Shown: piece after piece, positions 1 to 28,843 of the stretch
How the letters are laid out: every line of letters starts with the position of its first letter
Position numbering within the stretch: position 1 is the stretch's first letter
From: a virus
DNA: 28,843 bases
Virus record (IMG/VR): IMGVR_UViG_3300020185_000195
Location: 1 to 28,843 of that record
Reading direction: 5' to 3' (one strand)
Made by a program: the position numbers and the translations under genes
Notes under the pieces: generated by a model
The model's database searches: none
What the model was told of the DNA's origin: nothing
What the model saw: the letters and a program-made list of their open reading frames with translations, nothing else

Positions 1-2
1 AT

Positions 3-260
3 TCAGATAGCTTTGTAGCTGAACTTGTAGACTCTCAAAATATAAATGAAGCTTTGATAAATGAAGTGGATCTAAAAAACGAATCTTTATCGAGAGTGAT
101 TAGGCATTACGAAATAGATGCAGAGTTCAACAAGACTAATGCAGACAAATGGCTTATAAACGCGCTCATATTAGTTCTAAGAGATTCAAATACATTTAAT
201 GGTATAATGTTTACCAACGGAAAAGATAAGGTCTTAAAACGAAAAATACTAAAATCATGA
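3..260 (+). CDS. C-terminal fragment of an early replication protein, possibly a primase (5' end cut off)
   Basis: The frame is open from the first complete codon (position 3) and ends at a TGA that overlaps the ATG of the next gene (ATGA), so this is the last 85 residues of a larger protein rather than a short ORF starting at the TTG at 54. No catalytic motif is visible. The fragment is charged and helical, ending in a basic tail (KVLKRKILKS). Primase/toprim proteins often sit directly upstream of a DnaB-like helicase in phages, so primase is a context-based guess only. The preceding bases would settle the identity. Confidence 0.6.
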   Translation, partial: SDSFVAELVDSQNINEALINEVDLKNESLSRVIRHYEIDAEFNKTNADKWLINALILVLRDSNTFNGIMFTNGKDKVLKRKILKS

Positions 261-1273
261 TTAACCCACTAGAAGGCTTACAAAAGAAAATTGATAAATC
301 AAAAGAAGATAAAATTGAGGAAGATAGAATATATGAATTATTAACTCCAGGGGATTTAGTTGAAGAGTGGGCTGAAACTAAACTATTCGCTAAAGAAAAC
401 CCTTTAAAATTTGGCTTTGAGAAAGTTGATAAAGTTCTAGACGGTGACCTAAGGGGAAAAGTTGTTGCAATACTTGGATTAGCAGGATCCAAAAAATCAC
501 TTTTGGCAGCTCAATGTTGTAACATAAATGCAGAATCTTATAACGCTAGAGGTGTAATATCTAATATGGAAATGGATAATATTTCTGGGCTTGATAGGTT
601 AATGGATTTCGCAGTAGATCACTATGAGAGTGGCGACGGTCTAACAAAAATACAAGCATCAAAATATTATAAACACGTTCTTACTAGAGATAATCAAAAG
701 GAATTAGTTGGTAGTTTATCGGGTGGATTAAAACAATTTTACGGCAATAATTTGCTAATCAATGGTACATCACAAATGACTATTGAAATGTATGATACAC
801 TAATCCAGAAAACAATTAAAAAGTTTGGTTCTATTGATATGCTTATGGTGGATGGGATGAGTATGACTGGAGAAAGTGGAAGCGAAACAGAGAGGTATTC
901 AAAGGTATCTAGTGGTTTAAAGATGTTAGCTAAGAAGCACAAGATTTTAATATGTGTAATTTGCCACGTATCAAAAACTTCGGGAGGTAAAGCAGTTACT
1001 CCACATACTAGAGATTTAAGACCATTTGTAAGGGGATCACAAAAGATTATTGATGATTTAGATATTTGTATCTGTATGTCATTAATTGAGGATATGGAGA
1101 ACGCTGGAGGCTATGAGGAGGAACACGGTTATCTTTGGTTACATGATAAAAGAGGGACAGGCGATGTTATTAAATTAGTATTTAGTTTCAATAAGATGAG
1201 GTTACTAATGGAACAGACTCCTATTGATCCCGATATGGTAGAGAATAAAAAAGAAGAGAAAGGGTTGTTTTAA
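257..1273 (+). CDS. RecA/DnaB-like replicative helicase ATPase
   Basis: The 338-aa protein has a RecA-fold ATPase core. The Walker A motif GLAGSKKS is at about residues 74-81, Walker B (IDMLMVDG) ends near 200, a sensor-like stretch CVICHVSK is near 233-240, and a possible arginine-finger region (RPFVRGS) is near 255-261. This matches the C-terminal half of DnaB/gp4-type helicases, which form hexamers and unwind DNA at the phage replication fork. There is no separate N-terminal primase-interaction domain beyond about 50 residues, so it is a short form. The start overlaps the upstream stop (ATGA), indicating translational coupling, and RusA follows after one base. A RepA/RecA-like recombination ATPase is the main alternative. 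Confidence 0.88.
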   Translation: MINPLEGLQKKIDKSKEDKIEEDRIYELLTPGDLVEEWAETKLFAKENPLKFGFEKVDKVLDGDLRGKVVAILGLAGSKKSLLAAQCCNINAESYNARGVISNMEMDNISGLDRLMDFAVDHYESGDGLTKIQASKYYKHVLTRDNQKELVGSLSGGLKQFYGNNLLINGTSQMTIEMYDTLIQKTIKKFGSIDMLMVDGMSMTGESGSETERYSKVSSGLKMLAKKHKILICVICHVSKTSGGKAVTPHTRDLRPFVRGSQKIIDDLDICICMSLIEDMENAGGYEEEHGYLWLHDKRGTGDVIKLVFSFNKMRLLMEQTPIDPDMVENKKEEKGLF

Positions 1274-1274
1274 T

Positions 1275-1601
1275 ATGAAAGTAAATATAAAACCATTATC
1301 AGTAAACGAATGTTGGACTGGACGAAGATTCAAGACGCAAAAATACAAAAGCTATGAACACGAATTATATAATAAACTTAGAAAACTAGACGTACCAAAA
1401 GGTAAATTAATTATTACCGTAACATTTGGGGTAAGTTCTAAAAATGCAGATTGGGACAACCCGATAAAACCATTTCAAGATATACTACAATTCAAATATA
1501 AATTTAATGACCGCCAAGTTTATAAGGGAATAGTCGAGAAAGTAGATGTTAAAAAAGGTGATGAGTTTATAGATTTTAAAATAGAAAGTTATGATATATG
1601 A
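1275..1601 (+). CDS. rusA: RusA-family Holliday junction resolvase
   Basis: The 108-aa protein fits the size of RusA-type endonucleases, which cut four-way junctions during phage recombination and DNA processing. The diagnostic acidic block is clear: ADWDNPIKPFQDIL (D59, D61, D69) followed by KFNDRQVYKG (D79), corresponding to the Asp residues that bind metal in RusA. The N-terminal half (PLSVNECWTGRRFKTQKYK) also resembles the family start. The gene begins one base after the helicase stop and its end overlaps the next gene by 11 bases, so it lies within a replication/recombination operon. Confidence 0.85.
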   Translation: MKVNIKPLSVNECWTGRRFKTQKYKSYEHELYNKLRKLDVPKGKLIITVTFGVSSKNADWDNPIKPFQDILQFKYKFNDRQVYKGIVEKVDVKKGDEFIDFKIESYDI

Positions 1602-2004
1602 TTTGAGTAATAACATAGACAAAAACAAAGCATCTTTTAAATTGGATGAGCTTATTAAATCAAGCAAGGTTATTGAGCTAACTGAGAAGCGTAAAAAAAG
1701 AACCATAAGCCAAAACTCGTACCTACACGTGGCAATATCTTTACTTGCTATTGATACTGGGTATACTTTAGAAGAGATCAAAACAGTACTTAAAAGAGAA
1801 TGTATCTTTATGAGATATAAAAAAGAAAGCAATGTATTTTTGAAACGTACAAGAGATTTAGACACTAAAGAGTTAACCGACTTTATAGAGTTTATAATAG
1901 ATTATGCGGGTAAACTAGGTATTTATATCCCATCTAGTGAAGAATACCTAATAAATCAAATAGAGATTAACAAAGAGATTCAATACAATAAACAATATTT
2001 ATAA
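1591..2004 (+). CDS. NinB-like recombination-associated protein (tentative)
   Basis: The 137-aa protein has a central pattern KRTISQNSYLHV...IDTGYTLEEIKTVLKREC. This resembles NinB/Orf-type phage proteins, which begin with a basic residue run, a Q-N-x-x-x-H segment and a later lysine-rich helix, and which load recombinases or bind ssDNA. The N-terminal 20 residues and the C-terminal helix are not distinctive. The ATG overlaps the end of the RusA gene, and NinB-like genes commonly neighbour resolvases, which supports the guess. No catalytic site is seen, and a conserved hypothetical protein remains possible. Confidence 0.55.
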   Translation: MIYDLSNNIDKNKASFKLDELIKSSKVIELTEKRKKRTISQNSYLHVAISLLAIDTGYTLEEIKTVLKRECIFMRYKKESNVFLKRTRDLDTKELTDFIEFIIDYAGKLGIYIPSSEEYLINQIEINKEIQYNKQYL

Positions 2005-2075
2005 TAATATTTTTAAATAAACCTTTTATGTTATTAAATGATTGTTTAGTATTGTAGAACAAAACAACAACGAAA

Positions 2076-2273
2076 ATGAAAGTAGGAAACAAATACGATT
2101 ACATAGATGCTTATAGAACTCAATATACTTTGTGTGTATTATCTTTTAATGATAAAGAAGTAGTTTTCGATGCTTATCACAGGAACGAAATTTCTATACC
2201 TACGCAAATTACTGTTACGATTGAGAAATTAAATGAGCAAATTAAAAAGAACAATATCCAGTTAATGGATTAA
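2076..2273 (+). CDS. Hypothetical 65-aa protein
   Basis: This small soluble protein has no recognised domain. It is rich in beta-type residues in the first half (YTLCVLSFNDKEVVFDAY) and has a polar helical tail (EKLNEQIKKNN). The ATG follows an A-rich leader (caacaacgaaa) typical of starts here. A 71-bp gap separates it from the preceding gene. It is the last plausible gene before the structured-RNA region at 2281-2508. Confidence 0.6.
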   Translation: MKVGNKYDYIDAYRTQYTLCVLSFNDKEVVFDAYHRNEISIPTQITVTIEKLNEQIKKNNIQLMD

Positions 2274-2280
2274 AATAAAC

Positions 2281-2387
2281 GAGTAGTAAATGTTCCGACC
2301 ACAATATCGGATTACTGCTTAGAGGTACGGAGTATAGGGGCGAGAGCCTTAAAAGAAATTTAGTAGTTAATCCTATATTCCTACCTT
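2281..2387 (+). ncRNA. Structured RNA element, unit 1 of a tandem pair
   Basis: Two hairpins can be drawn by hand. Hairpin A has an outer stem 2282-2289/2312-2319, a one-sided ATGT bulge (2290-2293), an inner stem TCCGA/TCGGA (2294-2298/2307-2311) and an 8-nt loop CCACAATA. Hairpin B has a 15-bp stem (2323-2338 with 2372-2386, one bulged C at 2328) closing a 33-nt loop that contains GCGAGAGCCTTAAAA and ends GTTAAT. The same bulge, loops and order recur in unit 2 with different but still paired stem sequences, which is the main evidence for an RNA fold. The conserved loop is interrupted by stops in the matching frame, so it is not coding. No known RNA family was recognised. Confidence 0.75.
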
Positions 2388-2401
2388 AACATTAAACAAA
2401 A

Positions 2402-2508
2402 ATAGAGATAGATGTTCTAGCCATCATACTAGACTATTTCTATTAAAGTTATGGTCGTAGTAGGTGAAAGCCTTAAAACAAATTGTGGTTAATTGGGCTA
2501 CGACCAGG
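2402..2508 (+). ncRNA. Structured RNA element, unit 2 of a tandem pair
   Basis: This repeats the architecture of unit 1, 120 nt downstream. Hairpin A has a 10-bp outer stem (2402-2411/2434-2443, one G-U pair), an ATGT bulge (2412-2415), an inner stem TCTAG/CTAGA (2416-2420/2429-2433) and the 8-nt loop CCATCATA. Hairpin B has a perfect 9-bp stem TGGTCGTAG/CTACGACCA (2452-2460/2498-2506) closing a 37-nt loop with GGTGAAAGCCTTAAAA and GTTAAT. The element ends about 28 nt before the ATG at 2536, so it may be a 5' leader of that gene, a processed RNA, or both. A possible alternative pairing AAGCCT/AGGCTT (2468-2473/2506-2511) exists only in this unit. Confidence 0.75.
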
Positions 2509-2535
2509 CTTAAAACTTTAAACAAATATAAATTT

Positions 2536-2703
2536 ATGTTACGATTATTAATTAAAATATTGCTTACTCCTATTGGGGTGGCTTCAATGGTTTTTTATTT
2601 TTTTATCGGGTTAATGTTGTTTGACCAAAGAGCATTAGATAAGCCTTTAGAACTACTTGAAATAATATGGTCATATAATCAACCGATAGATTTAAACAAA
2701 TAA
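2536..2703 (+). CDS. Small membrane protein, unknown function
   Basis: This 55-aa protein has one long hydrophobic stretch (LLIKILLTPIGVASMVFYFF, residues about 4-23) extending into IGLMLF, and a charged C-terminal tail, so it is probably a single-pass or hairpin inner-membrane peptide. I chose the ATG at 2536 over an upstream in-frame GTG at 2464. The GTG lies inside the conserved loop of the structured RNA, and the ATG is preceded by TTTAAACAAATA, the leader seen before several other starts here. The stop is followed by the next ATG after 5 bases. Confidence 0.65.
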   Translation: MLRLLIKILLTPIGVASMVFYFFIGLMLFDQRALDKPLELLEIIWSYNQPIDLNK

Positions 2704-2708
2704 AAATT

Positions 2709-2945
2709 ATGATAAAAAGTACAGTAGAAAAAATGGCTAATCCTATCGGTTTTGAAATAGGAACAAGCGATGATATTATTCAATCGGATCTATTAAATGG
2801 GTTTTGTAAAGGTTTGCACGACTCAATACCTAATAAAAATAATTTTCAGAGTCAATTATGTGCAATATCTAACAAACTTGACAAAACTGCCGAAAATGTC
2901 TTGATTGAATTAGTTGAATTTATTAAATGTAAAAGGAGTGAATAA
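2709..2945 (+). CDS. Hypothetical 78-aa protein
   Basis: A soluble protein with no recognised domain. The N-terminal part is polar (GFEIGTSDDIIQSDLLNGF), followed by a predicted helical C-terminal half with LDKTAENVLIELVEFIKCK. The start is preceded by TTTAAACAAATAA, the leader motif shared with neighbouring genes. It lies in a run of short early genes between the structured RNA and the methyltransferase. Confidence 0.6.
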   Translation: MIKSTVEKMANPIGFEIGTSDDIIQSDLLNGFCKGLHDSIPNKNNFQSQLCAISNKLDKTAENVLIELVEFIKCKRSE

Positions 2946-2947
2946 TT

Positions 2948-3043
2948 ATGTGGTATCATTATGCAGCTTTAGGAATATTATTAATATTATCTTATGTAAT
3001 ATCTGGAATATCAGTTTGGATTGAAGAGAATAAAAAAAAATAA
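2948..3043 (+). CDS. 31-aa single-pass membrane peptide
   Basis: A very short ORF starting two bases after the preceding stop. It encodes a hydrophobic helix (about residues 6-24, AALGILLILSYVISGISVW) followed by a charged tail EENKKK, with N-out/C-in topology expected from the positive tail. Tight spacing with both neighbours and the clean membrane-peptide pattern suggest a real gene, but its length makes this uncertain. Confidence 0.45.
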   Translation: MWYHYAALGILLILSYVISGISVWIEENKKK

Positions 3044-3044
3044 T

Positions 3045-3131
3045 ATGACGGCTTTACAAGTAACATTAATAGTAATAGGGATTCATGTAGCTTATATGTT
3101 TGTAGGTACTTGGATGGATAATAAATTTTAA
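3045..3131 (+). CDS. 28-aa single-pass membrane peptide
   Basis: This starts one base after the preceding short ORF and encodes a hydrophobic segment (LQVTLIVIGIHVAYMFVGTW) with a short polar tail MDNKF. Its TAA stop falls inside the TTTAAACAAATA leader of the methyltransferase gene. The pair of adjacent membrane peptides is packed like a small operon. The function is unknown and the call is based only on spacing and composition. Confidence 0.4.
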   Translation: MTALQVTLIVIGIHVAYMFVGTWMDNKF

Positions 3132-3141
3132 ACAAATAGAT

Positions 3142-3795
3142 ATGAAAATACTTAACTTGTACGCCTGTTTAGGAGGCAACAGGTATAAATGGGATGAGGT
3201 TTCTGATGGTTTAGAAATTACAGCGGTGGAACTTGACCCAGAAGCTGCGAGGTTATACCAAGAAAGATTCCCAAATGATACGGTAATAGTTGCAGATGCT
3301 CACCAATATTTATTAGACCATTACAAAGAGTTTGATTTTATTTGGAGTTCTCCTCCCTGCCCAACTCATAGTAGAGCTAGGTTTTGGAACAGTTCAAACT
3401 ACGACACAACAACAAAAGGAATATATCCGGACATGAAATTATATGAAGAGATTTTGTTTTTACAACATTACTTTAAGGGTAAATATGTGGTTGAGAACGT
3501 AATACCATATTATGAACCATTAATAAAAGCAAAAAAAAGAGGTAGACATTTATACTGGACCAATTTTAATTTACCATCTGATTTAGGAGACAGAAGATTT
3601 GCAATTAGTTCAGCTAAACAAGAGTTAAAAGGTTTGTGTAAATTTCACAACTACGATTTTACACAATACAAAGGGGTTCAACCTATATTAAAAATGGCTC
3701 GTAATCTTGTAGATTATGAAGCAGGGAAAACAATACTTGATACCGCTTTAGGGATAGTAAGACAGAAAAATACAATACAAACAACAATGTTTTAA
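3142..3795 (+). CDS. DNA (cytosine-5) methyltransferase, short phage type
   Basis: The protein has the hallmark motifs of C5 cytosine methyltransferases: motif I region ILNLYACLGG (residues 3-12), an acidic SAM-binding position VELDPEA (29-35), motif IV PPCPTHS with the catalytic Cys at 73, and motif VI VENV (117-120). A degenerate motif X-like LGIVRQKN lies near the C-terminus. At 217 aa it is shorter than usual (about 300-400), leaving little room for a target-recognition domain. No restriction endonuclease is adjacent, so it is probably a solitary enzyme that modifies phage DNA, perhaps against host restriction. The leader TTTAAACAAATA at 3127-3138 precedes the ATG. Confidence 0.85.
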   Translation: MKILNLYACLGGNRYKWDEVSDGLEITAVELDPEAARLYQERFPNDTVIVADAHQYLLDHYKEFDFIWSSPPCPTHSRARFWNSSNYDTTTKGIYPDMKLYEEILFLQHYFKGKYVVENVIPYYEPLIKAKKRGRHLYWTNFNLPSDLGDRRFAISSAKQELKGLCKFHNYDFTQYKGVQPILKMARNLVDYEAGKTILDTALGIVRQKNTIQTTMF

Positions 3796-3807
3796 ACAAA
3801 TAGAATT

Positions 3808-4245
3808 ATGGAAAAGTTAACAACGAGAATAAAAAGGGATTGGATGCTAAAGGTTAGATTCGCCCAAATAGAAATAGGCGAGAAAGCACCTCTGGAAGTA
3901 ATGAACACAGAACCTACATTGATACACCGTGACTGTGCAATGCGTTACTTTCACATGATACTTGAAGAGGTGAACGAGTACCGTGAGGCTATCCAATCGC
4001 ATGACCTAACAGATGAAGAACGTATTATTCTAATTGCGGATGCTTTAGGGGATATCGATTATATCAAAAACCAGATGATTATCTCACATGGCTTAGAAGA
4101 TAAATTTGACGAGGTATTAAACGAGATACACAAAAGCAACCTTACAAAGATTGAAGGGGATGATATCAAAATGTCGTCTATTGGCAAGATATTAAAACCC
4201 AGTTCTTATTTAACACCGAATATAAAAAGGGCATTAGGAATTTAA
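3808..4245 (+). CDS. MazG-like / PRA-PH-fold nucleoside triphosphate pyrophosphohydrolase
   Basis: The 145-aa protein has the metal-binding pattern of all-alpha NTP pyrophosphatases: EEVNEYRE (residues 53-60) followed by LIADALGDIDY (75-85), matching the E-x-x-E...D-x-x-x-D arrangement. The tail NEIHKSNLTKI plus GKILKPSSYLTPNI is typical of phage members. Such enzymes hydrolyse (d)NTPs or alarmone-related nucleotides and may tune nucleotide pools during infection. It directly follows the methyltransferase with a 12-base gap containing the TTTAAACAAATA leader. The substrate cannot be inferred from the sequence. Confidence 0.75.
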   Translation: MEKLTTRIKRDWMLKVRFAQIEIGEKAPLEVMNTEPTLIHRDCAMRYFHMILEEVNEYREAIQSHDLTDEERIILIADALGDIDYIKNQMIISHGLEDKFDEVLNEIHKSNLTKIEGDDIKMSSIGKILKPSSYLTPNIKRALGI

Positions 4246-4361
4246 TTTAAAAGGCGTTATATTTGTAATGTGTAGTCAGATACTTAGCGGTTCTGTTCAA
4301 TGAGGTTTACAAGCTCCTGCTACATTTCTTTTAATGCTTGTATTATTTAAAAGCTAGTAAC
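4246..4361 (+). promoter_or_regulatory. Promoter-like site and structured leader upstream of the HNH gene
   Basis: An exact TAnnTTTG match (TATATTTG, 4258-4265) sits just after the preceding gene; no good TTTG box is found 19 bp upstream. Downstream, TGTAG-T-CAG (from about 4270) pairs with CTGCTACA (to about 4324) around a 37-nt loop that contains a smaller GAG/CTC hairpin. CTTTTAA/TTAAAAG near 4328-4353 forms a weak second stem. An 11-codon ORF starts at 4268, two bases after the box. This is either a leader of the endonuclease gene or a small RNA. Confidence 0.45.
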
Positions 4362-4862
4362 ATGAATCAAAAAGAAATCTGGAGAGATGTAAAAAACTTT
4401 GAGGGATTGTATCAAGTATCTAATCTTGGAAGAGTTAAATCTTTAGTTAGGTATAGGGTACCGAGAGAAAGGGTTTTAAAGGGGGGGTTAGGCAAAGACG
4501 GTTATTTGCATGTTATTTTTTGTAAAGATAAAAAACAGAAAAGTATAAACATACATAAGTTAGTAGCTATTGCATTTCTTGACCATGAACCTTGTGGACA
4601 TGAAATTGTAGTAGATCACATTGATAACGATTGCACTAATAACAGATTAGAAAATTTAAGACTAATATCTCAAAGAGAAAACTGCTCAAAAGATAAGAAA
4701 GGTTACTCTAGTAAATACGTTGGAGTTTGTTGGGATAAGTCAAGGAATAAATGGATGGCTCAAATAAAAATTAACGGCAAAAAAAAGCATCTAGGACGTT
4801 TTACTAATGAACTAGAAGCTCATAACACCTATCAAAAAGAATTAAAACAAATAAACAAATAG
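4362..4862 (+). CDS. HNH homing endonuclease with NUMOD4 and AP2-like domains
   Basis: Three segments are visible in this 166-aa protein. An N-terminal NUMOD4 (EIWRDVKNFEGLYQVSNLGRV) comes first. An HNH nuclease follows, with NIHKLVAIAFL and VVDHIDNDCTNNRLENLR. The C-terminal AP2-type DNA-binding domain contains SKYVGVCWDKSRNKWMAQI and LGRFTNELEAH. This is the standard layout of free-standing phage homing endonucleases, which nick or cut a target in related phages and spread by repair. I chose the ATG at 4362 rather than an upstream TTG because NUMOD4 begins right after it. It separates the early genes from the terminase module and is likely a mobile insertion. Confidence 0.9.
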   Translation: MNQKEIWRDVKNFEGLYQVSNLGRVKSLVRYRVPRERVLKGGLGKDGYLHVIFCKDKKQKSINIHKLVAIAFLDHEPCGHEIVVDHIDNDCTNNRLENLRLISQRENCSKDKKGYSSKYVGVCWDKSRNKWMAQIKINGKKKHLGRFTNELEAHNTYQKELKQINK

Positions 4863-4866
4863 AAAA

Positions 4867-5154
4867 ATGAAGATTACATTAAACAGAAACGGATTAAGTA
4901 AAAAAGTGTCAACAGGGTTCTCATGGAAGTTTTTCTTCTTTGGATTTTTTTACACGATGTCAAGGGGGGATTTCAAAGGGTTGCTGATGCAGTTAGTAAT
5001 AGGAATGGTAACGTGTGGTTTTGCTTTCTTAGTGTTCCCCTTTACTTATAACAAAGCATATATAAAAAGGCTAATAAGCCAAGGTTATAAACCGGCAGAC
5101 AATCCAAGTAAAACTTGGTTAGAGCTTAACTTGAATTACATAGAAGAAAATTAA
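4867..5154 (+). CDS. Inner-membrane protein, HrgC/DUF2628-like
   Basis: A 95-aa protein with two adjacent hydrophobic segments: SWKFFFFGFFYTMSRGDFKG followed by LLMQLVIGMVTCGFAFLVF. The cytoplasmic-type tail is YNKAYIKRLISQGYKPAD. The pattern F-F-G-x-x-Y...P-x-x-Y-N-x-x-Y-x-x-x-L-I-x-x-G-Y-x-P resembles small bacterial membrane proteins of the DUF2628/HrgC type, whose role is unknown. The start follows ATAAACAAATAG with a 4-base gap from the HNH stop. A strong terminator at 5183-5228 ends this transcription unit. Confidence 0.65.
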   Translation: MKITLNRNGLSKKVSTGFSWKFFFFGFFYTMSRGDFKGLLMQLVIGMVTCGFAFLVFPFTYNKAYIKRLISQGYKPADNPSKTWLELNLNYIEEN

Positions 5155-5182
5155 ACCGAGAATAAAAAGCGATAAAAGAGTT

Positions 5183-5228
5183 GGTGTAAAGTCTCTGAAT
5201 TGAGAAGCAGAGACACACCCCTTTTTTT
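5183..5228 (+). terminator. Rho-independent terminator
   Basis: GGTGT (5183-5187) plus GTCTCTG (5191-5197) pair with CAGAGAC (5208-5214) plus ACACC (5215-5219), with an AAA bulge and a 10-nt loop, followed by seven Ts (5222-5228). It closes the early operon before the terminase genes. Confidence 0.88.
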
Positions 5229-5254
5229 AATTTTGAATCTAAAAAGATTTAATT

Positions 5255-5419
5255 ATGAATGAATTGATAGAAGATTACCAACGAAAAATAAAAAGTATAA
5301 ATGAATTATTGAAAAACGAAAGCAATGATGAGGAAACGATAAAACGACTTAAAATAAAACTTGGTTGTTATAGAGGTTTCTTGACAGACCTAAAAAGAGC
5401 ATTGAATACGAATTATTAA
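5255..5419 (+). CDS. Hypothetical 54-aa coiled-coil-like protein
   Basis: A short highly charged ORF (MNELIEDYQRKIKSINELL...) with a heptad-like pattern of I/L residues, suggesting a helical or coiled-coil protein. The ATG follows an A/T-rich leader (aaaagatttaatt) just after the terminator. Whether it belongs to the terminase operon is unclear; 60 bp separate it from the small terminase. No function is recognised. Confidence 0.55.
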   Translation: MNELIEDYQRKIKSINELLKNESNDEETIKRLKIKLGCYRGFLTDLKRALNTNY

Positions 5420-5479
5420 GTTAGAAATAACATTAAAAATTATTTAGTATCTTTATACTATTATAGAATATTTTAATAT

Positions 5480-5776
5480 ATGCCATTTGAAAAAGGACAT
5501 AAGAAATCGGGAGGGAGACCATCAGGAGGATTAAACAAAAAAACAGCTATCTGGAATGAGATAGGTGATTGGTTCGCTAGTGATGGAATTGAAACATACA
5601 AAGCTAATCTAATGGAGTTGATGGAGTCGAATGACCCAGACATTAAGCTAAAGGCAATGGATAAGTTTAACGCTCTTATAGAGTTCTTTAAACCGAAGTT
5701 AGCTAGGACTGAATTAGTAGGAGATGAAAAGAAGCCTTTAAGTATTGAGATTACTAAAACTTATGATAAGAAATGA
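5480..5776 (+). CDS. terS: Terminase small subunit-like protein
   Basis: The N-terminus FEKGHKKSGGRPSGGLNKKT is the basic, glycine-rich motif typical of Bacteroidetes phage small-terminase/DUF5681-type proteins, which recognise packaging DNA. The C-terminal half (DIKLKAMDKFNALIEFFKPKLARTE) is a helical segment with the PKLARTE signature common in this group. At 98 aa it is short. It lies immediately upstream of the large terminase, separated only by a tiny overlapping membrane ORF, which strongly supports the assignment. Confidence 0.8.
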   Translation: MPFEKGHKKSGGRPSGGLNKKTAIWNEIGDWFASDGIETYKANLMELMESNDPDIKLKAMDKFNALIEFFKPKLARTELVGDEKKPLSIEITKTYDKK

Positions 5777-5949
5777 GAAACGCGATAAAACAATCAATAA
5801 TTATAACAATAATAATATATGCAATAATTGCATTTTGCAAAATTGAAATAAACCCTTTTTTGTGGGGGGAAGGTTTGAGAGCTTCATTTTGTTTTATTAG
5901 TCTTGTATCTTCTGGGATATGGTTATTGATATTAAATGATCTTAACTAA
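5773..5949 (+). CDS. Small two-segment membrane protein nested between the terminase genes
   Basis: This 58-aa ORF begins in an ATGA overlap with the small terminase stop and ends 14 bases inside the large terminase gene. It has two hydrophobic stretches (SIIITIIIYAIIAFC and CFISLVSSGIWLLIL) separated by a short loop, resembling a minimal holin-like or membrane peptide. The overlaps at both ends argue for coupled translation and against chance. Its role next to terminase is unknown. Confidence 0.55.
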   Translation: MRNAIKQSIIITIIIYAIIAFCKIEINPFLWGEGLRASFCFISLVSSGIWLLILNDLN

Positions 5950-7255
5950 GAAACAAACACAAGCACTAGACTACTTAGAAGATGATACAACAACAGAATT
6001 ACTTTTTGGAGGCGGTGCGGGTGGTGCTAAGTCCTTCTTAGGGTGTGCATGGATTATACTTTGCTGCCTAAAGTATCCGGGTACCAGGTGGGTAATAGGT
6101 AGGAGCAAACTAAAATCATTAAAGGAAACAACTCTAAATACATTTTTCGAGGTGGCAAAAATCTTTGGTATGACTTCTGGCGTGGACTATGTTTATAATG
6201 CTCAAAATGGAACTATCAAAGTAGGTGAAAGTGAAGTAATACTTAAAGACTTGTTTCATTATCCATCAGATGCAAATTATGATAGTTTGGGATCATTAGA
6301 AATCACCGGCTGCTTCATAGATGAGTGTAACCAACTTAATGTAAAAGCTAAAGAGATTATTAAATCTAGGATAAGGTACAAGCTAGAAGAGTTTAATTTA
6401 ATCCCAAAGATATTAATGACGTGTAACCCTGCTAAAAATTGGGTTTATACTGATTATTACAAACCTTCAAGAGATGGTACATTAAGTTCTAATAAGAAGT
6501 TCATTCAAGCCCTTGCAACCGATAACCCGAACATATCACCTCATTACATAGCTAACCTAAAAACATTACCTAAAAACTCACAAGAGCGGTTACTTTATGG
6601 GAACTGGGAGTATGACGACGATCCCACCCGATTAATGGATATTGAAGCAATCTCAGATATCTTCTCTAATGACTTTGTAAAAGAAGGTATAGGATATATC
6701 ACCGCGGATATTGCAAGACTTGGGAAAGACAAAACTGTTATAGGTGTATGGAGTGGGTTGCGTTGCATTAAGATTGTTAGTATAGACAAATCAACTCTTG
6801 ACGTAGTAGCGGATAAGATAGAGGCTCTAAGGATGCAATATAATATTAGAAAGTCAAATACTATTGTAGATGAAGACGGTCTAGGAGGAGGAGTTAAAGA
6901 CATGCTTAAATGTAAAGGGTTTGTAAATAATTCAACACCGATAAAAGAGAAGGGGAAAGTTCCAAACTTTAGCAACTTAAAAGCTCAATGTTATTTTAAA
7001 TTAGCTGACCATATTAACGATGGGTTAATGTATGTTAACTGTAACCCACAGGAGCGTGATAGTATAATGGGAGAGCTTGAAGTAATTAAGATGAAAAACA
7101 TGGATAAAGATACTAAACTTAACATCTTAGACAAAGCAACTATAAAAGACTTAATAGGAAGGTCGCCCGATTATTCTGATATGTTAATGATGCGAATGAG
7201 GTTCACTTTACAGTCTGGAGGATTTACATCTGCTAGATCCAAATCATTTAAGTAA
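5936..7255 (+). CDS. terL: Terminase large subunit
   Basis: This is the packaging motor ATPase/nuclease that pumps DNA into the prohead and cuts it. The Walker A motif GGGAGGAKS is at 25-33, Walker B CFIDE at 126-130, and the coupling motif TCNP at 162-165. The C-terminal RNase H-like nuclease shows YITADIA (Asp near 258), IVDEDGLGGG (about 310-319) and SPDYSDML near 416, giving the expected three acidic positions. At 439 aa it is normal in length and intact. The start overlaps the upstream membrane ORF. A terminator follows at 7293-7332. Confidence 0.93.
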   Translation: MILTKKQTQALDYLEDDTTTELLFGGGAGGAKSFLGCAWIILCCLKYPGTRWVIGRSKLKSLKETTLNTFFEVAKIFGMTSGVDYVYNAQNGTIKVGESEVILKDLFHYPSDANYDSLGSLEITGCFIDECNQLNVKAKEIIKSRIRYKLEEFNLIPKILMTCNPAKNWVYTDYYKPSRDGTLSSNKKFIQALATDNPNISPHYIANLKTLPKNSQERLLYGNWEYDDDPTRLMDIEAISDIFSNDFVKEGIGYITADIARLGKDKTVIGVWSGLRCIKIVSIDKSTLDVVADKIEALRMQYNIRKSNTIVDEDGLGGGVKDMLKCKGFVNNSTPIKEKGKVPNFSNLKAQCYFKLADHINDGLMYVNCNPQERDSIMGELEVIKMKNMDKDTKLNILDKATIKDLIGRSPDYSDMLMMRMRFTLQSGGFTSARSKSFK

Positions 7256-7292
7256 TTTTAATTATATTTGTATTCGTTCGTATTTGTTTTTC

Positions 7293-7332
7293 CATAAGGG
7301 GGGTTTATATAATGTTTACCCCCTTATGTTTT
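7293..7332 (+). terminator. Rho-independent terminator after large terminase
   Basis: A perfect 10-bp stem, CATAAGGGGG (7293-7302) with CCCCCTTATG (7319-7328), encloses a short AT loop and is followed by TTTT. A lone TATATTTG box also lies upstream at 7263-7270. Confidence 0.8.
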
Positions 7333-7343
7333 GTAAAGTTTAT

Positions 7344-7351
7344 TATATTTG
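7344..7351 (+). promoter_or_regulatory. Bacteroidetes -7 box, start of structural operon
   Basis: TATATTTG is an exact TAnnTTTG match, placed right after the terminator and only three bases before the ATG at 7355, so the transcript would be leaderless or nearly so. No TTTG box is present at the ideal 19-bp distance, which lowers confidence. Confidence 0.55.
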
Positions 7352-7354
7352 TGT

Positions 7355-8254
7355 ATGGCTAAATTCTCAGAGATACAGCAGGTAATAATAAATGCCACAG
7401 ATACTTTTGCACAAGGATTAGAAAAGACTGGGACTTATGCCTTTAGACTAGCAAAGAGAAGGATTACTTCGGACATGGATGTCAATTTTCCTACCAACTC
7501 AGATTCGCCACATTTGATAAGATCCGATAAGAATGAAACATTAGCAAATGATATAATTAATAACCTATTAAATGCTATGTTTACTTCTACTTTTAATAAT
7601 AGGTTAGAAGCGTTTGCCTCAGTTCCAAAAGAAATAAACGAAAGGACATTACAATATTACAGAGATAATTTCGGTGAACCATCTGCGGAAACTATAAGAG
7701 AAGCAAATGCCCAATCGGTTAAATGTACTACTGTAATAAATCAAGCAATGGGAGAAACTGCTTTGTTTGATAATATCTTTGCCCCCGCAACAAACGCAAT
7801 GTTTGGACATATATCGAAGGGGAGCACTGTTAATGCAACCGTTACGGATATGGAAAACCGTATTAATAATAGATTTACTTCTTACTTAAGACCTTTGGGG
7901 GCTTCATTATTACAGGCGTGTGCGAGAGATATCAACGCTATTTATGCAGATAGTTTTGAGTTGGTTTGGGTATCTTATAAGCGTAGACCAACAGACGCGG
8001 ATAGAAGAGATTACTGCGTAGCCCATGAGAGTAGGCTCGGTAATAATCCGACGCACTATCATATTAACGAGGTCAAACAAGAGTGGTCAAATTGGGACGG
8101 CGGAGATTGGGAGGGAATGATAAAAGGTACTAACAGTAATAATATACTTACTTATGCGGGTGGGTATAACTGCTATCACTACTACGAGTATGTAAAAGCT
8201 AGTCAAGTGAATGCAGCAGATAAAGCACGAGCTAGATCAAAAGGATATATTTAG
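7355..8254 (+). CDS. Probable minor head protein (MuF-like C-terminus)
   Basis: The 299-aa protein lacks a strong catalytic motif. Its C-terminal region RRDYCVAHESRLGNNPTHYH, then WEGMIKGTNSNNILTYAGGYNCYHYYEYV, resembles the end of phage head-morphogenesis/minor head proteins, in which a Cys precedes a G-G-x-x-C-x-H segment. Its position immediately after terminase is also where such proteins are found. I use the ATG at 7355, not an upstream TTG that falls inside the promoter box. The N-terminal 150 residues are helical and unassigned. Confidence 0.6.
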   Translation: MAKFSEIQQVIINATDTFAQGLEKTGTYAFRLAKRRITSDMDVNFPTNSDSPHLIRSDKNETLANDIINNLLNAMFTSTFNNRLEAFASVPKEINERTLQYYRDNFGEPSAETIREANAQSVKCTTVINQAMGETALFDNIFAPATNAMFGHISKGSTVNATVTDMENRINNRFTSYLRPLGASLLQACARDINAIYADSFELVWVSYKRRPTDADRRDYCVAHESRLGNNPTHYHINEVKQEWSNWDGGDWEGMIKGTNSNNILTYAGGYNCYHYYEYVKASQVNAADKARARSKGYI

Positions 8255-8257
8255 AAT

Positions 8258-8890
8258 ATGATAAATTTTAGTATTGTAATAGATGGTAAAAAGCAAAAGG
8301 TATCTTCACCTAGTTCGTGGGATGAGTTAAGTTTGAACCAGTTCATAAGAATTGAAACTGAGTTCATGAATGACAAAGATAATTTTTGCCTTTTATTCTC
8401 AATCCTAACTGGTTTAGATATTGATATTGTAGAGGGGACAACTGACAAAGAAGCGGAGCGACAACTATATAAAATATGTTCTTTTATTGCAAAGCCTATG
8501 AACTTTGATGTATTTAAACATAATACGTTTTTAGATATTGAAGGGCAGCTAGTAAAAGTTCCTACTGATTTATCCAATATATCACTCGGACAAAAGATAA
8601 TGATTAGCCAAAGCGTAAAGAATGTAGAGGATATTGTTAAAGAGATCCCAATAGTATTGGCAAATATATTGCAGCCTGTTATTGATGATAAATACGACAG
8701 GGAGAAAGTCAAATTATTATCTGAGAAGATAAAAAATTGTAATGGTGTGCAATGTTATTCATTAGCAAAAGGTTTTTTTTTGACCTCTCAAATTTTGAAA
8801 AGCATTGGTCTGAGCAATTTGAAGGAGTACCAAAAGCAAAAGATGAAGCGAGCGAACACATATCCCAAATGGCTAAAGGAAATAGATTAG
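8258..8890 (+). CDS. Tail assembly chaperone-like protein (zero-frame product)
   Basis: The 210-aa protein begins with a short beta segment and a W-D-E-L-S-L-N-Q-F motif, followed by LFSILTGLDIDIVEG and ITLQ-like helical segments. This layout is seen in Bacteroidetes phage proteins in the tail-chaperone position. The stronger evidence is translational: near its end the frame crosses a run of nine T (8773-8781), and a second ORF in the -1 frame continues 182 bases beyond the stop, as in lambda gpG/gpGT. Such chaperones bind the tape measure and tail tube subunits during tail assembly. The family assignment is by analogy. Confidence 0.65.
   Translation: MINFSIVIDGKKQKVSSPSSWDELSLNQFIRIETEFMNDKDNFCLLFSILTGLDIDIVEGTTDKEAERQLYKICSFIAKPMNFDVFKHNTFLDIEGQLVKVPTDLSNISLGQKIMISQSVKNVEDIVKEIPIVLANILQPVIDDKYDREKVKLLSEKIKNCNGVQCYSLAKGFFLTSQILKSIGLSNLKEYQKQKMKRANTYPKWLKEID
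8773..8822 (+). promoter_or_regulatory. Programmed -1 frameshift signal
   Basis: The slippery heptamer T-TTT-TTT (8773-8779) is in the right phase of the upstream frame (GGT TTT TTT TTG). A 7-bp stem TCAAATT/AATTTGA (8788-8794 with 8816-8822) begins eight bases downstream, a normal spacer length, though the stem is AT-rich and weak. The T9 run could also allow transcriptional slippage. Confidence 0.65.
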
Positions 8891-9072
8891 AGAGATTTAG
8901 TGAAATGCAGATGATAAACGGAATACAAAAAAGAAGTATGGGAGCTTATACTCATGACGATGTTTTTAATTTAGATGCCAATTTCGCTTATACTTTAGCA
9001 TTAATAAATTACGAGGAAGAAATGTTTAACAAAAGATACGAGCAAGCAAGTAGAGCTTATAATCAAAATTAA
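8779..9072 (+). CDS. -1 frameshift extension (GT-like part of tail assembly chaperone)
   Basis: This frame is open from before the T-run and has only a TTG (8752) as a possible own start, with no leader, so independent translation is unlikely. If ribosomes slip -1 at T-TTT-TTT (8773-8779), 174 residues of the upstream protein are fused to 97 residues from this frame (FDLSNFEKHWSEQFEGVPKA...), giving a 271-aa protein. The extension is charged and helical (LINYEEEMFNKRYEQASRAY). By analogy with gpGT it would contact the tape measure. No direct evidence for the fused product can be seen here. Confidence 0.65.
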   Translation, partial: FDLSNFEKHWSEQFEGVPKAKDEASEHISQMAKGNRLERFSEMQMINGIQKRSMGAYTHDDVFNLDANFAYTLALINYEEEMFNKRYEQASRAYNQN

Positions 9073-9076
9073 TATT

Positions 9077-9202
9077 ATGATAGAATTAACAAGTTTAGGA
9101 ATAGCGTTTATATCTGGTTTTAGCGTGGCGGTAGTAGTCATGATAATTGGAGGAATTTTAATAGCTAAGAGCGGTAAAGATATATTAAATGGGATTAGTT
9201 AG
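9077..9202 (+). CDS. 41-aa single-pass membrane protein
   Basis: A short ORF that starts four bases after the chaperone extension and overlaps the next gene by 14 bases. It encodes one hydrophobic helix (LGIAFISGFSVAVVVMIIGG, residues about 7-26, plus ILIA) and a short charged tail. Tight packing on both sides supports it as a gene. No function is recognised. Confidence 0.5.
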   Translation: MIELTSLGIAFISGFSVAVVVMIIGGILIAKSGKDILNGIS

Positions 9203-9638
9203 TAGTATCATAGAAGATGCAGTATCAACTGTAGCAGATAGCGTATATCTAAGAGCTACAGACATGGACGCAAATACTTCTGTGGCTGAAATAGAACTAG
9301 AGGGCAAAGTTTTTTGTGTATTCAACAACTTACCTACTATGAAGGCAGTTGGCGAGAATGGTGTAACTTATGAAGTCCCTGTAGAGATTAGCGTACTAAG
9401 ATTAGCAGACTTTGATGATAACACTATCGACGGTGACACAATAAGAGAGTCAGTAATCCCAAGTGCTGAAAAGATATTTGATAAGATTGCAAGAGATTCA
9501 CGCATAAGCAACTTAATGGTTACAGAAGGTTATGAATTGAGCTTTGAAGATCAAGTAGAGATTTATGATAGTATACTGACAGGGGTTAAATTAGAATTTA
9601 CGATGTACTTAGATAGAACGGCTTTCTATTGTGGCTAA
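9189..9638 (+). CDS. Neck/tail-region protein, unknown
   Basis: The 149-aa protein is acidic and rich in beta-type residues (VAEIELEGKVFCVFNNLPTM, YEVPVEISVLRLADFD), with a C-terminal segment GVKLEFTMYLDRTAF. That composition and its position between the chaperone and tail genes fit a tail terminator or tail-completion protein, but no motif is diagnostic. The start overlaps the preceding membrane ORF and the end overlaps the next gene by eight bases. Confidence 0.5.
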   Translation: MGLVSSIIEDAVSTVADSVYLRATDMDANTSVAEIELEGKVFCVFNNLPTMKAVGENGVTYEVPVEISVLRLADFDDNTIDGDTIRESVIPSAEKIFDKIARDSRISNLMVTEGYELSFEDQVEIYDSILTGVKLEFTMYLDRTAFYCG

Positions 9639-10131
9639 AGTTAAAGTAAATAAAAGACCAGTAGGCAGACCCGCAAGAACATTAGATCCAATGATTAACT
9701 GGATGGTAGATGTGGGGGAATGGATGATTGACTACTTACAAAAGAATAATAGGATAGCCTCCGGTAAGTCTATAAACTCTTTTGAGGTCACTGCTATACA
9801 AAACCCTCAATTCGTAGAATTAAAATCGGCAGAGTCGGTTAAATGGGCTTTGCAAGGGAGAAAGGCGGGACGGTTTCCAAACGTAGGAAGGTTGAGGCAG
9901 TGGGTTAGGGATAAGATAGGAGAAACGAATGTAAAAACGATTAACCGAATAGCGTATTTAGTAGGTCGTAAGATAGCACTAAGCGGCACGAATGAGCCAA
10001 AGCTAAGGATTCAAAACATACAATTAGTCATTAAGCAAAAAGGAATAAAACACACTAAAAAGTTAGCGGATAACTTAGCGGAGGATATAGCAGCAGCAAC
10101 TTTACAGGGATTTAAAAGAATAAATAAATGA
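9631..10131 (+). CDS. Tail completion/HK97 gp10-like protein (tentative)
   Basis: The 166-aa basic protein starts at a GTG that overlaps the upstream stop; there is no nearer ATG in frame. The central block SVKWALQGRKAGRFPNVGRL followed by RQWVRDKIGE resembles the G-R-x-P-G-x-x-P...W-I/V pattern of Bacteroidetes phage head-tail joining proteins, and the whole protein could be a gp10-like neck component. The N-terminus is unusually rich in Lys/Arg (KVKVNKRPVGRPAR). The role is inferred from position and this weak motif. Confidence 0.5.
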   Translation: MAKVKVNKRPVGRPARTLDPMINWMVDVGEWMIDYLQKNNRIASGKSINSFEVTAIQNPQFVELKSAESVKWALQGRKAGRFPNVGRLRQWVRDKIGETNVKTINRIAYLVGRKIALSGTNEPKLRIQNIQLVIKQKGIKHTKKLADNLAEDIAAATLQGFKRINK

Positions 10132-11726
10132 GTTTAACACTAGAAAAAACACCAATAAAAACAGTAGCAGGGATAGAGTCCAATGTAGTAGCTATCAATT
10201 CACAAGTGCCGTTCACTTTTAAGAGAGTAGATGTATCGGGTATAAGTGTCGTTCAAAACTCTACTTTTATAGAAGTGATAGTACCTAAAACTTTTTTCAT
10301 TAACCCTCCAATTGAAAATCAAATTTTTTACTTAGACTTTACAGATACTTACATTAGTGGAGTCTATGTTGTTAGTGAGGTGATAACAGATGCTGTATTT
10401 TATAGGCTCGTATTTAATACTATTATTTACACAGCAGACACAACTTGTGACTTAAACGACTTGGAAGGTAGGAAGAATTACTCTGTAATTGTTAACCCTA
10501 TTGACGAGGTCACAGGGCTTCCATTAATTCCTTCACCTTTGAGATATAAGCCAAAACAAGACGGTTCTTTATTTATAGATTTAAGTGGGTTAGCTTTTGG
10601 ATATAATTTACCAAATGATGAGTTGCTTTTTAGATTGTCATGGTTAGAAAACTATACTTCTTTTACTGGTGATAGTGGCACGACTGAGTTAATGATAGGG
10701 CTGCAAGCAAAAAGACAGATTGGCAATGTGGGTGGCTCTAATATGTGGGAACGGTTACCAAATGAGCTAAAAACAGGAGATATAACAGAAGTTCTACAAG
10801 ATGGAACGGAAAACAAACTTTTTATTTATGGCGACTTTACACAGTTTAATATTAATGACTATGTAAAAGTTAAGACAAATAAATATAATTTCATTTCTCA
10901 AATAACTGATTTGGGGGGCTTAAATGAGTGGGCTAAATTTGATATCCCTTTTATGGGACAAAGTAGAGCGGGGTCGGGTTCTATAATTGGAAAGGCTTGC
11001 AGTGTTGGAGGTGGTTTTTTAACTGACTTTGACAGTCCGTATGTATGGATGCACTATAAAAGAAGTATAGCGTGGGTTTTAGATTCAAACCTTAATACTA
11101 GAACTGGGAGCAGTCAACTATCTTTAAAGGTAGTGGGAAAGGATGCTTTCGGGATCCCTGTTTATACTGAAAATACTACTCCTGTAACCTCTTTAGGCAT
11201 ACACACTTATCAATTGCCTTTAAATGTATTAGCAGACACTTTCGAGGTTCAACTTCTGGGCGGTGTTGGTGGTGCTATCCCAATGGGAGAAAAGAAAATA
11301 TTCAAACAGTTGCACGCCTGTAGAAACTCTTTCAATTTAGAATGGGATAATAGAAACGGAGAACAAGAACAACACGTATTTAGTGTTAACCAAATAATAG
11401 GAGAAAAAACAGATAAGGGGCTACTATATAACCCCCCAATAGTACAGGATTTAGAAGTCGTTGAAATAGCTATAGAAAGAATACCTTTAGACTCTACGCA
11501 GACAATAACATTGAGTGCAGAAAAGGTGAGTAAAAACTTTTTAAATCAATTAAACACAATTAAAAAGAGTGAGGTTATTTCATTATATTTGAATGGTGAA
11601 GGTACTAGTAAGGTTCGTGTTGTTGTTGTTGATACGTTTTCAAGTAGCTACGGCACGGATGAGGGGCTTTATGACTTTACAGTTAAAATACAACTACCTC
11701 CAAACTTTGAGATAGACAACGCATGA
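10128..11726 (+). CDS. Large tail/baseplate structural protein
   Basis: The 532-aa protein is beta-rich throughout, without signal peptide, membrane segment or enzyme motif. Repeating sheet-like stretches (FTFKRVDVSGISVVQNSTFI, ELLFRLSWLENYTSF, STQTITLSAEKVSKNF) indicate a structural tail subunit, possibly of distal-tail type. It overlaps the preceding gene (ATGAG) and the following tail-tip gene by four bases each, so the three are coupled. Its position upstream of the tape measure is unusual for a distal tail protein. Confidence 0.6.
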   Translation: MSLTLEKTPIKTVAGIESNVVAINSQVPFTFKRVDVSGISVVQNSTFIEVIVPKTFFINPPIENQIFYLDFTDTYISGVYVVSEVITDAVFYRLVFNTIIYTADTTCDLNDLEGRKNYSVIVNPIDEVTGLPLIPSPLRYKPKQDGSLFIDLSGLAFGYNLPNDELLFRLSWLENYTSFTGDSGTTELMIGLQAKRQIGNVGGSNMWERLPNELKTGDITEVLQDGTENKLFIYGDFTQFNINDYVKVKTNKYNFISQITDLGGLNEWAKFDIPFMGQSRAGSGSIIGKACSVGGGFLTDFDSPYVWMHYKRSIAWVLDSNLNTRTGSSQLSLKVVGKDAFGIPVYTENTTPVTSLGIHTYQLPLNVLADTFEVQLLGGVGGAIPMGEKKIFKQLHACRNSFNLEWDNRNGEQEQHVFSVNQIIGEKTDKGLLYNPPIVQDLEVVEIAIERIPLDSTQTITLSAEKVSKNFLNQLNTIKKSEVISLYLNGEGTSKVRVVVVDTFSSSYGTDEGLYDFTVKIQLPPNFEIDNA

Positions 11727-14700
11727 GCAAACTGGAAATAAGACTAGCTAACGGTTCTTTGGATTTGAACCCAGACTCTCAGAGTAAATTTTATATTACA
11801 AAGCAAATACATGACCTTAGAGACTTGGAAACTAGAAACGCCTCGTTCACTAAGTCAATAGTAATTCCACGTTCTTATAATAATGTTTTTTTATTAGGCT
11901 TGGAACTTGTGGAGTTTGGCAGAGATTCAACAGATAGCTACAAATTTGTTGATTGTCAAGTGTTATTGGCTTCGTATCCTGTTTTAAGCGAAGGGAAACT
12001 AATTGTTACCTCTCAAAACGATACGGATAAAACAATCACGATAAACATATTAGGGGGAACGGTTACGTTATTTGAAGAGTTAAGCGAGAACGGTCTCGGT
12101 GACCTTCCTTTGGTTAATTATTCTTTTGATTGGAACTTAGGAAATATTTCTAATTATGTAGATACAACGGATGGTCTTTTATTTGCAGATAGTTCTTGGG
12201 GGGGGAATAATGCTTATGCAATAGCAGTAGACAAAGGACTAAGCCCAAATGTAAACTTTGAAGATCCAGAGGTGAATTATAATGGTGCCTGGTTTTATGT
12301 AAAAACTTTAATGAGTTTAATATTTGATTCATTAAAAAATGTAACTATTGACAACACCGCTTTAGAGTCTTTGGAAGATTATAATAGCATGGTTGTAATG
12401 ATTCCCACAACTCAATTGCTAGATAATTTTACGGCTTTAGAAGGTATTGAAGGAGTAAGGTCAGCATTACCAAACACAGAAACAACGCCCTTGATAAGTG
12501 TTGGGGAATCTTTAAACTTAAACTTTCCAGAAGAGTACGCAGATAGCCCAACAGGCTTTTGGAATAGTGGAGGACTATATCCTTACAGATATGAGGTGAC
12601 AACTTCTGCGTATTACAATATTGATATTAATATTAACTTTTTTATGAGTCCCCCTTCGTCGTCTTTATCGGACTTACAACTCGTTGCGGGTACTGATTTT
12701 GGGGGGACGGTTTTATTCGATATACCAGTGGGGTTCTCTTCTCAAAATAAAACTTATAAAAAGTCTGTTTACTTAAATGCGGGTGAGTCAATAAGATTAG
12801 TTTTCGTTCCTTTTACTGGTGATCCTTTAAAGTTGGTTTATAATGGAGATTTTAATGTTTCGTCTTCAATTACTATTGATTCGGATTTTGTTAATTTATC
12901 TGAATGGATGCCCGATATATCACAAAAGAATTTTGTTAAGGAGGTCTTTAAACTTTTCAATGCCATACCTACTTTTAAGGATGGTTTAACAACTATAGAT
13001 TTATGGGATAGCATAACTGAAAGAGAGCAGGAGGACTTGACTCAGTATTTAGATTCTAGCAGAGATATAATAAAGCAAGGATACTTAAATTCCTACGCTC
13101 AAAATAATACTTTTAAATTCTCAGTTGATGAAGATGTAGAAAGAGAGGGGACAGAGTTCGTATTCCCAATGAAGAATAATATATTACCTTTAGATAAAGA
13201 TAAAATAAGCTCTTCATTTTCTCCATCAGATCAATCTGTAGAGGATCAGCTTTCAATATCTACGCCTTTAATGCCGTTTGACTACGAAAAGGTTACTAAT
13301 AATAATTTGAATGTAACCTCTGGAACTGACACCTATTCTACAGTTGATTCTAACGGTTTAAAAGTTGGCGATTTAATCTTTGCGGCTAATAGTGCAGGGA
13401 CTGGATTCCAACCTAGAAGAAGAGTAAAGCAAGTAATAGACAATAAGACGGGGACAGTCGATATAAATTGGAGCGAAAGTTCTAACGATATCTGGGATTT
13501 TGTACACTACTACAAAGAAGAAATTGGGCTACGTTTCGGAAAAGTTTTTCAAAAAGGAAGTACACGGATTAGAGACGGAGGGGCAAACATTCTAGTTCCT
13601 TCAATGAAGGGTGTTGTTTTTCCAGATGCTTACACGTGGGAAAACTTGGCAGGGTCGTACTATACTAATTTAGTATCTATGTTAGAAAAGCCTGTAACAG
13701 AGAGAATGTTTTTCAGGTTGCCCCCTACTGTATTCAACGAGCTAGATTTATTGAAGCCTGTATATGTAAAAGATAGGGCTTATTATATCAATAAGATTGA
13801 GCAATATAATTTTAGCGGGTTTTGTAGAATGGAACTACTTGAAATAAAAGTAAATGAGGGTATTATTGGAGTACCTTATTATATAGCAACTCCAAACCCT
13901 TTAATTTTTGGTAATGTAGAACCTAGTACTACGACAACAAAAAAAGCTACTATACTAAACACGGGACTAGGGGAAATAAGTTTTAATATTAACCCCATTA
14001 CAGGTGCTGACTCTTCTTATTTTAGTTTTGTAGGGTTGCCATCAAACCCTATTAATTTAGTGGGAGGTGGGGCTTTGGAGGTAGAGATTGAATTTATTTC
14101 AGATACCTCCTTTGGAGAAAAGCAAGCTGAATTTAATATTGAAGGGATAACAGAAGGGTTATTTGATATTGATGTGAAGATCGATGCTTTCATTAATTCA
14201 CAAGCAGACTACACGGTTACTCCTTTAGACATCATAGTTACACCTACTCCGAGTGGTTTTGAAACGGTAGCATCTACAGTTATTGAAAACGTAGGGATAG
14301 GGTCAATTGATTTTGATTTGGGCGATATCATAGGAAGTTCAGAGATTGAATTTACTTTAGGGACACAAAGAACGTTTACTCTTTTAGAAGGTCAACAAAT
14401 CACTGCAAGCGTTAAGCATATTAGCGCATTACCAATAGGATTAAAACAAGCTACCTTCTTAGTGGAAACTATAACGCCAGATATATTTAATAAAACGGTT
14501 GATATATTTGCTAGAACTATAGACAACCCCGCTACTTATACAGTGAGTTTAAACCCTATGGCTTTTGGAAGTAAAAGTAATAATGCGCCAGCCTCTACAC
14601 TTCAAACTATAATTCAAAACACAGGGACTGAAACTATAAATTTCACACTAACTACATTCACAGGAGCAAACGCAAATGAATTTGACTACGCAGTTGGTCA

Positions 14701-14860
14701 ACCTATCGCATTTAGTGTAGATCCAAATCAACAACAATCAATTAACGTAGTGTGGGACACGGCAAACCCTAAGACATTTAAACAAGCTTTCTTTACAATA
14801 GAAGCAAACAACGCTTTTGCAAGTAATACAATAGTAGAAGTAAACGGCACAACAACTTAA
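11723..14860 (+). CDS. Tail-tip/baseplate protein with C-terminal Ig-like (ASH-type) repeats
   Basis: The 1045-aa protein starts with a segment typical of Bacteroidetes siphovirus tail-tip proteins (HDLRDLETRNASFTKSIVIP). The middle is a beta-rich region with SEWMPDISQKNFVKEVFKLF, a pattern common in these baseplate hubs. From about residue 720 there are three tandem repeats of about 100 aa, starting near YYIATPNPLIFG, YTVTPLDIIVT and YTVSLNPMAFG. Each has an I-x-N-x-G-x-x-x-I-x-F core, as in ASH/choice-of-anchor-D Ig-like folds. These probably form surface-exposed adhesion or spacer modules. The gene is intact and includes an in-frame G8 tract at 12198-12205. Confidence 0.75.
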   Translation: MSKLEIRLANGSLDLNPDSQSKFYITKQIHDLRDLETRNASFTKSIVIPRSYNNVFLLGLELVEFGRDSTDSYKFVDCQVLLASYPVLSEGKLIVTSQNDTDKTITINILGGTVTLFEELSENGLGDLPLVNYSFDWNLGNISNYVDTTDGLLFADSSWGGNNAYAIAVDKGLSPNVNFEDPEVNYNGAWFYVKTLMSLIFDSLKNVTIDNTALESLEDYNSMVVMIPTTQLLDNFTALEGIEGVRSALPNTETTPLISVGESLNLNFPEEYADSPTGFWNSGGLYPYRYEVTTSAYYNIDININFFMSPPSSSLSDLQLVAGTDFGGTVLFDIPVGFSSQNKTYKKSVYLNAGESIRLVFVPFTGDPLKLVYNGDFNVSSSITIDSDFVNLSEWMPDISQKNFVKEVFKLFNAIPTFKDGLTTIDLWDSITEREQEDLTQYLDSSRDIIKQGYLNSYAQNNTFKFSVDEDVEREGTEFVFPMKNNILPLDKDKISSSFSPSDQSVEDQLSISTPLMPFDYEKVTNNNLNVTSGTDTYSTVDSNGLKVGDLIFAANSAGTGFQPRRRVKQVIDNKTGTVDINWSESSNDIWDFVHYYKEEIGLRFGKVFQKGSTRIRDGGANILVPSMKGVVFPDAYTWENLAGSYYTNLVSMLEKPVTERMFFRLPPTVFNELDLLKPVYVKDRAYYINKIEQYNFSGFCRMELLEIKVNEGIIGVPYYIATPNPLIFGNVEPSTTTTKKATILNTGLGEISFNINPITGADSSYFSFVGLPSNPINLVGGGALEVEIEFISDTSFGEKQAEFNIEGITEGLFDIDVKIDAFINSQADYTVTPLDIIVTPTPSGFETVASTVIENVGIGSIDFDLGDIIGSSEIEFTLGTQRTFTLLEGQQITASVKHISALPIGLKQATFLVETITPDIFNKTVDIFARTIDNPATYTVSLNPMAFGSKSNNAPASTLQTIIQNTGTETINFTLTTFTGANANEFDYAVGQPIAFSVDPNQQQSINVVWDTANPKTFKQAFFTIEANNAFASNTIVEVNGTTT

Positions 14861-14863
14861 GAC

Positions 14864-16903
14864 ATGGCAGATATTACACAAAAAGTAGTAACAAAAGTAA
14901 TAATAGATAACAGTGATGCACTAAGTGCATTAGTAAAGCAAGAGAAAGCACAGGAGGGTGTAACAAAAGCCACAGAAGGAACTACAGAAGCCACAAAAAA
15001 AGACTCAAAAACAAAAGAGGATAACACAAAGGTAGTCAATAAACAAACGCAAGCCACGGAAGAAACAACTTCGGCTTTGGATGGTATGGCAAACGCTTTG
15101 GGTATTAATACGCAAGCCTTAAAAGGTACTGTCGGAGGCATAAAAAGTGTGGCAAAAGGTTTTAAGGTGTTTAATTCTATATTAGGCGCTAGTCTTATTG
15201 GCGTTGTCGCTTTGGCTTTGGCGGGCATGGTTTCTTGGATGAAAAGAACCGAAGAAGGAGGAGATAAGTTGTCCGTAATTATGGCGGGACTTAACGGAGT
15301 TATGGAAGGTGTTTTTGATGTGTTAAGCTCAGCGGGGAAAATAGCTTTTGAGGTTATTACTACGGCTATAGATGTACTTTTTGGTACTTGGACTTTGTTA
15401 GTTAATTCTATAGTAGAAAAGTCATTGATAGTTCAAAAAGCGTGGGCAAAATTAACGGGTAATGCAGAGGATTTAGTGGCTATTGAAAAGGAACTAAACA
15501 CTATTAGAGAGGAGTCAAAGGAAGTTATCGACGGGATGGTTACTTCTATCGTGGATAGTGGTAAAGCTATAGTAGATGAGTCAAAAGTTTTAGTTGAAAA
15601 TGTTAAGGCTATTGAAGGGAAAACAAAAGCGACTATTGAATTGCAAAAAATAGAAAACGCACTCACAAAAACAATAAGGAAAAACACAGTTGACGAAGCA
15701 AAAAGAAGAAACGAAATTCAAAAAAATCTATTAGTAACAAGAGATTTCACCAAGTCGTACGACGAGAGAAGGGAGGCTTTATTGAAAGCGAATGATTTAG
15801 AATTTGAGTCTTTAAAAGCGCAAGAGGATATAGCTGCAACACAGTTAAAACTAGCCAAAGAAAGGGATGCTATAAATGACTCTGATGCGGACGCTAAGCA
15901 AGCCGTCGCAGATGCGGAAGCTAATTTAATAAATGTTAGAACAGCGTCATTTGCCAGACAAAGAGAACTACAAAACAGGATAACAGAACAAAATAACAAA
16001 GAGATTGCAGAGCAAAAAGCAATACAAACGGAGATAGATGCAACGGCAGCGGCAAAAAAAGCGGCGGCGGATAAGGAAATAGAGCGTTCTGCAAAAGCAG
16101 ACGAAAAGCTAGTAATTGCAAAAGAGAAAGCAGCAGAGGAAAGAGCTTTGGAATTAGAGAACGCACAAACGAGAGCGGATGCTTTAATAGTAATTGAACA
16201 AGATAGATTAGCTAGACAATTAGAGGCTACAGAGGGAAACCAAGCAGAAATAGATTTAATTAAATTTGAAAGTGACAGAACTATAGCTAAAATAGAAAAG
16301 GATGCAGCTAAAAGAACTAAAGATTTAAGGAAAACACAAACGCAAACAGAGTTAGAGAATACTAATTTAGTTGTGGATGCTTCTTTATCCGCATTGCAAA
16401 CTGTTTTTGGCGAAAGTAAGGCTTTAGCAATATCTTCTGCTGTTATTAACGGTGCTTTAGCTATTACAAAGATATTATCCCAAACAGGGGTAGCTGCACC
16501 TGTTCCAATCGCATTAGCAGCTATAACTACAGGCGCAGCAGTCTTAAAAATAGCAACAGCCTCCAAAGGAATGATGATTGAAGGAGCAAGCCACGCAAAC
16601 GGAGGGGTTAAAATGATGACTCCAAGCGGAATGATTGAAGCAGAAGGTGGTGAATTTATAATGAATAAAGCTAGCACAGCAATGTTTAAAGATGAGCTAA
16701 ATGCTATTAGTTTAGCAGGAGGTGGAGTACCTTTGGCAGAACGTGGGATGATGATTGAAGGAGCAAGCAGACAATCAAACGCATCTAATTTAAGTAACGA
16801 TATTACAAACGCCGTAAACAATCAACAAACGGTATTAGTAACCGAAGATTTAGACATAGTACAGTCAAGAGTAAGAGTAACTGAGGATATAGCAACATTG
16901 TAA
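14864..16903 (+). CDS. Tail tape measure protein
   Basis: The 679-aa protein has the usual composition: polar helical N-terminus, a hydrophobic patch at about 107-125 (ILGASLIGVVALALAGMVSW), and long Ala/Glu/Lys coiled coils (about 250-500). A second small-residue hydrophobic region (AISSAVINGALAITKILSQT) follows, then a Gly/Met-rich end. The motif GMMIEGASHANGGVKMM, partly repeated as GMMIEGASRQ, with IEAEGGEFIMNK, is typical of Bacteroidetes tape measures. Tape length usually sets tail length; 679 aa predicts a tail of roughly 100 nm. The antisense strand carries long ORFs, which are composition artefacts. Confidence 0.85.
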   Translation: MADITQKVVTKVIIDNSDALSALVKQEKAQEGVTKATEGTTEATKKDSKTKEDNTKVVNKQTQATEETTSALDGMANALGINTQALKGTVGGIKSVAKGFKVFNSILGASLIGVVALALAGMVSWMKRTEEGGDKLSVIMAGLNGVMEGVFDVLSSAGKIAFEVITTAIDVLFGTWTLLVNSIVEKSLIVQKAWAKLTGNAEDLVAIEKELNTIREESKEVIDGMVTSIVDSGKAIVDESKVLVENVKAIEGKTKATIELQKIENALTKTIRKNTVDEAKRRNEIQKNLLVTRDFTKSYDERREALLKANDLEFESLKAQEDIAATQLKLAKERDAINDSDADAKQAVADAEANLINVRTASFARQRELQNRITEQNNKEIAEQKAIQTEIDATAAAKKAAADKEIERSAKADEKLVIAKEKAAEERALELENAQTRADALIVIEQDRLARQLEATEGNQAEIDLIKFESDRTIAKIEKDAAKRTKDLRKTQTQTELENTNLVVDASLSALQTVFGESKALAISSAVINGALAITKILSQTGVAAPVPIALAAITTGAAVLKIATASKGMMIEGASHANGGVKMMTPSGMIEAEGGEFIMNKASTAMFKDELNAISLAGGGVPLAERGMMIEGASRQSNASNLSNDITNAVNNQQTVLVTEDLDIVQSRVRVTEDIATL

Positions 16904-16905
16904 TT

Positions 16906-17109
16906 ATGGATAAAAAATATACACTTCAAGAGCTTTTTAATATGGGGTTAATTTCTTATAAGCCTTTATTTTATTTAGAGATGGTCAATAAGTACCAACA
17001 ATTAAGAGCAGCAAAAGTAAAAAAGAGTGTAGCCGTAAAGCAAGTGGCTGAATTATCAAGAGTAACACCTAAAACAGTTTACCAAGCTATCAGACTTTTA
17101 ACCCGATAA
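16906..17109 (+). CDS. Small protein with HTH-like C-terminus
   Basis: A 67-aa ORF two bases after the tape measure. Residues about 40-65 (SVAVKQVAELSRVTPKTVYQAIRLL) read like a helix-turn-helix of the 'VAELSxVTPKTVYxAI' type, so it may bind DNA. The N-terminal half is helical and polar. It lies at the end of the tail operon, before a weak terminator and a new promoter. A regulator of late genes is possible but unproven. Confidence 0.55.
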   Translation: MDKKYTLQELFNMGLISYKPLFYLEMVNKYQQLRAAKVKKSVAVKQVAELSRVTPKTVYQAIRLLTR

Positions 17110-17135
17110 GGTTACGAATTTTAATGCAACCTTTT
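17108..17135 (+). terminator. Weak intrinsic terminator
   Basis: AAGGTT (17108-17113) pairs with AACCTT (17128-17133) around a 14-nt loop and runs into TTTT. A short stem makes it weak, but it lies exactly between two operons. Confidence 0.45.
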
Positions 17136-17150
17136 CATTACTTATCTTTA
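17120..17150 (+). promoter_or_regulatory. Candidate promoter for head operon
   Basis: TTTA (17120-17123), 19 bp, then TATCTTTA (17143-17150): each box differs from the Bacteroidetes consensus TTTG-N19-TAnnTTTG only at its last base. The ATG at 17155 is four bases downstream of the -7 box, the same geometry as at 27776-27788. Confidence 0.5.
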
Positions 17151-17154
17151 GGTT

Positions 17155-17496
17155 ATGGCTAGAGATTGGATAACGAGAAACAATAATCAAGGCAACGTAT
17201 TAAAGACAGGGGTTCATAATTTGCTAGATTCCGATTCTATAGATTTAGATTGTAATATATCTGTAGTTGATGTAGTTCTATCAAATAAAAATATAACTGT
17301 AACCGCAAACGCTAGCAAATCAATGGTAGGTGATATTTGTATGATTGTTGGAGGGAATAATGGCGTTTCCCCTTTTGATATAATTTTAGACGGTGACTTC
17401 CAATCTGGAACGGTTACTGTCCCTGTATTAGAGGGTTTCTCAATTATGACCATTTTTAATGGAGCAAGTTTTACGCCAACACAAACCCCAATATAA
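17155..17496 (+). CDS. Hypothetical structural protein
   Basis: The 113-aa protein is beta-rich (NISVVDVVLSNKNITVTANA, GTVTVPVLEGFSIMTIFNG) and has no catalytic motif or membrane segment. It is the first gene of the head operon, five bases before the protease. Decoration or head-stabilising proteins are often this size and lie here, but nothing in the sequence is diagnostic. Confidence 0.5.
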   Translation: MARDWITRNNNQGNVLKTGVHNLLDSDSIDLDCNISVVDVVLSNKNITVTANASKSMVGDICMIVGGNNGVSPFDIILDGDFQSGTVTVPVLEGFSIMTIFNGASFTPTQTPI

Positions 17497-17501
17497 ATAT
17501 A

Positions 17502-18503
17502 ATGAATAAGAAAAGCATAAGAATTGATGGCGTTGTTGGTGACTTACTAAACACAGGAGAAGGATTTAAGGCTCGTGTCGCAGAGTTAGACCTTGCAAAG
17601 GATGAAGCTTTGGAGGTTGTTATTAATTCGCAAGGGGGCTCTGTATTAGAAGGATATTCAATATACAACTTTTTAAGGAACTTAGATAATGAGGTTTATA
17701 TTTCAATAGATGGATTTGCGGGTTCAATTGCTACTTTAATCTCATTAGCAACTAAGAAAGAAAACACGTCAATTAGTGAGGTTTCCATGTTTATGATTCA
17801 TAGAAGCTCAGTAATGGCAGAAGGTAACCAAGAAGAGTTAGCAAGTCAAATAGAGATCCTAGATTCTATTGATAAGACTTTAGCGTCTGTTTATTCAGAG
17901 CGTACAGATATACCAAAAGATACAATAACGGAAATGATGAGTAAAGAAACTTGGCTAAGTGGCAAAGATGCCGTAGAAGCGGGTTTCATTGGTAGCTTAA
18001 CAAATAAGATTGCAGCAGATATTGTCGCTCAATCATTTAGCAAACAAATAAAAAGTAATATGGGAATAATGGATAAAATCATGGCAAAGTACAATGCGAA
18101 AGCAGAGGAAGAGCCAGAAGAAACAGTGACGGCTGAAGCAGTTGATCCTGTAAATGAGGAGAAAAAAGAAGAGGAAGAAACAAAAGCAGAGTATGTAACA
18201 ATGGAGGCTTTCAAAGAGCTTGCAAATGCTTTTGATTCACTTGCTGCAAAACTTGACAACGCAGAGGGTGACGAAGAGGAAAAGACAGAAGAGGAAGTAG
18301 AGAAAGAGAAAGAGATTGAGGAAGAAGAAATGTCTGCTATCATTGAAGCGCAAATTGAAGTAGGAGTAGCTAAAGCTATTGCATCTCTTAAATCTTCTAA
18401 AGGTGAAGTCCCAGTTGGAAACGTAAAAGAGAAGGGGACATTTAATGCTTTTGCAGCACATAGAGCAAAGCAAAAGGAAAGAGAAAACAAAACAAGATTT
18501 TAA
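17502..18503 (+). CDS. ClpP-like head maturation protease with C-terminal scaffold region
   Basis: Residues 1-180 form a ClpP/S14-type serine protease: oxyanion region INSQGGSVLEGY (41-52), nucleophile Ser75 in GFAGSIAT, His100 in MFMIHRSS and an Asp near 121-124, the expected catalytic triad. It would cleave scaffold and perhaps capsid during prohead maturation. Residues from about 187 to 333 are highly acidic and helical (runs of E/K), as in fused scaffold domains. An internal ATG at 18060 may make that part separately. The gene directly precedes the major capsid gene. Confidence 0.88.
   Translation: MNKKSIRIDGVVGDLLNTGEGFKARVAELDLAKDEALEVVINSQGGSVLEGYSIYNFLRNLDNEVYISIDGFAGSIATLISLATKKENTSISEVSMFMIHRSSVMAEGNQEELASQIEILDSIDKTLASVYSERTDIPKDTITEMMSKETWLSGKDAVEAGFIGSLTNKIAADIVAQSFSKQIKSNMGIMDKIMAKYNAKAEEEPEETVTAEAVDPVNEEKKEEEETKAEYVTMEAFKELANAFDSLAAKLDNAEGDEEEKTEEEVEKEKEIEEEEMSAIIEAQIEVGVAKAIASLKSSKGEVPVGNVKEKGTFNAFAAHRAKQKERENKTRF
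18060..18503 (+). CDS. Nested scaffold protein from internal in-frame start (candidate)
   Basis: Reading the C-terminal part of the protease gene from the ATG at 18060 gives a 147-aa acidic, helical protein beginning MGIMDKIMAKYNAK. The bases upstream, GCAAACAAATA plus AAAAGTAAT, closely match the TTTAAACAAATA leader that precedes several true starts in this window. The break also falls where the ClpP fold ends. This mirrors lambda C/Nu3, in which the scaffold is translated from an internal start in the protease gene. It is a prediction from spacing and leader similarity. Confidence 0.5.
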   Translation: MGIMDKIMAKYNAKAEEEPEETVTAEAVDPVNEEKKEEEETKAEYVTMEAFKELANAFDSLAAKLDNAEGDEEEKTEEEVEKEKEIEEEEMSAIIEAQIEVGVAKAIASLKSSKGEVPVGNVKEKGTFNAFAAHRAKQKERENKTRF

Positions 18504-18515
18504 AAATAAAATAAC

Positions 18516-19445
18516 ATGGGAGTAAATATAACAAGTGGATATAACGGGGAAGTAGCTGACCTGTTAATATCATTAATGACGGTAGGTAATCAAGCCGTAG
18601 AAAAAGGGTCTGTATATCTTCATGCGGGGGTACAAAAATCAATTGCGTTACCTAGATTTAATGCAGCAGCAGACCAAATACAAGCAAACAACGCAGACCC
18701 TCAAACGGCTCAGGCGTCTGATTCATTTACATACGATGAGAGATCAATAGCACCTCTTTCTTTTATGTTTTATGATGAAGTAAACCCTAGAGATTTTGAG
18801 GACGTTTGGAGAGAATTTCAGCCAGTAGGTCAATTGGCAGATCGTGTTGACAACCCTAAAATTTTGAACGCAATTACTACCGAGACTTTAAAGAGTTTTG
18901 GAACTCAGATTGGGAAATGTATTTGGCAAGGTGACACAGCAGGAGCAACAGCAGTATCTTGGTTCGATGGTTATGAAAAGATTTTAGCGGCTGACGGTGC
19001 TATTAATCCAACGCCAGCGGGTGTATTATCTGCTGCTAATATAATTAGTGTATTAGAGTCGTGTATTGGTGCGATTCCTGATGCTTTGTATGATGATCCT
19101 AATATGATCATTAACATGAGTACAAAGGCGTTTAGATTCTACGAGCAAGCAAGTAGAGCTTTAGACTTTAAAGGGGCTAATATTTCAGAGGCGCAACCAG
19201 ATAGATTCGGTGGTTTTGCAATTAGACATTATTCTGGAATGAGTGATGATAAAATTATCGTTGCTAAGTCTACCGCAGGGAGAGATTCTAACCTTTGGGC
19301 AGGGATTGACGTTTCAGGGGATGATGAAAACGTGAAAATCGCTCGTAAGAGTTCAATGTCAGAATTATTTGGTGTTTTAGTACGTGCTAAGTATGCAGTA
19401 AATGCGCCAAATCCTACAGAGTGCGTTCTTTATTTGCCTGCATAA
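18516..19445 (+). CDS. Major capsid protein (HK97-type fold)
   Basis: The 309-aa protein follows the protease/scaffold gene by 12 bases and is followed by a terminator, as expected for the most strongly expressed head protein. It has an N-terminal helical segment and a central region SFMFYDEVNPRDFEDVWREF. It also has a spine-helix-like stretch and a C-terminal P-domain-like segment (PNMIINMSTKAFRFYEQASR, FGGFAIRHYSGMSDDKIIVA) found in Bacteroidetes major capsid proteins. No large N-terminal delta domain is present, consistent with a separate or fused scaffold. Confidence 0.85.
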   Translation: MGVNITSGYNGEVADLLISLMTVGNQAVEKGSVYLHAGVQKSIALPRFNAAADQIQANNADPQTAQASDSFTYDERSIAPLSFMFYDEVNPRDFEDVWREFQPVGQLADRVDNPKILNAITTETLKSFGTQIGKCIWQGDTAGATAVSWFDGYEKILAADGAINPTPAGVLSAANIISVLESCIGAIPDALYDDPNMIINMSTKAFRFYEQASRALDFKGANISEAQPDRFGGFAIRHYSGMSDDKIIVAKSTAGRDSNLWAGIDVSGDDENVKIARKSSMSELFGVLVRAKYAVNAPNPTECVLYLPA

Positions 19446-19452
19446 TTTTAAT

Positions 19453-19477
19453 AGGGGGGTTTAATTACTCCCCTTTT
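19453..19477 (+). terminator. Terminator after major capsid gene
   Basis: GGGG (within 19454-19459) pairs with CCCC (19470-19473) across an AT loop, extended by A-T at 19453/19474, and runs into TTTTG. It is short but GC-rich, and its position right after the capsid gene suits attenuation of downstream expression. Confidence 0.65.
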
Positions 19478-19501
19478 GTTTAACATTTAAAATATAATTA
19501 T

Positions 19502-20101
19502 ATGAGCGTATGCGGTGGTATTAATATGGGTTCAACTTATGATTGTTCTACTCCTATAGTGGGTGGTAATAATCAAAATTTAATTCTTATTGATCAAGAG
19601 ATATTCAATAGAGCAACTATCGTTTATGATGGTAGTACGGATAATTTAATAACAGGGATAACCTTAACACAGATTGGGGACGTTGGGTATAAGTACGAAG
19701 GAATTAGAAAGAGTTTGAACCCTCAATCTGCTTTTGTTCCTAGTGACGTGTCAAACGGATATGATCATCAAGTTGACTTCTTAATTTTCGATGTAAGTCA
19801 ATTACAAAAGAATAACATTGAGAAAATGGCTTTTGGTCGTCAAGTTGCTATACTTGAAAATACAAACGCTTTAGGAAATGGAGATTCTGTTTTTGAAGTT
19901 TTTGGAACTGGTTTAGGTTTAGAAGTACAAGCGGGGGCAATGAGAATAACAGGAGACACGGACACGAACGGAGCTTACACAATAAGCCTTAAAACGTCTG
20001 ACTTAGGAGGCAAAGAACAACACCTTCCTAACTCTCTTTGGAGTACTGATTATGCGACAACTAAAACTTTAGTTGATGCGTTACTGGTGCCAGTAGTATA
20101 A
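19502..20101 (+). CDS. Probable major tail tube protein
   Basis: The 199-aa protein is rich in beta-type segments and glycine, and ends with EVFGTGLGLEVQAGAMRITG, then DTDTNGAYTISLKTSDLGGK, an arrangement seen in Bacteroidetes tail-tube subunits. It is flanked by terminators on both sides, so it is probably transcribed as its own short, abundant message, as expected for a tail tube. Head decoration protein is the alternative, given that it sits between capsid and portal. Confidence 0.6.
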   Translation: MSVCGGINMGSTYDCSTPIVGGNNQNLILIDQEIFNRATIVYDGSTDNLITGITLTQIGDVGYKYEGIRKSLNPQSAFVPSDVSNGYDHQVDFLIFDVSQLQKNNIEKMAFGRQVAILENTNALGNGDSVFEVFGTGLGLEVQAGAMRITGDTDTNGAYTISLKTSDLGGKEQHLPNSLWSTDYATTKTLVDALLVPVV

Positions 20102-20113
20102 TAAAAATTAATC

Positions 20114-20138
20114 GGGGGGCGTTCTGTTCCCCCTTTTT
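20114..20138 (+). terminator. Terminator after tail-tube-like gene
   Basis: GGGGG (20114-20119) pairs with CCCCC (20129-20133) around GTTCTGTT and is followed by TTTTT (20134-20138), a compact GC-rich stem with a full T-run. Confidence 0.75.
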
Positions 20139-20154
20139 ATCTAAATAAAATAAA

Positions 20155-20322
20155 ATGTATAGTTTAAAAAAAGATTGTAAATTAGCCGTTCAAGGTTTAG
20201 GGATTGTATTGACTAAAAACAGTAGTCAAGATGATTTTGAAAGAGCTTTGAAACATTCGCCAAAATTGAGTAACTTTATTGAAACTAAATTAGCAAAAGA
20301 TGGCAAAGCGAGCAACAAATAA
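20155..20322 (+). CDS. Hypothetical 55-aa protein
   Basis: A short ORF starting after the terminator with an A-rich leader (aaataaaataaa) and overlapping the next gene by 23 bases. The predicted protein (MYSLKKDCKLAVQGLGIVLT...) is small and soluble, with a helical C-terminal half. It may be the first gene of the portal operon. No function is recognised. Confidence 0.5.
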   Translation: MYSLKKDCKLAVQGLGIVLTKNSSQDDFERALKHSPKLSNFIETKLAKDGKASNK

Positions 20323-20551
20323 GAAAGCACCTACTACGACATTAGAGGGAAAAAGATTCTGGAGAAGTAAAGTGTATATTAACACAGTGGGAGTAGTTTC
20401 TGGAGAGGTTAAAGAGTCAGATTTAAAAGAGTTTTTAGCTAGTATCCCTAAAGGTGTAGAAATAGACCTTAATAAATGGTGTATTACTGAGAATGAACAA
20501 AAAGCTAAAGAGAATTTAGCAAAAGAAAAAACAAGACTAGCAAAAGCGTAA
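20300..20551 (+). CDS. Hypothetical 83-aa basic protein before portal
   Basis: The protein begins with a basic segment (MAKRATNKKAPTTTLEGKRF) and has a beta-rich middle (FWRSKVYINTVGVVSGEV) and a Lys/Glu-rich helical end. It is one base upstream of the portal gene and overlaps the previous ORF. It may be a small head-assembly protein, but nothing is diagnostic. Confidence 0.55.
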   Translation: MAKRATNKKAPTTTLEGKRFWRSKVYINTVGVVSGEVKESDLKEFLASIPKGVEIDLNKWCITENEQKAKENLAKEKTRLAKA

Positions 20552-20552
20552 T

Positions 20553-21677
20553 ATGTCAATAGCTCAAAGGAATACAATTATAAAGCGGATACCTACGCAA
20601 GTAGATTATCGGGATGATATTTCATGTTATGGAGCGGACAATCTATACTGTCAAAGAATAGAAGAGATTTCGTTCCGTTCTCCAATAACTACGAGCTGCA
20701 TTAATACACTCTCCATCTTCTTAGAGGGTGGAGGGTTTATTGATAATGGGGATACTATTGTTAATAAGCACGATAAGACATTAAACGACATTTTAAGAGA
20801 AGTTGCAAAGGATAATGCAATGTTTAACGGCTTTGCACTTCATATAAATGTAGATGAAATAGGAGGCATCACAGAGATTAATAATGTTAAGTTTAAGGAT
20901 ATTCGTTTTGGATTGCCTAATAGATTTGGTAGGCACTCAGACGTGAAACTCAACGTGAACTGGGAGGAAGATTTCGGAAAAACAACTCACAACACGAGAG
21001 ATATTTTTACCTTTCCATTATGGAATAAAAGAGAAGATTATAACATAGAGGACATTGAGGATTTTCAAGGTTATATCTTATATTATACCCCAGAACAAGA
21101 CATTTATCCGAAATGTACGTTTGATGCGGTTTTAGACTCATCACAAACGAACGGTGAGATTCAAGTTTTTGAATTAGGGAGTTTACAGAATGGATTTCAT
21201 GGAAGTTCAATATTCAAACAACAGGGCGAAATTGAAAACGAGGACGAAGAAAGATCTTTATTAATGGACTTACACAACTTGACAGGGGCAGAAAATGCGG
21301 GTTCTGTTATGGTTGTAAATGTTCCCGAAGGTTTTGACGGTGATATATTAGAACAAGTACCCGCAAATAATAACGACAGACTTTTTGAGTTAACTAATAA
21401 AACGTCAAGGGATAGGGTTCAAAGTTTTTTTGCAATACCTAAAGCGGTTTTAGGAATTGAGCCAGAGAGTGGAATGTTTAGCCAAGAGGAGCAAGAAAGC
21501 TCGCACGATGCCTATTCAAAAAGGACTAGGCGACAAAGGGAAACTATTGCGACCGTATTTGATAGGCTCTTAGTTGATTGGCACACAGGGAGTATTCAAG
21601 TTGATGGCATTAAAGAACCAGGGTTTGGAACTTTGACGGATGTAGAAATAGCAGAAGATGAAGAAACGAAAGAATAA
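20553..21677 (+). CDS. Portal protein
   Basis: The 374-aa protein has the general layout of siphovirus portals. An N-terminal segment with RSPITTSCINTLSIFLEGGG comes first, then a wing region with NAMFNGFALHINVDEIGG. The stem/clip-like part contains RVQSFFAIPKAVLGIEPESG, followed by FSQEEQESSHDAYSKRTRRQ, a sequence pattern characteristic of phage portals ('IP...LG...G.FS..E'). It forms the dodecameric ring through which DNA enters the head. Its location here, 13 kb downstream of terminase, is unusual. Confidence 0.85.
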   Translation: MSIAQRNTIIKRIPTQVDYRDDISCYGADNLYCQRIEEISFRSPITTSCINTLSIFLEGGGFIDNGDTIVNKHDKTLNDILREVAKDNAMFNGFALHINVDEIGGITEINNVKFKDIRFGLPNRFGRHSDVKLNVNWEEDFGKTTHNTRDIFTFPLWNKREDYNIEDIEDFQGYILYYTPEQDIYPKCTFDAVLDSSQTNGEIQVFELGSLQNGFHGSSIFKQQGEIENEDEERSLLMDLHNLTGAENAGSVMVVNVPEGFDGDILEQVPANNNDRLFELTNKTSRDRVQSFFAIPKAVLGIEPESGMFSQEEQESSHDAYSKRTRRQRETIATVFDRLLVDWHTGSIQVDGIKEPGFGTLTDVEIAEDEETKE

Positions 21678-22213
21678 TGGCAGAATCAATAATTATAACA
21701 AAGGATAATATAAGGGAAACGTGGGCTAATTTTGATAAGAACTTCAAAAGTGAACAAGTAGATCCTTTTATCTTAAAAGCCCAACAAAACGACTTAAAAC
21801 CGTTCTTAGGAGAAGCTTTATACTTTGACTTCTTAGAGAATATAACCGATCAAAAGTATGTTGACTTATTAAACGGTACAACATATTCATATAACGGGTA
21901 CACTATATATTTTAATGGCATTAAGCCAATGTTATCTGCTTATTCTTATGCAAGAACACTAAAGAATATAGATATAAATGTATCTCGTGGTTCTGTAGTA
22001 TCAAAGAGTTCTGAGCAATCAGAAAAGCATGAGAACGATTTAATATATAGACGTAAAACAGAGGCAGAGAGTGAAGCGCTAAGGCTTCAAAAAGAACTAG
22101 AACAGTTTCTAGACTCTAAAAAAACAGACTACCCTTTATGGAGGTTAGGAACGCAAGAGATAAAAAGAACAAGTTTCAGAATTTTAAAAGTACCTAGACA
22201 TAGACAACAATAA
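21677..22213 (+). CDS. Head-tail connector-like protein (DUF6712-type)
   Basis: The 178-aa protein starts in a TAATG overlap with the portal stop. Its pattern NFKSEQVDPFILKAQQNDLK, then PFLGEALYFDFLEN and LNGTTYSYNGYTIYFNGIKP followed by MLSAYSYARTL, matches Bacteroidetes DUF6712-type proteins. Those are found just after portal or capsid genes and are likely gp6-like head-completion adaptors. The C-terminal part is a charged helix (KTEAESEALRLQKELEQFLD). Confidence 0.7.
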   Translation: MAESIIITKDNIRETWANFDKNFKSEQVDPFILKAQQNDLKPFLGEALYFDFLENITDQKYVDLLNGTTYSYNGYTIYFNGIKPMLSAYSYARTLKNIDINVSRGSVVSKSSEQSEKHENDLIYRRKTEAESEALRLQKELEQFLDSKKTDYPLWRLGTQEIKRTSFRILKVPRHRQQ

Positions 22214-22215
22214 TC

Positions 22216-22446
22216 ATGGCAACAGTAGTAACATTATGCAAAAGCCCAGAAGAGCTTTCAGATTTAACAGGTTTTTTAGTTTATTCTAATTTAGATGATA
22301 GCCAAGTTGAATTAGAGTATGAGACAGGCGACCTAGTTATGACCGTAGGGGGGAACTATACTATTGTAAAATATGGAGCGTTACAGACTGATTATATAAT
22401 ATTACAAAAAGGGGGTTTTTACACAGTAATAGAAGAAACGGTATAA
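22216..22446 (+). CDS. Hypothetical 76-aa protein
   Basis: A small acidic, beta-rich protein (SQVELEYETGDLVMTVGG, QTDYIILQKGGFYTVIEETV) lying two bases after the connector gene and one base before the lectin-like gene. The composition suggests a small structural protein. No recognised domain. Confidence 0.5.
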   Translation: MATVVTLCKSPEELSDLTGFLVYSNLDDSQVELEYETGDLVMTVGGNYTIVKYGALQTDYIILQKGGFYTVIEETV

Positions 22447-22447
22447 C

Positions 22448-23152
22448 ATGGCTTTAACATTATTGAAAGACGAGAGCGAGCTACAAAGCTACGTTGCAAG
22501 CAATCCAAGTTCTTACATAGTTGTAAAGGGTTATTTCTATATAGGCTTAGACCCTACGACGGTACAACAATATAAGAATGTGTTACTTGCTGCGAATGCA
22601 GATTCATTAATTGCAAATAGTATTCCCGTATGGAGTACTATTAATGATATTGATTTTGAATTCACTTTTGTTTTTAATCAAAGTACCTCAAACTTTAATT
22701 CAATATTTAGTCGAGGTGACGCAAATCTAAACAGAATAGAAATACAGATCACTACTAATCTAGATGTGGGGATTCGTATTGCGGTTGGTGGTGTGGGACA
22801 CGTAGCTGAAAACATTGATCTAAACTTGGTGGACGGTGTTGAATACACTTTTAAATATTTTCAATCAAAGTTTTATGTAAATGGTGTTGAAGAAGCGGAT
22901 AATTCAGCGGTTTCTTCAATAGATGTTTCAAGTTTAAATCAAGACATTTATTTTAACGGCAAGTCTTATGTTACTGCGAACGGTTTAGATTTAAGTTTTT
23001 TTAGTCTAGGTATTAACGGCGAAACATTCGGATTAAACGAGCCAAGCGGTGCGACCTTTACAGGCTCATTGGGTACAACAGGAACAAGAGTAACAAGCTC
23101 TTTAGACCCTAATTACATTGACGACGTAATGATACAACCTTATAATCCATAA
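22448..23152 (+). CDS. Jelly-roll (LamG/concanavalin A-like) structural protein
   Basis: The 234-aa protein contains a beta-sandwich-like stretch: DFEFTFVFNQSTSNFNSIFS, IEIQITTNLDVGIRIAVGG, then LVDGVEYTFKYFQSKFYVNG. The last resembles the 'G..y.v.~g.~.l.vNG' hallmark of LamG/concanavalin-type lectin folds that bind glycans. This is consistent with a receptor-binding or virion-decoration role. The N-terminal 40 residues are a separate short segment. It is placed just before the lysis genes, where tail fibres are common. Confidence 0.6.
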   Translation: MALTLLKDESELQSYVASNPSSYIVVKGYFYIGLDPTTVQQYKNVLLAANADSLIANSIPVWSTINDIDFEFTFVFNQSTSNFNSIFSRGDANLNRIEIQITTNLDVGIRIAVGGVGHVAENIDLNLVDGVEYTFKYFQSKFYVNGVEEADNSAVSSIDVSSLNQDIYFNGKSYVTANGLDLSFFSLGINGETFGLNEPSGATFTGSLGTTGTRVTSSLDPNYIDDVMIQPYNP

Positions 23153-23156
23153 AAAA

Positions 23157-23450
23157 ATGATATATTTATTAGTACACGACATGAGCGCAGTTTTAAACGA
23201 TGATAACTGCGTTTACTTAGGCTTAGAGGTGGGTTCTACTTTTCAAGATATGAGAGATACCGCCGAGCAAATGGATGATCGGGGCAGTGGTTACGATAGG
23301 ACAAAAGACAGTAAAACAATATGGATTGCACCATACAAAAACGATCCAAATTTAATATTCAATCCAAAGCCTTTAATATATGAAGTTTTAACTTTGGAAG
23401 AATTTAATAATTACGGTTTTGATGTGGAAGAAGTAGAGCCTAATGTATAA
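23157..23450 (+). CDS. Hypothetical 97-aa protein
   Basis: A soluble acidic protein with no recognised domain. The sequence alternates short beta segments (MIYLLVHDMSAVLNDDNCVY) with polar loops and ends in a beta strand/acidic tail (EEFNNYGFDVEEVEPNV). It overlaps the endolysin gene by eight bases, so it is probably co-translated with it. Confidence 0.5.
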   Translation: MIYLLVHDMSAVLNDDNCVYLGLEVGSTFQDMRDTAEQMDDRGSGYDRTKDSKTIWIAPYKNDPNLIFNPKPLIYEVLTLEEFNNYGFDVEEVEPNV

Positions 23451-23838
23451 ATTAAGCAAAAGAAGTCTAGAACGTATTGAAGGGATCGAGCCTATTTTAA
23501 TAGATATTCTTAAGGAAGGAATAAAAGACTGCCCTATTGATTTTGGGATACCTAAAGACGGCGGATTTAGAACAACTGAAAGACAAGAATATCTTTATTC
23601 CATTGGGCGTACTAGAGAGCTTTCAAGGGGCGTTGTTACTTGGACTAAGCAAAGTTACCACATGAGCGGAAAAGCCTTTGACGTGTACGCATACGTAGGA
23701 AATAAAGCAAGTTGGAAACAAGAGCATTTACAAGTAATAGCGGAACACCTAAAAAAAGTGGCATGGGATAAATTTTGTATTCGTTTAAAGTGGGGGTTTG
23801 ATATGTGGGGCAAAGATTCCGCACATTTTCAATTCTAA
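23443..23838 (+). CDS. Endolysin, M15-family peptidase
   Basis: The 131-aa protein contains the zinc-peptidase signature of the M15/VanY-type L-alanyl-D-glutamate or D-Ala-D-Ala peptidases. SYHMSGKAFDV supplies His73 and Asp80 in S-x-H-x-x-G-x-A-x-D, and WGFDMWGKDSAHFQF supplies the third ligand His128. The arginine-containing GGFRTTERQEYL (40-51) is also typical. It cuts peptidoglycan peptides at lysis. No signal peptide is seen, so release would depend on the holin-like proteins downstream. Confidence 0.88.
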   Translation: MYKLSKRSLERIEGIEPILIDILKEGIKDCPIDFGIPKDGGFRTTERQEYLYSIGRTRELSRGVVTWTKQSYHMSGKAFDVYAYVGNKASWKQEHLQVIAEHLKKVAWDKFCIRLKWGFDMWGKDSAHFQF

Positions 23839-23840
23839 AT

Positions 23841-23930
23841 ATGTTTTATGTAATATTTGGCTCAATAGTTGACTTATTTAAAAGAGTATTATTTGCCTTT
23901 TATCGAATAATAAAAGAAACTTTTACATAA
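23841..23930 (+). CDS. 29-aa hydrophobic peptide in the lysis region
   Basis: A tiny ORF two bases after the endolysin stop, encoding MFYVIFGSIVDLFKRVLFAF plus a polar end. It is hydrophobic and amphipathic and could be a small membrane lysis peptide, but its length makes coding uncertain. Confidence 0.3.
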   Translation: MFYVIFGSIVDLFKRVLFAFYRIIKETFT

Positions 23931-23946
23931 TTAATTACTTTAAACC

Positions 23947-24342
23947 ATGCCAAAAAACTACCTTAAACACATAGAAAGCCTATCTAACGAAGTAGGTGAA
24001 CTCCTAAAATTTAAAGACTTACTTATAGAAGCCTTAAACTCATCAGCGGAAGGAATAGCATTACTAGATAAAGAAGGGAAGTACATTTGGCTTAATAAAG
24101 CTCATGCTGAAATATTTGGTTATTCTCATCATGAGTTGGTTGGTAAAAGTTGGGAAATATTGTATAAAAAAAATGACTTAGCTTATTTCTACGAAAATGC
24201 GTTTCCTAAATTAGAAAAAGAAGGTCACTGGAACGGAAAAGTCCAAGGAATACACAAAGATAATACCACAATTATAAATGAAAGCGTATATTTAACATCT
24301 TTAAAAGACGGTGGATTAATTTGCACGTGTATAAAGATTTAA
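23947..24342 (+). CDS. Stand-alone PAS-domain protein
   Basis: The 131-aa protein is almost entirely one PAS fold. An N-terminal helix is followed by the PAS core SSAEGIALLDKEGKYIWLNK, then AHAEIFGYSHHELVGKSWEI. The C-terminal strands (WNGKVQGIHKDNTTIINESV, YLTSLKDGGLICTCIKI) complete the typical PAS/PAC pattern. PAS domains sense redox, light, oxygen or small ligands, or mediate dimerisation. No kinase, cyclase or DNA-binding output domain is attached. It sits between endolysin and holin genes, which is unusual for a phage, and its role there is unknown. Confidence 0.85.
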   Translation: MPKNYLKHIESLSNEVGELLKFKDLLIEALNSSAEGIALLDKEGKYIWLNKAHAEIFGYSHHELVGKSWEILYKKNDLAYFYENAFPKLEKEGHWNGKVQGIHKDNTTIINESVYLTSLKDGGLICTCIKI

Positions 24343-24346
24343 TTAA

Positions 24347-24556
24347 ATGAGTGAGGATTGGAACGTATACAGTAAGATGGTATTGCACGAGCTTGAAAGG
24401 TTGAACGTAGGAGTCGAAAAGCTAGAAGAGGGGCAAAAGCAAATAGAAAAGGACATAATTAAATTGCAAGCAAAGGCGACTGTTTGGGGTTCTGTTGGTG
24501 GTATTGTAGCCACTTTAATAACGAGTTTAGTAGTTCACTTTTTAACAAGTAAATAA
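24347..24556 (+). CDS. Holin-like/XhlA-like membrane protein
   Basis: The 69-aa protein has a coiled-coil N-terminal half (KLEEGQKQIEKDIIKLQAKA) followed by one C-terminal membrane helix (VWGSVGGIVATLITSLVVHF). This matches the XhlA/hemolysin-type lysis accessory layout, with a single TM segment and cytoplasmic coiled coil. It overlaps no neighbour but is four bases from the PAS gene and one base from the next holin-like gene. It is likely to act with endolysin. Confidence 0.7.
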   Translation: MSEDWNVYSKMVLHELERLNVGVEKLEEGQKQIEKDIIKLQAKATVWGSVGGIVATLITSLVVHFLTSK

Positions 24557-24557
24557 T

Positions 24558-24926
24558 ATGTTTGGTAAAGGATCGGGAAAAGTAGCAAGCGAGGTAGTAG
24601 GTATCGCAGATAAGTTAATAGTTGACAAAGATAAGAAGCAAGAAATAGCAAGCGATATCGTCCAGGCTGAAATAATTAGTGGTTCATCTTTTGTAAGGAA
24701 TGCTAGACCTATGATAATTTACACAGGACTTTTTTTAATTGTCTTTGAGTTTTTCGGGGTACGGTTTTTGTTTTTAAATTTCATAAAAGCCACTGAGTTA
24801 ATGATTGAATCTAGTACACAAATTTTTCAATTCTTTTTAATGTCATGGAGCGGAGTATCTTCCGTTTATGTGGGTGGGCGTACTTATGAGAAGGCTAAAA
24901 GTAGAATATTTAGAAAGCGTAATTAA
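24558..24926 (+). CDS. Holin-like membrane protein
   Basis: The 122-aa protein starts with a polar helical segment (GSGKVASEVVGIADKLIVDK) and has two or three membrane segments: RPMIIYTGLFLIVFEFFGV, RFLFLNFIKA and STQIFQFFLMSWSGVSSVYV, followed by a basic tail (AKSRIFRKRN). This matches three-TM holins of Bacteroidetes and other phages (Holin_3TMs-like). It would form the membrane lesion that lets the M15 endolysin reach the wall. Confidence 0.75.
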   Translation: MFGKGSGKVASEVVGIADKLIVDKDKKQEIASDIVQAEIISGSSFVRNARPMIIYTGLFLIVFEFFGVRFLFLNFIKATELMIESSTQIFQFFLMSWSGVSSVYVGGRTYEKAKSRIFRKRN

Positions 24927-25071
24927 TAAAATAACAATAAAAACATTAAACAATACTCTTTATGTTCTTATCGTTATTTTGTTTTTGTGTTATTCTTTAA
25001 GGGTTTATAATTTTATTGATGATTTAAGGGTTTTTGTTTACTTAGCTTTAATATATTATAACATAGCATAA
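24868..25071 (+). CDS. Possible overlapping small membrane protein
   Basis: An ORF in another frame overlapping the holin-like gene by 59 bases. Its C-terminal half is strongly hydrophobic (TLYVLIVILFLCYSLRVYNF, FVYLALIYYNIA). A downstream in-frame ATG at 24886 would shorten the overlap. It could be a real small lysis-accessory protein or a chance ORF in AT-rich DNA. I keep it at low confidence because nothing else fills this space. Confidence 0.3.
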   Translation: MWVGVLMRRLKVEYLESVINKITIKTLNNTLYVLIVILFLCYSLRVYNFIDDLRVFVYLALIYYNIA

Positions 25072-25111
25072 AGCGAAACCCTATCGCTTAACGCTTTCGT
25101 TTATGCGGTTG
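25061..25111. repeat. Long imperfect palindrome between convergent operons
   Basis: GCATAAA-G-CGAAA (25066-25078) pairs with TTTCGTTTATGC (25095-25106), giving 12 bp with one bulge. Outside it ATAACA pairs with TGTTAT after short unpaired spacers. Plus-strand and minus-strand operons meet here. It may be a bidirectional terminator, although no T-run follows on either strand, or an attC-like hairpin. Nothing else is seen between 25072 and 25123. Confidence 0.65.
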
Positions 25112-25123
25112 TTATGCTTAATC

Positions 25124-25390
25124 TTATTCTTTAAAGCAATACATAGACCCCTCCATGTGTTCATCACAATGTTTGTCTTTTAATGGGTTTTTACAATTAC
25201 CGAAAGATGGGCAATCCTCAAATTCATCGACAGTACTAAGCATAACAGGGTTTAGCAAATCAGATTTTAACTCTGTTGCGTATTTTTTAGCTATGTGAAC
25301 AAAAGTCTTAGTATAATCATCTATCACTTCATTGTCATCTGTATCTATGACGTAAGCCACCATTAATCTCATTTGTTTCTCTAGTTCCAT
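25124..25390 (-). CDS. Hypothetical 88-aa protein with Cys-rich C-terminus
   Basis: This is the last gene of the minus-strand operon. The N-terminal part is helical and acidic (VIDTDDNEVIDDYTKTFVHI). The last third holds four Cys (DCPSFGNCKNPLKDKHC and SMYCFKE) that could form a zinc site or disulphides. No named family is recognised. Confidence 0.55.
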   Translation of the reverse strand: MELEKQMRLMVAYVIDTDDNEVIDDYTKTFVHIAKKYATELKSDLLNPVMLSTVDEFEDCPSFGNCKNPLKDKHCDEHMEGSMYCFKE

Positions 25391-25432
25391 AATTCTATTC
25401 CGTTAAAATCCGATTGCTACACCTGTCATTAG

Positions 25433-25633
25433 CTACCATACTTTGAAGTTTCTAAATAGGTAAGCTATAATTCCAAAAGTAACCATTACACCAACAGCAA
25501 TATACACAGCCACTTCAATTATTTTAGTCCAATTAATAGTAAACTCAATGTGTGTAGGTGTACACGAGCAGAGTACATCAGCTAACACAATGCAAAAAGA
25601 ATACACCGCTATTTGTTTAATTATGTTTTTCAT
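25433..25633 (-). CDS. Lipoprotein-like membrane protein, paralog of 26597-26794
   Basis: The 66-aa protein opens with MKNIIKQIAVYSFCIVL and a likely lipobox around LCSC (residues about 21-24), followed by a second hydrophobic segment (IIEVAVYIAVGVMVTFGIIA). The first 20 residues and the upstream bases closely match those of another gene 1.2 kb away on the same strand. The two therefore arose by duplication, with divergent C-termini. Phage lipoproteins of this kind sometimes block superinfection, but that is only a suggestion here. Confidence 0.6.
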   Translation of the reverse strand: MKNIIKQIAVYSFCIVLADVLCSCTPTHIEFTINWTKIIEVAVYIAVGVMVTFGIIAYLFRNFKVW

Positions 25634-25686
25634 TATTTAAGTTTTTAGTCATTTATTTAATTAAGTACTCATTTTGCACGCGCACG

Positions 25687-25986
25687 TTATGCCTCATACT
25701 CAGCATTCAATCTATCACATTGAGCATTTAAGAAATCAACATCTTCTTTCTTCATTTCCCAATGCTTATCTCCTTTGTACCCATGTTTGTAAATTACCAC
25801 ATCAGGCGTGTCTTGGTGTAGTCCGTTATAATCTTCATCATAGCTTTTATGATGCTTGTCTCTCACTGCACCGCATCCACCTCGTAAATCCACGAAATAA
25901 CGAGGCATAACATGAGATAAACGCAATTGAGTAACATAGTCATCAATTGTCTGTAATGCTTTCTTATATTCTTTTTCTGTTATCAT
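25687..25986 (-). CDS. Hypothetical 99-aa protein
   Basis: A charged protein of unknown function. The N-terminal helix (TEKEYKKALQTIDDYVTQLR) is followed by a Gly/His/Asp-rich middle (VDLRGGCGAVRDKHHKSYDE) and a helical C-terminus (KKEDVDFLNAQCDRLNAEYE). Its stop codon lies in GCATAACG, a sequence pattern also found near other gene ends in this operon. No family is recognised. Confidence 0.5.
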   Translation of the reverse strand: MITEKEYKKALQTIDDYVTQLRLSHVMPRYFVDLRGGCGAVRDKHHKSYDEDYNGLHQDTPDVVIYKHGYKGDKHWEMKKEDVDFLNAQCDRLNAEYEA

Positions 25987-26026
25987 TGTTCTGCTTTTTT
26001 AATACTCAACTTCGTTTATCAATACC

Positions 26027-26239
26027 GTTAGGCACAATAAAAATTATTTATGCCAGTTCTTATAGCAATCTATTATATCTACAATTAGTGCTATTATGGT
26101 TATTACTGTAAATAATTTACCATGTTCAGTTATTACATTTTCATTTATTGCTCTTGAGATTAGGCTTAATCCCATTATTGTTACAAATCTCATAATTTTA
26201 AACGTGCCTAACAATATGTATAAGCAATAGCTGTTAGGC
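26027..26239. repeat. GTTAGGC / GCCTAAC palindromes around a small gene (attC-like)
   Basis: Three copies of one 7-base core lie within 213 bp: GTTAGGCAC (26027-26035), GTGCCTAAC (26204-26212) and GTTAGGC (26233-26239). The last two form GCCTAACA-N18-TGTTAGGC, followed by TTTTT on the plus strand. The first two are a perfect 9-bp inverted repeat flanking the 49-aa gene on the minus strand. The core matches the R''/R' motifs (RYYYAAC/GTTRRRY) of integron attC sites, but the arms are shorter than typical. Confidence 0.6.
26044..26193 (-). CDS. 49-aa membrane protein in an inverted-repeat bracket
   Basis: Reading the minus strand from the ATG at 26193 gives MRFVTIMGLSLISRAINENV..., with a hydrophobic stretch LFTVITIIALIVDI (residues about 27-40) and a polar tail CYKNWHK. 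It is flanked on both sides by the 9-bp inverted repeat GTTAGGCAC/GTGCCTAAC, as if it were one mobile cassette. No function is recognised. Confidence 0.5.
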   Translation of the reverse strand: MRFVTIMGLSLISRAINENVITEHGKLFTVITIIALIVDIIDCYKNWHK

Positions 26240-26320
26240 GTTTTTACTATTGCAGTTGTTTAATATTTAATTTTGTTTCTATTTGGTTTGCTTGTGAGAG
26301 CTACTACTCATACATTAACA

Positions 26321-26560
26321 TTATATGGAAGTGAAGTAATCCTTTTCATACGGTAGATTGCTTATATCTCCAAAGTTATCCTTTAAAGCAAAATCATACT
26401 CGTCCATTTTAACTTGTCTGTATAATTTGCCAACTGTAAAACATTCTCTTCCACTTGTGTCATACATTCTTTTAACACACCTCCATATAACACTATCTAA
26501 AACACCATTTACAGTGCCTTTATCTTTATTTATTATTGTAATACCTCTTTCCTTTTCCAT
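26321..26560 (-). CDS. Hypothetical 79-aa protein
   Basis: A soluble protein with a segment WRCVKRMYDTSGRECFTVGK followed by LYRQVKMDEYDFALKDNFGD. The latter recalls small phage-conserved proteins whose beta strands begin 'F..GK.Y......D......D..G', a common pattern of unknown role. It is followed on the minus strand by about 125 bp without a gene, which hold the GCCTAACA palindrome. Its own leader is A-rich. Confidence 0.5.
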   Translation of the reverse strand: MEKERGITIINKDKGTVNGVLDSVIWRCVKRMYDTSGRECFTVGKLYRQVKMDEYDFALKDNFGDISNLPYEKDYFTSI

Positions 26561-26596
26561 AATTATATTAGTTTAAAACGGTGTTTAGGTTCAACG

Positions 26597-26794
26597 TTAG
26601 TTTGCATTGATTATATCTTTCATAGCTTTTGTATCTATTTTTTTAAGGTAGTAGCATTTACCCACTCTATGGTCTAACTGATATACATTTCCTTCGCTAT
26701 CCCTTATTATTTTGTCGTGATGTTCTCCTGTACAAGACACGCAAACTAACAAGGTGCAAAAAGAATACACCGCTATCTGTTTTATTCGTTTCAT
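26597..26794 (-). CDS. Small lipoprotein-like protein, paralog of 25433-25633
   Basis: The 65-aa protein begins MKRIKQIAVYSFCTLLVCVS, then CTGEHHDK, a signal-peptide/lipobox-like start with Cys near 21, followed by a short soluble domain (IIRDSEGNVYQLDHRVGKCY). A 22-base identical stretch and similar upstream bases link it to the other lipoprotein-like gene at 25433. Only the N-terminal halves are conserved. It would sit on the periplasmic face or outer membrane, but no role is known. Confidence 0.6.
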   Translation of the reverse strand: MKRIKQIAVYSFCTLLVCVSCTGEHHDKIIRDSEGNVYQLDHRVGKCYYLKKIDTKAMKDIINAN

Positions 26795-26856
26795 AATTTA
26801 TCTTTTTAGTTATTAATTTACTTTAGTACTCTTTCTGCACAAACCGTTGTATTGCA

Positions 26857-27045
26857 TTAGTATTCTCGCTCACTAACAAAGTCGTTTATTGTTTTATCAG
26901 TGTAGCTTGTTAAGTCTTCTATTACATCAAGTAAGTTATTTATTGTTTCCTCTAGTTCCTTACTGTCAGTTTTAAATATTGTAGTTTCTATCTCGTCTGT
27001 TTTAATGGTTACAAAATTGTGAGTTCTTCTGCTTTCAAGTATCAT
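26857..27045 (-). CDS. Hypothetical 62-aa acidic protein
   Basis: A short acidic protein with a long helical C-terminal half (KELEETINNLLDVIEDLTSY). It belongs to the minus-strand operon of small genes and has no recognised domain. Confidence 0.5.
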   Translation of the reverse strand: MILESRRTHNFVTIKTDEIETTIFKTDSKELEETINNLLDVIEDLTSYTDKTINDFVSEREY

Positions 27046-27057
27046 ATCTTTATTAAG

Positions 27058-27210
27058 TTAACGCAATACAACAAACGCCATTAAATCATCTACCAACTCA
27101 ACTACATCGGTGTCGGTCATAAAATAACGCACTTCTTCACATCTATCTGATTTATTAGTTTCTTTGTAGCAATTATCCTTTATTAATTTTATTAATTTTT
27201 CTTTATTCAT
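27058..27210 (-). CDS. Hypothetical 50-aa protein
   Basis: Minus-strand ORF from the ATG at 27210, encoding MNKEKLIKLIKDNCYKETNK and then an acidic helix (DTDVVELVDDLMAF). It starts 18 bases after the preceding gene on that strand and ends 12 bases before the next. Operon spacing supports it; the function is unknown. Confidence 0.45.
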   Translation of the reverse strand: MNKEKLIKLIKDNCYKETNKSDRCEEVRYFMTDTDVVELVDDLMAFVVLR

Positions 27211-27228
27211 AGTATTGTTTTTAAATCG

Positions 27229-27399
27229 TTAGCATACATTATCATACATTTTATTAAAACCATCTTTAAAACCCTTATTGTATGCGGTTTCACATTTCTC
27301 TTTTACTAGCTCATCAATAAAAAGTTGAATTTGATAATTTGCCATCTCACTTACACCGTACTGGTGATGAATCTTTTGCATTTCTTCTTGAATATTCAT
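27229..27399 (-). CDS. Hypothetical 56-aa protein
   Basis: Minus-strand ORF starting in an ATGA overlap with the upstream 25-aa ORF. The protein is mostly helical (MNIQEEMQKIHHQYGVSEMA, then QIQLFIDELVKEKC) with a C-terminal KGFKDGFNKMYDNVC. The translational overlap supports genuine coding. No family is recognised. Confidence 0.5.
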   Translation of the reverse strand: MNIQEEMQKIHHQYGVSEMANYQIQLFIDELVKEKCETAYNKGFKDGFNKMYDNVC

Positions 27400-27473
27400 T
27401 TCTTTGGTTTTATATACCCGTATCTAATTAAATCTTTTCTTGTCATTTCTATTATTGGTGGTCTTAAATTCAT
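27396..27473 (-). CDS. 25-aa overlapping peptide
   Basis: A tiny minus-strand ORF linked at both ends by ATGA overlaps to its neighbours (start overlaps the 27470 gene stop, stop overlaps the 27399 start). It encodes a basic peptide, MNLRPPIIEMTRKDLIRYGY plus IKPKK. The overlaps make translation plausible. Confidence 0.4.
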   Translation of the reverse strand: MNLRPPIIEMTRKDLIRYGYIKPKK

Positions 27474-27691
27474 ATTTGTTTCATTAAGTTTTTATAGTAA
27501 CACTTATTTAATTTTTGAATAACCTGCTTTAAGGTATCGATTCTGTTTTTTAATGATAGACTAATAGTCGGTAAATCTCCACACGTCCCAAGAGTGTACT
27601 CCAAGGTTTCAATCTTTTGTTTTGCTTGCTCTATTACTTCTATAATGTTATAGAGTACTTCTAATCTGTTCAATTCTTTTTGCTTATCCAT
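27470..27691 (-). CDS. Hypothetical coiled-coil protein, first gene of minus operon
   Basis: The 73-aa protein is a heptad-rich helix (LEVLYNIIEVIEQAKQKIET) with a second helical part. It is the first gene behind the minus-strand promoter at 27696-27728, with its ATG four bases after the -7 box. No DNA-binding motif is obvious, so it is not an evident repressor. Confidence 0.55.
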   Translation of the reverse strand: MDKQKELNRLEVLYNIIEVIEQAKQKIETLEYTLGTCGDLPTISLSLKNRIDTLKQVIQKLNKCYYKNLMKQI

Positions 27692-27695
27692 GACA

Positions 27696-27728
27696 CAAAT
27701 ATAGTAAAAGATTATTTAATAAAACAAA
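27696..27728 (-). promoter_or_regulatory. Minus-strand promoter
   Basis: On the minus strand TTTG (27728-27725), a 21-bp spacer and TATATTTG (27703-27696) match the Bacteroidetes consensus, with the spacer two bases longer than ideal. The ATG at 27691 follows after four bases, so the mRNA would be leaderless. An operator-like palindrome lies in the spacer. Confidence 0.7.
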
Positions 27729-27743
27729 TATATTATTTAATAA
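27711..27743. promoter_or_regulatory. Two operator-like palindromes
   Basis: ATTATTTAATAA occurs at 27711-27722 and again at 27732-27743, start to start 21 bp (two helical turns). Each contains TTATT-T-AATAA, an inverted repeat around one central base. One copy overlaps the minus promoter spacer and the other lies just upstream of the plus promoter, fitting a shared repressor. High AT content makes chance palindromes likely. Confidence 0.45.
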
Positions 27744-27752
27744 GATTAAAGG

Positions 27753-27783
27753 TTTGTTTATTAATATAAGTTGTTTACTTTTG
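27753..27783 (+). promoter_or_regulatory. Plus-strand early promoter
   Basis: TTTG (27753-27756), exactly 19 bp, then TACTTTTG (27776-27783) is a perfect match to the Bacteroidetes primary-sigma consensus TTTG-N19-TAnnTTTG. The ATG at 27788 is four bases past the -7 box, so transcription should begin at or within a base or two of the start codon. Confidence 0.85.
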
Positions 27784-27787
27784 AGTT

Positions 27788-28021
27788 ATGAAATTAACAA
27801 TTAAATACGAGGGATTAATATTAAACGTGCAAGGTACGTTAATAGAGGAGGATGAAAGCGTAGGCATATTCAATAATTACTTTGAAGCTTATGAAATTAA
27901 ATGTAGCGATTTAGATGTGTTTGATGATTACGACTTAGATCAACTATTTGAAATTGAAACTATTTGCTTAAAAGAAATAAAAGATATTGAGCAAGGAGAT
28001 TGGGAGGCCGCAAAAGTATAA
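27788..28021 (+). CDS. Hypothetical 77-aa acidic protein, first early gene
   Basis: An acidic small protein (many D/E; KLTIKYEGLILNVQGTLIEE, then CSDLDVFDDYDLDQLFEIET) with a beta-rich N-terminus and no recognised domain. It is the first gene behind the strongest promoter seen, so it is probably expressed immediately on infection. Acidic early proteins sometimes mimic DNA or bind host factors, but nothing specific can be claimed. Confidence 0.6.
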   Translation: MKLTIKYEGLILNVQGTLIEEDESVGIFNNYFEAYEIKCSDLDVFDDYDLDQLFEIETICLKEIKDIEQGDWEAAKV

Positions 28022-28025
28022 AACT

Positions 28026-28592
28026 ATGGAAATTTATAAAAAGCTATTAAAGGTACAAAAGGAGGTTAAAGGACTTTCTAAAGACAAAACAAGCCATAAC
28101 TTTTCTTATGTTACTGGCAATAAATTACTGTCTTTTATTAAGCCTATAATGGACGAAAACGGATTAATACTAAAGCAAGAGATTTTAAGTATTGATAATT
28201 CTAGGCAGGATTATAAAACTAAATACGGTGAAAAGTCGGAAATACTTTCTAAAGTAATGATGCGGTTTACTTGGATTGATACGGAAACAGGCGAGAAAGA
28301 TGAAAACCTTTTTGGTGCTAATGGTCAAAACGACTGGGAGAAAGGTTTGGGGTCGGCTCTTACTTATGCTGAAAGATATTTTATTTTAAAATACTTTCAT
28401 ATTTCAACGGATGAAGATGACATTGACAATCCAGACAGATCAACTTCGCCACCTATTGAGATAAAAGAAAAACTTAGCGATGATAGATTTGAAACTGCTA
28501 TAAAAGCATTATCGGAAGGTAAAACAACAAAGGAGGCAATATTAAAATATAATCTTACTCCAGAGCAAAAGAACTTATTAAATAAAGCGTGA
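28026..28592 (+). CDS. erf: ERF-family single-strand annealing protein
   Basis: The 188-aa protein shows the ERF layout. The N-terminal EIYKKLLKVQKEVKGLSKDK is followed by FSYVTGNKLLSFIKPIMDENG and the diagnostic GLGSALTYAERYFILKYFHI, then STDEDDID. These proteins anneal complementary ssDNA in phage recombination and genome circularisation. The start is the ATG at 28026; an upstream TTG at 27987 lies inside the previous gene. The C-terminal part after 140 is a variable helical tail. It is co-transcribed from the promoter at 27753. Confidence 0.88.
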   Translation: MEIYKKLLKVQKEVKGLSKDKTSHNFSYVTGNKLLSFIKPIMDENGLILKQEILSIDNSRQDYKTKYGEKSEILSKVMMRFTWIDTETGEKDENLFGANGQNDWEKGLGSALTYAERYFILKYFHISTDEDDIDNPDRSTSPPIEIKEKLSDDRFETAIKALSEGKTTKEAILKYNLTPEQKNLLNKA

Positions 28593-28612
28593 ACGGTGAT
28601 AAAAAAATTGTT

Positions 28613-28804
28613 ATGAATCAATACACATTAGTCCACTGGTCGACTTTTCAAAAAGTTTTAATAGTAGCTATTAACTGGGACATTCAGAACTATCAACATA
28701 CATTTTACCAAGATGATAAAGGTAAAATAGTTCAACAATCTTATACTACTAGATACTGGGATTTGGTAGATGTTAAATATAATCTAGAAAAAAATGAAGA
28801 GTGA
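28613..28804 (+). CDS. Hypothetical 63-aa protein
   Basis: A protein of aromatic and polar composition (MNQYTLVHWSTFQKVLIVAI, QQSYTTRYWDLVDVKYNL) with no recognised domain. A GTG at 28589, overlapping the ERF stop, would add eight residues and could be the true start; I prefer the ATG because of its A-rich leader (aaaaaaattgtt). It overlaps the following gene by 11 bases. Confidence 0.5.
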   Translation: MNQYTLVHWSTFQKVLIVAINWDIQNYQHTFYQDDKGKIVQQSYTTRYWDLVDVKYNLEKNEE

Positions 28805-28843
28805 TTTTGAAATATTAATAAGGTCTAAAATATTTGAGTTTAA
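28794..28843 (+). CDS. Start of a further early gene, cut by the window end
   Basis: ATG at 28794, in a short overlap with the preceding gene; the frame (MKSDFEILIRSKIFEF) stays open to the end of the window. Too little is present to judge function. Confidence 0.5.
   Translation, partial: MKSDFEILIRSKIFEF

Follow-up and report, generated by a model that had tools for sequence, protein, structure and literature searches.

A family of stand-alone PAS proteins encoded beside lysis genes in phages

Gene content of the lysis cassette

The window analysed here is an entire 28,843-nucleotide stretch of viral DNA (IMG/VR record IMGVR_UViG_3300020185_000195). This 28.8-kb record has no terminal repeats and carries genes for a helicase, NinB- and Erf-like recombination proteins, a terminase, a tape measure, a head protease and a portal; a 1045-aa open reading frame (11723-14860, + strand) with no PHROG match at E 0.1 lies between terminase and tape measure and encodes a large virion-region protein. 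Among isolates, the portal has relatives in phages infecting Bacteroides, Parabacteroides, Phocaeicola, Tenacibaculum and Elizabethkingia, and no Shine-Dalgarno-like GGAGG precedes any of the inspected gene starts, so that the host is probably a member of the Bacteroidota.

The lysis cassette occupies the + strand and opens with a 131-aa endolysin of the M15/VanY type (L-Ala-D-Glu peptidase-like; 23443-23838), which matches the endolysin family phrog_465 at 2.4e-32 and contains the HxxGxAxD and terminal AHF motifs; its Pfam matches, VanY at 8.5e-4 and M15_4 at 1.9e-3, both lie below the Pfam cut-off. The protein is matched by 503 isolate phages, several of which have it annotated as L-alanyl-D-glutamate peptidase. 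Downstream of the endolysin follow the gene for a stand-alone PAS protein of 131 aa (23947-24342), that for a 69-aa XhlA-like protein with an N-terminal cytosolic coiled coil and a C-terminal transmembrane segment at residues 45-63, as read from hydropathy (24347-24556), and that for a 122-aa holin of the GTA_holin_3TM family (24558-24926; PF11351 at 5.8e-9, 37 bits against a cut-off of 24.8), which also matches the holin family phrog_3427 at 5.8e-11 and has a 56% identical relative on viral contig L031. A sequence-only reading of the locus had placed the PAS gene between an endolysin and two holin-like genes in a single operon. The position within a lysis cassette is borne out, with an M15 endolysin upstream and two membrane-protein genes downstream, and the second of these is a recognizable holin, whereas the first encodes an XhlA-like coiled-coil and transmembrane protein not recognizable as one. 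The genes share one strand and are tightly spaced except for a 108-bp gap between endolysin and PAS gene; strand and spacing are the grounds on which we infer one operon.

Several smaller features accompany these genes. Within the 108-bp gap, an ATG-initiated open frame at 23841-23930 (+ strand) would encode a hydrophobic or amphipathic peptide of 29 aa, MFYVIFGSIVDLFKRVLFAFYRIIKETFT, whose hydropathy of 1.61 over 19 residues is at the transmembrane threshold; it may be noise, or else a lysis factor of small size that acts in the membrane. A 67-aa open reading frame with a hydrophobic segment and no confident family (24868-25071, + strand) overlaps the 3' end of the holin gene, and an imperfect hairpin at 25065-25095, possibly a bidirectional terminator, marks the point where the + strand lysis genes meet a convergent block on the - strand (25124 onward). 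Around the PAS locus, scans for Rfam families, tRNAs, terminators and promoters yielded nothing decisive.

Fold and pocket of the PAS protein

The protein encoded at 23947-24342 (+ strand, ATG start) consists of an N-terminal helix (residues 3-31) and a PAS core (about residues 29-131). It exceeds the curated cut-offs of five Pfam families, namely PAS_9 (PF13426; 8.6e-10, 39.3 bits against 27), PAS (PF00989; 6.4e-8, 33 bits against 22.6), PAS_8, PAS_4 and PAS_3, and is further matched by TIGR00229 sensory_box (7e-11, 42.3 bits against 22.9). An AlphaFold2 model built from nine phage homologues has a mean pLDDT of 93.8 and comprises the long N-terminal helix followed by a complete PAS fold, with the five-stranded sheet and helices C-F in place and the C-terminus formed by the last strand; a model from the single sequence was poor (pLDDT 45) and was set aside. 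The nearest solved structures are likewise PAS domains (3lyx, Z 16.6, rmsd 1.7 over 112 residues; NifL 2gj3, Z 15.5), and the best match in a viral fold library is A0A345MNJ9, a protein of 182 aa (TM 0.80).

Both Pfam and the model place the core up to the C-terminus of the 131-aa chain and reveal no output domain behind it: the C-terminal kinase of a sensor histidine kinase is missing, as are a VqmA-type HTH DNA-binding domain and any cyclase, GGDEF or EAL module. The description of the gene as encoding a nearly pure PAS domain without output therefore stands on Pfam, TIGR00229, the AlphaFold2 model and the PDB matches alike. PADLOC assigned no defence match to the PAS gene, and to its neighbours weak coiled-coil matches only.

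The sequence-only reading had also proposed redox among the signals that such a module might sense, which the pocket residues do not establish. The mark of a LOV photoreceptor, the reactive Cys of a GxNCRFLQ motif, is absent: the corresponding stretch in the window reads GKSWEILY, and none of the nine aligned phage members has a Cys there. Heme-binding PAS domains such as FixL and DosP carry an axial His in helix F; the model's helix at residues 75-92 has no such His, a result that speaks to the helix F site and leaves other heme sites conceivable. FAD-binding PAS domains of the NifL/Aer type have a helix F Trp close to the flavin; at this position the window protein departs from them as well, with Phe86 aligned to the NifL FAD-site Trp and Phe invariant across the phage family. 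Residues Y46, N50, H53, W69, Y73, F86, W95 and C126 are invariant in that family, and these sensory-subfamily core residues are largely common to the cellular PAS relatives; since they have been kept, binding of a small ligand in the pocket is plausible.

PAS domains commonly dimerise, and the family could instead provide a non-sensing, structural dimerisation or scaffold domain for a complex of the XhlA-like protein and the holin, with its pocket empty. Such a function would sit well with the lack of heme, LOV and NifL-type FAD signatures, with the long N-terminal helix modelled at high confidence, and with the precedent of VqmA, whose dimerisation requires its PAS domain (PMC8284805). The invariant sensory core residues nevertheless exceed the needs of a bare scaffold, and the occurrence of two PAS subfamilies in the same genomic slot, described below, suggests an interchangeable input domain; we consider a purely structural role unlikely, if still deserving of attention.

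A phage-specific PAS family

Searches with the window PAS as a single sequence gave no match among viral contigs or GTDB species genomes, and no relative was found in 50,697 isolate phage records at the sensitivity used. A reading of the gene as unique to the window phage was dropped when alignment-based profile searches uncovered a family. A first profile, in which the window PAS was aligned with four plasmid-borne PAS domains, retrieved eight viral contigs, and a second, built from the resulting nine phage proteins, added one further contig (L073). The nine contigs encode PAS proteins 43-49% identical to that of the window over its length; all ten are stand-alone proteins of 131-138 aa, and the PAS is the single one of its record in 8/8 records. 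In a tree with 17 cellular PAS domains the ten phage proteins, the window PAS among them, form one clade with 96/93 support, and dN/dS values of 0.04-0.12 between close pairs reveal strong purifying selection. The phage PAS proteins are thus a real, selected and phage-specific family. The lineages in which such genes pair with an XhlA-like gene are few: one large group, L064 with L073, the window, and the pair of PAS_3-type genes discussed further on.

The finding of PAS genes in the same kind of position elsewhere, which the sequence-only reading had proposed to look for, speaks against the recent random acquisition that it had named as its own possible undoing, as relatives stand in a lysis setting on nine other viral contigs. 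It bears equally on the prospect that the gene is an artefact, whether a chance PAS match, a fragment of a kinase pseudogene or host contamination. The protein does end at the point where a kinase linker would begin, as a fragment might, and it occurs as a single copy in the record; five Pfam families over their cut-offs, a confident model, purifying selection, membership of one phage clade and phage genes on both flanks tell against this, and ten conserved full-length homologues refute it, leaving an artefact with a negligible probability.

The best cellular relatives are PAS domains within multi-PAS kinase-type proteins from Bacteroidota MAGs (36-46% identity), with others in cyanobacteria and haloarchaea. 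Close relatives are present in 2/148 sampled Bacteroidota genomes at E 1e-22, a rarity that led us to reject the idea that the phage protein imitates a single, widespread PAS of host kinases.

A separate set of candidates came from the viral fold library. The Cellulophaga phage proteins phi18:3 gp090 and phi19:1 gp108 gave a probability of 0.1% in a profile comparison with the phage PAS and no Pfam match, and were not counted as relatives. Genes of the gp090 family adjoin endolysins or stand two genes away from them, and members of this Cellulophaga family (phi18:3 gp090, phi38:2 gp11, Ingeline_1 gp36), transmembrane proteins with a weak PAS-like fold match, are encoded at L177:1102-1617, L182:3411-4046 and L181:3435-4037, among or close to the lysis genes.

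The XhlA-like partner gene

On 9/9 PAS contigs an XhlA-like gene lies immediately upstream of the PAS gene, separated by a 1-bp gap or joined by a 4-bp overlap. It is important to note that these contigs were retrieved by their PAS alone and that adjacency to an XhlA-like gene was not selected for. The XhlA-like proteins of the nine contigs are 106-117 aa long; all begin with a coil, and most end in a clear transmembrane segment. Peptidoglycan-hydrolase or candidate lysis genes are found near the pair on all nine, the hydrolases being Amidase_2 (L061, L065, L066), Amidase_3 (L064) and an M15 endolysin of phrog_894 (L060, L073). The flanks themselves vary: the pair is preceded by Amidase_2 on L061 and L066, by Amidase_2 and a small transmembrane gene on L065 and by an unknown gene on L060 and L063, and is followed by spanin-like, small-transmembrane, M15 (phrog_894) or DUF5675 genes. 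The surrounding genes have been exchanged and the pair itself has stayed.

In the window the order is reversed, with the PAS gene before the XhlA-like gene, and the XhlA-like protein is shorter than other members. Against a profile of 59 relatives the protein encoded at 24347-24556 scores 23.3 bits, the best of 2000 shuffles reaching 12.4; the match covers its first 40 residues, and it lacks the WSxxQMKE region found at the centre of the others. It belongs to no Pfam family at E 0.1, XhlA included, and its phrog_1193 hemolysin match is no better than 0.0041.

A scan for the XhlA-like family yielded 80 loci, in eight of which a window-type PAS follows; on L090 the sequence ends before the PAS slot. 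About 70 of the 80 have no window-type PAS, and many of them adjoin virion genes in place of recognised lysis genes. The XhlA-like protein thus works without the PAS, which is an optional part, and its N-terminal motif is the same in either case, so that no PAS-docking motif is visible. A role of the XhlA-like protein itself in lysis is putative. The wider family, with L094:4974-5306 and some 70 loci like it (L093-L164), bears the motif WSxxQMKExKDExYxQK and recurs in many large phage contigs, in most cases next to virion genes and not to recognised lysis genes.

This constant partner also bears on the idea that the free PAS serves as a decoy, pairing with its homologue in a host sensor kinase to block or redirect signalling late in infection, with the lysis position ensuring late expression and nothing more. 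The kinship with PAS domains of multi-PAS kinase-type proteins fits such a function, as does the fact that the phage protein stops where kinase proteins go on with a D-[IV]-T/S-type linker. A decoy would nevertheless have no need of a conserved XhlA-like gene beside it; the figure of 2/148 genomes gives no sign of a target common among hosts, and the phage proteins, an old clade standing apart, were not copied from any single host PAS. Binding to a host PAS kinase, as had been envisaged from the sequence alone, is therefore possible but less favoured, the kept partner being a phage membrane protein, and overall we judge it rather improbable.

A second PAS subfamily and the mobility of the module

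On L152 and L162, which belong to larger-genome phages, a stand-alone PAS_3-type gene directly follows the XhlA-like gene (PAS_3 match of 7.1e-9 in L162, L152 likewise over the cut-off). These two PAS proteins resemble cellular PAS domains more than they do the first phage family, and on L152 a phrog_894 endolysin gene converges on the PAS gene. A scan of 48 XhlA-bearing viral records for PAS_3 and PAS_9 gave one further PAS gene and no more, a kinase-size open reading frame of 552 aa in the L104 record; stand-alone PAS genes in these phages thus adjoin an XhlA-like gene. This 552-aa frame, with a transmembrane region and two PAS domains, lies at about 9845-10519 of that record (G060:C1), a 105-kb viral contig, and may be a phage-borne sensor or host contamination.

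Searches of the PAS-bearing records, several of which are fragments, gave no match to the portal or the terminase of the window, in runs without a positive control, and among the lysis-region stretches compared no protein other than the PAS is strongly shared; together, these results argue for movement of the module from one phage lineage to another. The cassette nearest to that of the window by its holin, on L031, comprises an endolysin, a transmembrane protein and a holin but no PAS, which makes the PAS gene an accessory and not a universal component. Loci related through the portal are uninformative for the PAS slot, as the genes that follow the portal there are not lysis genes.

Such patchiness, with the PAS absent from L031, from 53 viral records related by portal or holin and, at the sensitivity used, from isolate phages, is what one would expect of a passenger (moron) in the late operon that has a function unrelated to lysis and whose insertion lysis modules tolerate. 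Several positions would then be expected, however, whereas the same partner gene recurs every time, the spacing is tight to the base, and a second PAS subfamily occupies the same slot; we regard a mere passenger as distinctly unlikely.

Discussion

Six observations underlie our interpretation: the PAS fold, the lack of an output domain, a clade of ten proteins, purifying selection, adjacency to an XhlA-like gene and a second subfamily in the same slot. A role of the PAS in the lysis module is likely, its location and conservation being observed directly and its regulatory function and ligand extrapolated from them, and the data suggest that in some phages a PAS domain governs the moment at which the host bursts.

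Our preferred reading, to which we give about even credence, is that the family member acts in the lysis module as a cytosolic regulator of a membrane complex of XhlA-like protein and holin. The PAS protein has no transmembrane segment and would therefore be cytosolic, probably as a dimer formed via its N-terminal helix; it may bind the XhlA-like protein at its cytosolic coil, or else the holin at the part that faces the cytosol, and occupancy of its pocket, or a state of the host cytosol or membrane that it reports, could shift the complex between lysis-silent and lysis-permissive forms. Much like T4 RIII or P1 LydB, it would then be a soluble co-antiholin or co-holin, but one whose input is the PAS pocket. 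An extension of this regulatory role, which we offer tentatively and at less than even confidence, is that PAS domains have been captured at least twice as free cytosolic inputs and that, together with the XhlA-like protein, they let the state of the host gate holin lysis post-translationally, as a one-step chemosensory lysis clock. The L031 cassette, the many XhlA-like loci that have no PAS, often beside virion genes, the lack of a visible docking motif, the different gene order and short XhlA-like protein in the window, and the small number of lineages all weigh against the regulator.

The closest precedent for a phage PAS that feeds a signal into lysis, as we propose for the window protein, is VqmA(Phage) of vibriophage VP882, a transcription factor with PAS and HTH parts that belongs to the lysis-lysogeny switch and sets off lysis at the level of transcription (PMC8284805); the window PAS differs from it in having no DNA-binding domain and in being encoded beside endolysin and holin genes. 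With the multi-PAS kinase-type proteins (TIGR00229/PF13426) of Bacteroidota, cyanobacteria and haloarchaea the phage proteins share the fold, core residues and 34-46% identity, but they are stand-alone, end after the last strand and are encoded with lysis genes. T4 RIII and P1 LydB are small soluble cytosolic lysis regulators encoded or acting with a holin, and by analogy the PAS protein may likewise be a small soluble protein acting from the cytosol on a membrane lysis protein; neither is known to be described as a PAS.

For the partner, the closest named cassette is XhlA/XhlB/XlyA of PBSX in Bacillus subtilis, where XhlA is predicted to work together with XhlB (PMC5589764): both have a small protein with a coiled coil and a C-terminal transmembrane segment beside holin and endolysin, but PBSX has no PAS there, and the window XhlA-like protein falls outside Pfam XhlA. 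A free single domain as an accessory of lysis modules also has a counterpart in the stand-alone SH3 protein of Drexlerviridae, widespread but not universal and proposed to bind the cell wall (PMC13164509), unlike the PAS, which is a cytosolic sensor or dimerisation fold. Our search of the open full-text literature turned up no account of a lysis system that includes a PAS, in line with the initial impression that no phage lysis system so arranged had been described.

Phage fitness depends in large part on the time of lysis, and we know of few direct environmental inputs to holins, namely T4-type lysis inhibition by superinfection and the energy state of the membrane. If our reading is correct, a PAS tied to a membrane partner would be a defined, ligand-testable and post-translational input to lysis timing. 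It would furthermore give a candidate role to XhlA-like proteins, which are widespread in phages yet uncharacterised, and would make the XhlA-like and PAS genes a portable two-gene unit to seek in culturable phages. As a separate observation, the unannotated record of the cultured Pseudomonas phage Y10 (H103; OQ572411.1, 25630-25962, - strand) encodes a PAS that is 36% identical to the PAS of L152.
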